Below, in pieces: positions 1-64,000 of a stretch of DNA of 64,000 nucleotides. The notes beneath the pieces were generated by a model, which was not told where the DNA came from, searched no databases, and saw nothing but the letters and a program-made list of their open reading frames with translations. Origin of the DNA: Chryseobacterium camelliae (GTDB lineage: Bacteria > Bacteroidota > Bacteroidia > Flavobacteriales > Weeksellaceae); contig NZ_CP022986.1 in assembly GCF_002770595.1 (NCBI RefSeq), positions 3,224,001 to 3,288,000 of the forward strand. The letters run 5' to 3'. The position numbers and the translations under genes were made by a program. Every line of letters begins with the position of its first letter. Positions within the stretch are counted from its first letter, which is position 1.

Positions 1-1476
1 TTTGGCAGAGGCCTTAACTTCACTGGTCGCTAATTGCAAAGGCTCAAGAGTTACGGTAATTTTAAAAGTATTGTTGTCTACTTTGTTGTGCGTAACAGTA
101 CAGCCTGAGCTTCCATAAGTTCTCCATGCTCTCAGTTCAAATGTTACATTACCGGTAAGGTTATTGGCCATTGTAAGTCCGGTCCTGTTATAAGAATAAG
201 TTCCTGTAGAACCTCCTGATCCGGACGTAATAGACGCTTCCGTTGTATTGTTGGTTGTACATGCCAAAATACTTCTCTGTTCTTCCATGTATCCGTTAGA
301 TACGGTTGACATTTTATAAGAAACATCGGTAGATTTAATCTTATATCCTGAAGGAATGCTGATGGTCAGGGTTCCCGGACAGGTAGTAGTGGATGTAGTG
401 GTAATCGATGCAGCGCTGGCAAATAACGTACTGATATCCCCTGCAGTATAAGTTGCGGATACTTGTCCGGGTGTAAACTGGGTCATTGTCCAGTAGCTCT
501 GTGTAGACCCGCAGTTTGAGCGTACCCAGAAATAATACGTCTGTCCCGTAGTCAAACTGTTTAACGTAACTGAGGTAACTCCTGCTGCCGTACTTCCTGT
601 AGGGGCGGTAGCAGCGGTAGGAGCGGTAGCTGAAGTACTCATATAATACTGATACCCTGAAGCAGGAGCGCTTGAAGGAGCAGTCCAGTTGATGGTAGCA
701 CCGCCGGTCGTCGTTGTGGAAGTTACGTTGGTAGGCGTTGGGCAGGAATTGTATACATCTGCCGAGAACGCAAAAATGTTAGGGATATTTCCTACAGTAG
801 TACCAGAGGGCTGCGGGTTTACTTTCGTCACCTTAACACTCTGAATGGTCTTTGACTGGTTAGCCGCGCTTATCGCCAGAGGAATCTGATACAGCCTGGG
901 ATTGGATGTGTCAGCTTCTAAACCGTCTGTCGTCTTTTTAATCCTTCCGATACCCTGGATGGCAAAATTGCTGCCTCCGTACCAGTCTGAAATATCTATT
1001 CCTGAAAAAGTCTGTATCGTAGCGTCAGAAAAATTAACCACTACATCTACCTGACTATCACCGCTTCCGGATGTAGCCAGCATATAAAGGTTTACAGCTG
1101 CCTTAGGGGTTGTGAATGTTAAAGTACCGTTATCACCTATATTCAATAGTCTTAATGAGTTGTTTCCGCTGTAAGAAGCCAGTTGATAGTTCAATCCTGC
1201 CGGTGATGCGGCTGCGGAATTAATCAGCCCGTTAGTAGGAAGCCCGTAAGTAAGTGTTGCACTGGACGCTGTCAATTGAAAATCCTTGGAAACGAATGCA
1301 TAATTTACACCATCTACATCACTGTTAGTAGAAGTAGCAGACGATCCTACGCCATTAGCAATTACATCAGCATTGAACCCGCTTAAGGGTACAGTCTGGT
1401 ATTGTTGTGCCTGGGCAGAAGTGAAGGCAAGGCTTAAAAGAGCGATGCCCGCAATAGGGAATAGTTTTCCTTTCAT
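1..1476 (-). CDS. Secreted fibronectin type III protein, 3' end cut by window edge
   Basis: The reading frame is open from the ATG at 1476 to the window edge (492 codons, no stop), so only the N-terminal part is present. Residues 1-24 form a clear signal peptide ending in AQA. A long beta-rich region follows, then a fibronectin type III-like stretch around residues 240-330 (TNVTSTTTTGGATINW, YYFWVRSNCG). The sequence is rich in Thr and Ser. Proteins of this build in flavobacteria usually end in a T9SS sorting domain and act at or outside the outer membrane. That end lies outside the window, so secretion by T9SS is inference. No catalytic motif is visible. A degenerate promoter lies just upstream. 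Confidence 0.8.
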   Translation of the reverse strand, partial: MKGKLFPIAGIALLSLAFTSAQAQQYQTVPLSGFNADVIANGVGSSATSTNSDVDGVNYAFVSKDFQLTASSATLTYGLPTNGLINSAAASPAGLNYQLASYSGNNSLRLLNIGDNGTLTFTTPKAAVNLYMLATSGSGDSQVDVVVNFSDATIQTFSGIDISDWYGGSNFAIQGIGRIKKTTDGLEADTSNPRLYQIPLAISAANQSKTIQSVKVTKVNPQPSGTTVGNIPNIFAFSADVYNSCPTPTNVTSTTTTGGATINWTAPSSAPASGYQYYMSTSATAPTAATAPTGSTAAGVTSVTLNSLTTGQTYYFWVRSNCGSTQSYWTMTQFTPGQVSATYTAGDISTLFASAASITTTSTTTCPGTLTISIPSGYKIKSTDVSYKMSTVSNGYMEEQRSILACTTNNTTEASITSGSGGSTGTYSYNRTGLTMANNLTGNVTFELRAWRTYGSSGCTVTHNKVDNNTFKITVTLEPLQLATSEVKASAK

Positions 1477-1503
1477 AAAATATTTATTTTTTAAATTGTT
1501 ATG

Positions 1504-1534
1504 CTAATGTAGGTATTTATTGAAAATAATTCAA
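1504..1534 (-). promoter_or_regulatory. Probable promoter for the secreted FnIII protein
   Basis: On the minus strand TTG (1532-1534) is followed after 20 nt by TACATTAG (1504-1511). This is one base off the Bacteroidota -7 element TAnnTTTG. It sits about 28 nt upstream of the start codon. Confidence 0.4.
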
Positions 1535-1611
1535 AGTTATTTTATAATTAATATTAAAAATAAGCGGTAATGGCGTTGTGGTTATTGAGTGTAGATCGAA
1601 AGCTTCTTTTT

Positions 1612-1648
1612 ATATAAATAAAAAACTGCCTTAAATTTTTAAGACAGT
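1612..1648 (-). terminator. Intrinsic terminator after the GH63-like gene
   Basis: Inverted repeat 1625-1648 has about 11 paired bases with one mismatch and a 2-nt loop. On the minus strand a T-rich tract (1612-1624) follows. It lies 30 nt after the stop of the GH63-like gene. Confidence 0.6.
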
Positions 1649-1678
1649 CTTGATATTGATAATAATTTTTTAAACAGA

Positions 1679-4294
1679 TTAAATGGAAAGCTTCGGTTTC
1701 ATAAGTTTGGCCACAGTAGCTGTCCAGCCTGTCTGATGGGAAGCACCTACACCGCGGCCGTTGTCACCATGGAAATATTCAAAGAACATAATATAGTCTT
1801 TGAAATGTTCATCATAATTGAACTTCGTATTGCCTCCGTTAAAAGGGCGCTGTCCGTTACCATCTTTCAGGAATATTGAACACAGCCTGTTGCTGATGTC
1901 CTGCGCTACTTCATCCAGGTCTTTCTGGTCGCCGCTTCCGGTAGGGAGTTCCACTTTCAGGCTGCTGCCGTAATAATAATGGAAACGCTGCAGGCTTTCT
2001 ACAATAAGGAAATTAATCGGGAACCAGATCGGGCCCCTCCAGTTACTATTGCCACCGAACATGCGGCTGTCACTTTCAGCAGGGGTATAATGCACCACAT
2101 TTTCCGTCCCGTGTACCGAAAATATAAAAGGTTTTTCTTCATAGATTTTAGACATGGCCCGGATTCCATAGGTGCTCAGGAATTCCTTTTCATCCAGCAT
2201 GCGGTTCAGTACTTTCGTGAGCCTGTTCTTCCGTAAAATGCTCATCAGATGCTTTCTTCCCTGGCCTTCCTCATCCCAGTGAGAAACAAGCTTCGTCAGT
2301 TCAGGCTTGTTTTTAAGGACCCAATCCATCCTTTCGCGGAAGTTAGGCATGTTTTCGAGTAATTTATGTTCGATGATTTCTACTGCAAACAAAGGAATAA
2401 GCCCTACGATGCTTCGGAGTTTAAGGGAGACACCCTCTCCGTTTCCAAGCTGCAGCACATCATAGAAAAAGCCGTCTTCTTCATTCCAGAGCCCTTTAGT
2501 TCCGTCACCTAAGTTTTCCATAGCTTCAGCGATATAAAGATAATGCTCGAAAAACTTGATGGCCATATCTTCATACACCTTGTAATATTGGGCAAGCTCC
2601 ATGGCAATACGCATCATATTCAGGGCATACATGGCCATCCAGCTTGTTCCGTCAGCCTGCTCTAAGTGTTGTCCGTCTTTAAGGATCATATTACGGTCGA
2701 AAGCCCCGATGTTATCCAGCCCCAGGAATCCGCCGCCGAAAATGTTTTTTCCGTTTTTATCTTTCCGGTTCACCCACCAGGTGAAATTGAGAAGAAGTTT
2801 CTGGAAGACTTTTTCAAGGAACAGCAGGTCAGGTTTTCCGTTTTGCTTTTCATCAATTTTAAAAACCCTGAAGCAGGACCATGCGTGAACGGGAGGATTT
2901 ACATCACTCAGATTCCATTCATAGGCAGGAAGCTGCCCGTTGGGATGCATATACCATTCTTTGGTAAGGAGAAGGAGCTGACCTTTGGCAAATTCAGCAT
3001 CAATCAGGGCATAGGGCACACAGTGAAAGGCAAGGTCCCAGGTCGCATACCAGGGATATTCCCATTTATCAGGCATGGAAATAATGTCCTTGTTGTGGAG
3101 GTGGTTCCATTCTGTATTTCTCACGTAATTGGTAAAATCCCTTGGCGCATCATAATTAGGATCTCCTTTAAGCCATTTACCGACATTATAATGATAAAAC
3201 TGCTTGTTCCAGAGCAGCCCGGCAAAAGCCTGCCGCTGTACATTGCGTTCATCTTCATCGGCTGTATCATGCTGGATCTCCTGGTAGAATTCGTCTGCTT
3301 CAGCCATTCGGGCAGCAAACACTTCGTCAAAATCCCTGAATGGATCGTCCAGCTCTTCAGGAGACAGCCTGAAATCAAATGTTCTGGATCCTCCGGCACT
3401 GATGGTCTCATGCACCAGGAAAGAAGCTTTTGAACCTCTTTTTTCCGGATTTACCGTGGGAGTTTTATGAATGATATAATTATTGATACCGTCTTTATAA
3501 TACGCTTTTTCAGAAGCCGGAACGTCCTGTAGTTTAGGGGTATTGGTTTCATTTTCACAGAAAACACTTTCTGCATTGATGTTTTTGGAATAGATTTTTT
3601 TAATGTCTATACTGTCATGGTGAACGTCAATGCATCCCTCATGAGAAGCGGTCAGCTGGCCTTTGTAATCATTGTATCCCCACTTCCAGTTATTCCTGAA
3701 CCATGCGGTAGGAATGACTATAATGGGAGCATCACGGTCGCTTCTGTTGCATACCGTAACCCGTACCAGGATATCATGATGGTCTGCTTTACAGTATTCG
3801 ATGAAGATGTCAAAATATTCGTCCTGGTCAAAAACTCCCGTGTCAAAAATTTCGTATTCCGGCTGCTTTTTATTTCTCCTGGCATTTTCTGTGAGGATAT
3901 CGTCGTATGGGAATTCATTAATGGGGTATTTGTACACCATTTTCATATAACTGTGCGTAGGCGTATTATCCAGGTAATAGAATATTTCCTTGATATCCTC
4001 GCCATGATTTCCCTGAGGATTGCTCAAACCGAAAAACCGTTCTTTGACCATCTTATCTTTCTTGTTCCAGAAAGAAAGGGCAAAACTTAAAAGCTGCTTG
4101 GTATCCGAAATACCGGCAATGCCTTCTTCGCCCCAGCGGTACGCATAACTTTCGGCATTATTGTGGTTGGCAAAATGCCATGCATTTCCGTTAGGACTAT
4201 AATCTTCCCTTACATTACCCCATTGTCGGTTGCTTACATAAGGTCCCCAGTTTTTCCATTTGCTATCTTCTAATCTTTGTTTTTCAGCAATCAT
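1679..4294 (-). CDS. GH63/MGH1-like glycoside hydrolase
   Basis: An 871-residue protein without a signal peptide, so probably cytoplasmic. It shows the (alpha/alpha)6-barrel hallmarks of the GH63 and mannosylglycerate-hydrolase-like group: WYATWDLAFHC, LPAYEWNLSDVNPPVHAW, NSNWRGPIWFP and, near the end, GASHQTGWTA. The Asp in the first and an acid near the last motif are the likely catalytic pair by analogy with the family. Family members hydrolyse alpha-glucosides or glucosyl/mannosyl-glycerate; the substrate cannot be read from sequence. The gene stands alone with its own promoter-like site upstream and a terminator after it. Several long antisense frames opposite it are shadows. Confidence 0.85.
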   Translation of the reverse strand: MIAEKQRLEDSKWKNWGPYVSNRQWGNVREDYSPNGNAWHFANHNNAESYAYRWGEEGIAGISDTKQLLSFALSFWNKKDKMVKERFFGLSNPQGNHGEDIKEIFYYLDNTPTHSYMKMVYKYPINEFPYDDILTENARRNKKQPEYEIFDTGVFDQDEYFDIFIEYCKADHHDILVRVTVCNRSDRDAPIIVIPTAWFRNNWKWGYNDYKGQLTASHEGCIDVHHDSIDIKKIYSKNINAESVFCENETNTPKLQDVPASEKAYYKDGINNYIIHKTPTVNPEKRGSKASFLVHETISAGGSRTFDFRLSPEELDDPFRDFDEVFAARMAEADEFYQEIQHDTADEDERNVQRQAFAGLLWNKQFYHYNVGKWLKGDPNYDAPRDFTNYVRNTEWNHLHNKDIISMPDKWEYPWYATWDLAFHCVPYALIDAEFAKGQLLLLTKEWYMHPNGQLPAYEWNLSDVNPPVHAWSCFRVFKIDEKQNGKPDLLFLEKVFQKLLLNFTWWVNRKDKNGKNIFGGGFLGLDNIGAFDRNMILKDGQHLEQADGTSWMAMYALNMMRIAMELAQYYKVYEDMAIKFFEHYLYIAEAMENLGDGTKGLWNEEDGFFYDVLQLGNGEGVSLKLRSIVGLIPLFAVEIIEHKLLENMPNFRERMDWVLKNKPELTKLVSHWDEEGQGRKHLMSILRKNRLTKVLNRMLDEKEFLSTYGIRAMSKIYEEKPFIFSVHGTENVVHYTPAESDSRMFGGNSNWRGPIWFPINFLIVESLQRFHYYYGSSLKVELPTGSGDQKDLDEVAQDISNRLCSIFLKDGNGQRPFNGGNTKFNYDEHFKDYIMFFEYFHGDNGRGVGASHQTGWTATVAKLMKPKLSI

Positions 4295-4311
4295 ATGATC
4301 ATTTTACATTA

Positions 4312-4342
4312 CGAAGTTAGTTTTTTTGAAAAATAATTCCAA
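4312..4342 (-). promoter_or_regulatory. Probable promoter of the GH63-like gene
   Basis: On the minus strand TTG (4340-4342), a 20-nt spacer and TAACTTCG (4312-4319). The -7 element has one mismatch to TAnnTTTG. It ends 17 nt before the ATG at 4294. Confidence 0.45.
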
Positions 4343-4423
4343 TTGTTTCTATCTGAATAAATAGTTAACATTCCGTTAAGATTGCTTATAATAAAGCTTT
4401 TTTTGTGAAGAAAAAATATTTTT

Positions 4424-4453
4424 TTGAAAGTATGGAATAAAAACCTATCTTTG
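4424..4453 (+). promoter_or_regulatory. Promoter of the methionine operon
   Basis: TTG at 4424-4426, exactly 19 nt, then TATCTTTG at 4446-4453: a full match to the Bacteroidota -33/-7 promoter. Transcription would start near 4460, just before the SAM riboswitch. Confidence 0.8.
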
Positions 4454-4480
4454 CACTACGTTCATTTAAATATTGAAAAT

Positions 4481-4584
4481 GTTATCAAGAAAGGCTGAGG
4501 GACTAGACCCTGTGATGCCTTAGCAACCCTTTGCGCAAGCAAAGAAGGTGCTACGTTCTACCAAAATGATTTTGGACAGATAAC
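4481..4584 (+). ncRNA. SAM-I (S-box) riboswitch
   Basis: The P1 stem GTTATC (4481-4486) pairs with GATAAC (4579-4584). Inside are the conserved S-box segments in order: GAGGGACTAGACCC, ATGCCTTAGCAACC, a short CTTTGCGCAAGCAAAG hairpin, and AAGGTGCTACGTTCTACC. S-box RNAs bind S-adenosylmethionine and lower expression of methionine genes. The region down to the start codon (4585-4645) has only short hairpins (for example GCCA/TGGC at about 4600-4615) and no strong T-tract terminator. The mode of control (transcription or translation) is therefore open. Both its position and the seven genes after it fit methionine control. Confidence 0.93.
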
Positions 4585-4645
4585 TTACTGAAGTTCTTTC
4601 AGCCATTTCCTGTGGCATTTTCAATGATATTAAACTTTAATAGAA

Positions 4646-5590
4646 TTGAAATCGGAACTACCACATATTAACCTTACGTATCAGACCTGTTCCCAAAAGG
4701 AATATACTATTCCGTTAAGCTATCAGCTTTTCGGAAAAGGCTTGTTTTCAGCACCTGTCATTTTAGTCAACCATGCCCTTACCGGCAATTCAAACGTTTC
4801 AGGTAACAGCGGATGGTGGAAACAGCTGATCGGTGAAAATAAGATGATTGATACCAATACCTGTACTGTACTCTGTTTCAACATTCCCGGGAACGGATAT
4901 GATGGTTTTGAAGTGGAAAATTATGAAGACTTTACTCCATCAGATATAGCACGGATCTTCCTGCACGGTCTTGATGCCCTGAACATTGACCGCCTGCATG
5001 CCATTATCGGAGGCTCGCTGGGAGGAGGGATCGGCTGGGAAATGCTGGTGCTCAAGCCTCAGCTTACAGATATCTTCATACCTATTGCCTGCGATTACAG
5101 GACGCACGACTGGCTCCACGCACAATGCCTGGTGCAGAAATTCTTATTAAGCCAGGATGACCAGCCTCTACAGAAGGCACGAATCCATGCTATGCTGTGT
5201 TACAGGACACCCGAATCGTTAAATGACAGATTCAGGAACCGTTTTAATGAGGAGAAAGAACGTTTAGAATCCGAAGATTGGCTGCTTTACCATGGGAGTG
5301 CCCTTAACGAAAGGTTTAGTTTACCAGCGTATAAACTCATGAACCATCTCCTGATGAATCTCAATGCTGATGACGCCGGAATCAGGGAAATTACAGCAGA
5401 AATCCATTTGATTGCTGTGGATACCGATTTGTTTTTTCCTGCATCAGAAATACGAATGTGCTTTGAAAAACTTAAGGACCATAATCAAAAAGTCTGTTAC
5501 CATGAGATACGGTCCATTCACGGACATGATGCCTTCCTGATGGAATACCAACAATTACAAACGATCATTAAAAATATTTTGGAGCGATGA
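4646..5590 (+). CDS. metX: Homoserine O-acetyltransferase (MetX), TTG start
   Basis: A 314-residue alpha/beta-hydrolase-fold enzyme that activates homoserine by acyl transfer, the committing step of methionine synthesis. The nucleophile elbow GGSLGGG puts the serine at 124. The acid is in VDTDLFFP (Asp261) and the base in HGHDAF (His294). It is somewhat shorter than typical MetX of about 350-380 residues. A stop codon (4631-4633) lies in frame just upstream and no ATG falls near, so TTG at 4646 is the only reasonable start. The ATG at 4624 is in another frame and ends at once. Whether the acyl donor is acetyl- or succinyl-CoA cannot be told by eye. Its stop overlaps the next start (ATGA). Confidence 0.9.
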   Translation: MKSELPHINLTYQTCSQKEYTIPLSYQLFGKGLFSAPVILVNHALTGNSNVSGNSGWWKQLIGENKMIDTNTCTVLCFNIPGNGYDGFEVENYEDFTPSDIARIFLHGLDALNIDRLHAIIGGSLGGGIGWEMLVLKPQLTDIFIPIACDYRTHDWLHAQCLVQKFLLSQDDQPLQKARIHAMLCYRTPESLNDRFRNRFNEEKERLESEDWLLYHGSALNERFSLPAYKLMNHLLMNLNADDAGIREITAEIHLIAVDTDLFFPASEIRMCFEKLKDHNQKVCYHEIRSIHGHDAFLMEYQQLQTIIKNILER

Positions 5591-7131
5591 AGAATTATAA
5601 TGCCAACGAAATAAAATTTCTTAAAAACAGGTCTATCATTAAATTTGAAGGAGAAGATTTTCTGGGGGAAATCGGGATAGACGGACGCATCTTTAAAGCG
5701 CTGACCCTGGCGCGCATCAGTGTAGGGGTCATTTCGCAGCAGGCTATTGAGAACGGCCTGTCCATTCTGGTTCACGAAAATGATTCTGAAAAAGCAGTCA
5801 ATTGTCTGATTGATGAATTTGAACCCGAAAGGAAATCCGGAAAAGTTTCTCAGATTTACAGCATCAATAATGTGTCTGTACTCGGTTTTGTAACGGAGGA
5901 TTTTAATAAAGTACTGTCCGAACTGGCCAGGAATAACGTATTTCCCCTACTGCTCAACCAGAATGCAGCGGAGAAGAGGGTGAATATTGTCGTGACTTCT
6001 TCACAGGATGAAAAGGCAAAGAATATTATTGAATCCGAAATTTCAAAAAAACCGAAAACAGTCCATCTGGCCATTATTGGCCATGGAAATGTGGGAAAGA
6101 CCCTGATACAGCAGGTACTTGAATCATCAGAGGAGATCAGAAGGCGAAAAAAGATCGATCTGAAAGTGGTGGCCGTAGCCAATTCAAGAAAAATAGCCTT
6201 CAATAAAAAAGGATTCGGGCATGACTGGAATGATGAGGTGCTTACTGCCCGGCATCCCTCTGATATTAAAGAGCTGATCAGTTTCTCTAAAGAAAATCAG
6301 CTCGAAAACCTTATCGTTGTAGATAACACCGCCAGCAAAGAATTTGTAAAGCATTATCATGTACTGGCGGAAAATGGCTTCGACCTGGTTTCGTCCAATA
6401 AGATTTTCAATACTCTGCCGATCGAAGAGTACAGGAAGCTGAGGTACACCCTGAATAAAAATAACAGGCGCTACCTGTACGAAACCAATGTAGGTGCAGG
6501 TCTGCCGCTCATCGATACCATTAAGCTGCTTCACCTTTCAGGAGAGAACATCACCAGGATCAAAGGTGTTTTTTCGGGAACGCTGAGCTATGTCTTCAAT
6601 AATTTTTCTTTGCGCAATGATCCGTTTTCTACCATCATCAGTGAAGCATTGGAGAAAGGATATACAGAACCGGATCCCAGAGAAGACCTTTCCGGGAATG
6701 ATGTAGCCAGAAAACTGCTGATCCTGGCAAGAGAATTAGACCTCATCAACGAATTTAATGACATTAAGATCCAGAATCTCGTTCCTGATGCCCTACTTTC
6801 GGTTTCAAAAGAAGAATTCCTCTCCAGGCTGGCAGAGCTGGATGACCAATACCGGAAAATTAAAGAAAATCAGGAGGAAGGCTATGTACTGAGGTATGTA
6901 GGGGACCTTCACGGCGACCTTCAGAAAGACAAGGGAGAGCTGGATGTACAATTGATTTCAGTACCGGCTACTTCCGCCTTAGGACAGCTGAAAGGATCGG
7001 ATTCCATTTTTGAAATCTATACAGAGAGCTACGGAGAAAATCCTATTGTCATCATGGGTGCCGGTGCCGGTGCACAGGTTACGGCAAGAGGGGTATTCGG
7101 AGATATCTTGAGAGTAAGTGAAACGAAATAA
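5587..7131 (+). CDS. Homoserine dehydrogenase with N-terminal ACT domains
   Basis: A 514-residue protein. Residues about 10-155 match the two ACT (regulatory) domains found in the middle of bifunctional aspartokinase/homoserine dehydrogenase, including ARISVGVISQ. Residues about 160-512 are the dehydrogenase: nucleotide-binding AIIGHGNVGKTL, the NVGAGLPLIDT segment, GVFSGTLSYVFN and the DPREDLSGNDVARK catalytic stretch. The aspartokinase catalytic domain is missing altogether, so this is not full ThrA. It reduces aspartate semialdehyde to homoserine, the substrate of MetX, whose gene it overlaps by 4 nt. The ACT domains suggest feedback control by an amino acid (inference). Confidence 0.9.
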   Translation: MKNYNANEIKFLKNRSIIKFEGEDFLGEIGIDGRIFKALTLARISVGVISQQAIENGLSILVHENDSEKAVNCLIDEFEPERKSGKVSQIYSINNVSVLGFVTEDFNKVLSELARNNVFPLLLNQNAAEKRVNIVVTSSQDEKAKNIIESEISKKPKTVHLAIIGHGNVGKTLIQQVLESSEEIRRRKKIDLKVVAVANSRKIAFNKKGFGHDWNDEVLTARHPSDIKELISFSKENQLENLIVVDNTASKEFVKHYHVLAENGFDLVSSNKIFNTLPIEEYRKLRYTLNKNNRRYLYETNVGAGLPLIDTIKLLHLSGENITRIKGVFSGTLSYVFNNFSLRNDPFSTIISEALEKGYTEPDPREDLSGNDVARKLLILARELDLINEFNDIKIQNLVPDALLSVSKEEFLSRLAELDDQYRKIKENQEEGYVLRYVGDLHGDLQKDKGELDVQLISVPATSALGQLKGSDSIFEIYTESYGENPIVIMGAGAGAQVTARGVFGDILRVSETK

Positions 7132-7165
7132 ATAATAATAATGTAACAATATAGCAGTGTAGCAG

Positions 7166-7242
7166 TTTACCAATGATTTTGAATGTCATGCTCAGCTTCT
7201 TAGCATTTCATTGTTCCATTAATAAACTGTTCCATTGGTAAA
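7166..7242. repeat. Inverted repeat in the hsd-metZ spacer
   Basis: TTTACCAATG (7166-7175) and CATTGGTAAA (7233-7242) are exact inverted copies 57 nt apart. The 125-nt spacer holding them is built from short related words (GTAACAAT, GTAGCAG, GTTCCATT). It may be a decayed intergenic element; no function is evident. Confidence 0.5.
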
Positions 7243-7256
7243 TTAAAAAATATATT

Positions 7257-8441
7257 ATGGAAAATTTTGAAACCTTTGCCATAAGAACCCAAACGGAAAG
7301 GACCCAGTTTGATGAACATTCAACGCCGCTTTTTTTAACGTCAAGCTTTGTGTTTGAAGATGCGGAAGATATGCGGGCCAGTTTTGCAGAAGAAAAGCCT
7401 AAGAACCTCTACAGCCGGTTTTCAAACCCGAATGTTTCGGAATTTACCGGGAAGATCGCTAAAATGGAAGGCGCAGAAGCCGGCTATGCTTTTGCGACAG
7501 GAATGGCTGCTATTTATTCAACCTTTGCCGCTTTGCTGAATGCGGGCGACCATATCGTAAGCTGCCAGTCGGTATTTGGTTCCACCCACACCCTGTTCAC
7601 CAAGTATTTTCCAAAGTGGAATATTGAAACTACGTATTTCAAAGCAGATGATGCACAGAACGTAGAACAGTATATTCAGCCCAATACCAAAGTGCTGTAT
7701 CTTGAAACCCCTACCAATCCTGCTATTGAAGTGCTGGACCTGGAGTTTTTCGGGCAGATTGCCAAAAAGCATCATCTGATTTTTATCGTGGATAACTGTT
7801 TTGCTACCCCTTACCTCCAACAGCCGGTAAAATACGGAGCAGATATCGTAGTGCATTCCGCTACCAAGCTGATTGACGGCCAGGGCCGGGTGTTAGGCGG
7901 TGTAGCCGTTGGCAGGGAAGACCTGATCCGTGAAATTTATCTATTTGCAAGAAACACGGGTCCCGCAATGTCTCCTTTTAATGCATGGGTACTGTCCAAA
8001 AGCCTGGAAACTCTGGCCATCCGTGTTGAAAAACATTGCGAAAATGCTTTAAAAGTGGCCGAATTCCTGGAAGGCCATCCGAATGTTGAACTGGTAAAAT
8101 ATCCGTTCCTGCCATCCCATCCGGGCTATGAAACGGCAAAAAAGCAGATGAAGCTGGGAGGGAATATTGTTGCCTTTGAAATCAAAGGCGGCATCGAAGG
8201 CGGAAGGAACTTTTTAAATAAGATCAAAATGTGCTCGCTTTCCGCCAATCTAGGGGACACCAGAACCATTGTAACCCATCCGGCGTCTACAACGCATTCA
8301 AAATTAACGGAGGAAGAAAGAAATGAAGTCGGAATTACAGCGGGTTTAGTGCGGTGCTCTGTGGGGCTGGAACACGTGGATGACATTATTGATGATCTGA
8401 AACAGGCGTTGGATTTATTCATCAATAGGAACGGGCTTTAG
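7257..8441 (+). CDS. metZ: O-acyl-homoserine sulfhydrylase (MetZ-like), PLP enzyme
   Basis: A 394-residue member of the Cys/Met-metabolism PLP enzymes. The cofactor lysine is Lys204 in HSATKLIDGQGR. The IDGQGR form is typical of O-succinylhomoserine sulfhydrylase (MetZ) rather than cystathionine enzymes. Other family marks are NLYSRFSNPN, ETPTNP, DNCFATPYLQQP and THPASTTHSKL. It would join activated homoserine with sulfide to give homocysteine, which MetH then methylates. It follows the dehydrogenase by 125 nt in the same operon. MetX/MetZ/MetY naming depends on acyl donor, which sequence alone does not settle. Confidence 0.88.
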   Translation: MENFETFAIRTQTERTQFDEHSTPLFLTSSFVFEDAEDMRASFAEEKPKNLYSRFSNPNVSEFTGKIAKMEGAEAGYAFATGMAAIYSTFAALLNAGDHIVSCQSVFGSTHTLFTKYFPKWNIETTYFKADDAQNVEQYIQPNTKVLYLETPTNPAIEVLDLEFFGQIAKKHHLIFIVDNCFATPYLQQPVKYGADIVVHSATKLIDGQGRVLGGVAVGREDLIREIYLFARNTGPAMSPFNAWVLSKSLETLAIRVEKHCENALKVAEFLEGHPNVELVKYPFLPSHPGYETAKKQMKLGGNIVAFEIKGGIEGGRNFLNKIKMCSLSANLGDTRTIVTHPASTTHSKLTEEERNEVGITAGLVRCSVGLEHVDDIIDDLKQALDLFINRNGL

Positions 8442-8449
8442 CCCGTTTT
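8430..8449 (+). terminator. Palindromic hairpin over the metZ stop codon
   Basis: AACGGGCT (8430-8437), TT, AGCCCGTT (8440-8447) form a perfect 8-bp stem ending in TTTT. The stop codon TAG lies inside it. A second half-copy (GGCTTTAGCC) follows about 28 nt later. It may be an attenuating terminator or mRNA-stabilising hairpin within the operon, or a repeated intergenic palindrome. Confidence 0.45.
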
Positions 8450-8488
8450 AAAATCAACAAATCAAAATGGCTTTAGCCTAAACATATA

Positions 8489-9499
8489 ATGAAAAACTCA
8501 CAACAACTATACAAAGCGTTATCCGAAAGAATTTTAATTCTCGACGGTGCGATGGGAACGATGCTGCAGCGGTATAAATTTGAGGAAGAAGATTACCGGG
8601 GCGAGCGGTTCAGGGACTGGGAACATCCGGTAAAGGGCAATAATGACCTCCTTTCACTTACCCAGCCGCATGCTATAGAAGAGGTTCATAAAAAATACCT
8701 GGAAGCCGGTGCCGATATCATTGAGACCAATACATTTTCCGGGACCACGATTGCTATGGCGGATTACCATATGGAAGATCTGGTGTATGAGCTGAATTAT
8801 GAATCAGCTAAAATAGCCAGGAAAGCCTGTGATGAATATACAGCCCGAAATCCTGAAAAGCCGAGATTCGTGGCAGGATCCATCGGTCCTACCAACAGGA
8901 CGGCAAGCTTGAGCCCGGATGTCAATGATCCCGGATACCGGGCCATTACTTTTGAAGAACTCAGGGTTGCCTACAAACAACAATGTGAAGCGCTGCTGGA
9001 CGGCGGGTCAGATATCCTGCTGGTTGAAACCATTTTCGATACTCTGAATGCCAAGGCTGCACTTTTTGCGATTGATGAAATTCAGGACGAAAGGAGCCTG
9101 CGTATTCCGATCATGGTTTCCGGAACGATTACCGATGCATCAGGAAGGACATTGAGCGGACAGACAGCAGAAGCATTCCTGATCTCTGTCTCCCACCTTA
9201 ACCTCTTAAGTGTAGGCTTTAACTGCGCTTTGGGAGCCAACCAGCTTACCCCGTATCTCGAAACCCTGGCCCATAATTCAGAATTTTATGTTTCAGCATA
9301 CCCGAATGCAGGTTTGCCGAATGCTTTCGGGCAGTACGATGAATCGCCCGAATTCATGGCAGAGCAGATCCGGGAATATGTGGAGAAAGGACTGATCAAT
9401 ATCATCGGCGGCTGTTGTGGTACCACACCCGACCACATTCATGCCATCGCTGAAATGGTAAAGGCATATGCCCCGAGAAAAATAGGCCGTTTTGTATGA
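8489..9499 (+). CDS. metH: Methionine synthase, N-terminal half (homocysteine-binding)
   Basis: A 336-residue protein equal to the first domain of B12-dependent MetH. It starts with [10 protein letters not shown], and the zinc ligands are Cys246 (FNCALGA) and the pair Cys309-Cys310 ([10 protein letters not shown]). These match in spacing the three cysteines of Escherichia coli MetH. It binds and activates homocysteine but has no folate, cobalamin or reactivation domain. Those are in the separate gene at 10661. The two proteins must work together. A short NAxx-type tail ([10 protein letters not shown]) ends the protein close to the domain boundary, as expected for a clean split. Confidence 0.92.
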
Positions 9500-9561
9500 T
9501 TTTTGTTGGATGGAGTTAGCAATCAAACTATTAATAACCGCTAATTACATCAAACAATATT

Positions 9562-10653
9562 ATGGAAAAGCCTATTTACTTAAAAGATTCAGAGGATGCA
9601 AAATTGTTTAGTGAATTAAGAACAAGAGTGAACAAAAGAGTAGAATCCATTCCCGGAAACAGGGACCTGTATATTCAGTTTAAAGCCATAATCCTGCCTT
9701 TGGTTTATTTTGGGCTGTATGCATTAGCGCTGTTGAATGCGGAAAGGCCATGGGTGTATATCCTGAGCTTTGTCCTGATGGGAATTTCTTTGGTATTGAT
9801 TTACCTGAATCTTATTCATGAAGCGGCACATAATAATATTTTTAAAAGCAAAAAGCTGAATTCAGCAGTATTGCAGATCTTTGATTTTGTGGGAGCCAAT
9901 TCGTACATCTGGAAAAAGCGGCATATTTCCAGCCATCATGCCTACCCGAACGTAGACGGTTGGGATACGGATATTGAGCAGAGCGGGTTGCTTTTAATTG
10001 TCCCATGGATTAAGGCAAAAGGAATTCAGAAATATCAGCATAGGTTCTTCTTCCTGGTATATCCGCTATACCTGTTCAACTGGATGTTCATCAGGGATTT
10101 CAGGGATTTTTTCGATAATGAAAGGGTTATACTGAAGACTCAGGGATCCATTCCGGTAAAGGAAAAAGTGAAAATGATTGCCTGTAAGCTGTTTTACTTT
10201 TTCTATCAGATCGCAGTTCCGGTCCTGTTCTTTAAGGTATCCATAGGCCTGGCTTTGGGAGCATGGTTTTTACAGGTAATTGCAGCAAGTATTTTTGCTT
10301 TGTTTGTATTACTGCCGCTTCATCCGCTGCCGGATAATGCCTTTCCGAAGCTGGATGAAAAGAACGGGCTGCCATTCAGCTGGCTGAGGCATCAGCTGGA
10401 AGTGACCAATGACCTGTCCAATAACAACTGGTTCATCAGGAATGTTCTGGGCAACTTCAACTTCCATGTGGCCCACCATCTGTTCCCGAATTACAGTTAT
10501 ATGTACTATAACGAAATCACGGAAGAAATAGAAGCTTTTTCAAAACAGCACGGTCTGGCTTACAAAAGATTTCCGATTACCACTGCACTGAGCAAGCATG
10601 TAGACTTGCTGAAGCAGAATGCGAATAACGCATATTATATTTTAGAAGAATAA
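9562..10653 (+). CDS. Membrane fatty-acid desaturase (acyl-lipid/front-end type)
   Basis: A 363-residue membrane protein with the three histidine boxes of di-iron desaturases: HEAAH (86-90), HISSHH (121-126) and HVAHH (302-306). Hydrophobic segments lie at about 42-60, 66-85, 158-175 and 205-250. The third box begins with His rather than Gln, and there is no fused cytochrome b5 domain. The family inserts double bonds in acyl chains in the inner membrane. It sits between the two halves of methionine synthase, 62 nt after the first and 7 nt before the second, in the same orientation. It is probably transcribed under the SAM riboswitch although no methionine role is known for it. Confidence 0.88.
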
Positions 10654-10660
10654 TATATTA

Positions 10661-13321
10661 ATGAAATATTTAAGATTATCAGGGCTTGAGCCTTTGATTA
10701 TTACACCGGAAAGTAATTTTATCAACGTTGGCGAAAGAACCAATGTTGCCGGTTCAAAAAAATTCTTACGATTAATAAAAGAAGAAAAATTTGCTGAAGC
10801 GCTGGATATTGCCAGACATCAGGTAGAAGGAGGGGCACAGATCCTGGATGTCAATTTTGATGACGGGCTCATCGATGGCAAAGCCTCCATGGTGAGATTT
10901 TTAAATTTAATAGCTTCCGAACCGGATATTGCCCGGATCCCGATTATGGTTGATTCGTCAAAATGGGAAATCCTGGAAGCGGGTCTGCAGGTGGCACAGG
11001 GAAAATGTGTGGTCAATTCCATCAGCCTGAAAGGAGGTGAGGAGGAATTTATCAAACAGGCAAAAGCCATCAAAAGATACGGAGCGGCAGTTATTGTTAT
11101 GGCATTTGATGAAGCAGGCCAGGCCGACACCTATGAACGCAGGATAGAAATTTCAAAACGATCCTATGATCTCCTTGTCAACCAGTTGAATTTTCCGGCA
11201 GAGGATATTATTTTCGATCTGAATATCTTCCCGGTGGCTACCGGAATGGATGAGCACCGCAGAAATGCCATCGATTTTATTGAAGCCACAAGATGGGTAC
11301 GCCAAAATCTTCCGTATGCATCGGTAAGCGGAGGTGTCAGCAATGTATCCTTTTCATTCCGCGGAAATGATACCGTGAGAGAAGCCATGCACTCCGTATT
11401 CCTGTACCATGCTATTCAGGCAGGAATGAATATGGGAATTGTAAATCCAGCGATGCTGGAAGTCTATGATGAGATCAATAAAGAACTTCTTGAGCTGGTA
11501 GAAGATGTGATTCTGGATAAACGTGAGGATGCTACTGAGCGCTTACTGGATTATTCGGAAAAACATAAATCAGTAAAGAAGGAAAAAGCCGAAGATTTAG
11601 AATGGCGGAATTATCCTCTGCAGGAAAGAATTACCCATGCACTGGTAAAAGGAATCGACCGCTTTATAGAAGAGGATGTAGAAGAAGCAAGGCAACAGGC
11701 GGCAAAGCCTTTACATGTGATCGAAATAAATCTGATGACAGGAATGGGCGTTGTGGGAGACCTTTTCGGAAGCGGGAAAATGTTTTTGCCCCAGGTAGTG
11801 AAATCCGCGCGGGTAATGAAAAAAGCGGTTGCCTATTTACAGCCTTATATTGAAGCGGAAAAAGACGGGACGAAGCCGGCTAACGGAAAAATCCTGATGG
11901 CAACAGTAAAGGGGGATGTTCACGACATCGGAAAAAATATTGTGAGCGTAGTATTAGGTTGCAACAATTATGAGATTGTAGATCTTGGGGTGATGGTTCC
12001 GGCAGAAAAAATTATCCAGGCCGCTATTGAACATCAGGTGGACGTGATCGGGTTAAGTGGCCTGATTACGCCAAGCCTTGATGAAATGGTTTATATTGCC
12101 TCTGAGCTGGAGCGCCAGAATCTTAATTTCCCATTACTGATCGGTGGGGCTACCACTTCAAAGGCACATACTGCCGTAAAAATAGACCTGAAATATAAAA
12201 ATGCTGTCGTACACGTAAACGATGCTTCCCGGGCCGTGAATGTAGTAAGCTCATTACTGGGGGACAGGAACAAGGAATATGTAGCAGATTTAAAAAATGA
12301 CTACTCGGATTTCCGGGAGAAATTCCTGAACCGTCAGGTAGATAAAGACTATGTTTCCATTGAAGAAGCCAGGGAAAATAAATTTAAGATCGATTGGGAG
12401 CATGAGGAGATTTTTACTCCGAATCAATTGGGAATTCAGGTTTTTGAAAATCAGGATTTACGTGAGTTGCTGCCTTTTATAGACTGGTCACCCTTCTTCA
12501 GAAGCTGGGACCTGCATGGAAAATACCCGGCGATTTTGGAAGATGAGGTAGTAGGAACTCAGGCTACAGAACTCTTTAAAGATGCACAGGTGATCCTGAA
12601 AAGGATTCTGGATGAAAAACTGCTCACCGCAAAAGCCATTTTCGGAATCTTTAAAGCCAATGCCAATGAAACGGATGATATCCTGATTTTTGATGAAAAC
12701 CGGAAAGGACAGGCTAAATTCTTAACCTTGAGGCAGCAGGCCCAGCGTTCCAAAGGCAAGGATTACCTGGCACTGAGTGATTTTATCGCGCCGCAGAGCA
12801 CCGGGAAAACTGATTATGTAGGAGCCTTTTGTGTGACTACAGGCTTCGGGACCGACGAATTGGCAGGAGAATATGAAAAAGCCAACGACGATTACAATGC
12901 CATTATGGTAAAAGCTCTGGCCGACCGTTTTGCAGAAGCGTACGCAGAATTTCTACATAAAAAAGTCAGGACCGAATACTGGGGCTACGCCAATCAGGAA
13001 ACCCTAAGCAATGAAGAACTGATCGCCGAAAAATATAAAGGGATACGCCCCGCACCGGGGTACCCTGCCTGCCCTGACCATTTGGAAAAAAATACCATCT
13101 GGGACCTTTTAAAAGTGGAAGAGCAGATCGGAGTATACCTGACAGAAAGCCTGGCGATGTTCCCCACCGCTTCCGTTTCAGGATATTATTTCGGAAGCCC
13201 GCATGCTAAATATTTCGGTTTAGGGAAAATTACTGAAGACCAGCTCAGGGATTATGCGAAACGCAGAGGATGCAGCCTGCAGGAAGCCAGGAAATGGCTG
13301 TCACCTAATCTGGCAGATTAA
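10661..13321 (+). CDS. metH: Methionine synthase, C-terminal half (folate, B12, SAM-reactivation)
   Basis: An 886-residue protein with the other domains of MetH in order. First is the pterin-binding barrel ([15 protein letters not shown] near residue 20 to about 300), then the cobalamin cap (about 310-400). The B12 domain follows with DVHDIGKN, where His421 is the lower cobalt ligand, then [11 protein letters not shown] and [11 protein letters not shown]. Last is the activation domain (about 560-880) with [14 protein letters not shown] and [13 protein letters not shown]. It transfers the methyl group from methyl-tetrahydrofolate through cobalamin to homocysteine held by the partner at 8489. 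The start lies 7 nt after the desaturase stop. Confidence 0.95.
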
Positions 13322-13424
13322 GCCCGTAAAAATTAAACAAATGATATTATACAATTCTAAAACAGATTGTTACCTCACATTATAACTATAATTAAAAGTT
13401 GCAGCATGTTGCTCGCCATTTAAA

Positions 13425-14381
13425 ATGAAGATCACAGACCACATAAAAAATGCAAACGGAAACACACTGTTCTCCCTTGAAGTTGTTCCGCCACAAAAGG
13501 GAATCGGGATTGAGGACCTGTACCGGAATATCGACCCGCTCATGGAATTCAAGCCTCCTTTTATTGATGTCACCACTTCCCGTGAAGAATACATTTACCT
13601 CGACAAAGGGAATGGCCTGATGGAGCGCAGGATCACCAGGATGCGTCCCGGAACCTTAGGGATCTGTGCAGCCATCCAGCATAAATATAATGTTGATACC
13701 GTTCCTCATCTGCTGTGTGGAGGATTTACCAAAGAAGAAACAGAATACCTCCTGGTAGACTGTATGTACCTGGGAATTGATAATGTTATGGCTTTACGCG
13801 GCGATGCCATGAAGGGACATCAGTATTTTGAACCTACCAAAGGAGGGCATTCCAGCGCGATGGATCTGGTACATCAGATCAATGATCTCGGAAGAGGAAA
13901 ATTCCTGCATGACGATGAAGCCTGTGACGAGCATAATAAATTCTGCATCGGGGTAGCCGGGTATCCTGAAAAGCATATGGAAGCCCCTTCAATGAATTAC
14001 GACCTTAAATGGCTGAAGCAGAAAGTGGATGCGGGAGCCGATTATATTGTTACCCAGATGTTTTTCGACAATAAAAAATTCATCGAATTCGTCAATAAAG
14101 CCAGGGAAATGGGGATTACTGTTCCGATTATTCCGGGAATAAAACCGATTGCTACCAAAAAACACCTGAAAGTTCTGCCACAGGTATTTAAAATAGACCT
14201 GCCGGAAGAACTGATTACCGAAGTGGAAAATGCAAAGAACAATGAAGCCGTAAAGCAAATCGGGATCGAATGGGCAATAAGCCAGTGCAGGGAACTGCTG
14301 AACTATGGTGTTCCCGTACTGCATTTCTATTCAATGGGGAAAAGCGACAACATTAAAAATGTGGCCGCAGAATTGTTTTAA
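13425..14381 (+). CDS. metF: Methylenetetrahydrofolate reductase (MetF)
   Basis: A 318-residue FAD enzyme that reduces 5,10-methylene- to 5-methyl-tetrahydrofolate, the methyl donor for MetH. Family marks are SLEVVPPQKG near the start, PHLLCGG, NVMALRGD (residues about 121-128), GVAGYPEKH and DYIVTQMFFDN. It is last in the operon, 103 nt after metH, and is followed by a strong terminator. The gap before it has no good promoter that I can see. Confidence 0.95.
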   Translation: MKITDHIKNANGNTLFSLEVVPPQKGIGIEDLYRNIDPLMEFKPPFIDVTTSREEYIYLDKGNGLMERRITRMRPGTLGICAAIQHKYNVDTVPHLLCGGFTKEETEYLLVDCMYLGIDNVMALRGDAMKGHQYFEPTKGGHSSAMDLVHQINDLGRGKFLHDDEACDEHNKFCIGVAGYPEKHMEAPSMNYDLKWLKQKVDAGADYIVTQMFFDNKKFIEFVNKAREMGITVPIIPGIKPIATKKHLKVLPQVFKIDLPEELITEVENAKNNEAVKQIGIEWAISQCRELLNYGVPVLHFYSMGKSDNIKNVAAELF

Positions 14382-14402
14382 TAGTAAGTGGATCAAATAA
14401 AA

Positions 14403-14440
14403 AGGCTCCGGATCAGATGATCCGGAGCCTTGTATTTTTA
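14403..14440. terminator. Bidirectional terminator after metF
   Basis: A perfect 13-bp stem (14403-14415 with 14418-14430) and 2-nt loop. T-rich sequence follows on the plus strand and TTTTATTT on the minus strand. It ends both the met operon and the convergent gene at 14438. Confidence 0.9.
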
Positions 14441-14941
14441 TAGCGGCAGTTCAGGGGATTTGTAATCATTCTGGTGCCTGATCAGCGTGTCAAAGACACT
14501 CTTGGTGGTCGGCTTGGAAGGATCTGTATTGAAAATAAACATTCCGCTTTCTATGTTGAAGAAATATTTTTGCTGGCCGTCCGAGATTGAAAACCACTTG
14601 AGAAGGCCATTCACCAGATTAACGTCCTCCCAGATAATTGACGATTGGTCCATGGGAAAAGTGTAGGGATTCTGATGCAGGGTATCTACGAATTTGATAT
14701 CCCGCCCGTCCAGATACAGCACTCCGCTTCCCTGAAATGCCTTAATCTTGAAAAACTGGTTTTGGGTATTGCCCATATTATAGCGTACCAGGGCATAATG
14801 TTCCGGAGGACCTAATTCAGCCAGCAGGGCCTGCTGTTTTTTCTTCCTGCTTCTGGCTGCCAGAAAGGCAATAAGCAGGACCAAACCGGGAATACAAAGG
14901 ATAAAAAACAGTAAAAAAATCAATAAGAGTATCAGTTCCAT
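14438..14941 (-). CDS. Hypothetical single-pass membrane protein
   Basis: About 167 residues. Residues 1-26 form one strong membrane helix (ELILLLIFLLFF onward), followed by a basic RSRKKKQQ stretch, so the remainder probably faces the cytoplasm. The rest is a beta-rich soluble domain with no motif I recognise. I chose the ATG at 14941 because it falls 10 nt after the upstream stop and begins directly with the membrane helix. An ATG at 14977 would add 12 residues and overlap the upstream gene. It is probably co-transcribed with the acetyltransferase-like gene before it. Function unknown. Confidence 0.7.
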   Translation of the reverse strand: MELILLLIFLLFFILCIPGLVLLIAFLAARSRKKKQQALLAELGPPEHYALVRYNMGNTQNQFFKIKAFQGSGVLYLDGRDIKFVDTLHQNPYTFPMDQSSIIWEDVNLVNGLLKWFSISDGQQKYFFNIESGMFIFNTDPSKPTTKSVFDTLIRHQNDYKSPELPL

Positions 14942-14951
14942 AATATATTTT

Positions 14952-16109
14952 TTAATTGAGTTCAGGATGACGTTCAAATTCTTTTTCCCTATCGAATAAA
15001 TACCGGTAGGTAGCCAGTTTTCTTGTGACAGTGGTATCCAGGTTTTCAGCGATCCTGATCATTTTAGGGTTGAAATCACCGATCCACTGCAGCTCCGTAA
15101 CCTTAAAGTCGGTATGCTTTCTCAGATGTTGTGTTCCTTCCCAGATCATATAGCCCTCAATTCCTTTTTTCTGCCACTCAGGCACTACACCAAAAACCAG
15201 GCCTACCATCTTTTCGTTTTTCCTGAATTTTTTCACCCACATGAATTTCAGCTTCTCCCATAGGCCGAATTTGCCGTTGAGGTATTTAAACCACTGGTTA
15301 AGGTCTGGGATATTCATCCACATGGCAATGGGCTTTTCGCCTTCATAGACAAACCACGAAATATGCTCGTTGATGATGGGCTTCATGGTCTTAAACATCT
15401 TCAGGACCTTAGCTTCTTCCAGCTGTTTCCCTTCACCGTGGGCTGCCCAGGCTTTATTGTAAACTTCCGTGAAATCCCTGGCAAATTTTTCGAGGTTGTT
15501 CTTTTTCATGGGCAGGGCAGAGATGGCAGGATTTCTCTTATGCTTGGCATGCATGAGGGTGAAAACCCTGGAAACTTCTCCGAAAACCGGCCTTGAAAAA
15601 CAGAGCTGCTCAAAATAGATTTTGAATCCGTAATTCTCAAACAGCGTTTTGTAGTAGGGCTGGTTGTAGTTCATTCCGTATAAAGGTTCTATAAAACCTT
15701 CTGTAAGCAGGCCCCAGAACTTATCCCTTTCGCCAAAGTTAATCGGGCCGTCCATGGCTTCCATACCATGCTCTTGCAGCCAGTTCCTGCAATAATCGAA
15801 AATAAAATCGGCGGTCTGCTGGTCATTGATACAGTCGAAGAAGCCTATTCCTCCCGTAGGCTGCTTCTGCTGATACTGCTGGTTGATGAAAACGGCCGTC
15901 TTGCCTACCGTTTCGTGCTTTTTATTTTTGAAGAGGAAACGGGCACATAAACCGTCTTTGAAAAATTTATTCTTTTCCGGGTTAAAAATATCTTCAATGT
16001 CTCTGTCCAGAGGACGGATATAATTGCTGTCATTTTGATAAAGCCTGGCCGGAAATTCCAGGAATTCCCTCTTTTGGTTTTCATTTTGTACCTCTTCAAC
16101 AATAATCAT
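14952..16109 (-). CDS. GNAT-like N-acetyltransferase-fold protein
   Basis: A 385-residue cytoplasmic protein. The N-terminal half (VEEVQNENQKREFLEFP, LDRDIEDIFNPEKN, DGPINFGERDKFWGLL) and the C-terminal GLVFGVVPEWQKKGIEGYM resemble the acetyl-CoA binding loop of GNAT proteins. The wider family is widespread in Bacteroidota and mostly uncharacterised. The substrate is unknown. It lies first in a likely two-gene unit, divergent from folE with 101 nt between the starts. Confidence 0.65.
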   Translation of the reverse strand: MIIVEEVQNENQKREFLEFPARLYQNDSNYIRPLDRDIEDIFNPEKNKFFKDGLCARFLFKNKKHETVGKTAVFINQQYQQKQPTGGIGFFDCINDQQTADFIFDYCRNWLQEHGMEAMDGPINFGERDKFWGLLTEGFIEPLYGMNYNQPYYKTLFENYGFKIYFEQLCFSRPVFGEVSRVFTLMHAKHKRNPAISALPMKKNNLEKFARDFTEVYNKAWAAHGEGKQLEEAKVLKMFKTMKPIINEHISWFVYEGEKPIAMWMNIPDLNQWFKYLNGKFGLWEKLKFMWVKKFRKNEKMVGLVFGVVPEWQKKGIEGYMIWEGTQHLRKHTDFKVTELQWIGDFNPKMIRIAENLDTTVTRKLATYRYLFDREKEFERHPELN

Positions 16110-16186
16110 GATTTTTTTATACGAGTGAACTTCTAAGATAATATTTTTTTTAGTTTAAATCGAAATATGCGAACAGATATTATCCG

Positions 16187-16194
16187 TATTTTTG
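16187..16194 (+). promoter_or_regulatory. Probable -7 element of folE
   Basis: TATTTTTG, a full match to TAnnTTTG, 16 nt before the ATG. No TTG is found at the expected -33 distance. Confidence 0.5.
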
Positions 16195-16210
16195 TCGGAA
16201 ATATTTAAAA

Positions 16211-16876
16211 ATGGTTGATTTTACGGATAACGATGATGATATTTTCACAGGAAAAGAACATACGCCCATAAGACAGGATGCTTTTGACAAATCACCAGAC
16301 GAGAAGATTGAAAAAATTACCCATCTGTTCGGAGAGATCATGGAAACATTAGGGCTGGATATGACCGATGATTCCCTGAAAGATTCCCCGCGGCGCGTCG
16401 CTAAAATGTATGTGAATGAGATTTTCGGTGGCCTCCTTCCGGAAAACAAACCGGGAATTTCCACTTTTTCCAATAAATACAAATACCGCCAGATGCTGGT
16501 GGAAAAAGATATTACCGTATATTCATTCTGCGAACACCACTTTTTACCCATTATAGGAAGGGCCCATGTGGCTTATATTTCCAACGGGGAAGTAATCGGA
16601 CTTTCAAAAATTAACAGGATTGTGGATTACTATGCCAAGAGGCCGCAGGTTCAGGAACGGCTTACCATGCAGATCGTAGATGCTTTAAAAGAAGCCCTGG
16701 GAACAAAAGATGTGGCCTGTATCATAGATGCTAAACATCTTTGCGTAAATTGCAGGGGAATTAAAGATACGGCAAGCTCTACCATAACGGCAGAACTGAG
16801 TGGGATTTTCAGAACCAACCCGATTACCCGCCAGGAATTCCTGCATTATGTAGGAAGCCATGCGAAATTAGATTAA
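16211..16876 (+). CDS. folE: GTP cyclohydrolase I (FolE)
   Basis: A 221-residue enzyme that converts GTP to dihydroneopterin triphosphate, the first step of tetrahydrofolate synthesis. Zinc and active-site motifs are YSFCEHHFLPI and LCVNCRGIKDTASSTIT, and GLSKINRIVDYYAKRPQVQE is the GTP-binding segment. The first 50 residues are variable and acidic, as usual. It supplies the folate cofactor that MetF and MetH use, although it is in a separate transcript. Confidence 0.95.
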   Translation: MVDFTDNDDDIFTGKEHTPIRQDAFDKSPDEKIEKITHLFGEIMETLGLDMTDDSLKDSPRRVAKMYVNEIFGGLLPENKPGISTFSNKYKYRQMLVEKDITVYSFCEHHFLPIIGRAHVAYISNGEVIGLSKINRIVDYYAKRPQVQERLTMQIVDALKEALGTKDVACIIDAKHLCVNCRGIKDTASSTITAELSGIFRTNPITRQEFLHYVGSHAKLD

Positions 16877-17003
16877 CAGATACAGATGATAAAATTTAAA
16901 AAAGTTTCAGACAAAATTTTTGTAGCTACCATTATTTGTTGTAGCTGAAATTATTTTGACTCATCTTTAAATTTTTAAATCATAAATCGTTCAATTTTAC
17001 CAC

Positions 17004-18482
17004 ATGCAACTAAAAATATACAACTCGCTTTCAGGCGAAAAAGAAATATTCAAGCCCATCTTGGAAGGAAACGTAGGAATGTATGTCTGCGGACCCACCG
17101 TGTACAGCAATGTGCATTTAGGAAACGTAAGGACTTTCCTTTCCTTCGATTTTATTTACAGGAGCCTGCAACACCTTGGCTACAAAGTCAGGTATGTAAG
17201 GAATATCACTGATGCAGGCCACCTGACCGATGATGGCGATGTCAACAACGACAGGTTTGTAAAACAAACCCGCCTGGAAAAACTGGAGCCTATGGAAATC
17301 GTACAGAAATATACCGTAGATTTTCATAAGGTTTTAGAAATGTTCAACCTTCTGCCGCCCAATATCGAGCCGACAGCTACAGGCCACATCGTAGAACAGA
17401 TCGAACTGACCCAAAAGCTGATTGAAAGAGGCTTTGCCTATGAAAGCAACGGTTCTGTCTACTTCGATGTATTGGAATATAACAGGAGAGGCCTGAACTA
17501 TGGAGAACTGTCAAAAAGAAATATTGAAGAACTCTTCGCTAATACCCGCGACCTGGACGGCCAGGGAGAAAAGAAAAACCCGCAGGATTTTGCCCTCTGG
17601 AAAAAAGCGTCCCCGGCTCACATCATGCGATGGAATTCTCCCTGGGGAGAAGGTTTCCCCGGATGGCACCTGGAATGTACTGCGATGAGTACCAAATACC
17701 TTGGAGAGACTTTTGATATCCACGGAGGGGGCATGGACCTTAAATTTCCGCATCACGAATGTGAAATCGCGCAGGGAAAGGCGTGCAATGATGCTGCTCC
17801 GGTAAATTACTGGATGCATGCCAATATGTTGACCATGAACAGCCAGAGGATGAGCAAATCCACCGGGAATTATATCCTGCCGATGCAGCTGGTTACCGGA
17901 GAAAATGATTTCTTTGAAAAACCATTCCACCCGTCGATCGTAAGGTTCTGCTTCCTGCAGGCCCACTACAGAAGTGTGCTGGATATCTCCAATGATGCCA
18001 TGACGGCCAGTGAAAAAGGATTCATCAGGCTGATGGAATCCCTTAAAATCATTAACGGGGAGCATATAAAAGAAAAAACAGGTAATCAGGGTACTTCAGG
18101 ATTTAACTATTCAGAATGGAAAGGAAAGGCATATGATGCGCTGACAGATGATTTCAACTCACCGGTGCTTATTGCCCACCTTTTTGAAGCGGTAAAATTT
18201 ATTTTTGCCCTCAACGATGGTAAAGAAACCATTTCAACTGAAGAACTGGAAGACCTGAAAGCTACATTGAATGCCTTTGTATTCGAGGTATTGGGACTTC
18301 AGAATATCGAAGAAAACAATAATGAAAAGCTGGATCAGACCTTAAAAGTACTGATAGAGCTCAGGAACCAGGCGAGGAAAGCAAAAAACTTCGAACTTTC
18401 CGATCAGATCAGGGATAAGCTCCTTGCCGAAGGCATTGAACTGAAAGACGGACGAGAAGGGACATCGTATGTCCTGAATTAA
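17004..18482 (+). CDS. cysS: Cysteinyl-tRNA synthetase (CysS)
   Basis: A 492-residue class I synthetase. Visible are the [16 protein letters not shown] segment with the HIGH-type motif HLGN and the zinc-binding Cys, the [10 protein letters not shown] and [15 protein letters not shown] segments, and MSKSTGN (KMSKS-type). The C-terminal half carries the helical anticodon-binding region. Length is normal. It charges tRNA-Cys with cysteine. It stands alone, 127 nt after folE, and ends at a strong terminator. The gap before it holds a weak inverted repeat (TTTCAG at 16905 and CTGAAA at 16945). Confidence 0.96.
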
Positions 18483-18505
18483 GAATATCACTACTCATTA
18501 TATTG

Positions 18506-18536
18506 TCCCGCAGATTATGTCTGCGGGATTTTTATT
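18506..18536 (+). terminator. Terminator after cysS
   Basis: TCCCGCAGA (18506-18514) and TCTGCGGGA (18520-18528) pair around a 5-nt loop, followed by TTTTTATTT. Confidence 0.9.
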
Positions 18537-18688
18537 TGGAATATCCGGAATGAAGCAAAGTCTTCTTATAGTCTAACCAAAGCCTACGAATGATGCATCA
18601 TACCATTTTCATCTATTTTTTAATGATTCAATCTTAAAAATGAGTAACTTAGGCATGCTAAATAACTTACGAATCTAAATTCAATACT

Positions 18689-19858
18689 ATGAAGAAACAT
18701 TTATTCCCTGTTTTTCTGCTGTTCATGAGTACCAGTGCCTTTGCACAGCAGGATTTTTTTGCACTTGCCGGAAAAGAGACCCCTTCCATTACCTTTAGTG
18801 ACTTCCGTGCCTTAGATGCTGCAAGCGGTACTTCCGGAGAAAGGATTTTTACTTCAGAGACAACATCAAAAGTATTTTCCCAATCGAGGAGCAGCACTGT
18901 TGCGGAAGATAAAAATGCATACGGCAACGCCCAGGCTACTACAATGGCTGCGCTGGCTTATGATGCAGGCAGTAACAGCCTTGTGTACATGCCTATGTTT
19001 TCGTCCAATATCTATATCCTCAATCCTAAAACCAAAGAAATTACCCTGGTGGAAAATGAAGTGGCAAGGGTAACTGCCTGCGACATCAATTCCCATATCA
19101 CCAGAATGACTGCCGGTTACGATGGCCATATCTATGCAATGAACAATGCCGGAACCCAGTTTCTTAAAATCAGCAGACAGGGAAGCCGGTATGCCGTAAC
19201 AGACCTGGGAATTGTTAAAGATGATTCCGGGAATGGCAAAAATTCGTTTACCACGATCGAGACAGGGTTCGGAGGGGATATGATTGCCGATGCAGACGGG
19301 AATTTCTATGTTTTTTCCACTTCCGGAAATGTATTCAGGATAATTACCGGTGAAATGAAAGCAAAGTTCATGGGGAAAATCAGCGGATTGCCTGAAAATT
19401 ATTCCGTAAACGGAGCTGCGGTCAACTCAAAAGGAAAAGTAGTCATTGCCAGTGCAAAAGGTGCCGGATTGTATGAGGTAGACCTTGACAACCTTCAGGC
19501 GAAGCAGCTTCCGGGGGAGCAGAACCTTCATATTTATGATCTGGCCAGTAAGTATTTTGCTCATGACAGGGCTTCTTATGTTCAGTCGCCATCCTTTAAT
19601 GCTGATATTTACCCTACCAGGGTAGATGAACATTTCATTAATGTCAGCATCAGTGATAAAGCGGTAAAAGGAAATATTACGGTCAGTATTTATGATCTTT
19701 CAGGTAAAAATCTGTTTAAGCAGAACCTCTCCGTTAAAGATGGCCTGCTGAATGAAAAAGTATCCCTGAAAAACCTGGTCAGCGGATCTTATTTGGTGAA
19801 CATCACAGATTCAAGCGGGAAAGCAATCCTGAACAGGAAAATTCTGGTTACCGATTAA
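18689..19858 (+). CDS. Secreted protein with T9SS type A sorting domain
   Basis: A 389-residue protein. Residues 1-19 are a signal peptide (ends AFA before QQDFF). Residues about 90-310 show repeated short beta segments such as GHIYAMNNAG, GNFYVFSTSG and GAGLYEVDLD, which suggest a beta-propeller-like fold. The last about 75 residues (IYPTRVDEHFINV, SIYDLSGKNLFKQ, SGSYLVNITDSSGK, ending KILVTD) are a T9SS type A C-terminal domain. That domain targets proteins across the outer membrane in Bacteroidota. No catalytic motif is seen. The gene is alone between two terminators. Confidence 0.85.
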   Translation: MKKHLFPVFLLFMSTSAFAQQDFFALAGKETPSITFSDFRALDAASGTSGERIFTSETTSKVFSQSRSSTVAEDKNAYGNAQATTMAALAYDAGSNSLVYMPMFSSNIYILNPKTKEITLVENEVARVTACDINSHITRMTAGYDGHIYAMNNAGTQFLKISRQGSRYAVTDLGIVKDDSGNGKNSFTTIETGFGGDMIADADGNFYVFSTSGNVFRIITGEMKAKFMGKISGLPENYSVNGAAVNSKGKVVIASAKGAGLYEVDLDNLQAKQLPGEQNLHIYDLASKYFAHDRASYVQSPSFNADIYPTRVDEHFINVSISDKAVKGNITVSIYDLSGKNLFKQNLSVKDGLLNEKVSLKNLVSGSYLVNITDSSGKAILNRKILVTD

Positions 19859-19922
19859 AGATTTGACATGCATTGCTATTCTCTGCTATAGCAGTATTTA
19901 AACAGTCAACACAATATGTTAC

Positions 19923-19953
19923 AGCCTTTTCAGCATTCTGGAAAGGCTTTTTA
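19923..19953 (+). terminator. Terminator after the T9SS cargo gene
   Basis: An 11-bp stem (19923-19933 with 19938-19948, one G-T pair), CATT loop, then TTTTT. Confidence 0.85.
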
Positions 19954-20020
19954 ATGATTATTTGATATTCAATAAATTTTATTTTTCAGGATTATACCGT
20001 ATTTTTATAAAAAAATGTAA

Positions 20021-22672
20021 ATGAAACTATATTTTAATGTAGGTTACAATACAAAAATAGGAGAAAACCTGCAGTTGGTTATTCATGAACAGGATGCAGC
20101 ACCTCAGCACCATACCATGTATTACGGGGAAAACGGTTCCTGGAAATGCGAGGTGGACTACTTTTCAAAATCCATTACCTACCATTACCGCGTCATGCAT
20201 GAAAACGGTAGCATGCTAAGAGAAGAGTTTGTTCCCCACACGCTTGCTTTTTCTCATAATTACAAAGAGTTCGTTATTTTCGATGAATGGAACAATAAGA
20301 ATTTTCCCGAAAATTACCTCAATAATAAAATCCTTTACCATAAGCTTAACCAATTCCGTCCTGAAAAGGTTTCCGTATTAAAGAAGCATACCCATCTTTT
20401 CCGCATAGAAGCGCCGCTGTATCATCCGGATTGGGAAATTGTCCTCTTCGGCAGCACGCCGTCTTTGGGAAGCTGGAATCCTGAAAAGGCAATTCATTTG
20501 TTACAAACGGATTACGGAATTTGGGAAGCGGCTGTTGAGATTCCGGAAGACGAACCGATCCAGTTCAAATACGGTATCTACGACAGGAAAACCCAGCAAA
20601 TGGTGGATATGGAATCCGGAGGCAACCGGTATACAGTTCAGAACAGGATGAAGGATACGCTGTATATTGTTGCGAACCACTACTACAAGTTTAAGCTTTC
20701 CCAGATGTACCACGATGCAGGCGTTGCCGTTCCTGTATTTGCCTTACGAACTGAAAACGGATTCGGGGTCGGAGAGTTTTCCGATATTAAGGAATTGGGG
20801 GACTGGGCACAGGAAACCAATCTGGGCATCATCCAGATCCTGCCGATCAATGATACGACGGCCAATTATTCCTGGACTGACTCTTATCCGTATGCTGCCG
20901 TTTCCGTATATGCTTTACATCCGCAGTACATTTCATTGAAAAACCTGGATTTTCCGTTACCGGAAGAACTGATGGCTGAATACGAATCTGAAAAGGAAGC
21001 CCTGAACGATTTGCCGCTGATCGATTATGAAAAAATGATTGCCGGGAAATGGAAATTCCTGAAAGCGGTTTTCAGTACTCATAAAGATAAAATCTATAAA
21101 GACCGCAACTTCAAAAAATTCCTGAAAGATAATGAAAGCTGGCTGAACCCTTATGCTGCTTTCTGTGTGCTCAGGGATAGATACCATACCCCGAACTTCA
21201 ACGACTGGAAGACCCATAAAAAATATATTGCCGGAAAAATTGCCCAGTTTTTTACTGCGAAAAGCAAAGATTATGATGCCGTAATGCTCCATGCATGGGT
21301 GCAGTACCAATTGCACAATCAGCTTAAGGATGCCGTTGAATACATTCATAACCTCGGGATTTCCATAAAAGGCGACCTGCCGATCGGGATTTACCGGTAT
21401 TCTGTGGAAGCATGGACCGAACCTGAGCTGTTCGGAATGGATTTCCAGGCCGGTGCACCGCCGGATCAGTTTACGGAACTGGGCCAGAACTGGGAGTTTC
21501 CTACCTACAACTGGGAAGCTATGAAAGCCGATGATTATACCTGGTGGAAAAACAGGTTCAAAGCACTGGAACAGTATTTTGATGCCATGAGGATCGATCA
21601 TATCCTCGGTTTTTTCAGGATCTGGAGGATGCCGGTCTCTGCTACCCAGGGAATTTTAGGGTATTTTTATCCTGCTGTTCCCGTAACGGAAGAAGAATTC
21701 AGGTCAAGGCATATTCCGTTTTCTGATGACCGTTACTGTAAGCCATTCATTAATGATCAGATCCTCTGGAATTATTTTGGGGAAAACAGCGGCAAAGTAT
21801 TGGATTTTGTGGACCGCAATGATGATGGTACTTACACTCTGAAAGAAGAATTCGATACCCAGCGGAAATTAACGGACTTCTTCAGGAGTAATCCGAACAC
21901 TGCCATTGAAGAACCTATGATTTCGCTGTGTGCCAACGTCCTGTTTTTAACAGAAGACCGCGAAGGAGAAACGGTGTACCATCCAAGGTTTAATGTATAC
22001 CTTACCGATTCATACCATTATTTATCCGACTGGGAGAAAAAAGCCATATATGACTTATATCAGGATTATTTCTTCAAAAGGCAGGATGGGCTTTGGGCTG
22101 AGAAAGCCATGGAAAAACTTCCGGTCATCCTTAACAGCACTAAAATGCTGATCTGTGGTGAAGATTTAGGCCTGGTTCCGGAATGTGTACCTGCCGTAAT
22201 GGATGAACTGGCGATCGTAGCCCTGAAAGTTCAGCGCATGCCTTCGGACAATATACCATTCTATAATCCTAAAAATGCAGGATACCTGAATGTAGTGACT
22301 GCCTCTTCCCATGACAGCTCAACTTTAAGGCAGTGGTGGAAAGAAAACCCGGATCTTACACAGCAGTATTTCAATCAGCAGCTGATGCAGTCCGGAAAAG
22401 CTCCTGATGAACTGAGTCCGGAACTGGGCGAAATGATTATGAAGCAGCACCTGTATACGGATGCCATGTTGGCGGTATTCCCGATTCAGGAATTTTTGGC
22501 TACGGATCCGGAGCTGGTCAATCCGGATATGGACCAGGAAAGGATCAATAATCCTGCTGTATTTCCGCATTACTGGAGGTACAGGATGCACCTTAATATT
22601 GAGGAGCTGAAAAATAAACCCGCATTCAATCAAAAAATAGCCTCTTGGGTCAAAGACAGCGGAAGAATGTAA
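20021..22672 (+). CDS. malQ: 4-alpha-glucanotransferase, DPE2-like with two CBM20 domains
   Basis: An 883-residue GH77 amylomaltase. Residues about 1-110 and 120-220 are two starch-binding CBM20-like domains; the second shows VLFGSTPSLGSWNPEKA. The GH77 barrel follows, with nucleophile Asp526 (MRIDHILGFFRIW), acid/base Glu714 (CGEDLGLVP) and Asp765 (SSHDSSTLRQWW). The long insertion and the double CBM20 match the DPE2 subfamily, known in plants for maltose and heteroglycan metabolism. The protein has no signal peptide, so it should move glucose units between maltodextrins in the cytoplasm. No glycogen genes lie next to it. Confidence 0.92.
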   Translation: MKLYFNVGYNTKIGENLQLVIHEQDAAPQHHTMYYGENGSWKCEVDYFSKSITYHYRVMHENGSMLREEFVPHTLAFSHNYKEFVIFDEWNNKNFPENYLNNKILYHKLNQFRPEKVSVLKKHTHLFRIEAPLYHPDWEIVLFGSTPSLGSWNPEKAIHLLQTDYGIWEAAVEIPEDEPIQFKYGIYDRKTQQMVDMESGGNRYTVQNRMKDTLYIVANHYYKFKLSQMYHDAGVAVPVFALRTENGFGVGEFSDIKELGDWAQETNLGIIQILPINDTTANYSWTDSYPYAAVSVYALHPQYISLKNLDFPLPEELMAEYESEKEALNDLPLIDYEKMIAGKWKFLKAVFSTHKDKIYKDRNFKKFLKDNESWLNPYAAFCVLRDRYHTPNFNDWKTHKKYIAGKIAQFFTAKSKDYDAVMLHAWVQYQLHNQLKDAVEYIHNLGISIKGDLPIGIYRYSVEAWTEPELFGMDFQAGAPPDQFTELGQNWEFPTYNWEAMKADDYTWWKNRFKALEQYFDAMRIDHILGFFRIWRMPVSATQGILGYFYPAVPVTEEEFRSRHIPFSDDRYCKPFINDQILWNYFGENSGKVLDFVDRNDDGTYTLKEEFDTQRKLTDFFRSNPNTAIEEPMISLCANVLFLTEDREGETVYHPRFNVYLTDSYHYLSDWEKKAIYDLYQDYFFKRQDGLWAEKAMEKLPVILNSTKMLICGEDLGLVPECVPAVMDELAIVALKVQRMPSDNIPFYNPKNAGYLNVVTASSHDSSTLRQWWKENPDLTQQYFNQQLMQSGKAPDELSPELGEMIMKQHLYTDAMLAVFPIQEFLATDPELVNPDMDQERINNPAVFPHYWRYRMHLNIEELKNKPAFNQKIASWVKDSGRM

Positions 22673-22710
22673 AATTAACATTTGATTATCAATCCGTTAA
22701 TAAATAATTC

Positions 22711-22746
22711 AAAGAAGTTTTATCGTAAGATTTAACTTCTTTTTTG
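22711..22746 (+). terminator. Weak terminator after malQ
   Basis: AAAGAAGTT (22711-22719) pairs with AACTTCTTT (22734-22742) around a 14-nt loop and runs into a T tract. Confidence 0.55.
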
Positions 22747-22809
22747 TATTCATATCCAAAAGATAGAATGAGAAATTCTGATTATTTATAACCAATACCA
22801 GCTATAAGA

Positions 22810-23829
22810 ATGAAAAAAATACTTTTGGGATTTGCTTTGGGATGGGCCGCTTTGACGGCTGCCCAGCAATATCCGGATAACGGGTGGGGAAACGACGGTT
22901 ACTACCAGAATGACGGCGGATATTACAGTGATGATGATGACAGAAATTATTTCCCTGATGACTATTATTATAACTATCCGAATGATTATTATCCGAACGA
23001 TTATTATCAGGGATATTATAATGACTACCGGAACAGTGTGGTGAACATCAACTGGAATGTATTCTTCCGCCAGAACAGGCTCTCGCCATGGCAGGTAGAC
23101 CAGATCATACAGCTGAATAACCTGTACGGAAGTTTTGCAGCCTGGAATAACTTTTACAGGTACAATCCGGACAGATGGTATTATGACCGCTTCTACGCGC
23201 TGGAAAGGATTATGGGACCAAGGGTTTTTGTGGTATTCCAGAATAATTATTACCGCGGATACAGTCCGGTAGCTTATTTCCAGAATTACAGAAGGACCTA
23301 TTATGTTCCGAGATACAGGCCTATGCCGCGGTACAGGAATGTGAACATCAATATTTTCAGGGTAGACCGTAATAGGTTCCGTCAGGATAATCCTACCATC
23401 AATATTGTCAGGACCAGGAATAACGGATTCAGAGGAGACTCAGATTCAGGAATAAGAACCCATTCCGGCGGTTTCAGGAATTCTGATAATAATGGGGTAC
23501 GAAACAACAGCGGCTTCCGTGGAAATAATGAGCCAAGAAGGGAAGAAGCACCGAGAAGAGATGACGGATTCAGGAATAATGGTGGTTTCAGAGGAAATAG
23601 CGAACCGAGAAGGGAAGAAGCCCCGAAAAGAGATGACGGATTCAGGAATAACGGCGGCTTCAGAGGAAACAGTGAGCCGAGAAGAGAGGAAGCTCCGAGA
23701 AGAAATGAAGGATTCCGGAATAACGGAGGATTCCGGCAGCCGGGAAATGACAACACTCCCAGACCTCAGAACAGAGGAAACGAAAGCAGGGGAGGATCAG
23801 GCTTCAGAAATGGGCTGGTGAAAAATTAA
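22810..23829 (+). CDS. Secreted low-complexity protein with 24-residue repeats
   Basis: A 339-residue protein with a signal peptide (residues 1-18, ending TAAQ). Residues about 20-75 are extremely rich in Tyr, Asp and Asn (DYYPNDYYQGYYNDY). A folded middle region (NINWNVFFRQNRLSPWQVDQ to about 175) follows. The C-terminal third is Arg/Asn/Gly-rich and holds three tandem copies of a 24-residue unit with core EPRREEAP and GFRNNGGFRG. The N-terminal part is acidic and the C-terminal part basic, so self-association is possible (inference). Function unknown. It lies between two terminators and so is monocistronic. Confidence 0.75.
   Translation: MKKILLGFALGWAALTAAQQYPDNGWGNDGYYQNDGGYYSDDDDRNYFPDDYYYNYPNDYYPNDYYQGYYNDYRNSVVNINWNVFFRQNRLSPWQVDQIIQLNNLYGSFAAWNNFYRYNPDRWYYDRFYALERIMGPRVFVVFQNNYYRGYSPVAYFQNYRRTYYVPRYRPMPRYRNVNINIFRVDRNRFRQDNPTINIVRTRNNGFRGDSDSGIRTHSGGFRNSDNNGVRNNSGFRGNNEPRREEAPRRDDGFRNNGGFRGNSEPRREEAPKRDDGFRNNGGFRGNSEPRREEAPRRNEGFRNNGGFRQPGNDNTPRPQNRGNESRGGSGFRNGLVKN
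23512..23727 (+). repeat. Three tandem 72-bp coding repeats
   Basis: Units at 23512-23583, 23584-23655 and 23656-23727 each encode GFRGNxEPRREEAPxR plus (D/N)(D/E)GFRNNG. They keep the reading frame and differ by a few bases, which suggests duplication by slippage or recombination. Copy number may vary between strains. Confidence 0.9.
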
Positions 23830-23860
23830 ATAATTTCATATATTATATTTAAGTGGTGTG

Positions 23861-23896
23861 AAGGACAGATTCTATATGAGCTGTCCTTTTTTTTTT
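23861..23896 (+). terminator. Terminator after the repeat protein gene
   Basis: AAGGACAG (23861-23868) pairs with CTGTCCTT (23881-23888), followed by a run of ten T. Confidence 0.88.
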
Positions 23897-24007
23897 GTTA
23901 TTGGTTTTTAAATAAAAAATTTTAACATTTTTTATGGATTCTGGTGTTTAACTTCTCTTTTTATTTACAATCAAAAAGATGTATAACAATTAATTGATAA
24001 TTTAGAA

Positions 24008-24454
24008 ATGAAAAAAATAGTTTTAGCAATAGCATTCATCGGTTGGGGAAGTGTTGCCATGGCACAACAGGTAACCCCTCAGGACAGAACTGGCAAGAGA
24101 GCCGAGATGAGAGAGAAGATGCAGCAGAGAGAGCAGGACCACCTGGCTCAGATGCAGAAAGACCTTAAGCTTAATGAAGGCCAGGTAGCCCAGATCAAAG
24201 CTCTTCATGATAAACAGAAGGCCGGCATGAAAGCAGACTTCGAAAAAAACAAAGAAATGCGCCAGGCCAGGATGGAAGATATGAAGGCAAGAAGGGCGCA
24301 GATGGACGCAGATATGAAAAGAATTTTAACGCCTCAGCAATATGACCAGTGGCAGGCGGAAAGAAAAGAAAAGATGGAGCAGAGAAGAATGGCTATGAAA
24401 GACAGAAGAATGATGAGGAAACCTGTTGCCTCTCCGGCTCCGGATATGAAGTGA
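24008..24454 (+). CDS. Small periplasmic helical protein (Spy/LTxxQ-like)
   Basis: A 148-residue protein with a signal peptide (1-19, ending AMA before QQV). The mature part is almost all charged helix, rich in Met, Lys, Arg and Glu. It has two LTxxQ-like spots: LKLNEGQVAQIKAL (about 52-65) and ILTPQQYDQW (about 106-115). This layout resembles the Spy/CpxP family of periplasmic chaperones and stress sensors. The match is by pattern only. The gene is monocistronic with terminators on both sides. Confidence 0.7.
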   Translation: MKKIVLAIAFIGWGSVAMAQQVTPQDRTGKRAEMREKMQQREQDHLAQMQKDLKLNEGQVAQIKALHDKQKAGMKADFEKNKEMRQARMEDMKARRAQMDADMKRILTPQQYDQWQAERKEKMEQRRMAMKDRRMMRKPVASPAPDMK

Positions 24455-24490
24455 TTGTTCTATAATTTTTGATTTTTAGTGTGTGTTAAG

Positions 24491-24516
24491 AGGACGGATC
24501 TATTCCGTCCTTTTTG
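24491..24516 (+). terminator. Terminator after the Spy-like gene
   Basis: AGGACGGA (24491-24498) pairs with TCCGTCCT (24504-24511), then TTTTT. Confidence 0.9.
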
Positions 24517-24536
24517 TATTATTTCAGCCTAAACTT

Positions 24537-24565
24537 TTGAATCCGGACATTAATCCTTAATTTTG
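24537..24565 (+). promoter_or_regulatory. Promoter of ferritin
   Basis: TTG (24537-24539), 18 nt, TAATTTTG (24558-24565). Both elements match the Bacteroidota consensus; the start codon lies 20 nt further on. No iron-regulator box is evident. Confidence 0.75.
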
Positions 24566-24585
24566 AGGCATAAATTTTTATACTT

Positions 24586-25095
24586 ATGGTTAGTGAAAAA
24601 ATCGCGAATTTAATTAATGAGCAAATTGCTCACGAACAGTACGCTGCCCAGTATTACCTTTCTATGTCTGCCTGGTTCTCTGCCAGGGACCTTGACGGGA
24701 TCGCAAACTATTTCAGGGTACAGAGCAAAGAAGAGCTTATGCATGCTGATAAAATGTTTGATTACCTTAATGATGTAAGCGGTGAAATCATAATCGGTGA
24801 GATTCCAAAACCGCCGCATGAATTTGAAAATGCCACTGATATTTTCGAAAAGGCATTGGAGCATGAGAAGAGAGTAACCAAAAGCATATTCAATATCGTT
24901 AAGAATGCAAATGACGAAGGGGACTTTGCCACTACTTCATTTCTGCAGTGGTTCATCAATGAGCAGGTAGAGGAAGAAGCAAGCGCTTCACAGCTGGTAA
25001 CGAAGATCAGAATGGTATGCGATAACCCTTCGGCTTTATACCTTTTTGATCAGGAACTTGCCCAACGGGTATTTTCTCCTGATGCAGGAGCATAA
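24586..25095 (+). CDS. ftnA: Ferritin (iron storage)
   Basis: A 169-residue non-haem ferritin that oxidises ferrous iron and stores it in a 24-subunit shell in the cytoplasm. The ferroxidase-centre residues are all present at the usual positions: Glu17, Tyr24, Glu50, His53, Glu94, Gln127 and Glu130. No heme-binding methionine typical of bacterioferritin is seen. It is transcribed alone from its own promoter to a terminator. Confidence 0.96.
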   Translation: MVSEKIANLINEQIAHEQYAAQYYLSMSAWFSARDLDGIANYFRVQSKEELMHADKMFDYLNDVSGEIIIGEIPKPPHEFENATDIFEKALEHEKRVTKSIFNIVKNANDEGDFATTSFLQWFINEQVEEEASASQLVTKIRMVCDNPSALYLFDQELAQRVFSPDAGA

Positions 25096-25120
25096 GACAG
25101 ATTATTCTGCTGTTAAACAT

Positions 25121-25157
25121 AAAAAAGACGAATGTTCACAAACGATTCGTCTTTTTT
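25121..25157. terminator. Bidirectional terminator between ftnA and the helicase gene
   Basis: A 13-bp perfect stem (25121-25133 with 25145-25157) with A and T tracts on the two sides, so it can stop transcription from both directions. Confidence 0.88.
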
Positions 25158-25219
25158 TATGTTGTCTATAAAGTATCCTATCTTAAGATTATGATATGAC
25201 CGCGAAACCTATCTGTGTA

Positions 25220-28200
25220 TTATAGGTATACAAGTCTCGTATCAATCACTTTTCTTCCTAATCGTTCCAGCACCCGTTTATAATTTTCAATCTGGTGTTT
25301 GTCTTTCTCTGAAGGTTCACCGGTTTTGAAATCAACGATGATGTATCCGTCGGGCCCTTTCAGGATCCTGTCCGGGCGGTATATCCTGCTTTCGCCTCTT
25401 TCAGAAACCATAATTTCCTTTTCATTGATTACTTCCCACCGGTCATCAAAAAACTCTGTATGGGTACGGATGATGTCATGAAGCCTTTCCCGGATGGTAT
25501 CCCGTTCATTTAATGTGATCTGTCCATCCAGGAGATAACGTTCCAATACCTGCTCGATATCATTTTCGGTATTGATCTTAGCCAGAAGCTCATGGGCGAA
25601 AAGTCCGATCTTTACTTTTTCATTCCTCGCCTGATAGGTTTTGGAAGGTGTGGCAATCCTGATGGATGTAGTTTTTTCGCTGATATTTTTTAAATTGGGG
25701 ATATCCCTCGTTCTGAATTCTGAAGTTTTATCGGTAGAATACTTTTTCAGCATCTCAGGATTAACCTCATAAAGGTCAAATTCATCGGCGTTATCCTTAT
25801 TTTTAGTTTGAAGGAACTCGAGCAACTCAAGATGGTTGGAGGTTTTGTTGGCCTTCTGGATGTAGAAAAATAATTGTTCTACAGGCCGTGTGGTAGCCAC
25901 ATACTGAAGGCAGAGCCGGTCTATGAAATTTTTATAAGAATTCTGGCGGTTAAAATGCTGGATCTCCTCGTCGTACACTTCAAGCGTTTTACTGAACTGG
26001 TTGATATTTACGGATTTTAATGATTCGTGGGTTCCCGTTTCAAACCAGTTGCTGAATTCGGCATCGCGATTTTTATTCATCATCGGGATAAAAACGACCG
26101 GGAATTCCAGCCCTTTGGCTTTGTGGATGGTCATGATCTGGATCGCATCGATATTCTCTGATGCCTGAATCGTGTATTGTGAAGCTTCCTCATCCCAGTA
26201 TTTCAGGAATTCTTTGATGCTGGCGCCTGCATTCTGGGTGAAATTGAACAGCATTTCCAGGAAATTCAGCAGGAAATCTTTTTCCCTGTCCTCAAAAGAG
26301 AATTCATTGATGTAAAATTCTATATAATTATAGAGGTTGAACCTGGGAAGGAGATCCTGTTTCAGTTTGATACCGTAATGAGCTTCGAGAAAGGCCAGCA
26401 CTTCCTCATGGGATTCTATGCCGAGGATTTCTTTCATCTCCAGGGTAAAGTCGGGCATCCGGATCCGTCCCAGGCTGTTGAGGTGGTACATCATCATGAT
26501 CAGGTTAGGCCGGTTTTTAGGATTGGATTCCCATTTCAGGAACTCAATAACGGCTTTTAACGTATTGGATAGCTCCAGTGTCAGTCCTTTTTCAGAAATT
26601 GTTTTGACGTTGGTTTCCTGTCCCCGGTACCGTACCTTCAGTCCGCCCAGCTTCTGTGAGTAGCTGAAGATATCGAAATTGCCCCGGCAGAGTACTGTGA
26701 TGTCTGAAAACCGGAAGCCGTTATCCAGGCATTCCTGAATGTCCTTTCTCATCCTTTCCGAAGTGTCATTGTAAAAATCCTCATTGGTAAGGTTCTCGAT
26801 AAGATTGACTTTTACCCTTCCGTCAAAGGTCGATTTTGGATTCTGTTCAGCATCCGTACCGAAAATATTGCGGTGCTCTTCTTCTAAAATCTCAGAATGG
26901 AAACGGTACAGTTCATTATTGAACTTTACAATATTCTTTGCGCTCCGCCAGTTGTCTTTCAGCACCATCAGGTCTGCTTCCCGTGGTGAGTTTTCTTTTT
27001 TATTGATGATGTCCAGCATCAGTTTGCTTTCCCCGCCCCGGAAACGGTAAATACTTTGTTTCGGGTCTCCAACCAGTGTAAAAGAGGTATTCTCTGTCGA
27101 TATGCTGTGATCCCGTAACGGAATGAAATTCTGCCATTGCAGTTCCGAGGTATCCTGGAACTCATCAAAGAAATAATGCTGGAACTGTGATCCTACCTTT
27201 TCATAAATAAAGGCTGACGGCTCATTGCGAAGGTTCTCATTGATCAGGATATTGAATTTTGAAAGCAGTACCAGGTCATTTTCCTCTTCTATCTTTTTCA
27301 ATTCATCCTGAATATCTTTGTTAACCTTCAGAGGCAGCAGGGCAGAAAGAATTTTCTCTTTTTTCTGGGTCTCAATATACAGCAGGATCAGCTTCATGCG
27401 GTTTTCCAGCAACTGATCCAGGATGTCCAGGATATCGGCCTCCTTATTTTTCGATTTTGAAGAAGCACCTTTTCTGTAATTGTTTACAACAGAGTCTTCC
27501 TGTGTAGTGGGAAAAGGGAATCCGGGCCTTTTCTGCTGGTAAAAATCCAGCACCTTGACGAAAAAACCTCCAAGCCCGTTCTTTCCCTGGGCAAAATCTT
27601 CTACATCAATATCCCTGGACCGGAAAAGCTCTATCGACTGGGCAGCGAGATCTGTGGCTTGCTTCCTGTTCAGCACAATTTCTTTACGGATCCTGTTCTT
27701 GATATCTTCATAGCTGCTGTCATCAAAACTTTGATTACTTTTCAGGTATTCATAGTGAATATCCTTAACAAATTCCTTGGCAGAATCATAGAGGCTTTTG
27801 TTAAGGTTTATCCGTTCATTGTTTTCCAGGCTGTAATCTACATAATCCATGAAAGAGCTGGATATTGCTTCATTCTCACCGATCTGGTCCAGCATTTTAT
27901 CTACGGCTTCAATCAGGAATGGCTCAGCCTCGATTTCAAGGTTGAAATTTTTAGCTAATCCCAGTTCATAAGAAAAACTTCTTACCAGCCTGGAATTAAA
28001 ACGGTCAATGGTTCCGATATTCAGAGTGGAGTAGTTGTGCAGGACATAGTCCAGCAGTTTTTTAGAGCGTACGTGAAGTTCATCAATGGTGATTTTTAAG
28101 CCTTCCTCTTCAAAAGCTTTCTGAATATTCTTCAGGTCGGCATTGTCTGCAAATTTTTCAGAGGAGAAGTTCCCGAGCCATGTCAGGATCCTTTCCTTCA

Positions 28201-28360
28201 TTTCATTGGCTGCCTTATTGGTAAACGTAAGGGCCAGAATGTTCCTGATTGACTGATGCTGATAGGGATACCGGAGGCAGATCATCAGAAGGCGCTGAAC
28301 CAGTGCATAGGTCTTTCCAGACCCTGCGGAAGCATTAATAACCGTATATGAATTCTGCAT
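25220..28360 (-). CDS. UvrD/RecB-type helicase-nuclease (AddA-like)
   Basis: A 1046-residue superfamily 1 helicase. Motif I is ASAGSGKT (residues 10-17), motif Ia LALTFTNKAANEMKER, motif II FFDEFQDTSELQW, motif III GDPKQSIYRFRGG, motif V TIHKAKGLEFPVVF. Near the C-terminus IIVDFKTGEP is the core of a PD-(D/E)xK RecB-family nuclease. This order matches AddA and RecB, which resect double-strand breaks before RecA loading. AddB, normally a neighbour, is not in this window. The gene lies alone between a convergent terminator and a divergent pair. Orphan AddA-like or partner elsewhere cannot be decided here. Confidence 0.88.
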   Translation of the reverse strand: MQNSYTVINASAGSGKTYALVQRLLMICLRYPYQHQSIRNILALTFTNKAANEMKERILTWLGNFSSEKFADNADLKNIQKAFEEEGLKITIDELHVRSKKLLDYVLHNYSTLNIGTIDRFNSRLVRSFSYELGLAKNFNLEIEAEPFLIEAVDKMLDQIGENEAISSSFMDYVDYSLENNERINLNKSLYDSAKEFVKDIHYEYLKSNQSFDDSSYEDIKNRIRKEIVLNRKQATDLAAQSIELFRSRDIDVEDFAQGKNGLGGFFVKVLDFYQQKRPGFPFPTTQEDSVVNNYRKGASSKSKNKEADILDILDQLLENRMKLILLYIETQKKEKILSALLPLKVNKDIQDELKKIEEENDLVLLSKFNILINENLRNEPSAFIYEKVGSQFQHYFFDEFQDTSELQWQNFIPLRDHSISTENTSFTLVGDPKQSIYRFRGGESKLMLDIINKKENSPREADLMVLKDNWRSAKNIVKFNNELYRFHSEILEEEHRNIFGTDAEQNPKSTFDGRVKVNLIENLTNEDFYNDTSERMRKDIQECLDNGFRFSDITVLCRGNFDIFSYSQKLGGLKVRYRGQETNVKTISEKGLTLELSNTLKAVIEFLKWESNPKNRPNLIMMMYHLNSLGRIRMPDFTLEMKEILGIESHEEVLAFLEAHYGIKLKQDLLPRFNLYNYIEFYINEFSFEDREKDFLLNFLEMLFNFTQNAGASIKEFLKYWDEEASQYTIQASENIDAIQIMTIHKAKGLEFPVVFIPMMNKNRDAEFSNWFETGTHESLKSVNINQFSKTLEVYDEEIQHFNRQNSYKNFIDRLCLQYVATTRPVEQLFFYIQKANKTSNHLELLEFLQTKNKDNADEFDLYEVNPEMLKKYSTDKTSEFRTRDIPNLKNISEKTTSIRIATPSKTYQARNEKVKIGLFAHELLAKINTENDIEQVLERYLLDGQITLNERDTIRERLHDIIRTHTEFFDDRWEVINEKEIMVSERGESRIYRPDRILKGPDGYIIVDFKTGEPSEKDKHQIENYKRVLERLGRKVIDTRLVYL

Positions 28361-28518
28361 GTGATGTATTAAAATTGAACAGGCAATTTAGCTATAATTT
28401 AAGGAAAATATTAACAATAAGCAAGTCCTATTTAACACTTTCGGGCATCAGAAATAATAATAATATCCTAAAACGCGTTAACGCTGGTTAAACTTATTTT
28501 TTAGTCTGAAAATAATTT

Positions 28519-28526
28519 TAGTTTTG
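28519..28526 (+). promoter_or_regulatory. Probable -7 element of the two-gene regulatory-domain operon
   Basis: TAGTTTTG, a full match to TAnnTTTG, 19 nt before the GTG start at 28546. The -33 position has TTT rather than TTG. Confidence 0.5.
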
Positions 28527-28545
28527 TGCTATCAAACAATGATCC

Positions 28546-29295
28546 GTGAAAATTAAACTACTATTTATTTTATTTACCTTTTCTTTCATCAGTTTCCATG
28601 CACAGGATTATATTTTCGGTAAAATCATTACCGAAGACCGTGCTGAAATTCCTGATGTCACCGTTATCAACATCAGGACAGATGAAAGAGTCATAACTAA
28701 CAGGGACGGCCATTTTATGATATCCGGAAGGCAGGGAGATGAATTACGCTTTATAAAGGCCGGCTATGAACGCACTGCAAGAAGAATAACCGCTGACAAT
28801 ATCCAGTCGCCGGTAAACATCACACTCATAAGGGCGGCCGAACTTATCCAGGAGGTGGAGATAAAGCAGGGACTGACCGGCAACCTGAAAATAGATTCCA
28901 AAAACCTTAACAAACCGAAGAAAGTTGAACAGCTGACGCGTGAAATCGATGCCTATATGGCTAAAAAGTCAGATCCGAGAATCCTTGCTCCGAGACCCGG
29001 GGAATTCGTACAGCCTGTAACCAAAGGTGTATTTACAATTGGTAAGATCAAAGATAAATGGGATGATATCGACCTGATGAATTATCTGATTACCGCTTTG
29101 GGAGAACAGTTTTTCACTGACCTTAAACTCGAACAATCCCAGATCCAGCATTTCGTGCTTTATGTCCTGAAAAGCGGTTTTGAAAGAAAGAATATTTTAA
29201 AATACGGATATTGCAGTGAAGCGGATATCAACCGGTTCAAAGGAGCTGTTTTAAATAAAATTGTATTGTACCGTACTCCTCAAACCACAAAATAG
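28546..29295 (+). CDS. Exported protein with carboxypeptidase-regulatory-like domain, GTG start
   Basis: A 249-residue protein. A stop codon lies in frame two codons before the GTG, and no ATG follows near, so GTG is the start. Residues 1-19 are a signal peptide (ISFHAQ). Residues about 22-98 form a carboxypeptidase D regulatory-like beta-sandwich (GKIITEDRAEIPDVTV, TNRDGHFMISG, ELRFIKAGYE), the fold also at the front of SusC-type proteins. The remaining 150 residues are helical and unrecognised. There is no TonB barrel. It lies 3 nt before a gene of the same design, so the two are one operon. Confidence 0.75.
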   Translation: MKIKLLFILFTFSFISFHAQDYIFGKIITEDRAEIPDVTVINIRTDERVITNRDGHFMISGRQGDELRFIKAGYERTARRITADNIQSPVNITLIRAAELIQEVEIKQGLTGNLKIDSKNLNKPKKVEQLTREIDAYMAKKSDPRILAPRPGEFVQPVTKGVFTIGKIKDKWDDIDLMNYLITALGEQFFTDLKLEQSQIQHFVLYVLKSGFERKNILKYGYCSEADINRFKGAVLNKIVLYRTPQTTK

Positions 29296-29298
29296 GCT

Positions 29299-30084
29299 AT
29301 GAAAAGTTTGTTAACCGGGTTCATGCTAATGGTTACATTAATGGTATCCGTCAATATATACTCCCAGCAGGCAACCATTACCGGAACCATCAGGGATGAT
29401 AATGATCGGGTGTTGGCCAATGTTATGGTGGTCAATATGGCTACAGATCAGAAGACGGCAACAAATTCAGAAGGCGTATTTTCGGTACAGGCTTCAGCTA
29501 ATAATGAACTTAGGTTTGTGAAAAAAGGATATGAAAGAATTTCCAGAAGGGTGCTTGTGGAAGGAACCAATTCGCAACTGGTCATCGTTATGGAAAAACT
29601 TCCGGAAGAAATTGAAGAAGTAAAGGTACAGCCTCTGAGCGGAGACCTGTCTAAAGATTCTCGAGCCGTAGCCAGGATCAACAAAGGTGAAATTGTTCAG
29701 GACGCAGTAGGCCTGCCGCAGCCGGTAGGAAAGATGAGGGAGAAGCCTGCGGAAGTAAAACAGGTTTTATTACCGATGCTTTTTGGGCAGCTGAATGTAC
29801 AGGGTGCCTATGATCTGATCAGCGGAAAAGCGAGAAGGCAGAAACGGCAGTACCGGTATGATGACCTTCAGGAGCATATTCTATGGGTACGCAACCGGGT
29901 AGATGACGACTATTTTACCAAGGCAGGAGTACCGCTGGAAAGAATTTCTGAATTTATCGAATTCTCATTCCTGGTCAGGCCGCAGGTACGTACGTATGTT
30001 AAAGCCAGAAATTTATCCGGGGTCCTCCTCAGGATAGAAGAAGCCCTTCCTTTATATATAGAGCGGCTGCAGAAGAAACAGTAA
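29299..30084 (+). CDS. Exported protein with carboxypeptidase-regulatory-like domain, paralogue
   Basis: A 261-residue protein with a signal peptide (1-22, ending IYS before QQA) and the same regulatory-like domain as its neighbour at residues about 25-100 (TGTIRDDNDRVLANVMV, NSEGVFSV, ELRFVKKGYERISRR). Both also share a following LSGDL/LTGNL motif. The C-terminal regions differ but are both helical. It seems to have arisen by duplication of the gene before it. The protein is probably periplasmic or in the outer membrane. Function unknown. Confidence 0.75.
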   Translation: MKSLLTGFMLMVTLMVSVNIYSQQATITGTIRDDNDRVLANVMVVNMATDQKTATNSEGVFSVQASANNELRFVKKGYERISRRVLVEGTNSQLVIVMEKLPEEIEEVKVQPLSGDLSKDSRAVARINKGEIVQDAVGLPQPVGKMREKPAEVKQVLLPMLFGQLNVQGAYDLISGKARRQKRQYRYDDLQEHILWVRNRVDDDYFTKAGVPLERISEFIEFSFLVRPQVRTYVKARNLSGVLLRIEEALPLYIERLQKKQ

Positions 30085-30151
30085 GTAGATTCCTTATCAA
30101 TCAATTACGGAATAAAAATTGCTGCAATATGAATGTACAATCACAAATTAC

Positions 30152-30885
30152 ATGAATAAAAGTAATATCTCAATAGCCATTGCAGCATTAGGCTTTATTA
30201 TAGGTTTAGCCATCTTAGGCAGTGCTATAAAAACCGTAACAAGTCTGAAAATACCATTGCCGTTACAGGATTGGGCACCAAAAAATTCACTTCTGACCTT
30301 ATTACCTGGTCAGGAAGCTTTTCAAAAAACAATGTCGATTTAAAATCGGCTTATGATGAACTTGCCCTTGACCGGAAAGTCATCAACGATTATCTTATTT
30401 CAAAAGGAATCAGACAAAATGAGATCGTATTTTCATCGGTCGATATCCAGAAGCAGTTCAGGAGTTATAATGATGCTAACGGAAATTATGTCCAGGGAGA
30501 ATTTTCCGGCTATAACCTGACCCAGAAAGTATCTATTGAAAGTAAGGAAGTGGCAAAAATTGAAAACCTGTCAAGGAATATTACGGAGATCATCAACCGC
30601 GGTATTGAGTTCACTTCTTCTTCACCTTCTTATTTCTATACAAAACTGGCTACCGTTAAGCAAGAAATGATCGCTGCAGCAACCAAGGATGCGCGTGAGC
30701 GCGCAGGGAAAATTGCAGAAAATTCCGGAAGCAGCCTTGGGCACCTTAAAAAGGCAACCACCGGTGTCATTCAGATCACAGCACCTAATTCCAATGAGGA
30801 TTATTCCTACGGCGGAACGTTCAATACATCCTCCAAAGAAAAGGAAGCCAATATTACCATCAAGCTGGAATATGAGGTAGACTAG
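30152..30885 (+). pseudogene. SIMPL-domain (DUF541) protein gene with a frameshift
   Basis: The first 33 codons from the ATG at 30152 give a membrane anchor (AIAALGFIIGLAILGSAIK). The rest of the protein continues in another frame from about 30244: NTIAVTGLGTKKF, then a SIMPL domain to the stop at 30885. Adding one A near 30241-30243 would join them as VTKSENTIAVTG. A single-base deletion in a short A run, or a sequencing error, therefore explains the break. SIMPL proteins are membrane-anchored and of unclear function. I mark it as broken, but an error in the read is as likely. Confidence 0.8.
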
Positions 30886-31569
30886 TTGATGAGTAATGAG
30901 CAATTAGTAATGAGTAATAAAAGATAATTGATCAATGATGATTGAAGGATAATAGGTTATGAATTATAATTATTTTCTTGGTTCTTCACCTTATATCTAA
31001 TGTCTGGCGTCTTGCGTCTGAAATCTGATATCTTTTATTTAATGTCTGTCTTATCATCTATCCGTTATTTCTTTAATTAAGATAGTATGTATAAAGAGAG
31101 AGTAACTCTATGATCATACCTTTTAATTTTCAGATATTCCTAAATATGCATTATACGATTCTGCAACATATTCCTTTAATATAATGGCCTCAAATTATTA
31201 CCATTCGTTAATATAATTATATATAGAGCTTCTATATTAATGAGATACGCATATTACTGTTGAATATTATCCAATGGTAAATATCAGCTTGTAACTCAAC
31301 GTAAACGGGTCTCATGCCTGGAAGCTTATGAATGAGTGCCTATTATTTATCATTAATCAATCATCATTCATCAATGATCATTTATCTTCCATTACCCATT
31401 ACCCATTACCCATTACCCATTACCCATTACCCATTACCCATTACCTATTACTTATGCCCTGATCCCTGTGGATAAGTACAGCTGTTCTCGTAAGTGCTGT
31501 TATTACAGGGCCCTACCGTACCATTTTCCCCACAAAGTAAAATTAATATGAACTTTATGTTAAATAAAT
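30886..31569. other. Non-coding region with degenerate repeats upstream of the rRNA operon
   Basis: No credible gene in about 680 nt. An imperfect long inverted repeat has arms at about 30888-30952 and 31351-31446, with shared words such as TCAATCATCATT and TTACTCATTAC/TTACCCATTAC. Between them lie TCTGATATC, GTCTTGCGTCTG and TTCTTGGTTCTT words. The same words, complemented, occur after the rRNA operon at 37325-37445. Confidence 0.6.
31391..31446. repeat. Eight tandem copies of the heptamer ATTACCC
   Basis: Seven perfect ATTACCC units from 31391 to 31439 and one ATTACCT. It is a short tandem repeat prone to slippage; there is no coding frame through it. Confidence 0.95.
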
Positions 31570-31601
31570 TTGGAAGTTGTGGGTTGAAGGTTCTATCTTT
31601 G
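31570..31601 (+). promoter_or_regulatory. rRNA operon promoter P1
   Basis: TTG (31570-31572), 21 nt, TATCTTTG (31594-31601). The -7 element is perfect and the spacer a little long. Confidence 0.65.
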
Positions 31602-31730
31602 CCCCACTGAAAACGAGAGTATATCAGTAAGCGCAGAAGGGCTTTTAGATAAGCGGTATAATTTTAAGAGAGTTACTTTAGAGATACGATGAAATCGGAT
31701 TGATTGCTGAAAAACTTTTTGAAAAAAAAG

Positions 31731-31760
31731 TTGTGGGAGTTAAAAAGTTTTGTATCTTTG
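31731..31760 (+). promoter_or_regulatory. rRNA operon promoter P2
   Basis: TTG (31731-31733), 19 nt, TATCTTTG (31753-31760). A full match to the consensus. Confidence 0.8.
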
Positions 31761-31857
31761 CAATCCCAAACAACGGGAGCGCAGGAGTAGATGACCTAAG
31801 GGTTTAGAGAGGGTTAAGGTTAAGAAAAAAAAACTTTAAAATTTCTTTCAGAAACAT

Positions 31858-31888
31858 TTGGTCAAATCAAAATAAAGTTTTACTTTTG
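31858..31888 (+). promoter_or_regulatory. rRNA operon promoter P3
   Basis: TTG (31858-31860), 20 nt, TACTTTTG (31881-31888). A full match; start of transcription would be near 31895, about 140 nt before 16S. Confidence 0.75.
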
Positions 31889-31952
31889 CACTCGCAAATA
31901 CGAAGCGAAACACTGACAGAGAGAAAGTAGTTTTGTAGGAAGCGAAAGAAAA

Positions 31953-31966
31953 AAGATCATTGACAT
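31953..31966 (+). promoter_or_regulatory. Leader element before 16S, repeated before 23S
   Basis: AAGATCATTGACAT occurs here and again, identical, at 34144-34157 just before 23S. The position in both leaders suggests a boxA-like antitermination or processing signal (inference). Confidence 0.55.
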
Positions 31967-31968
31967 AC

Positions 31969-32024
31969 AATATAACAACCAAGTAAGGAAAAACTAAAGC
32001 GTTAAAAAACTTTGAGTGAGCCAA
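31969..32024 (+). other. 5' arm of the 16S processing stem
   Basis: This stretch is largely complementary to 33597-33647 after 16S. One example is ACTAAAGC (31993-32000) against GCTTTAGT (33617-33624), plus the TATAAC-CAACC and GGTTG-TATA ends. It is the expected RNase III processing helix. Confidence 0.65.
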
Positions 32025-32033
32025 GACAAACAT

Positions 32034-33552
<1,519 letters not shown>

Positions 33553-33596
33553 GAGCGTCTTATAGACGATAAACAAAATTAGTATCGCAAGATACG

Positions 33597-33647
33597 TTGG
33601 ACTTACTTAAAGTAAAGCTTTAGTTTTTTTATTGGTTGATTTATATT
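33597..33647 (+). other. 3' arm of the 16S processing stem
   Basis: Complementary to 31969-32024, see that entry. The rest of the 16S to tRNA spacer (33553-33766) is AT-rich, with short repeated AAAATTTAAAATTT words and nothing else seen. Confidence 0.6.
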
Positions 33648-33766
33648 AAAAATACAAACCCACTAGAAATTAGTAAAAGGGAGGAAGAGATTTTAGATTA
33701 TAAATGATAGATTTTAGATTTGAAAATTAATTTAAAATTCAAAATTTAAAATTTAAAATTACATGA

Positions 33767-33840
33767 AGTCTCGTAGCTCAGCTGGTTAGAGCGCTACACT
33801 GATAATGTAGAGGTCGGCAGTTCGAGCCTGCCCGAGACTA
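33767..33840 (+). tRNA. tRNA-Ile (GAT)
   Basis: 74 nt. Acceptor AGTCTCG/CGAGACT, anticodon stem CTACA/TGTAG around CTGATAA (anticodon GAT), and T arm GGCAG/CTGCC. The 3' CCA is not encoded (CTA follows the discriminator A). Confidence 0.97.
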
Positions 33841-33943
33841 CTAATTGAAGGGATTAAGATATTGAGAAATTAAGGAATTAAGAAATTAGCGCGAGCAGAT
33901 CTCTTAATCTCAAAATCTCTAAATTTTTTAATCTTAACTAGAG

Positions 33944-34017
33944 GGGGAATTAGCTCAGCTGGCTAGAGCGCCTGCCTTGCACGCAGGAGGTCAAGGGTTC
34001 GACTCCCTTATTCTCCA
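33944..34017 (+). tRNA. tRNA-Ala (TGC)
   Basis: 74 nt. Acceptor GGGGAAT/ATTCTCC, anticodon stem CCTGC/GCAGG around CTTGCAC (anticodon TGC), and T arm AAGGG/CCCTT. CCA is not encoded. The Ile-Ala order in the 16S-23S spacer is the common bacterial one. Confidence 0.97.
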
Positions 34018-34143
34018 CATATTGTACGGAGTACTACGGTACAGAAGTATGATGTATGAGGGTAATAAAAGGATATGTGTATTCTACATAATGACGGAGC
34101 CGTCATTAATACATATTACTTGGTTACTTAAGTACAAGCAAAT

Positions 34144-34157
34144 AAGATCATTGACAT
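34144..34157 (+). promoter_or_regulatory. Leader element before 23S, second copy
   Basis: AAGATCATTGACAT, identical to 31953-31966. It lies just before the 5' arm of the 23S processing stem. Confidence 0.55.
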
Positions 34158-34160
34158 TAA

Positions 34161-34200
34161 CGGTAAAGACATCACAAAGAGAAAACCGAGCACTTATAAG
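34161..34200 (+). other. 5' arm of the 23S processing stem
   Basis: Pairs with 37024-37068 after 23S: CGGTAAA with TTTACCG, CATCACAAAG with CTTTGTGATG, AAAACC with GGTTTT, and CTTATAAG with CTTATAAG. This is a long RNase III-type helix. Confidence 0.75.
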
Positions 34201-34220
34201 TGCTTGAGTAACCTAAAAAT

Positions 34221-36980
<2,760 letters not shown>

Positions 36981-37023
36981 ATAAGGTTGCAGTAAGCTTA
37001 AAGCAGTATGCTGTAAGCCAAGC

Positions 37024-37068
37024 CTTATAAGTGCGCTACTGGTTTTGCCTTTGTGATGAAATTTACCG
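37024..37068 (+). other. 3' arm of the 23S processing stem
   Basis: Complementary to 34161-34200, see that entry. The remainder of the 23S-5S spacer shows nothing else. Confidence 0.7.
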
Positions 37069-37168
37069 ATAAAATATGTAACATGTACCCTTGTAAAAAG
37101 TATTAATGAAAATCATGAATACGTTTTACATCAATACAACAGTACATTCTACATTATATACCTTATTT

Positions 37169-37275
<107 letters not shown>

Positions 37276-37284
37276 TTTTATTGT

Positions 37285-37316
37285 AAACCTCATACAGCAA
37301 TGTGTGAGGTTTTTTT
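37285..37316 (+). terminator. rRNA operon terminator
   Basis: An 11-bp stem (37285-37295 with 37302-37312, one T-G pair), 6-nt loop, then a T run, right after 5S. Confidence 0.9.
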
Positions 37317-37795
37317 GTGCCCTAAAGTCAGAGAAGAGACAAGAATCAAGAACCAAGAGTCAAGAATCAAGAACCAGGAATCAAGAGGCAAGATGTCAGA
37401 CATCAGACACCAGATATCAGATATCAGATATTAGATATCGGATCAAACACAAAACAATAAAGTACCTGGAAACTAGCCTAACAGATAAGAGACAGATAGA
37501 TAAATAGAGGATAGACGGATAGAAGATAGATAACAGAGCCAGGAATCAAGACAGAAATGCTATATCAGAGAGATTAGAGATTATATTTTAATGTTTTACA
37601 TGAAATATCAGAATGCCAACAAGCAAACGCCAAAGCATCAGGCGTTACTCAGGTCAGACATTATGCTGCCAGCAATTGATATCATCACATCTTCCAGATA
37701 ATACAAACAACACCGAACTCAATCATCACTCATCACTTATAACTCTAAAGCACTAGACTCTCAGAGTCCCTAACTCTAAAACAAAAAAGCTCTCT
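37317..37795. other. Non-coding region with degenerate repeats after the rRNA operon
   Basis: No credible gene in about 480 nt. At 37325-37390 there are repeats of CAAGAATCAAGAACCA. At 37391-37445 there are CAGACATCAGACACC and AGATATCAGATATCAG words. Words of the same kind, complemented, lie upstream of the operon. A frame at 37304 is only this low-complexity sequence read through. Confidence 0.6.
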
Positions 37796-37798
37796 AAC

Positions 37799-37827
37799 AA
37801 AAAATCCCAAAACTTACGTTCTGGGAT
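37799..37827 (-). terminator. Terminator of the GH3-bshA operon
   Basis: ATCCCA (37804-37809) pairs with TGGGAT (37822-37827), with an inner AAC/GTT. On the minus strand it runs into TTTTT. Confidence 0.65.
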
Positions 37828-37846
37828 CTGTCTGTATCATTCATTA

Positions 37847-38359
37847 TTAATGGTATACGATATCATAGATTTCATCTTTGGCGTCCTGGAGATTGTCCGG
37901 AACATAATTGGCGAGCAGCCAAAGGTTAAGGGATTTTTTGCCTTCGCCGTAACTGGGTTGTACATACATTTCATCAATGAGGTTAAAGCCGTTTCGCTGA
38001 TAGAAAGAATAGCGTCTTCTGGCATTTTCTCCCAAGCTTTCAGGTTCGATCTCCAGGATAATTCTGGGATGGTTTTTAAAGAGGTACTCGGTGATACCGG
38101 AACCTAATTTTTGATTTCTGAATTCAGAAAAAACTTCAAAGTGTTCCACAAAAACGAAATTACTCAGCTCCCACAAGATCAGGTAGCCGATATTTTCTGC
38201 TTCATGCAGCACAGAAATCACTTTAACCTTAGGATGCGGGAAAAGGCTGACAAATTTGTACCAGTCCCTGCGCTCATCTTCAGTAAAAGAGGTAGAATAA
38301 GAGTCGTAAATTTTTTTCGCCCGGTAATCATCGGGAGAGGTAACATGTAAAAATTCCAT
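37847..38359 (-). CDS. GNAT family N-acetyltransferase
   Basis: A 170-residue cytoplasmic protein. The acetyl-CoA loop is RNQKLGSGI (about residues 81-89) and the C-terminal core is ENARRRYSFYQRNGF, both typical of GNAT. The substrate is unknown. It is last in a five-gene minus-strand operon, starting 2 nt after the PspC-like gene, and a terminator follows it. Confidence 0.85.
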   Translation of the reverse strand: MEFLHVTSPDDYRAKKIYDSYSTSFTEDERRDWYKFVSLFPHPKVKVISVLHEAENIGYLILWELSNFVFVEHFEVFSEFRNQKLGSGITEYLFKNHPRIILEIEPESLGENARRRYSFYQRNGFNLIDEMYVQPSYGEGKKSLNLWLLANYVPDNLQDAKDEIYDIVYH

Positions 38360-38361
38360 AG

Positions 38362-38583
38362 TTATAAATCAAAGACCCCCGGTCTTCTTGTGATGAAAAT
38401 ATCCTTAATCCATAAAGTGAATGCCAGTCCCACATAGATCAGAAAGAAAAAACCGGCAGTAGCAAAGGTGGAGTATATAAAAAATACCCTGAGTTTAGAT
38501 ACGGGAATCCCCAGTTTAGCACCGGTTCTGGTCAATACCCCAAACCATTCCCTTTCCATTTTATGACGAATATTATTAAGCAT
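38362..38583 (-). CDS. Small PspC-domain membrane protein
   Basis: A 73-residue protein. The central LGIPVSKLRVFFIYSTFATAGFF-type stretch matches a PspC domain: a short basic amphipathic part, then one membrane helix (residues about 34-61). PspC proteins act in envelope stress response in other bacteria, but single-domain forms in flavobacteria are not characterised. It lies 2 nt after DUF2851 and 2 nt before the GNAT, so it is translationally coupled. Confidence 0.75.
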   Translation of the reverse strand: MLNNIRHKMEREWFGVLTRTGAKLGIPVSKLRVFFIYSTFATAGFFFLIYVGLAFTLWIKDIFITRRPGVFDL

Positions 38584-38585
38584 TT

Positions 38586-39848
38586 TTAAGATCCTTTTAA
38601 TAGTTTAAATCCGATGCTGCAATTTAAGCAATTTTTTTCTTCACAATAATTTTTATAATGAAAAATCATGCTTTGACTTTCCAAAGCAGTATTCACCGGT
38701 ACGCCTAGTTTTTTCCACTGTTCAGTAACAGAATTTTTTTCAGCAGATAATTGCCGGTACAAGGACAGTATCCTGTCTGCCGTTTCCTCATGATGGTACC
38801 TGTAGTAAGTGTATCTCAGCGGAAGGATAGTATTTAGCATAATCAGCCTGATAAACTCATCGCTCAGCGTTTTGGAATAGATGGTCTCGGTTGGCTTGGC
38901 AAAATTAAACCGGTTGTCCCAATATGCTGATGCCTTTACCTCAGAAAATGTTTCATAAATGTGGTCTATGCGATCTGTAAATATCAGTTTTGAAAATAGA
39001 TTTTGCTGCTCATAAAGACTTGCCAGTTGAGCAAGGCGGATCGTTGGGAAATTGGCTGGACGCAAACGCAGGAACTTCGGACGGAATATAATATCAGGAA
39101 TTTTAAATTTAATCTTTATAAAATCGAATTCCCTTTTCCAGACCTGCATCGTTTCATCCTGAGGCTTTTCCAGCCAGCCTGCAAGACCAAATAACAGGGC
39201 TTCCATCTGTATTCTGTTCTGCCGGATCTTCTGGATGACAGCAAAGTCTATGCTTTCTGCAATAGTCCTGAAAATAGCTGCATTTACTTTTAGCCCGAAA
39301 GAATAGGCCATACTCTGGAATAATACAGCTTCAAAGTTATTTTGATACCGTTCCAGACTTAGTTCAAGTTCCTCTGATTTCCTTTGGAGCTTTTTCAGCA
39401 CATTTTCATCGTGGAAGTTTACCGGAATATCTTTCGGGCTGAAAATATTTTCACAGGGAATAAATTGCTTTCCGTTCAGCTGTTCCGAATATTTCCGCAC
39501 GATTTCCTCATCAATATAATCTTTAAGCTCAAGGGTCGGAATATTTTTGCTTTGCAGTTCGGCAAGATCTGTATCATGATGAAGGACGGCATGGAGAATA
39601 ACATTTTCGTAATTAGGATCCTGGGAATGCTGGTGAAAAATCCAGTCTGAAGATTTTATATGAAGTTCGATATGGCCTGCAAGGACCATATTCCCGAATT
39701 TAATTTTAGCATTGAGGAAATCCGGTCCGGAATCTGAATTCCATGTTCCGAAACTGATGATATCAACGGAGTTGCCTTCAATATCCTTGAAGTCAAAATG
39801 TCTGAAAACCTTATGGTTCCAAAGATATTGAAGCAATTTTTCCGTCAT
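38586..39848 (-). CDS. DUF2851 family protein
   Basis: A 420-residue protein. It begins MTEKLLQYLWNHKVF and then FGTWNSDSGPDFLNAKIKFG, GHIELHIKSSDW and NVILHAVLHHD, which are the hallmark of DUF2851 in Bacteroidota. The conserved D/E/H pattern (PDF, HIELH) looks like a metal site, possibly nuclease-like, but this is speculative. The C-terminus has a Cys cluster (YCEEKNCLNCSIG). No signal peptide. It lies between bshA and a PspC-like gene. Confidence 0.85.
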   Translation of the reverse strand: MTEKLLQYLWNHKVFRHFDFKDIEGNSVDIISFGTWNSDSGPDFLNAKIKFGNMVLAGHIELHIKSSDWIFHQHSQDPNYENVILHAVLHHDTDLAELQSKNIPTLELKDYIDEEIVRKYSEQLNGKQFIPCENIFSPKDIPVNFHDENVLKKLQRKSEELELSLERYQNNFEAVLFQSMAYSFGLKVNAAIFRTIAESIDFAVIQKIRQNRIQMEALLFGLAGWLEKPQDETMQVWKREFDFIKIKFKIPDIIFRPKFLRLRPANFPTIRLAQLASLYEQQNLFSKLIFTDRIDHIYETFSEVKASAYWDNRFNFAKPTETIYSKTLSDEFIRLIMLNTILPLRYTYYRYHHEETADRILSLYRQLSAEKNSVTEQWKKLGVPVNTALESQSMIFHYKNYCEEKNCLNCSIGFKLLKGS

Positions 39849-39874
39849 GAGTGTACCACAAATATAGCAAAATG

Positions 39875-41023
39875 CTATACTTTGGTCAACTCCTTTCTGA
39901 AATTTTCTATTGTTGTTCTATACATTGCTTCATAAATAGGAAGAATGTTTTTCAAATCGAACTTTATAGCCTGTGCTTTCGCATTTTGCTTCATTTTGGC
40001 TAAAAGTTCTTCATTGCTCAGCAGCTTAATCGTGTAATTGCTCATGGCCTCCACATTTCCGATTTCTGCCAGATATCCTGTTTCCCCCTGAATATTTACT
40101 TCAGGAATTCCCCCGGCGTTGGAACTGATTACGGGGGTGTGGGCAGCCATAGCTTCAAGGGCAGCCAATCCGAAGCTTTCCTGCTCCGAAGGCAGAAGGA
40201 ATACATCTGAAAGCTGGAGGATTCTGTATAAGTCATTTACTTTCCCCAGCAGGCGGATTTTAGAGATCAGCTCAGGATTTTCTTCCAGGAACTGGTTCAC
40301 CTTTTCCATATCGGGGCCCTCTCCGATAATAATCAACCTGGATTTTACCTTTTTCTGCACACTCTTAAAAATCTGGAGTACCTCACTGATCCGCTTTACG
40401 GGACGCAGGTTGGATACGTGGATAAGTATCTTTTCATCCGGATTGGCAAACTGGCTTCTCTGGCAGTCAGAATGTCCGTCAAATTCAGAATTATCAATAA
40501 AATTGGTAATGACCTGAATATCTTTTTTGATGTTGAAAAACTGCAATGTATCCTTTTTAAGGCTTTCGGAAACTGAAGTAATGGCATCTGACTGGTTAAT
40601 GGAAAACTCTACAGCATGCTTATAACTCGGATGTTGCCCTACCAAGGTAATATCGGTTCCATGAAGGGTCGTTACCAATGGAATGTCATTGTTATCTTCT
40701 TTGAGCATCTGTTTGGCTGTAAATGCAGCATAAGCATACGGAATGGCATAATGGGCATGCAGGAGGTCCAGCTTATAAAGATTAACTACACGGTAGATCA
40801 TGGAGCTTAATGCAATATCATAAGGCTGGTACTGAAAGAGCGGATAAGTCTGAACATTGACCCGGTGGAAAAAGATATTCGGATTGGTAATATCCAGCCG
40901 TGCCGGAAGGGCGGAACTTATAAAATGTACTTCATAGCCCTTGTTGGCAAGCGACATTCCCAGTTCTGTCGCTACAATTCCGCTTCCTCCGTAGGTGGGA
41001 TAGCAAAGTATGCCTATTTTCAT
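39875..41023 (-). CDS. bshA: N-acetyl-alpha-D-glucosaminyl L-malate synthase (BshA)
   Basis: A 382-residue GT4 glycosyltransferase. BshA marks are GILCYPTYGGSGIVATELG at the start, HAHYAIPYA, TTLHGTDITLVG, and the nucleotide-sugar site LPSEQESFGLAALEAMA near residues 275-291. It joins UDP-GlcNAc to malate, the first step of bacillithiol synthesis, the main low-molecular-weight thiol of many Bacteroidota and Firmicutes. BshB and BshC are not in the window. The gene starts 4 nt after the GH3 stop. Confidence 0.92.
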   Translation of the reverse strand: MKIGILCYPTYGGSGIVATELGMSLANKGYEVHFISSALPARLDITNPNIFFHRVNVQTYPLFQYQPYDIALSSMIYRVVNLYKLDLLHAHYAIPYAYAAFTAKQMLKEDNNDIPLVTTLHGTDITLVGQHPSYKHAVEFSINQSDAITSVSESLKKDTLQFFNIKKDIQVITNFIDNSEFDGHSDCQRSQFANPDEKILIHVSNLRPVKRISEVLQIFKSVQKKVKSRLIIIGEGPDMEKVNQFLEENPELISKIRLLGKVNDLYRILQLSDVFLLPSEQESFGLAALEAMAAHTPVISSNAGGIPEVNIQGETGYLAEIGNVEAMSNYTIKLLSNEELLAKMKQNAKAQAIKFDLKNILPIYEAMYRTTIENFRKELTKV

Positions 41024-41027
41024 GAAT

Positions 41028-42764
41028 TTATGGTTGTTTTGATGTTGTAAATGTTGTCTTACTGAATGACGATGTCGATTGAACGGGCTGTAGGTCTATT
41101 CCCATACCTGCTTTAAGGCGGTCATTCACAAGCACCGGCAACCTGCCCGATATTTTAGTCATTCCCTGAATAGCTTTTGCAGCAGCAGTCATAGAGTCAT
41201 CATTGTTTTCATAAGAGACCAGTACGGTAGAGATTTTTGACAGGTCAATATCTTTCAGTGCGTACGGACTTCCGAAGATATTCAGTATTACCGAATGGTT
41301 TCTGCTGAGCTCTGCTAAAATCCTTTTGGATTCAGCTGATATTTTATAAGGTTTGTAAGCAGTGGAATTATCTTTATGGAAACCTACCAGAACCGTTGAA
41401 TGCGACGGAATGGATTTAATTTCATCTGCTCTTTTAACAATGACGGAAGAACCCATTTCCTGTAGGAAAGTCTGGTAAGGAGCTTCTTCCAGCGGAATAT
41501 AATAAACCTTCTTGTCTGAAAGTGGCAGCAGCTTCTTTTCGTCTTTCAGTAAAGTAATCGCATTAGAATATAGATTCTGTACCAGTACTTTGTGTGAATC
41601 ATTATTCAGGTCATGGTTGATATCTTCAGGCTTCACCGAACTGTACCGGGAAAGGCCCAGGAAATATTTGGTCAGCAGAATTTTCTTGACACTTTCTTCT
41701 ACTCTGGATTGCGGGATTTCCCCATTATCAATCGCTTTCTGAATAAGCTTCTTGCCTTCAGCTACGCCCTGGGAAAAAAGCATGATATCATTACCGGCTC
41801 CAAATGCAAGGGCATCCAGTTCGCCCGGTTTATATTTATTGGCAACAGCACCCATATTCAAAGCATCCGTAATAATAAGGCCTTTATAACCCAGCTGCTG
41901 TTTCAGTATCCCGGTGATAATGCTTTTAGAGACAGAGGCAGGAATTCCTTTTCCGGATTCAAGGCTGGGAACATATAAATGGGCCACCATCACACCGCCG
42001 ATACCTTTGTTCATTAAAGTTTTGAAAGGCGCAAGCTCAACCGTATTCAGCCGCTCCACAGAATGGGAAACAACCGGAAGGTCAAGATGGGAATCTGTAT
42101 TGGTGTCTCCATGCCCGGGGAAATGTTTAATGGCCGCTAAAACCTGGTGGTCCTGCAATCCGCTGGCATAAGGCAATGCTGAATTGATGACATTATTTAC
42201 TTCTGAACCGAAACTTCTGTTACCGATAATCGGGTTGTCAGGATTGGTATTTACATCCACTACAGGAGCGAAATCCCAGTTGATACCCATCCTGCGGCAG
42301 TCTTCAGCGATTTTTGAAGCCATCGTATAAATCAGGGTCTTATCCTGGATCGCCCCTAATGTCATTGCCCATGGAAACTTATGGGCGGCAGCAATCCTCT
42401 GATAAATGCCCCATTCTGCATCCATGCCAATCATAAGTGGGACTCTGGATTTCTGCTGGAATTCGTTCAAGAGGCTAATTTCCCTTGCTGCATCATCCTG
42501 CATTAGGATCAATCCTCCGATTTTATCATTAACCACAATATTCCTGACCTGGTTAATGTGGTTTTCATCTTTATTGGTGTATAAAGCAACAATAAAAAGC
42601 TGTCCAAGCTTTTCATCCTGGGAAAGTGAACGATACGTGGCATCCACCCATTGACGGGCCTGTTCCGTTTCTGCCTTGGTGATATTTTTAGGCGTATACT
42701 GTGAAGATACTTGGATAGTAATCAATGAGAATAAAAAAAGTAAAGTACCTGCAGGATTCTTCAT
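41028..42764 (-). CDS. GH3 beta-N-acetylhexosaminidase (NagZ-like), exported
   Basis: About 578 residues from the ATG at 42764. A longer frame from 42791 would add 9 residues ahead of the signal peptide (KNPAGTLLFLFSLITIQVSS), so I reject it. KHFPGHGDTNTDSH carries the loop His and Asp of the NagZ type, and IITDALNMGAV the nucleophile Asp. Residues about 385-560 form a GH3 C-terminal-like domain. The beta-lactamase part seen in longer relatives is absent. It likely trims GlcNAc from peptidoglycan or glycans in the periplasm. First gene of the bshA operon. Confidence 0.88.
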   Translation of the reverse strand: MKNPAGTLLFLFSLITIQVSSQYTPKNITKAETEQARQWVDATYRSLSQDEKLGQLFIVALYTNKDENHINQVRNIVVNDKIGGLILMQDDAAREISLLNEFQQKSRVPLMIGMDAEWGIYQRIAAAHKFPWAMTLGAIQDKTLIYTMASKIAEDCRRMGINWDFAPVVDVNTNPDNPIIGNRSFGSEVNNVINSALPYASGLQDHQVLAAIKHFPGHGDTNTDSHLDLPVVSHSVERLNTVELAPFKTLMNKGIGGVMVAHLYVPSLESGKGIPASVSKSIITGILKQQLGYKGLIITDALNMGAVANKYKPGELDALAFGAGNDIMLFSQGVAEGKKLIQKAIDNGEIPQSRVEESVKKILLTKYFLGLSRYSSVKPEDINHDLNNDSHKVLVQNLYSNAITLLKDEKKLLPLSDKKVYYIPLEEAPYQTFLQEMGSSVIVKRADEIKSIPSHSTVLVGFHKDNSTAYKPYKISAESKRILAELSRNHSVILNIFGSPYALKDIDLSKISTVLVSYENNDDSMTAAAKAIQGMTKISGRLPVLVNDRLKAGMGIDLQPVQSTSSFSKTTFTTSKQP

Positions 42765-42780
42765 AATGATCGAATAAGAA

Positions 42781-42788
42781 CAAAAATA
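42781..42788 (-). promoter_or_regulatory. Probable -7 element of the GH3-bshA operon
   Basis: Minus strand TATTTTTG, full match to TAnnTTTG, 16 nt before the start. No TTG at the expected spacing. Confidence 0.5.
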
Positions 42789-42877
42789 CAATTAAAAAAT
42801 CAGGTTACCGATGTTTTTAAGTTTTTTGGTATATGTTTTGAATATGCCATATCAATAATAATTAAACTTTTTTTGCA

Positions 42878-43408
42878 ATGAAAAAAATAATCCCTCTATT
42901 CTTACTGTCCTTCATCAGTTTTTTTGTGACAAGCTGTGATAATAATGACAATGATGCCATACCTGTTCAGAATAACACTGCTTTGGCTCAGATGAAAGAC
43001 ATTACCGGAACTTTTTCAAGCTCTGGCGGATATACGATTTCTCAGGGATTGAATATCCTTAATACGGATGTAGTTCTGGTGTACAGAAATATAAACTCTA
43101 ATACCAGCTCTTCTGCAATCTGGCAATTATTACCGAAAACTTTTTTCCTTTCTAACGGAAGGGAGCTTGATTATAATTTTATCTTCAATTCTCAGAATGT
43201 AGATATTTCTACACAGGCTAATTTTGATCAGGCAACAATGACTTCTGCAGAAGCCAACAAATATCTGATCAACCAAAATTTCAGAATTGTTCTTATTCCG
43301 GCTGATCCTGCAGGAAAAGGGGCGAAGGTAGATTACAACGATTACAACAGTGTTATCAAGTTTTATAATATTGATGAGTCTAAAGTAGTTAAAACCAAAG
43401 TTAACTAA
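42878..43408 (+). CDS. Lipoprotein of unknown function
   Basis: A 176-residue protein with a lipoprotein signal (residues 1-20, FFVTSC then DNNDND), so the lipidated Cys is at 20. The acid-rich tail after the Cys fits the lipoprotein export signal known from Bacteroidota, which marks surface location. The rest is a mixed beta domain (GTFSSSGGYTIS, VLVYRNINSN, FRIVLIPADP). No family is recognised. It is divergent from the GH3 operon and ends at a shared terminator. Confidence 0.75.
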   Translation: MKKIIPLFLLSFISFFVTSCDNNDNDAIPVQNNTALAQMKDITGTFSSSGGYTISQGLNILNTDVVLVYRNINSNTSSSAIWQLLPKTFFLSNGRELDYNFIFNSQNVDISTQANFDQATMTSAEANKYLINQNFRIVLIPADPAGKGAKVDYNDYNSVIKFYNIDESKVVKTKVN

Positions 43409-43441
43409 CAACGATATATCTTTTCAGTTTTTTATAATTAA

Positions 43442-43475
43442 AAAGCTCCGGAATTTATTTCGGAGCTTTGCTTTT
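43442..43475. terminator. Bidirectional terminator between the lipoprotein and ribA
   Basis: AAAGCTCCG (43442-43450) pairs with CGGAGCTTT (43461-43469). A-rich and T-rich sequence lies on either side. Confidence 0.85.
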
Positions 43476-43488
43476 ATATATGATTCGA

Positions 43489-44088
43489 TTAGTTATCATT
43501 GTCATCAAGAAGATGGCCGAAATAATCTTTCTTCGTCTTCAGATACCCTTCACTGATCTCATTGGCAGGAATCCTTAACGGGACTCTGGAATGAAGAAGG
43601 ATGTTACTGTCAGTTACATATTTTATCTTTTCTGGATTGTTCGTCAGAAGGTTTACTTCTTTTACGCCAAGGATATTCAGGATCTCTATGGCTACAGCAA
43701 AATTTCTGTCATCCGCAGGAAGTCCCAATTTAAGATTGGCTTCAACGGTATCAAATCCCTGCTCCTGAAGTGAATAAGCCTTCAGCTTGTTGATAATCCC
43801 TATATTTCGTCCTTCCTGACGAAGGTAAATGATTATTCCGCCATGCTCATGGATATACTTCATTGCAGCATCCAACTGCTGACCACATTCACATTTTTTG
43901 GAGTGAAAGACTTCACCGGTAATGCATTCTGAATGAAAGCGTACGTTGACCGGTTGTGTAAAGTCTGTATTTTCTGCAATAATAGCCATATGAGGCATCC
44001 AGTCGTTTTCATTTTCAGAGAAAGCAAGCATGCGGAAATTGCCATATTCGGTAGGAACATTGGCTTCTGCCTGTATTTTAATCATCAT
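43489..44088 (-). CDS. ribA: GTP cyclohydrolase II (RibA)
   Basis: A 199-residue enzyme that opens GTP for riboflavin synthesis. The zinc site is RFHSECITGEVFHSKKCECG (three Cys), the active site IIYLRQEGRNIGI, and LLTNNPEKI is the substrate loop. The single-domain length shows it is not the RibBA fusion. It ends a long minus-strand run of envelope genes, 15 nt after a small lipoprotein gene, before a terminator. A second ATG one codon in is an equal start. Confidence 0.94.
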   Translation of the reverse strand: MMIKIQAEANVPTEYGNFRMLAFSENENDWMPHMAIIAENTDFTQPVNVRFHSECITGEVFHSKKCECGQQLDAAMKYIHEHGGIIIYLRQEGRNIGIINKLKAYSLQEQGFDTVEANLKLGLPADDRNFAVAIEILNILGVKEVNLLTNNPEKIKYVTDSNILLHSRVPLRIPANEISEGYLKTKKDYFGHLLDDNDN

Positions 44089-44103
44089 GAACGGTAATGT
44101 TTT

Positions 44104-44562
44104 TTAATTGGATTTTATAGAATCTTCAATCACGGAAATGTTGGTTTTTAGCCGTACCAGATAACGGTTGAGTACTTCATTATCATCTTCGTTCAGGGTA
44201 TTCCTGAGTCTTTGTACTTTTTTATAAGATTTCTCGAAGTTTTTTACCGCTTTCTTCTTTCCTGAGATATTGTCAGCATCAATGGCAAAAAGATAGTTTT
44301 GAAGACTGTATTTAAGGGCAGTAATCTCATTATCCAGAGCCGTATTCTTAAAAGTAGGAAAAGTGGAGATCATATTAGAAATTTCGGAGGCATTGATGTT
44401 GTCCCGGATATTGATATCAATGCTTTTTTCAAGACCTCGGTCTGAGTCAGATCCTTTGGAGTCACTGTAAAAGCTGTTTGACAACGGTGAAAAATTAAGT
44501 TTTTCCGTTGCGCAGGAAGATGTCAGTGCCGTTAGTATGCCGAAAAAAAATAATTGTCTCAT
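44104..44562 (-). CDS. Small lipoprotein of unknown function
   Basis: A 152-residue protein with signal and lipobox (TALTSSC, Cys at 17). The rest is mostly helical, with a KKAVKNFEKSYKKVQRLRNTL stretch that looks like a coiled coil. Its start overlaps the stop of the DUF4254 gene by 4 nt, so the two are made together. No known family recognised. Confidence 0.72.
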   Translation of the reverse strand: MRQLFFFGILTALTSSCATEKLNFSPLSNSFYSDSKGSDSDRGLEKSIDINIRDNINASEISNMISTFPTFKNTALDNEITALKYSLQNYLFAIDADNISGKKKAVKNFEKSYKKVQRLRNTLNEDDNEVLNRYLVRLKTNISVIEDSIKSN

Positions 44563-45173
44563 TTTTGCTGCCCCTTTTGATACAGGATTGGGTTAAGACT
44601 TTCATCGTTATACATTTTCATTTGTTTGTATACCTTGATCTTAACGTCACCGTTCTCAATATCAGCAAGCAACTGATCTATAGAAGTGCAGAGGTCTTCT
44701 TTCTGAGCCAGCAGAACATCCAGTTTAGCCTGGCATTGTGCTCTGTGCTCATCCGAAGCCGATACTCTGTTAGCTTCTAATGACATATGATAAACCTTTA
44801 ATGCAAGTATCGATAAACGGTCTATAGCCCAGGCTAGGGTTTCCGTATTAAGTTTTGCAGTAGGCTTGGGAACTATATTTTCATACTTTTTCAGGAACCA
44901 GCTGTCTATAAACTCCACAAGGTCAGTTCTGTGCTGATTGGAGGAGTCTATCCTTCTTTTTAACTGAAGGGCTTCAGCCGGATCAATATTTTCATCTCTA
45001 ATTATATCTTCCAAATGCCATTGAACGGTATCAATCCAGTTCTTTGCATACAAAATCCGTTCCAAACTTTCTTTTGGGAATTGATTATTAATTAGAGTGT
45101 TAACGTCGTCATATGCATGGTAATCCTCAATAGAAGTATTGAAGATATTCCAGGCAGTCTCTGTAAAATTCAT
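44559..45173 (-). CDS. DUF4254 family protein
   Basis: A 204-residue all-helical soluble protein. The start NFTETAWNIFNTSIEDYH, the LYAKNWIDTVQWHLEDIIRD stretch and the SSNQHRTDLVE segment match DUF4254, known only from Bacteroidota and relatives. It has no signal peptide. It overlaps the next lipoprotein gene by 4 nt and follows tatA by 12 nt. Function unknown; genomic place suggests an envelope link. Confidence 0.85.
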   Translation of the reverse strand: MNFTETAWNIFNTSIEDYHAYDDVNTLINNQFPKESLERILYAKNWIDTVQWHLEDIIRDENIDPAEALQLKRRIDSSNQHRTDLVEFIDSWFLKKYENIVPKPTAKLNTETLAWAIDRLSILALKVYHMSLEANRVSASDEHRAQCQAKLDVLLAQKEDLCTSIDQLLADIENGDVKIKVYKQMKMYNDESLNPILYQKGQQK

Positions 45174-45185
45174 GAATGAGGAAAC

Positions 45186-45404
45186 TTAGTTGGTAGGAGG
45201 GGTAGAAGAATTATTGCTGGTAGACGAAGGCTTATCAGAAGTTGGTTTATCTTCCTCTTTCACTGCATCTTTAAACTCTTTGATACCGGAACCTACACCT
45301 CTCATCAACTCAGGAATTTTTTTACCTCCGAAAAGTAATACCAGAATTAATACTACGATAAGTATATGCTGCCAGGACAGGGATAGCATTGTTAATGTAT
45401 TCAT
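45186..45404 (-). CDS. tatA: Twin-arginine translocase subunit TatA
   Basis: A 72-residue protein. One membrane helix (residues 13-25), the hinge FGGKKIPELM, then an amphipathic helix (GVGSGIKEFKDAVK) and a Ser/Thr/Pro-rich tail. This is the form of TatA/TatE, which builds the pore for folded protein export. No tatC is in the window. It lies 30 nt after the EnvC-like gene. Confidence 0.9.
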   Translation of the reverse strand: MNTLTMLSLSWQHILIVVLILVLLFGGKKIPELMRGVGSGIKEFKDAVKEEDKPTSDKPSSTSNNSSTPPTN

Positions 45405-45434
45405 CTTAAATTTTTTTACAAAGTTAATCTTTTT

Positions 45435-46994
45435 TTAGTAAGAAACCCAACCTAAAGGATCAACCGGAGTACTTCCGCTCCATACCTGAAAATCAAGCGT
45501 ATAAGATCCGTCAAAATCCTGTCCTACAGTCCCTACAGGTGTCCCTGCAGAAACCTGCTGGCCTTTGGAAACATTTACGCTTCCTAAGTTTGAATATATG
45601 GTAAAATAGGTTCCGTGTTTTACAATGACAGTCTTCGTTCCGTCATTATTGGCGAGTACAGAAGAAACCGATCCCGGGAACACGCACTTGGCCCGTGTAC
45701 CGGCAGGAACGGAAATTTTAATTCCGTTGTTCTCTTCAACGATATTCTTGAATACCGGGTGAGGCTGTCTTCCGAAACGGTGGGTCACCTGCCCTTTATC
45801 AACAGGAAAACCTAACCTTCCCCTGTTCTCCGCAAAATTATTTCCGGCTGCAGTGGAAACCCCGAAGTTCGTCATGGCCTTTGATTCGGCTGCCTTCTTA
45901 TCGTCCTCTTTCCTTTTCTCCAGTGCTGCTTCCGCTGCTCTGGCCGCAGTCAGTTTATCTGCTGCTACCTTTGCCTTTGCTGCTGCTTCATCAGAAGCCT
46001 TTTTAGCTGCTACCTTTCTGGCTTCATCTCTTGTACTGGCTTCAGCCCTCGCAGCCTCCTCAGTTCGTTTCCTTTCCTCTTCAGCTCTTCTTGCCGCAAG
46101 TTCCGAAGCCCTTTTAGCTTCTGCTTCTGCAGCGAGACGTTCCTTTTCAAGAGCTGCAGCCCTCGCTCTGGCCTCAGCCTCTATCCTTGCTTTTTCCCGT
46201 TCTGCGGCAATTTTTGCCAGACGGATTTTTTCAGCCTCGGCTTTTCTTCTTGCTTCTTCTTCAGCTTTGGCTTTCCGGATTTCTTCCGCAATGATCGATC
46301 TGATCTGTCCCTCCAATGCCTTAGACTGAGCCTGTTTTTGCTTAAGCTCGCCCGTCAGTTTGGATTCATTCTTTTTAAATTCCGCCACCAGTTGCTCTTT
46401 TTGAGCTCTTTCAGCATTAATTGTAGTTAAATCCTTTTGCTGGTTGATCAGAAGCATTTCTTTATCTTTTACAGATTTCTGCTTCTGGGCAATGGTATTT
46501 TTGATCTGATTGGCAGCACGCGTGATTTCTGCCGCTTTTTTGTCCTGATAATCGGAATACTGCTTCAGGTACTGAACTCTCCTGATCGCCTCCCCCATAT
46601 TTTTAGCAGAGAGAATAAAGGTTACCTTATTCTGTACCCCTTTATTTTTGTAAGCATTGACAAGCACTTCAGCATAGTTATTCCTCAATACGGAAAGTTC
46701 TTTGTTTTGCCGGTTGATTTCCAGCTGACGCAGATAAATATCATCTTCTATAAACCTCTTTTCTTTCTGCGTATTGCTGTATACTTTTTCTCTCAGTACA
46801 AGTTTTTTATTGACGTTGGTAAGATAAGCGATTGAGAGTTTAGACTCATTTCTGGTCTTCGCCAGATCCGTATTTATTTGTGCAATTTGTTTTTTAAGTT
46901 CGGCATTCTGTTTTTGCAGCTGTTCTTTATCTTTTTGCCCATAATGCAATCCAAACAGCAGAATACCTATTAAAAAGCTAAATTTTTTGATCAT
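45435..46994 (-). CDS. EnvC-like coiled-coil protein with degenerate LytM domain
   Basis: A 519-residue exported protein (signal peptide 1-19). Residues about 22-225 are a coiled coil of EnvC type. Residues about 225-375 are a very long Ala/Glu/Lys/Arg-rich helix. The C-terminal 120 residues are a LytM/M23 domain (FPVDKGQVTHRFG to DPLGWVSY). The zinc ligands are lost: the usual HxGxD reads NNGIK, and the YxHL His is Asn (YSNL). It is therefore probably not an enzyme. It more likely activates an amidase in cell division, as EnvC does in E. coli. Its start overlaps the DUF4292 stop by 4 nt. Confidence 0.88.
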   Translation of the reverse strand: MIKKFSFLIGILLFGLHYGQKDKEQLQKQNAELKKQIAQINTDLAKTRNESKLSIAYLTNVNKKLVLREKVYSNTQKEKRFIEDDIYLRQLEINRQNKELSVLRNNYAEVLVNAYKNKGVQNKVTFILSAKNMGEAIRRVQYLKQYSDYQDKKAAEITRAANQIKNTIAQKQKSVKDKEMLLINQQKDLTTINAERAQKEQLVAEFKKNESKLTGELKQKQAQSKALEGQIRSIIAEEIRKAKAEEEARRKAEAEKIRLAKIAAEREKARIEAEARARAAALEKERLAAEAEAKRASELAARRAEEERKRTEEAARAEASTRDEARKVAAKKASDEAAAKAKVAADKLTAARAAEAALEKRKEDDKKAAESKAMTNFGVSTAAGNNFAENRGRLGFPVDKGQVTHRFGRQPHPVFKNIVEENNGIKISVPAGTRAKCVFPGSVSSVLANNDGTKTVIVKHGTYFTIYSNLGSVNVSKGQQVSAGTPVGTVGQDFDGSYTLDFQVWSGSTPVDPLGWVSY

Positions 46995-47833
46995 TTAATA
47001 TCGATTTTCTTATAATTAGCTGGAACTGAATAAGCTGTTTCCATCTTAGAAAAATCAAATTTCGTATTTTCCAGCATAATCTGACTGGTTTTTGATCCTT
47101 TTATAATTATTTTAACATTTTTTGGCAAACGTAATCCATTATACTCATCCCAATTGCTGTAAGAAATTTGCAGTTCATCCGGCGAAAGGACATCCTTGAG
47201 CTCTACGTTCAATAGGTCATAATTGTTATCGTACTGCATGCTGATCTTGTATTCGCGGTTTTTTTCATGGGTTACGATTTTCTGGTTGGCATTGGAAGCC
47301 ATACGGTAGCCCTGGGCATTTTTGGTCAGGGTAAACTGGGAATCATTGATTTTAACAAAGGTCCTTCCCATCAGGATACGCTGGAGTGCCTGGTAATCTA
47401 TGAAATTTACATTGAGTAAGTTATTCAGGTATTCGAAATCAGAATCAATATACGATTTATTTGTCCTGTCAAGCCCCTTGATACCTTCCGGCGTTGCAAC
47501 CCCACGGGCGACATTAATAAATAATGCCGAAAGGTTCATCCACACCTTCTGATTGTTTTCGATATAAATGGTTGCATCTAGGGTAGGGATAAAGCTTCCG
47601 GTTTCAACATTCACCTTACTGTTGATTTTGACCTGGTCAAATTTAGGCGGAATAAGGACATGTTCAAAAAAAGTAAGTTTATCCCTTACAGGTTGATTGG
47701 CATCCTTAGGATTATCGTTCTGTGTAGATACAGCGATGCTGTCATTGATATTGGTATTTTTCCGGGCAGCATTCCTGGTCTTGCAGGATGATACAGCGAA
47801 TAATACAAGTAACAGGGGGATCCATCTTTTCAT
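46991..47833 (-). CDS. DUF4292 lipoprotein
   Basis: 280 residues from the ATG at 47833. A longer frame from 47929 would add 32 residues ahead of the signal, so I reject it. Lipobox LFAVSSC (Cys at 17). The rest is a beta-rich LolA/LolB-like fold (INSKVNVETGSFIPTLDATIY, VWMNLSALFINVARGVATPEG), the pattern of DUF4292. It is probably periplasmic and held to a membrane. It overlaps the EnvC-like gene. A role in envelope upkeep is inference. Confidence 0.82.
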   Translation of the reverse strand: MKRWIPLLLVLFAVSSCKTRNAARKNTNINDSIAVSTQNDNPKDANQPVRDKLTFFEHVLIPPKFDQVKINSKVNVETGSFIPTLDATIYIENNQKVWMNLSALFINVARGVATPEGIKGLDRTNKSYIDSDFEYLNNLLNVNFIDYQALQRILMGRTFVKINDSQFTLTKNAQGYRMASNANQKIVTHEKNREYKISMQYDNNYDLLNVELKDVLSPDELQISYSNWDEYNGLRLPKNVKIIIKGSKTSQIMLENTKFDFSKMETAYSVPANYKKIDIK

Positions 47834-47877
47834 GTACGGGTCTTTATGAATTAAAGTAAAACTTTGCAATATTAACG

Positions 47878-47909
47878 CCAAACCACACAAAATGTTTTGT
47901 GTGGTTTGG
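47878..47909. repeat. Perfect 32-bp palindrome before the DUF4292 gene
   Basis: CCAAACCACACAAAA (47878-47892), a 2-nt loop, and its exact complement (47895-47909). On the minus strand, the sense of the genes here, it is not followed by a T tract. It may act as an imperfect terminator after the nucleotidyltransferase gene or stabilise the mRNA. Confidence 0.85.
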
Positions 47910-47941
47910 GATGATATATCTTTCAACAATAAATGCTGATG

Positions 47942-48958
47942 TTATTTTGATAAGAAATCCAGAACAGAGTAATCTCCCAATGAGATTTCCCTTGCAACAC
48001 CGAAGTACTGTGCAGAATTTCCGATCATAGAGTTGGAGAGGTTACCATGGTTGATCTGTGTATTTTCCTGGATCAGGGAATTCTCGATATTGGAATTGAT
48101 GATCACTGTATTGTTCCCTAAAGAAACGCCCGGGCCTACCTTTGAATTCGATATTTTTACATTTTCACCGATAAAACAAGGCGGGATGATCAGCGAGTTT
48201 TCAATCTGTGCGGAAGCAGGAGGGACTGCCATTGCCTCTTTTTCATAAGCAAGGATCTTGCTGTTGGTTTCTACGGTTGCGTTCTTATTTCCGCAGTCCA
48301 TCCAGTCATTTACTTTTCCCAGGCTGAATTTGGCTCCTTTAGACCTGAGGTTTTCCAAAGCAGTGGTCAACTGGTATTCACCTCCGTTTTTAATATCATG
48401 CTCCATGATATAGTTGATTTCATTCATCAGCTTCTCGGCACTGTTAAAGTAATAGATCCCGATAATAGCCAGGTCAGAAACATACGTTTGGGGTTTTTCC
48501 ACAAAGTCGGTAATGAATCCGTAGTTGTCCAGCTTCACGACTCCGAATGCAGAAGGGTCTTCCACACTTTTTACCCATATGACGCCATCCGAATTCTTAT
48601 CCAGCTGGAAGTCTGCCCGGAAGAGCGTATCTGCAAAGGCAATAACAACATCGCCGGTCATGGATTTTTCGGCACATTTAATTGCATGTGCAGTTCCCAG
48701 TGGGTCATTCTGGTAATATATACTTCCTTTTGCTCCTAATTTTTCAGCAATCTGAATAAGCGATTTTTCAATCTCCGCCCCGAAATCACCGATAATAAAA
48801 GCCACCTCATCTATCTCCTCGCCTGCAACCTTCGCAATATCTTCTACCAGCCTCTGTACAATGGGCTTTCCTGCAATGGGGATTAATGGTTTCGGCACTG
48901 TTAATGTATGGGGACGCAATCTGGAACCACGTCCTGCCATAGGAACAATAATTTTCAT
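47942..48958 (-). CDS. Sugar-1-phosphate nucleotidyltransferase
   Basis: A 338-residue protein. The N-terminal nucleotidyltransferase starts MKIIVPMAGRGSRLRPHTLTV, with KPLIPIAGKP and the FADTLF metal-binding Asp. The C-terminal 90 residues are hexapeptide repeats of a left-handed beta-helix (IENSLIIPPCFIGENVKISNS). Enzymes of this type make dTDP- or UDP-sugars for polysaccharides. The nucleotide and sugar used cannot be read from sequence. It lies between the flippase and the DUF4292 gene. Confidence 0.88.
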   Translation of the reverse strand: MKIIVPMAGRGSRLRPHTLTVPKPLIPIAGKPIVQRLVEDIAKVAGEEIDEVAFIIGDFGAEIEKSLIQIAEKLGAKGSIYYQNDPLGTAHAIKCAEKSMTGDVVIAFADTLFRADFQLDKNSDGVIWVKSVEDPSAFGVVKLDNYGFITDFVEKPQTYVSDLAIIGIYYFNSAEKLMNEINYIMEHDIKNGGEYQLTTALENLRSKGAKFSLGKVNDWMDCGNKNATVETNSKILAYEKEAMAVPPASAQIENSLIIPPCFIGENVKISNSKVGPGVSLGNNTVIINSNIENSLIQENTQINHGNLSNSMIGNSAQYFGVAREISLGDYSVLDFLSK

Positions 48959-49082
48959 AAATGATACAGTATGTTTTTTTTGTTTAGCTTAGTTTAATTT
49001 GATGTAAAGATAGGAATAATACCCTTCCCCGTGGTATAAGCCGGATATGATATGCAACGTTATGGTAAAACATACTATAATA

Positions 49083-50504
49083 TCAGCTTTTCCTGATTCT
49101 GGAAAGCAGCATGTCCTTTTCACTATAGATCAGAATACCTGCATATATAAGGAACATCAGGTTGCCGATCCAGAAATTATAATGGAATATATACATGATG
49201 AGAAAGCTGAATACCATCAGCAGTCCTATGAACAAGGTCATTTTTTTGATCCTGTAAGGGATCGGATAATATTTCTGTCCCAGCATATAGGACGTCACCA
49301 TCATGATAAAATAGGCTATGAATGTTACCCAGGCAGAGACCATAAACCCATATTTTTTCAGGAAAATAAGGTTTAGGGCGATAGTAATAATGGCACCCAG
49401 CCATGAAATCACCGTGCCCACACGCGTCCTGTCCGTTACTTTATACCAGGTGGAAAAATTATAATAGATCCCAAAGCACAGATTGGCCACTACAATGATG
49501 GGAATAATGTCAACCGCTGTCCAGTAGGTGCTGTTAGGAATCAGGATCTGTTTCAGCCATGAGATATTGGCTATGATTCCCATGGCTACTGTTGAAGCAA
49601 AGAAAGTAAAATATTCCGTTACTTTTGCATAGGTGTTTTTCGCATTCTCGTTATTCATCTGTTTGAAAAAGAATGGCTCTATCCCCATTCTGTAGGCGGT
49701 GACAAAAAGCGTCATCAGTACGGCGAGTTTGTAGCAACCCCCGTAAGCACCGGCATCTTCGCCCGGAATATACCAGATCTGTATGGCTTTGTCAAAATTT
49801 TCATTCACCATAAAAGCCAGCCCGGCAATCATGACCGGCCAGGAATACCGGACCATTTTCCTGAACAGGTCCGCAGAAAACTGCAGTCTTACCTTCATAA
49901 TGACGGGCAGAAGCAGGAGGAAACCTAAAAAGCTTGCCACCAGATTACTGTAGAACGGAAAAGAAACCTTTTCTTTCAGCCCGAATCCTTGTGAAACGTT
50001 TAGGGGGATATACAGGAATAACGCAATGGTAATCACAGTCTGGAATAAAGACTGCAATACCCTGACCAGGGAATATTTGATAGGTTTGTTGTTATACCTC
50101 AGCCATGCAAAAGGGATGACGCAGAGGTTATCAAAAAAGGCAATCCACGCAAACCAGCGGATATATTCAGGGTTGGCCGAGTACTCCAGGGTATCGGCAA
50201 TGGACTGGCTGAAAAGCAGGCAGGCCAGCAGGAAAACAGTGGAAAGCCCAAACAGGAACCAAAAAGACGTATTAAAGGTCGTTTTCTGCTGATCTTTTTC
50301 TGATGAAAACCGGAAAAATGCGGTTTCGAAGCCAAAAGACAGCATGATATTCACAAAAGAAATCAGTGCATACAGGTTTGAAAATATGGCAAAATCTCTG
50401 CTGTCGATCTGGTCGATATATAGAGGGTTAAGGATAAACAAGATGACTCTCGGCATGATGGCCCCGATTCCATAGATGATCGTCTCGTTAAGCAGTTTTT
50501 TCAA
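49083..50504 (-). CDS. Polysaccharide flippase (MATE/MOP superfamily)
   Basis: A 473-residue membrane protein with about 12-14 helices from residue 7 to the end (IYGIGAIMPRVILFILNP, ISFVNIMLSFGFETAFFRFS, and so on). It matches the Wzx/RfbX group of lipid-linked glycan flippases in the inner membrane. Helix 2 has the common FGFETAFFR segment. It is first in the envelope run; a -7 element lies upstream. The 124-nt gap to the nucleotidyltransferase shows no strong terminator. Confidence 0.85.
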   Translation of the reverse strand: MKKLLNETIIYGIGAIMPRVILFILNPLYIDQIDSRDFAIFSNLYALISFVNIMLSFGFETAFFRFSSEKDQQKTTFNTSFWFLFGLSTVFLLACLLFSQSIADTLEYSANPEYIRWFAWIAFFDNLCVIPFAWLRYNNKPIKYSLVRVLQSLFQTVITIALFLYIPLNVSQGFGLKEKVSFPFYSNLVASFLGFLLLLPVIMKVRLQFSADLFRKMVRYSWPVMIAGLAFMVNENFDKAIQIWYIPGEDAGAYGGCYKLAVLMTLFVTAYRMGIEPFFFKQMNNENAKNTYAKVTEYFTFFASTVAMGIIANISWLKQILIPNSTYWTAVDIIPIIVVANLCFGIYYNFSTWYKVTDRTRVGTVISWLGAIITIALNLIFLKKYGFMVSAWVTFIAYFIMMVTSYMLGQKYYPIPYRIKKMTLFIGLLMVFSFLIMYIFHYNFWIGNLMFLIYAGILIYSEKDMLLSRIRKS

Positions 50505-50520
50505 AATGTGAAATTTTATG

Positions 50521-50528
50521 CAAATGTA
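50521..50528 (-). promoter_or_regulatory. Probable -7 element of the flippase gene
   Basis: Minus strand TACATTTG, a full match to TAnnTTTG, 16 nt before the start. No TTG at the usual distance. Confidence 0.5.
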
Positions 50529-50581
50529 GATAATTACAAATTGATTTTTCCGGAGCCCTGTTAAAATTCATCCATAAACCT

Positions 50582-50589
50582 TACTTTTG
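50582..50589 (+). promoter_or_regulatory. Probable -7 element of dihydroorotase
   Basis: TACTTTTG, a full match to TAnnTTTG, about 136 nt before the start. The leader that would follow (50596-50725) holds a 9-nt inverted repeat, ATCAGAAGT (50610-50618) and ACTTCTGAT (50684-50692), and a double TGACTTC word. Confidence 0.45.
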
Positions 50590-50725
50590 CTTTTATCTGA
50601 ATCGCAGAGATCAGAAGTTACAAACCGGTCAGGTGCAGAGATCATATTCTCTTGTTTGAACCTCAATCGGCAGCTGACTTCTGACTTCTGATGTTCAGTT
50701 GTAAACCTCTAATTCCTCAGTAAAA

Positions 50726-52063
50726 ATGAAGACCTTAATTAAAAATGTTCAGATTGTCAATGAAGGAAAAATCTTCGGGAGCGATGTTCTGATAGATAAC
50801 GATACCATCTCGAAAGTAGACAGCGAAATCTCTGATGAGGCGGATCTTGTTATTGACGGTTCGGGTAAATACCTTTTGCCCGGGGTCATTGATGACCAGG
50901 TTCATTTCCGTGAGCCGGGCCTTACGCACAAAGGCAATATTGAATCTGAGTCCAGATCTGCAATAGCAGGCGGAGTCACCAGCTTTATTGACCAGCCCAA
51001 TACCGTGCCCAATGCTGTTACCCAGGAACTGCTGGCCGATAAATACAGTATAGCTTCGGAAAGTGCCTATGCAAATTATGGCTTTATGATGGGCGGGACC
51101 AATGATAATCTTGAAGAAGTGCTGAAAACAGACCCAAGCAATGTTCCCGGAATCAAATTGTTTTTAGGTTCTTCCACAGGCAATATGCTGGTAGACAACC
51201 CGGAAACCCTGGAACGTATTTTCAGCAATACCAAAATGCTGATTGCCGTTCATTGCGAGGACGAAGCCACCATCAGAGCGAATACGCAGCAATATATCGA
51301 TAAATATGGCCAGGATATCCCGGTGAAGTTCCATCACCTGATCAGAAGTGAGGAGGCCTGCTACAAATCTTCTTCAAAAGCCATTGAACTGGCGGAGAAA
51401 ACCGGGGCGAGGCTGCATGTCTTCCATTTGTCCACTGCGAAGGAAACTGCACTGTTCAGGAATGATATCCCTTTGAAAGATAAAAAGATCACGGCAGAAG
51501 TATGCGTGCATCACCTTACCTTTACCAACGAAGATTACGAAACCAAAGGAGCCCTGATCAAGTGGAACCCTGCGGTAAAAACACAGAAAGATAAAGACGG
51601 ATTGTGGGAAGCCCTTCTGGATGACAGGATTGATGTAATTGCTACCGACCATGCACCCCATACCTGGGAAGAAAAGCAGAACGTATACACCAAATGTCCT
51701 TCCGGAGGACCCTTGGTGCAGCATGCTCTTCCTGTAATGCTTGAAAACTATAAAAACGGAAAGATTTCCCTTGAAAAGATTGTTGAAAAAATGTGCCATA
51801 ATCCTGCCATCCTTTTCAGGATTTCCAAAAGAGGTTTCGTAAGGGAAGGCTACAAGGCCGATCTGGTGCTGGTTGATCTTAATGACCCGTGGACGGTTGC
51901 CAAGGAAAACCTCTTATACCATTGCGGATGGAGCCCTCTTGAAGGGATGGAGCTGCATTCAAAAATCACCCACACTTTTGTCAATGGACATCTGGCGTAT
52001 GATGAGGGTAAAATCAATGAACAGAAATTCGGGGAGCGATTGCTTTTTGAGGTTCAGGAATAA
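50726..52063 (+). CDS. pyrC: Dihydroorotase (PyrC)
   Basis: A 445-residue amidohydrolase that closes carbamoyl aspartate to dihydroorotate in pyrimidine synthesis. Metal-site motifs: DDQVHFREPG, GIKLFLGSSTG (the carboxylated Lys), the His pair in HCEDEAT and HVFHLSTA, and ATDHAPH. The length and DQVHFREPG form point to the type I (larger) class, close to allantoinases. No other pyrimidine gene is near. A terminator follows. Confidence 0.9.
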   Translation: MKTLIKNVQIVNEGKIFGSDVLIDNDTISKVDSEISDEADLVIDGSGKYLLPGVIDDQVHFREPGLTHKGNIESESRSAIAGGVTSFIDQPNTVPNAVTQELLADKYSIASESAYANYGFMMGGTNDNLEEVLKTDPSNVPGIKLFLGSSTGNMLVDNPETLERIFSNTKMLIAVHCEDEATIRANTQQYIDKYGQDIPVKFHHLIRSEEACYKSSSKAIELAEKTGARLHVFHLSTAKETALFRNDIPLKDKKITAEVCVHHLTFTNEDYETKGALIKWNPAVKTQKDKDGLWEALLDDRIDVIATDHAPHTWEEKQNVYTKCPSGGPLVQHALPVMLENYKNGKISLEKIVEKMCHNPAILFRISKRGFVREGYKADLVLVDLNDPWTVAKENLLYHCGWSPLEGMELHSKITHTFVNGHLAYDEGKINEQKFGERLLFEVQE

Positions 52064-52091
52064 AAAAAAGACTGCCACGGCAGTCTTTTTT
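52064..52091. terminator. Bidirectional terminator between pyrC and the azoreductase gene
   Basis: A perfect 13-bp stem with 2-nt loop (52064-52076 with 52079-52091) and A/T tracts on both sides. The same GACTGCC core is used at 53271-53298. Confidence 0.92.
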
Positions 52092-52164
52092 GCTTTATTT
52101 TCAGCAGATTAGCATACAGCTCATAATCAGAAATTTTATAATAGGCTCTATTATAAGATATTTA

Positions 52165-52767
52165 TCAACCAATTACAATGCTTTGGATTCCTTTTTCCAG
52201 AGCTGTATCCTGGAGTTGAGGAAGACTAAGGCCTTCTGCCCGGACAATAGTGATATCAGTGATGCCTATGAAGCCGAGCACGCTCTTTAAATAAGGAACA
52301 ACAAAATCATATGACTGATAATCGCCTTCTGAAAAAATAGAGCCGCTGGTTACTGCGATATAAGCCTTTTTATTTTTAACCAGACCTTCAAAACCATTTT
52401 CAGAATAGCGGAATGTCATTCCACCCCTTGCAATATGATCAATATAAGCTTTTAAGACTGAAGGAATGCCGAAATTGTAGATAGGAACACTGATCACAAT
52501 AATATCAGAGGCCTGAAGTTGTTCAATAGCATCATCTGAACGTTTGACCGCTTTATTTTGCTCATCTGTTCTGTTTTCTGCCGGAATAAACCAGGCTTCA
52601 ACCTGTTCTTCACCCAGGTGCGGGAAAGGGTTTTTCAATAAATCCAGTGTGGTTACCGAATGTTCCGGATAGATATTCTGTAATTTTTCTTCTATAGCAT
52701 TGCCTAATATTCTGCTTGAAGACCCCTGAATCCTTGAACTCGAACTGATGTGGAGTATGTTTTTCAT
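52165..52767 (-). CDS. FMN-dependent NADH-azoreductase-like flavodoxin-fold oxidoreductase
   Basis: A 200-residue cytoplasmic protein. The FMN phosphate loop is ISSSSRIQGSSSR (residues about 7-19), the flavin-ring site VPIYNFGIPSVLKAYIDHI (about 95-113), and VTSGSIFSEGD follows. This matches the AzoR family, which reduces quinones and azo or nitro compounds with NADH. It is divergent from an HxlR-type regulator gene with 110 nt between them, a common pair in which the regulator responds to reactive electrophiles (inference). Confidence 0.88.
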   Translation of the reverse strand: MKNILHISSSSRIQGSSSRILGNAIEEKLQNIYPEHSVTTLDLLKNPFPHLGEEQVEAWFIPAENRTDEQNKAVKRSDDAIEQLQASDIIVISVPIYNFGIPSVLKAYIDHIARGGMTFRYSENGFEGLVKNKKAYIAVTSGSIFSEGDYQSYDFVVPYLKSVLGFIGITDITIVRAEGLSLPQLQDTALEKGIQSIVIG

Positions 52768-52793
52768 TTTTTAATACATTAAAGTTTCTTCAG

Positions 52794-52801
52794 CAAAATT
52801 A
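52794..52801 (-). promoter_or_regulatory. Probable -7 element of the azoreductase gene
   Basis: Minus strand TAATTTTG, a full match to TAnnTTTG, 26 nt before the start. A TTG lies 15 nt upstream, closer than usual. Confidence 0.45.
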
Positions 52802-52821
52802 TGTACTTTAGCTTATCAAAA

Positions 52822-52853
52822 GTTAGTAGTATACCATAGGTTAGCAGTAACCT
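52822..52853. promoter_or_regulatory. Candidate HxlR operator
   Basis: Direct repeat GTTAGTAGTA (52822-52831) and GTTAGCAGTA (52840-52849), 18 bp apart. The second copy lies in an exact inverted repeat AGGTTA-GCAG-TAACCT (52838-52853). Both sit in the divergent promoter region, where a dimeric regulator would bind. Confidence 0.5.
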
Positions 52854-52877
52854 TTTTGTTAGTTTATCAATAGTGAT

Positions 52878-53243
52878 ATGGAAAATGAAGAAACAATCTG
52901 CAGAGGAAGCTGCAGTGAAAACCTTTCTGCCGTTGAAGATGCCATTTATGTTATCGGCGGGAAATGGAAACTGAAAATCATCATAGTATTGCAGGAATTC
53001 GGAAATGTCCGTTTTAATGAACTGCAGAGAACCATAAGCGGAATTTCTGCAAGAGTCCTGTCCAATGAACTGAAGGATCTGGAACTGAACGGATTTGTGA
53101 AACGGATCGTACACAGTGAACAGATGCCGGTTCTGGTGGAATATATTTCTACAGATTACAGCAGAACGCTGAAGCCTGTAATCAGGTCACTTTCAGAATG
53201 GGGAAAAACCCATAAACAGAATATTAAGGCAGACGCTTTTTAG
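52878..53243 (+). CDS. HxlR family transcriptional regulator
   Basis: A 121-residue DNA-binding protein. The HxlR winged helix shows as VIGGKWKLKIIIVLQE (residues about 25-40), RFNELQRTISGISARVLSNELKDLELNGFVKR and the wing ending VEYISTDYSRTLKPVI. Two cysteines near the start (ICRGSC, residues 8 and 12) are the usual sensing Cys of many HxlR proteins. It lies divergent from the azoreductase gene and probably controls it and itself. Confidence 0.92.
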   Translation: MENEETICRGSCSENLSAVEDAIYVIGGKWKLKIIIVLQEFGNVRFNELQRTISGISARVLSNELKDLELNGFVKRIVHSEQMPVLVEYISTDYSRTLKPVIRSLSEWGKTHKQNIKADAF

Positions 53244-53270
53244 GCACTGTAAAAGTGGTTTTCGATGATA

Positions 53271-53301
53271 AAAAAGACTGCCATACAGCAGTCTTTTTTT
53301 T
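53271..53301. terminator. Bidirectional terminator between the HxlR gene and the GH92 gene
   Basis: An 11-bp stem (53271-53281 with 53288-53298), 6-nt loop and A/T tracts on both sides. Confidence 0.9.
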
Positions 53302-53325
53302 GATCATATATCAGGAAATAGATGG

Positions 53326-55620
53326 TTACTTCGCTTTTGCGCTCATATAAAAGCTCAGCGTACCTCCTTTCATGATATCGGAATGCCTGAGCGTAAAATC
53401 TTTTATTTCCTTTCCGTTCAGGAGAATTTTTTTTACATATACATTTTCCTGACTTTGGCCCAGAGCTTCGATGCTGAATGTTTTCCCGTTTTCTAAATTC
53501 AGAACGGCAGAATCAACAGCAGGGCTTCCGAGAGCATAATCCTCGGATCCTGGAGTAACAGGATAGAAGCCTAATGAGCTCAGGATATACCAGGCACTCA
53601 TCTGTCCGGTGTCATCATTGCCTCCCAATCCGTCTGGAGTAGCCTTATACTGCATATTTAAAATCCTTCTCACCTGAGCCTGGGTTTTCCAGGGCTGCCC
53701 GGCCCAATTATAAAGGTAGGCAACATGATGGGCCGGTTCATTCCCGTGGACATAACCACCGATGATCCCTTCACGGGTAATATCTTCCGTATCAGCGAAA
53801 AATTCGTCCGGAAGGTGCATGGTAAACAGCTCATCCAGTCTTGAAGCAAACTTTTTCTTTCCGCCCATAATTTTAATGAGTTCTTCCGGATTCTGAGGGA
53901 CAAAAAAACTGTAATTCCAGGAGTTCCCTTCAATGAAACCCTGCCCGTGGGTACTTAGTGCATTGAAATCTGCCTTAAAGCTTCCATCCTGTAATCGGGG
54001 CCGCATAAAGCCTGTACTTTTGTCGAAATTGTTTTTCCAGTTCTCTGATCTTCTGATAAACCGATTATAGACTTCAGTTTCTCCTAAATGCTTGGCCAGA
54101 TGTGCGATGGCCCAGTCATCATACGCATATTCCAGGGTATTGGACACTGAGGTTCCGTTTTTTTCGGCAGGAATATAGCCTTTGTCAATATAATATCCGA
54201 TGCCTTCATAATCCCTTTTATCAGCAGTTTCTACACAGGCTTTCAGGGCCTCATGCGGATCACCGGAATAATTGCCTTTAATGATGGCATCAGCCACTAC
54301 GCTGACACTATGATAGCCACTCATGCACCAGTTATCGTTGGCATAATGCGACCAGATCGGAAGCATCTTCATGGAAAACTGGCGGTAATGGGCCATCATA
54401 GACTGCACCATATCATTATTTCTTTTCGGCTGGATGATGTTAAAGAACGGATGGAGGGCCCGGTAGGTGTCCCAGATCGAAAATGTGGTGTAATTCGTGA
54501 ATGTGCCGGCCTTGTGAATGTTCTGGTCCAGGCCTTTATATTCACCGTTAACATCCATATACGTGGTAGGATTGATGAATGTATGATACATGGCTGTGTA
54601 AAAACTAATCTTGGTATCCTCGGAACCCCGGATGGCAATTTTGCCAAGCTCCTTATCCCATTGTTCCTGAGCCTGTTCTTTTATCTGGTCGAAAGAAAGG
54701 TTTCCGGTTTCCTTTTCTAAATTTTCCAGGGCGTTGGCCTGGCTGACAGGCGAAATGGCTAGCCTGATTTCGATAGGTTCATTTTCAGAGGTCGTGAAAT
54801 CAAAATACATCTTGATGTTTTTGCCGGCGATTTCCGGGAAATTTCTGGTCTGGTCGAATTTCCTCCAGAATCCATTGTATACCTGTTTTCCGTCGTAGTT
54901 TTTCTGTCCGTAGGATTTGAACGGCTTGGAAAATTTCATGGCAAAATAAACGGTTCTTGTTCTTGCCCAGCCATTAGTCTGGCGGTATCCTGTTACGGTT
55001 GTATTATTTTCCACACGGGCATAGGTCCAGATATTTTTTCCGTCATAATTGTATATTCCTGCCATCAGGTCAAAAATAATATGGGCCTGGTCAGACTTTG
55101 GGAAGGTGTAACGGTGAACGCCGGTTCTCGTTGTAGCTGTCAGTTCTGCCAGGATGTGGTCATCGTCCAGCTGTACCCGGTAATACCCTGCTTCCGCTTT
55201 TTCGTTCTGATGCGAAAACCTGCTCCGGTACCCTTTTTCGGGATCAGATGCCGTACCGGGATTCAGTTGCAGCGGTCCGGTGGTCGGCATGATCAGGAAA
55301 TCCCCGAGATCAGAATGGCCGGTTCCGCTGAAATGCGTAGCACTGAAGCCTACAATCGTCTTATCTTCATACCGGTATCCAGCGCAGTATTTATAAACGT
55401 CGCCGTTGTATTTTCCGTTGACGGCATAAGACAAAGTATCCGTTTCCGGGCTTAGCTGAACAGCCCCGAACGGGACGGTTGCACCGGGATAGGTATGGCC
55501 CATTTTTTCGGTTCCGATCAGCGGATTGACATAATAAACGGGTCTTTCAGGTTGCTGGGATTTATAATATGAAATGAAATTTATAAAAATCAGTAAAAAA
55601 TAAATTTTATGATGTTTCAT
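53326..55620 (-). CDS. GH92 alpha-mannosidase, exported
   Basis: A 764-residue protein with a signal peptide (1-21). The N-terminal beta-sandwich begins YVNPLIGTEKMGHTYPGATVPFG and GFSATHFSGTG. The (alpha/alpha)6 part holds YHTFINPTTYMD, the HGNEPAHHVAYLY site and GGNDDTGQMSAWYILSSLGF, which supply the calcium-binding and catalytic acids of GH92. The family uses calcium and removes alpha-mannose from host or yeast glycans in the periplasm. It stands alone, without the SusC/SusD pair often found near GH92. Confidence 0.93.
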   Translation of the reverse strand: MKHHKIYFLLIFINFISYYKSQQPERPVYYVNPLIGTEKMGHTYPGATVPFGAVQLSPETDTLSYAVNGKYNGDVYKYCAGYRYEDKTIVGFSATHFSGTGHSDLGDFLIMPTTGPLQLNPGTASDPEKGYRSRFSHQNEKAEAGYYRVQLDDDHILAELTATTRTGVHRYTFPKSDQAHIIFDLMAGIYNYDGKNIWTYARVENNTTVTGYRQTNGWARTRTVYFAMKFSKPFKSYGQKNYDGKQVYNGFWRKFDQTRNFPEIAGKNIKMYFDFTTSENEPIEIRLAISPVSQANALENLEKETGNLSFDQIKEQAQEQWDKELGKIAIRGSEDTKISFYTAMYHTFINPTTYMDVNGEYKGLDQNIHKAGTFTNYTTFSIWDTYRALHPFFNIIQPKRNNDMVQSMMAHYRQFSMKMLPIWSHYANDNWCMSGYHSVSVVADAIIKGNYSGDPHEALKACVETADKRDYEGIGYYIDKGYIPAEKNGTSVSNTLEYAYDDWAIAHLAKHLGETEVYNRFIRRSENWKNNFDKSTGFMRPRLQDGSFKADFNALSTHGQGFIEGNSWNYSFFVPQNPEELIKIMGGKKKFASRLDELFTMHLPDEFFADTEDITREGIIGGYVHGNEPAHHVAYLYNWAGQPWKTQAQVRRILNMQYKATPDGLGGNDDTGQMSAWYILSSLGFYPVTPGSEDYALGSPAVDSAVLNLENGKTFSIEALGQSQENVYVKKILLNGKEIKDFTLRHSDIMKGGTLSFYMSAKAK

Positions 55621-55730
55621 TGGTGAATAAAATTTTAAAAGCTAAAAATAGCTAAAAATAAATCAACAATGATGATTCCTGCTCAGAAAGCAGTCCCGGT
55701 GAATGCGCATCACTCTTTTCAGACAAGAAT

Positions 55731-57347
55731 TTAACGGTGAGAAATAATAATTTTCTTACCGATCTCGGTTTGCCCTGTCTTCAGTTTTAAAATATAATTT
55801 CCTTCTGTAACGGCGGAAACATTGATCTCGAGCCGGTTGGAAATCAGCTTCTCTGTTTGCTGAAGAATAATCCTTCCGCTCATATCTAAGATCTGGTATT
55901 GTATATTATTTTCCTTTCTTTGTTCAAAATCAACGTAAATATACTGGCTTGCCGGAACCGGATAAACCTTTATTCCCTGATCTGAAATGACCTCTGATGT
56001 TCCAAGGTTACTGCAAACCGTGCTTGCTTTCTGCGCTCCGGTAATCACATCCACCTTCTGGCTTCCTGTAACGTAATAATCAAGTTCGGAAGTAATCATC
56101 AGGCTGGTGGTCGCTCCAAGCCAGTCCTGCAGCAGCGAAGCGAAAATCTGCCGGTAATCATACCTTCTCTGGTTCTGGTTGTAATAAAAGCTGGTCTGAT
56201 TGGTAAATACAGGATGATCTCCTAAAATTCCTGCCGCTGCAGCATTACCGATCACAAAAAACGGGGCCAGGTCCCCATGATCTGTTCCCGTACTTCCATT
56301 TTCCCGTACCTGCCTTCCGAATTCGCTGAATGTAACGGTCATTATCTTGTCTGCAATGCCGAGCTGCTGGATATCTGCCTGGAAGGCTGCAACAGAACCG
56401 GCAATATCCCCAAGGAGATTGGCATGCGTACCCAGATGAGGGCTTCCTGACTGTACCTGATTCACGTGGGTGTCGAATCCGCTTAGGTTAACCTGGAAAA
56501 TTTTGGTTTTGCTTCCCCCTTTGATCATTCTGGCAACGGTTTTCAGCTGTTTTGCCAAAGAAGAGTTAGGATATGCTGCAGCAGAATTATTTCCGGCATT
56601 GAAGACCTGCATTACACGGTCATAATAAGCATCCATACTTGCTGCAATACTCTTTACATAGGCCAAAAGGTCATTATACTCTGAAGTAACCAGCTTTAAG
56701 GTGCTGAAAATGCTGGATTGGAAGCCGGTAAGGTTATACTCAATGTTTTTTTCCGTTGTATGCTCATAGAACAGGCATGGATTAAGATTTCCCATCTGTA
56801 TGGCAAGCGGATCCGGGTTGAGAGTCGTCGGGTTTCCTGCAAGACCCGGATACAGCGAGCCCAGAAACCGGCCGAATATTCCATCCAGGAGATCAGAATT
56901 GACACTGCCGTCCTTACCTGCAAACATAAGGTTTTCTGATCTGAAGTGTGAGTAGTTGGGGTTTGGATATCCCACTCCGTTCATAAGCAGGAGTTTGCCG
57001 GAATCATAAAGGCTTTTAAAGCCGGTCATTGAAGGATTCAGGCCGACAAGTTTACCGGAAGCTACTGTACTGTCCAGCGGAATATAGCTTCCGGTCCCTG
57101 TACTGGCAATCTTAATGTTTGGCCTCAGCGCAGCATAGGTGCTGTACTGGCTTATAGGAATCACGGTATTGAGCCCGTCATTGGCACCGGCCAGCCTGAG
57201 AATAACCAAAACCCTGTCATTAACAGTATCGCAGCTGAGCTGCAGATCCAGAAACTGGTTCATAAACCTTGAAGGCATACCATTGAGATAAAACGGTGCA
57301 CCAATACCTCCGAGAGAAACTAATCTTAAAAAATCTTTTCTGTTCAT
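55731..57347 (-). CDS. DUF1501 protein with T9SS type A sorting domain
   Basis: A 538-residue protein. The start MNRKDFLRLVSLGGIGAPF is a Tat-like lead with only one Arg and a Lys. The main domain (VLVILRLAGANDGLNTVIP, NPNYSHFRSENLMFAG, TFSEFGRQVRENGSTGTDHGDL) is DUF1501, of the sulfatase/alkaline-phosphatase fold. The last about 80 residues (KVYPVPASQYIYVDF, ILDMSGRIILQQ, GNYILKLKTGQTE) are a T9SS type A domain. It follows the DUF1800 gene by 4 nt. The pair is common in Bacteroidota and related phyla; substrate unknown. Confidence 0.88.
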   Translation of the reverse strand: MNRKDFLRLVSLGGIGAPFYLNGMPSRFMNQFLDLQLSCDTVNDRVLVILRLAGANDGLNTVIPISQYSTYAALRPNIKIASTGTGSYIPLDSTVASGKLVGLNPSMTGFKSLYDSGKLLLMNGVGYPNPNYSHFRSENLMFAGKDGSVNSDLLDGIFGRFLGSLYPGLAGNPTTLNPDPLAIQMGNLNPCLFYEHTTEKNIEYNLTGFQSSIFSTLKLVTSEYNDLLAYVKSIAASMDAYYDRVMQVFNAGNNSAAAYPNSSLAKQLKTVARMIKGGSKTKIFQVNLSGFDTHVNQVQSGSPHLGTHANLLGDIAGSVAAFQADIQQLGIADKIMTVTFSEFGRQVRENGSTGTDHGDLAPFFVIGNAAAAGILGDHPVFTNQTSFYYNQNQRRYDYRQIFASLLQDWLGATTSLMITSELDYYVTGSQKVDVITGAQKASTVCSNLGTSEVISDQGIKVYPVPASQYIYVDFEQRKENNIQYQILDMSGRIILQQTEKLISNRLEINVSAVTEGNYILKLKTGQTEIGKKIIISHR

Positions 57348-57351
57348 GGTC

Positions 57352-58986
57352 TTAGATGATTTGAAATTCAGGCGATTTAATAATCGCTTTTACCAGTCTG
57401 TCTATAGGGATTTTCACATTGTTGGCATTCCCCGTACTGATGTAGTTGTTCCATTCATTGAGCCAGTTGATCGTGCTGAGGTTATTCAGAAATACATTTT
57501 TGAAATAATTGTAACGGTCGCCGGTAGGCACTTCCACAAACATCATCTGCAGAAATTCGGTAACCAGTGTATCTGTATCGCCCGGATTAGAAAAATAGCC
57601 GCTGTCTTTTACAAACGGAGCGTTGTACAGTTTAAAGGTGAAACCGTTATAAGTCAGCCCGTTGATCAGGTAGTCAATCGTATTGTTGTACCGTATCCTG
57701 AGGGAAGAAGTGGTAATCCAGTTTTTGTCATAATTAGGGCTGCTTGAATATCCTGAGTAGCCGTTGACCGATTGCGGCCTGAAAACCGGCATTCCGGCAT
57801 TGGAAGCATAATTGGTCACAACGCCCATCAGGCTGTGTATCGCGGAGGGGTTGGCAGTATATAACGGGATCTGAAGATTAAGCAGCGAAAACATATGAAG
57901 GTACAGCTCAACAGGATTTCTTATGATGTTTCCGATGGTCTGATCACCGGCCACACTGTCTTCTTCATCATAAAAATGTTTGCTTTTCAGAAGTGTGGTA
58001 ATGGCAGGGATGATATTATAGTTGTCAGTTTTAAGCGCTGCTGCAAGTGGGACAATAATCCCTGTTTCTATAGCCGAAGTAATTTCCCTACCCACGAAAT
58101 AGCGGTAGATCCTTCTGCAGTATGCTTTTGCCGTTTCATCTTTGTCAAAAATCATATTGATATAATTCTGAAGCTCTGTTTTAATGGTTGCTTCGGTAGT
58201 GCCTCCGGGAATAGATTGTGAACCGAATGCGGCAGAAAAAGTTTTGGTTCCCGTATCATGGTTATTTACTTTAACCTGTCCGGTAGGAATTTGGGTAACA
58301 GAATCTACAGAAGTAAGCCTGGCTGTCTTATCAAGATGTATGGATGAGGTCAGTGAAAAACCCGTCAACACCCTCGCTGCCTGCTGTACATCAGTTTCCG
58401 TATAATTGGTGTAGTTTCCGGTAGCAATCTGCGGACCTTTTAAAATGGTAAAAAGCTCTAGGAATTCCCGTGCATAATTCTGATTGGGGCTGGTGTTCTG
58501 ATTTAGATTGTTATTGAGATACAGCAGCATTCTTGGGTTCTGAGTGACTCGTACGGCAAGATCTTTAAGGCTGCCGTTGACATGAAATCTTAAAAGCTCT
58601 TTATAATCAAAATTAATCCAGAAAGAAGCATCATCGTCAGCAATAAAAAGGATGTGCAGAAAGTAGGCGATTTTATGTTGTGCCGAGGGATCTTTAAGAG
58701 CGGAATATAGCCACCAGTAGAGATCATTTCTTACACTGTTGGCTGTATTCTGTGTATCAGTAATATTGGGACTGGCTGATGTAGGGACAATGGTCTCACC
58801 AGCATTATTAAGAGGCGAGGGAGGAACAGGATTGCTGAAATTAAATAATTCTGTCAGTGCCTGCTGTGGAGTCTTGACAGCTAAGTCCAGAATTCTGGCT
58901 TTCGTAATGTTGTAAGTGGTGCGTCTCAGGAGATGATAGGCATTTGCAAATCCCAGCGCATTGGTTTTAGGCGTTAGACTCGGCAT
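57352..58986 (-). CDS. DUF1800 protein
   Basis: A 544-residue protein. It begins AYHLLRRTTYNITKARI, then HKIAYFLHILFIADDDASF, NQNYAREFLELFTILKG and TDVQQAARVLTGF, which are DUF1800 hallmarks. The conserved YAREFLELFT is likely part of the active or binding site. No standard signal peptide is visible, so export may depend on its partner or an atypical route. It is first of the DUF1800-DUF1501 operon. Confidence 0.88.
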   Translation of the reverse strand: MPSLTPKTNALGFANAYHLLRRTTYNITKARILDLAVKTPQQALTELFNFSNPVPPSPLNNAGETIVPTSASPNITDTQNTANSVRNDLYWWLYSALKDPSAQHKIAYFLHILFIADDDASFWINFDYKELLRFHVNGSLKDLAVRVTQNPRMLLYLNNNLNQNTSPNQNYAREFLELFTILKGPQIATGNYTNYTETDVQQAARVLTGFSLTSSIHLDKTARLTSVDSVTQIPTGQVKVNNHDTGTKTFSAAFGSQSIPGGTTEATIKTELQNYINMIFDKDETAKAYCRRIYRYFVGREITSAIETGIIVPLAAALKTDNYNIIPAITTLLKSKHFYDEEDSVAGDQTIGNIIRNPVELYLHMFSLLNLQIPLYTANPSAIHSLMGVVTNYASNAGMPVFRPQSVNGYSGYSSSPNYDKNWITTSSLRIRYNNTIDYLINGLTYNGFTFKLYNAPFVKDSGYFSNPGDTDTLVTEFLQMMFVEVPTGDRYNYFKNVFLNNLSTINWLNEWNNYISTGNANNVKIPIDRLVKAIIKSPEFQII

Positions 58987-59005
58987 GGCAATGAGTATTT
59001 TGAAA

Positions 59006-59013
59006 CAAATGTA
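59006..59013 (-). promoter_or_regulatory. Probable -7 element of the DUF1800-DUF1501 operon
   Basis: Minus strand TACATTTG, a full match to TAnnTTTG, 19 nt before the start. No TTG at -33. The rest of the 250-nt gap up to 59236 is AT-rich and shows nothing clear. Confidence 0.5.
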
Positions 59014-59236
59014 CGTTTTTAATGAATATGTGGTATTTTTATATTGAAATTAATATAATTTTAATATAAATAATACATAAGTGTCTAATAATTGATTTTA
59101 GTCTTTGCCAATGGAATGTTGCTGTGATTGATATATAAGGCATAGTTTTTCACTCAGCAGAAACAAATATTTGTGCTACATTTACGGAATACATCATACT
59201 TATTAAAGTTCTCAAATATTATTAAACAATACATTT

Positions 59237-60118
59237 ATGAATCTGTACACACAGCCAATGCTCCGCGAAGGAGCCCTTAAAGATAAAGTTGCTATTGTAA
59301 CCGGCGGCGGAAGCGGCCTGGGAAAAGCCATGACCAGGTATTTCCTGGAACTGGGCGCAAAGGTCGTTATCACTTCCAGGAATCTTGAGAAACTCCAGGT
59401 AACTGCCGGAGAGCTGGAAGAACAGACCGGCGGCAAAGTGCTTTGTGTAGCCTGTGACGTTAGAAACTGGGATGAGGTGGAAGCGATGAAGGAAGCAACG
59501 CTCGCAGCATTCGGCAAAATTGATATCCTGCTGAACAATGCTGCAGGAAACTTTATATCTCCTACAGAGCGCCTTACGCATTCTGCTTTCGATTCCATTC
59601 TGGATATCGTTCTTAAAGGCACCAAAAACTGTACACTTTCCATTGGAAAGCACTGGATCGATTCAAAAACATCCGGGACGGTTCTTAATATCGTTACGAC
59701 CTATTCCTGGACGGGATCTGCCTATGTTGTGCCTTCTGCCTGTGCCAAAGCCGGTGTCCTGGCAATGACCCGTTCTCTTGCTGTGGAATGGGCCAAATAT
59801 GGCATCCGTTTTAATGCTATTGCACCGGGACCGTTCCCTACCAAAGGAGCATGGGACAGGCTGCTTCCCGGAGACCTTCAGGAAAAATTCGATATGAAGA
59901 AGAAAGTGCCTTTAAGAAGGGTAGGTGAACATCAGGAGCTGGCCAATCTTGCGGCTTATCTGGTGTCGGACTATTCTGCCTATATGAACGGAGAGGTAGT
60001 TACGATAGATGGAGGCGAGTGGCTTCAGGGAGCTGGAGAGTTCAATATGCTGGAAGACGTTCCTCAGGAAATGTGGGATGCCCTGGAAGCCATGATCAAA
60101 GCAAAGAAGTCAAACTGA
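59237..60118 (+). CDS. SDR oxidoreductase, 2,4-dienoyl-CoA-reductase-like
   Basis: A 293-residue Rossmann protein. NADP-binding TGGGSGLGKA (residues about 22-31), LLNNAAGNFISPTERLT (the DECR-type loop), and the catalytic segment PSACAKAGV with Lys171, as in DECR enzymes where the usual Tyr is displaced. RFNAIAPGPFPTKGAW and the C-terminal GEVVTIDGGEWL complete the match. It would reduce 2,4-dienoyl-CoA during breakdown of unsaturated fatty acids. It stands alone. Confidence 0.85.
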   Translation: MNLYTQPMLREGALKDKVAIVTGGGSGLGKAMTRYFLELGAKVVITSRNLEKLQVTAGELEEQTGGKVLCVACDVRNWDEVEAMKEATLAAFGKIDILLNNAAGNFISPTERLTHSAFDSILDIVLKGTKNCTLSIGKHWIDSKTSGTVLNIVTTYSWTGSAYVVPSACAKAGVLAMTRSLAVEWAKYGIRFNAIAPGPFPTKGAWDRLLPGDLQEKFDMKKKVPLRRVGEHQELANLAAYLVSDYSAYMNGEVVTIDGGEWLQGAGEFNMLEDVPQEMWDALEAMIKAKKSN

Positions 60119-60201
60119 TTTTCTGAAATATAACAGCACGCATGCTGTAACAATCTGCCGTCTTCCGCAACCTATTGCATAAGCTATAAAAAATAATTTC
60201 A

Positions 60202-62403
60202 ATGAACCTTAGATCCCGAATTCTGGTTCCTGCACTGGCCGCTCTGTTTTTTACATCTGCCTACGCCCAGGAAGCTCCCAAGTATGATTACACAGAAGCC
60301 TTCAAGCCTTTTTTCTATCCCCAGACCGGTACGGAAACCCGCTCGGCAAGCGGACAGCCCGGGCATGCCTATTGGCAGAATGCCGTGAACTACAACCTGG
60401 ATATCTCCCTCAATGATGCGCAGGACGAACTTACGGGAACCGCAGAGATCACCTATACCAATAACAGTCCGGATACTATGGGGTTCCTTTGGCTGCAATT
60501 AGATCAGAACCTGTTTAAGAAGGATTCCAGAGGAAATGCGCTGGTACCGTTATCCGGAAGCAGGAACGGGGCGCATGGAGAGGATTTTGACGGAGGTTAC
60601 CGTATAAAATCCGTTAAGCTGGATGGGAAAGATGTAAAATATACGGTTACTGATACCAGGATGCAGATCGATCTTCCGAAAGAGCTGAAATCCAGAGGCG
60701 GGGTAGCAAAAATAAAAATAGAATATTCATTCAAGTCTCCGCAATACGGATCAGACAGGATGGGAATCCAGGATACCAAAAACGGAAAGATCTTTACCAT
60801 CGCTCAGTGGTATCCGAGAATGTGTGTGTATGATGATGTACTCGGCTGGAATACCATGCCTTACCTGGGTGCCTCTGAATTCTATCTGGAATACGGAGAC
60901 ATCACGGCCAACATCACAGTGCCGGCAAATCATTATGTCGTTGCTTCCGGAGAGCTTCTTAATGCGAAGGAAGTGTATACCAGAGAACAGAATAGCCGTT
61001 GGGATCAGGCCAGGAACAGTGACAAAACGGTGATGATCCGCCCTGAATCCGAAATCGGAAAAGCCCAGCCGGCCGGAACCAAAACCTGGAAGTTCAGGAT
61101 AAACCAGGCCCGGGACTTTGCATGGGCATCTTCAGCCGCTTTTATCCTGGATGCAGCAAGGATCAATCTTCCCGGAGGAAAGAAATCATTGGCGATCTCA
61201 GCGTATCCTGCTGAAAGTGCCGGTGAAAAAGCATGGGGAAGATCCACGGAATATACCAAAGCAGCCATTGAGCATTATTCTGCCAAATGGTATGGATATA
61301 CGTATCCTGCCGCTACCAACGTAGCAGGAAATGAGGGCGGAATGGAATATCCGGGAATTGTATTCTGCCATATGGATTCCAAGGGTGAGGACCTTTGGGG
61401 AGTTACCGACCATGAGTTCGGGCACAACTGGTTTCCGATGATTGTAGGTTCCAATGAGCGATTGTTTGCCTGGATGGACGAAGGGTTCAATACCTTTATT
61501 AATGAATTGTCCACAGAAGCCTTCAATAAAGGAGAATATTACCGGAAGAAGAATATAGCCCAGATGGGAGGCTATATTATGAGCGATAATTTTGAGCCGA
61601 TCATGGTAGGTCCGGATAATATGAAGGAAAACAGCATCGGCGTTCTGGCATATTATAAGCCCGGAATGGGATTGCAGATCCTCAGGGAATCAATCTTAGG
61701 GCCGGAGAAATTCGATAAGGCATTCAGGACATATATTGACCGTTGGGCATTTAAGCACCCTACGCCATGGGATTTTTTCCATACCATGGAAAATGTTTCC
61801 GGGGAAGAACTGAACTGGTTCTGGAGAGGCTGGTTTATGAACAAATGGAAAATAGACCAGGCGGTTAAAAATGTAAAATATGTAAACGGAGATTTCAAGA
61901 GCGGAGCTGAGATCACGGTGGAAAACCTTGGCCAGCTGCCTATGCCTACTACCGTACAGGTGAAGTTTAAGGACGGGACTGCACAGGTCGTGAAATTACC
62001 TGTAGAAGTCTGGAAGCGTAATAAAGAGTGGACATTTAAAGTAAATTCTGTGAAAGAAATTGAGCAGGTGAAGCTGGATCCGGAATCTGCCATCCCGGAT
62101 ACCAACAGCAAGAATAATGTATGGACCTGGGATTCGACGCAGTCTAAGCCGGTAGAGAAAATTAATGTAAAAGATTTTACCGGAACATTCGGCAGCAAAC
62201 AAGTTCCTATAAAAATTACATTTGTGGAGAAAAACAACCAGCTATATGCCCAGGCAACCGGACAACCGGAATTTCCACTGGAATATACCGGTGATCGCAC
62301 CTTTACGTTTGAGCAGGCACAGATCTCCCTCAAATTCAGCCAGGACAGGAAGACCATTACATTCTCCCAGGGCGGCAGGGATTTCACCTTCACGAAAGAA
62401 TAA
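60202..62403 (+). CDS. M1 family metallopeptidase, exported
   Basis: A 733-residue protein with a signal peptide (1-22, TSAYAQ). The M1 zinc site is complete: His404, Glu405 and His408 in HEFGHNW, and Glu427 in DEGFN, at the exact HExxH-18-E spacing. The exopeptidase loop reads GGMEYPG. The N-terminal beta domain (residues about 60-290) and the C-terminal beta part from about 580 are normal. It is an aminopeptidase of the periplasm or cell surface. No T9SS tail is seen. A terminator follows. Confidence 0.93.
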
Positions 62404-62425
62404 AATGAGAAGACCATCACGATCA

Positions 62426-62455
62426 AACTCCGGAATTATAGTCCGGAGTTTTTGT
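62426..62455 (+). terminator. Terminator after the M1 peptidase gene
   Basis: AACTCCGGA (62426-62434) pairs with TCCGGAGTT (62442-62450), then TTTTTG. Confidence 0.88.
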
Positions 62456-62516
62456 TTGTGAACATCTTTTAAAATGATACCGGGGAATTCTTAACCTCTT
62501 TTTTAAACAGAAACTT

Positions 62517-62524
62517 TATTTTTG
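62517..62524 (+). promoter_or_regulatory. Probable -7 element of the EEP-family gene
   Basis: TATTTTTG, a full match to TAnnTTTG, 23 nt before the start. No TTG at the usual -33 distance. Confidence 0.5.
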
Positions 62525-62547
62525 TTTAAATTTTAAAAAATCAAAAA

Positions 62548-63375
62548 ATGAATTTCAGATTTTCAGTGGTCTGTCTGATGCTGGCAGTAATGTCATTTTC
62601 ACAGGACCTTAGGGTAATGAGTTTTAATATCAGGCTGCAGGTGGATTCGGATAAGGAAAATGCATGGACGGAAAGAAAGCAGGACGCCCTGGATTTGATC
62701 AGGTATTACCATCCGGATTATTTCGGGGTGCAGGAAGCGCTCCCGGAACAGATGAAAGATATCAAAACAGGCCTTAAAAACTATGACTATGTAGGCGTGG
62801 GAAGGGATGATGGTAAGGAAAAAGGGGAGTTTTCAGCCATCTTTTATGATACGGCAAGATTACAGGTGCTGAAATCAGGGACCTTCTGGCTTTCCGAAAC
62901 ACCCGAGAAGCCTTCCAGGGGATGGGATGCAGCCCTTAACAGGATCTGTACCTATGCGGTTTTCAGGGATAAAAAGTCGAAAAAGGAATTCATGGCTCTG
63001 AACCTTCATTTTGATCATATCGGAAATGTGGCAAGGGTAAAGTCTTCGGAACTGATCTTAAAAAAGATTGCTGAGATCAACCCTAAAAATCTTCCGGTAA
63101 CGGTAAGCGGGGACTTTAACCTGACTGAAGATTCAGAACCGATTAAAATCATGTCCAAAAACCTTCAGGACACCTACTATCATTCCGAAACAAAACATTA
63201 CGGTCCTAAAGGGACCTTCACCGGTTTTAATGTGAATGAAATCCCGAAAGAAAGGATTGACTATATTTTTGTAAAAGGATTTAAAATCAGGTCTCACAGG
63301 CATATCAACGACAGGAGGGAAAACCTGCTGTATCCGTCGGATCATTTCCCTGTTCTTACGGAGCTTTCCTTTTAA
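62548..63375 (+). CDS. Exported endonuclease/exonuclease/phosphatase-family protein
   Basis: A 275-residue protein with a signal peptide (1-18, ending SFS before QDL). Family marks: VMSFNIRLQ (metal Asn), FGVQEALPEQ (metal Glu), LNLHFDHIG, TVSGDFNLTEDS and, near the end, YPSDHFPVLTEL (the catalytic Asp-His). Exported members act on phosphoesters such as sphingomyelin, inositol phosphates or extracellular nucleic acids; the substrate is unknown here. It ends 8 nt before a convergent response regulator gene with no terminator between them. Confidence 0.88.
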   Translation: MNFRFSVVCLMLAVMSFSQDLRVMSFNIRLQVDSDKENAWTERKQDALDLIRYYHPDYFGVQEALPEQMKDIKTGLKNYDYVGVGRDDGKEKGEFSAIFYDTARLQVLKSGTFWLSETPEKPSRGWDAALNRICTYAVFRDKKSKKEFMALNLHFDHIGNVARVKSSELILKKIAEINPKNLPVTVSGDFNLTEDSEPIKIMSKNLQDTYYHSETKHYGPKGTFTGFNVNEIPKERIDYIFVKGFKIRSHRHINDRRENLLYPSDHFPVLTELSF

Positions 63376-63383
63376 TATCGAAA

Positions 63384-64000
63384 TTATACGGGAAAATCAA
63401 CTTCAAATCCAATTCCTCTCAGGGATTGGATCTTGATTTCAGGATCATGCTGGAAATATTTTCTCAGCCGGCTGATAAAGACATCAAGGCTTCTGCCTGT
63501 GAAATAGTCATTGGTCTCCCATAAGCTGTCCAGGATATCGTCCCTTTTGATGGTCTTATGATTATGCTGCAGCAGGTATAACAGTAATTGCTGTTCCCGG
63601 ATGGTGAGGCGGATGTTTTCAGCAGGGTGATAGAGCAGCAGTTTTTCCGTATCCAGGTTATAGCGGCCGATCCTGATTTTTGTTTCCACAGCAGGTAATG
63701 TCCGTTTCAGAACATTCCGGATCCGCAGGACCAGCTCTTCCGGGTCACAGGGTTTTGCAATATAATCATCGGCACCTATTTTCAGTCCGGTCAGGCGGTC
63801 AATTTTCTGGTTTTTGGCGGTTAAAAAAAGAACCGGAAAATTAGGATGGGCTTTAAGGATTATTTTTGCCAGAGAGAAACCGTCCATATTGGGCATCATG
63901 ATGTCCAGGATTCCGAGCTGGTACGGAAACGGGCCTGAGATAACTTCTGTAAGATCTTCAGGGTTCTGAAACCAGGCCACTTCAAAATCTTCCAGTTCCA
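63384..64000 (-). CDS. OmpR/PhoB-type response regulator, 5' end cut by window edge
   Basis: The frame is open past the edge at 64000, so the first part of the receiver domain (with the acidic pocket) is missing. Visible are the phospho-Asp in LGILDIMMPNMDGFS, the conserved Lys in LFLTAKNQKID, and the C-terminal winged helix with RDDILDSLWETNDYFTGRSLDVFISRLRKY. It is thus a DNA-binding two-component regulator. An inner GTG at 63980 is not the real start. The partner kinase, usually adjacent, must lie outside the window. Confidence 0.92.
   Translation of the reverse strand, partial: ELEDFEVAWFQNPEDLTEVISGPFPYQLGILDIMMPNMDGFSLAKIILKAHPNFPVLFLTAKNQKIDRLTGLKIGADDYIAKPCDPEELVLRIRNVLKRTLPAVETKIRIGRYNLDTEKLLLYHPAENIRLTIREQQLLLYLLQHNHKTIKRDDILDSLWETNDYFTGRSLDVFISRLRKYFQHDPEIKIQSLRGIGFEVDFPV

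Follow-up and report, generated by a model that had tools for sequence, protein, structure and literature searches.

The split methionine synthase locus

The window, i.e. the whole stretch of 64,000 nucleotides of Chryseobacterium camelliae DNA that was analysed, contains a methionine operon in which a membrane desaturase gene lies between the two genes of a split methionine synthase (MetH), with the following features:

4423..4453, + strand: Bacteroidetes-type promoter TTTG-N19-TATCTTTG, the sole strict + strand match in 4200-14500
4479..4586, + strand: SAM-I riboswitch aptamer (RF00162, 81.6 bits against a cut-off of 44.4)
4602..4651, + strand: expression platform with hairpins 4602-4616 and 4619-4651 (pairing analysis)
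4646..5590, + strand: metX-like homoserine acyltransferase (top NCBIfam models are MetX, with scores under their cut-offs)
5587..7131, + strand: homoserine dehydrogenase (hom) with ACT domain (domain and family profiles)
7257..8441, + strand: O-succinylhomoserine sulfhydrylase-like PLP enzyme, here named metZ (PRK08133.1, 526.8 bits against a cut-off of 522)
8489..9499, + strand: metHN, the zinc/homocysteine methyltransferase N part of MetH (Pfam S-methyl_trans 1-283 of 283, full)
9562..10653, + strand: DES, membrane fatty-acid desaturase (Pfam FA_desaturase, 108.6 bits against a cut-off of 29.7; three His boxes)
10661..13321, + strand: metHC, the C part of MetH with folate, B12 and reactivation domains (Pfam profiles)
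13425..14381, + strand: metF, methylenetetrahydrofolate reductase (TIGR00676, 309.4 bits against a cut-off of 293.7)
14402..14431, + strand (found on both strands): strong terminator-like hairpin of 13 pairs, after metF

The original prediction of a MetH split into two domain-complete halves with a desaturase between them is borne out, since all three frames are present on the same strand, with spacers of 62 nt between metHN and DES and 7 nt between DES and metHC, and since the homocysteine, folate, B12 and reactivation domains are all found by Pfam. Within metHC the matches cover Pterin_bind 1-244 of 244, B12-binding_2 1-73 of 74, B12-binding 1-94 of 121 and Met_synt_B12 1-273 of 273, and this part by itself passes TIGR02082 (1224.7 bits against a cut-off of 1010.85). 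The two genes are a split form of the B12-dependent methionine synthase, and the two proteins are predicted to synthesize methionine jointly. Two-gene MetH is common in Weeksellaceae; among the matches listed, the full-length metHC of relatives lies in open frames of 885-931 aa, not ~1200, and MetH therefore consists of separate proteins there too. That split MetH occurs was already noted as known, and according to PMC7311316 it is found also in Burkholderia phytofirmans, where the homocysteine domain is apart from the folate/B12/reactivation part. The cut there falls between the S-methyltransferase domain and the rest, as it does here, whereas in the same source MetH of Bacteroides thetaiotaomicron is cut at the reactivation domain. 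The B. phytofirmans halves furthermore bear neighbouring locus tags (BPHYT_RS02305/RS02310) in that text, whereas in the window they are separated by a desaturase gene. A desaturase placed between split metH halves is unreported in the literature searched, and could still be in print.

Distribution and descent of the desaturase gene

Three His boxes are the pattern typical of membrane desaturases, and the fatty-acid desaturases among these have a membrane fold of four helices and carry two metal ions. The boxes of DES are H86-x3-H90, H121-x3-HH126 and H302-xx-HH306, and H86, H90, H121, H125, H126, H302, H305 and H306 are invariant in nine aligned sequences from six genera, the window included. 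Both the boxes and the family score place DES with the membrane desaturases of PF00487, a family that includes hydroxylases too, but it scores far under the cut-offs of the NCBIfam DesA/DesB desaturase models, and sequence searches of the PDB give no chain with an E-value of 1 or lower. DES probably desaturates membrane acyl chains. Its product could be a monounsaturated or dienoic branched acid, for which PMC5395617 (frigidisoli) offers a candidate. That DES, given its place among sulfur genes, might act on sulfonolipids or sphingoid bases is an idea only, and the paper listings and the review consulted on such desaturases contain nothing about DES. The gene is under purifying selection, with dN/dS of 0.03-0.09 in eight pairs, in several of which dS is near saturation.

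In an evenly drawn sample of family genomes, searched at an E limit of 1e-60 that leaves more distant homologues outside the count, DES is present in 92 of 246. For Chryseobacterium (genus code g1, identified through contigs in common with named loci), the genus of the window, hand counts from the metHC and DES match lists give 109 genomes, 78 of them with DES. All 78 copies immediately precede metHC and share its strand, one of them (G236/L153) being broken. Outside this genus 14 of 137 genomes carry DES, and eight of the 14 copies, in five genera, are likewise directly before metHC, so that this position is found in six genera, the window's included. The genome-wide count concerns the place before metHC only, and metHN was observed in individually read loci; of 80 named loci retained from 101 relatives found, 78 show the order metHN-DES-metHC, the fetched loci being a selection and not a random sample. 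Two other genera hold DES at sites away from split metH; the neighbours at the second site were named by eye, e.g. as a stress protein. On one contig of 4965 bases (L298) the order is riboswitch-hom-DES.

The descent of DES resembles that of its neighbours. At third codon positions the distances of DES follow those of metHC with r 0.911 (4465 pairs, 95 loci), and the same comparison with metHC gives r 0.913 for metHN and 0.914 for metZ. Trees were made with FastTree, and that of DES is uncertain in its deep part, with L095 on a long branch. In two loci, L121 and L140, a DES tract with short flanks is 94-100% identical, against 63-84% further out; one DES cassette has thus crossed between genera, by homologous recombination with its anchors in the two metH genes. 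The junction of metHN and metHC also holds other cargo, namely an IS200-like transposase in eight loci and a 23S-IVP protein in 11, all on the operon strand.

DES is furthermore absent from 31 of the 109 Chryseobacterium genomes, all 31 of which have metHC among the matches listed. With outgroups included, 17 changes of presence or absence, without given direction, fall on the MetH tree, and at least 12 of them are forced by starred branches. Deletion scars consisting of the DES 3' tail are found at 11 of 26 DES-less loci examined; the remaining 15 are scar-free, and some of these may never have carried DES. One locus with DES (L212, Chryseobacterium sp. Leaf201) sits within a DES-less group on the MetH tree, next to L165 and L168, and may represent a regain. 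Conversely, two genomes of genus g20 (G020 and G042) are without MetH and have kept DES in its old position, next to the 385-aa gene found at the edge of the window's operon, and in G020 DES also adjoins folE and cysS. G020 is 99% complete, and G042 (92%) and G086 (93%) are weak, MAG-like cases.

These data bear on one of the two explanations first offered, a recent chance insertion limited to close relatives. The proposed comparison across the family gives an intermediate result, with the arrangement in several genera but the gene in a minority of the genomes outside Chryseobacterium, and this low count speaks for such an insertion. It is nonetheless refuted, and hardly credible, because six genera share the site, because DES and MetH have diverged together, with identities as low as 66% and 63-64%, respectively, in L095, and because the scars indicate that absence is often secondary.

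Transcription and riboswitch readout

The strict promoter motif, of the Bacteroidetes type, occurs upstream of the aptamer in eight of 14 loci against 0.21 expected, and ahead of DES in just one of 33 (L082) against 0.34 expected, both expectations stemming from plain base shuffles. On the + strand before the 13-pair hairpin there are only weak terminator-like sites of five pairs. A separate promoter and terminator for DES, named at the outset as evidence against shared control, are not suggested by these patterns, which favour one transcript including DES, and methionine status may therefore affect this gene. DES could instead have its own non-canonical promoter within metHN or the spacer and be regulated independently, e.g. 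by temperature. The leader of ~82-86 nt ahead of DES is alike in many Chryseobacterium loci, with an A/T-rich block such as TATTATCTTTAA, and the DES copies in g20 and at the second site cannot depend on the met promoter for their transcription. The recurring block however fails the strict motif and spacing, the leader in the window is without a block of this type, and the strict motif is all but missing ahead of DES, for which reasons we hold independent regulation to be rather unlikely.

Like other SAM-I riboswitch-led methionine operons (RF00162), the window has an aptamer above cut-off ahead of metX-hom-metZ-metH-metF; it differs from them in the extra desaturase and in a readout apparently translational at metX. 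The hairpin 4619-4651 encloses the metX TTG start, its first arm CATTTTCAAT can pair alternatively with ATTGAAAATG at the 5' edge of the aptamer, and conserved elements 3' of the aptamer pair with the metX start region. The readout looks translational, and direct riboswitch control may end at metX, which is separated from DES by hom, metZ and metHN. The expectation that DES is under the same SAM riboswitch accordingly holds in part: co-transcription is favoured by the scarcity of promoter motifs and strong terminators, but the case for direct SAM control of DES is weakened.

Methionine control or a passenger gene

The second explanation first offered was a link of membrane-lipid unsaturation to SAM level. 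As a selected link, it would mean that the operon puts membrane unsaturation under SAM control and that more desaturase is made at low methionine or SAM. A SAM-I aptamer precedes DES in all ten scanned copies that adjoin met genes, and in the window likewise, none is near the five copies remote from such genes, and the conserved site and the near-absence of the strict promoter motif before DES point the same way. A desaturase, ole1, is moreover found behind a B12 riboswitch in metagenome fragments in PMC2211319, and is like DES in following a riboswitch of one-carbon/B12 metabolism, but it differs in riboswitch class and in desaturase group (COG1398) and is known there from such fragments. We nevertheless consider the link unlikely, since DES is absent from genomes that keep metH, often with scars, is retained without MetH and occurs at a second site, since the readout seems to target metX translation, and since no full-length cyclopropane synthase match would join SAM with unsaturated lipids. 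An obligate functional link between DES and methionine is spoken against by this gene content. It should also be mentioned that a link from SAM to cyclopropane lipids is unsupported, the four PF02353 (CMAS) matches spanning only ~51-177 of 273 and one of them being over cut-off (31.8 against 27 bits). The wider proposition that methionine or SAM sets lipid unsaturation in Chryseobacterium and its kin via a riboswitch-operon DES, and that genera shared the cassette because the regulation is useful, is quite improbable.

The reading that we regard as reasonably probable is that DES is an ancient, exchangeable passenger under met-operon transcription, rather than a reason-driven link to SAM. The gene would have lodged at the junction of two separately translated MetH halves, a site seemingly tolerant of co-directional inserts, and would be transcribed with the operon from the promoter ahead of the riboswitch, as the sequence patterns suggest. 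Its protein is held by strong purifying selection. The gene would descend mostly vertically with the operon, with repeated losses and at least one transfer between genera, in which homologous recombination within the adjoining metH genes carried it across as a cassette. Since metHC starts 1-8 nt past the DES stop in 73 of the 78 Chryseobacterium copies, the 3' end of DES probably doubles as the metHC translation start region, which would explain why deletions often spare this tail. SAM may alter DES expression indirectly, which would then be a by-product of position and not the cause of the arrangement. The scar-free DES-less loci and the possible regain in L212 fit such a passenger less well, and selection for methionine control could also account for the persistence of one site in six genera, for presence being the majority state in Chryseobacterium and for the gene order of L298. 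By adjacency alone, vertical inertia and selection for position are indistinguishable.

The locus thus lets operon membership be tested against function, since one and the same gene is found in an operon, lost with scars, kept without MetH and exchanged, and it cautions that position in an operon is not proof of function. Natural strains with and without DES exist for a comparison of their lipids.

The operon and its probable transcript

The gene for a membrane fatty-acid desaturase (DES) lies between the two halves of methionine synthase, metHN and metHC, and re-examination showed the original prediction to be correct in its coordinates, its spacers (62 nt and 7 nt) and its assignment of domains. 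The operon, on the + strand, has the following order, its promoter having been identified by what we take to be the Bacteroidetes promoter motif.

4423-4453, Bacteroidetes-type promoter (motif match)
4479-4586, SAM-I aptamer
4646-5590, metX
5587-7131, hom
7257-8441, metZ
8489-9499, metHN
9562-10653, DES
10661-13321, metHC
13425-14381, metF
14402-14431, terminator-like hairpin of 13 pairs, operon end

In 8 of 14 loci (0.21 expected) the 120 nt that precede the aptamer contain a strict promoter motif, which stands ahead of DES in 1 of 33 (0.34 expected), while from the end of metHN to the start of metHC the + strand holds only weak terminator-like sites of 5 pairs, at 10209 and 10619, which carry little meaning since the scan as a whole gave 14 sites against 10.9 expected. 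Together these promoter and terminator patterns favour a single transcript that would include DES. DES is not the only desaturase-type gene of the genome, since one further PF00487 protein, and no other, was found (G000:C1:1283025-1283660, 241 aa).

Distribution, age and use of the desaturase gene

Split MetH is ordinary in the Weeksellaceae. metHC is matched in 219 of 246 genomes, two of these (G015 and G020) at about 1e-4 only, and full-length matches have open frames of 885-931 aa, among the matches listed and in 49 of 49 genomes of a second search, so that the cut probably goes back to the ancestor of the family. Going by an excerpt of PMC7311316, the MetH of Burkholderia phytofirmans is cut as in the window and that of Bacteroides at a different place. 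In loci L183 (genome G084) and L201 metHC is in two pieces and seemingly broken, which may be sequencing error, and in L173 the metHN 3' end is present a second time, as a diverged copy between metHN and metHC.

DES itself is present in 92 of the 246 genomes and 9 of 28 genera, namely in 78 of 109 Chryseobacterium genomes as against 14 of 137 from other genera (E 1e-60). By coordinates, all 78 Chryseobacterium copies lie directly upstream of metHC on the same strand, the DES stop being 1-8 nt from the start of the metHC match in 73 and 216-226 nt in five; one of the 78 (G236, locus L153) is interrupted by an internal stop, still between metHN and metHC, and is a loss in progress. The original prediction, which saw in DES under a SAM riboswitch either a chance insertion or a link between SAM and unsaturation, is met by a divided picture among relatives: the metHC site is shared by Chryseobacterium and five further genera (g5, g18, g19, g22 and g23; 8 of the 14 outside copies), but outside Chryseobacterium only a minority of genomes have DES at all. 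The other outside copies adjoin a universal-stress-protein-like gene (G081, G099 and G014, by eye), lie behind hom on a 4965-base contig (G086), or belong to genomes without MetH (G020 and G042, genus g20). In L295, L296 and L297, from two other genera, the desaturase family occupies a second kind of site, beside universal-stress-protein-like and transporter-like genes (by eye). A scan of named genomes found 101 relatives, and of the 80 kept 77 have metHN, DES and metHC within 400 nt, as does L201 when both pieces of its metHC match are counted; the rest are L263 (hom-DES) and L268 (no met gene). Outside the family, samples of 196 and 296 genomes covering order and phylum gave only distant matches, among them six loci of genus g30 in another family (34-36% identity), of which the three that were read had none of the window's met genes, and five genomes from other families of the class in the 296-genome sample.

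DES has been inherited much as its neighbours have. Between its third-position distances and those of metHC the correlation is 0.911 (4465 pairs from 95 DES-bearing loci), practically equal to that for metHN (0.913) and metZ (0.914), and in L095 (g18) each gene from hom through metF, DES included, is 60-66% identical to the window. Over long evolutionary spans DES behaves as an ordinary gene of the operon. Furthermore, its dN/dS is 0.03-0.09 in eight pairs, in most somewhat higher than that of metHN and metHC (0.014-0.049 in the six pairs with these genes), dS being close to saturation in several pairs; judged by these ratios, the DES protein is in use.

The best evidence for an independent use of DES is its retention without MetH. 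G020 (99% complete) has no metHC besides a match at 5.8e-4, and its DES adjoins a 384-aa gene, folE and cysS (72, 94 and 79% identical to the window) in the relative orientation found to the right of the window's operon; G042 has the same neighbour gene beside DES, as far as the contig end. Read most simply, a deletion would have removed the met genes and left DES in place. At the gathering threshold no SAM riboswitch was found near these two copies, nor was one found in L292 at E 0.1. Past the operon terminator the window has two genes on the - strand (14438-16109), for which a Pfam search returned no family at E 0.001; the larger stays beside folE/cysS and DES even in the absence of MetH.

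Exchange and loss

Over most of metZ, metHN, metHC and metF, L121 (g22) and L140 (g23) are 63-84% identical in 200-base windows, as opposed to 94-100% over a tract that takes in roughly 150 nt at the 3' end of metHN, DES, and some 100 nt at the 5' end of metHC, tapering towards both edges. This pair is the single extreme outlier of all (third-position differences 0.05 for DES, 0.50 for metHC), and we infer that the DES cassette was transferred by homologous recombination, with the conserved ends of the metH genes as anchors. Other cargo at the metHN/metHC junction, on the operon strand, comprises an IS200-like transposase (PF01797, 8 loci) and a 23S-rRNA-intervening-sequence protein (PF05635, 11 loci), these families being defined by three representatives tested by Pfam with others joined by BLAST. 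Junctions exceed 300 nt in 53 of 125 cases measured at metHN/metHC (32 with DES), 34 of 124 at metHC/metF, 21 of 87 at metZ/metHN and 6 of 185 at the first two; three junctions thus take up cargo, and metHN/metHC is not special once DES is discounted. All 32 DES frames in this set are at metHN/metHC.

A MetH tree was built from 123 loci (92 with DES, 31 without; 10 outgroups; L173 omitted), and on it DES presence changes 17 times, at least 12 from starred branches alone, gains and losses being counted together; DES-bearing L212, nested in an otherwise DES-less group, may be a regain. In the last 70 nt upstream of metHC, examined in 26 DES-less Chryseobacterium loci out of 31 such genomes, the DES 3' tail is recognisable in 11 (0 of 200 shuffles as high) and did not pass the test in 15. 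Since the tail-bearing loci fall at three or more places in the tree (L162/304/306/307/310/311; L302/303/305; L171), with L173 in addition, the absence of DES is often secondary. The spared tail coincides with the expected metHC translation start region, and presumably persists because that start would lie there. By eye, TTGGTAAACTGTTACATTG-type motifs occur in the window's hom-metZ spacer (7150-7245) and in the metHN-metHC spacers of DES-less L146, L170, L174, L177-L180 and L309.

The SAM-I leader and its reach

A SAM-I aptamer is present in 13 of 13 scanned loci with met genes, 10 of them DES-bearing, and in none of five with DES away from met genes. On its 3' side follow a 5-pair stem and a conserved A/U-rich hairpin enclosing the metX TTG start, for which an alignment of 11 loci predicts 13 pairs, three of them changed on both sides; its covariation term is slightly unfavourable (+0.51), with several cells broken, and five single-sequence folds gave z of -2.9 to -4.4. 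The first arm, CATTTTCA, is found in 14 of 14 loci and the complementary ATTGAAAATG, at the 5' edge of the aptamer, in 12 of 14, the start arm fitting inexactly in L294, L082 and L298. Of the 175 loci with sufficient sequence, many being close relatives, 169 carry the order TTGAAAATG ... CATTTTCA upstream of metX. In the window CATTTTCA can pair with ATTGAAAATG at -9.1 kcal/mol as against -5.1 with the start arm, and the minimum-energy fold of the whole leader uses the former pairing and breaks the aptamer. Three pairing elements that exclude one another lie within 4460-4651, namely ATTGAAAATG ahead of the aptamer, CATTTTCA behind it and the metX TTG start region, and these suggest that the SAM-I switch is translational in this family: without SAM the upstream arm would bind CATTTTCA and leave the metX start free, and with SAM the aptamer would form and CATTTTCA would cover the start. 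If so, any effect of SAM on DES, the fifth gene, would hinge on polarity or mRNA decay. An ole1 desaturase under a B12-type riboswitch is described for metagenomes in an excerpt of PMC2211319.

We can conclude that DES does lie within metH, in an arrangement that is old and, in one genus, widespread. DES is best explained as an exchangeable, useful and dispensable passenger of the met operon, and a link from SAM to unsaturation through this putative desaturase remains a minor, testable hypothesis.
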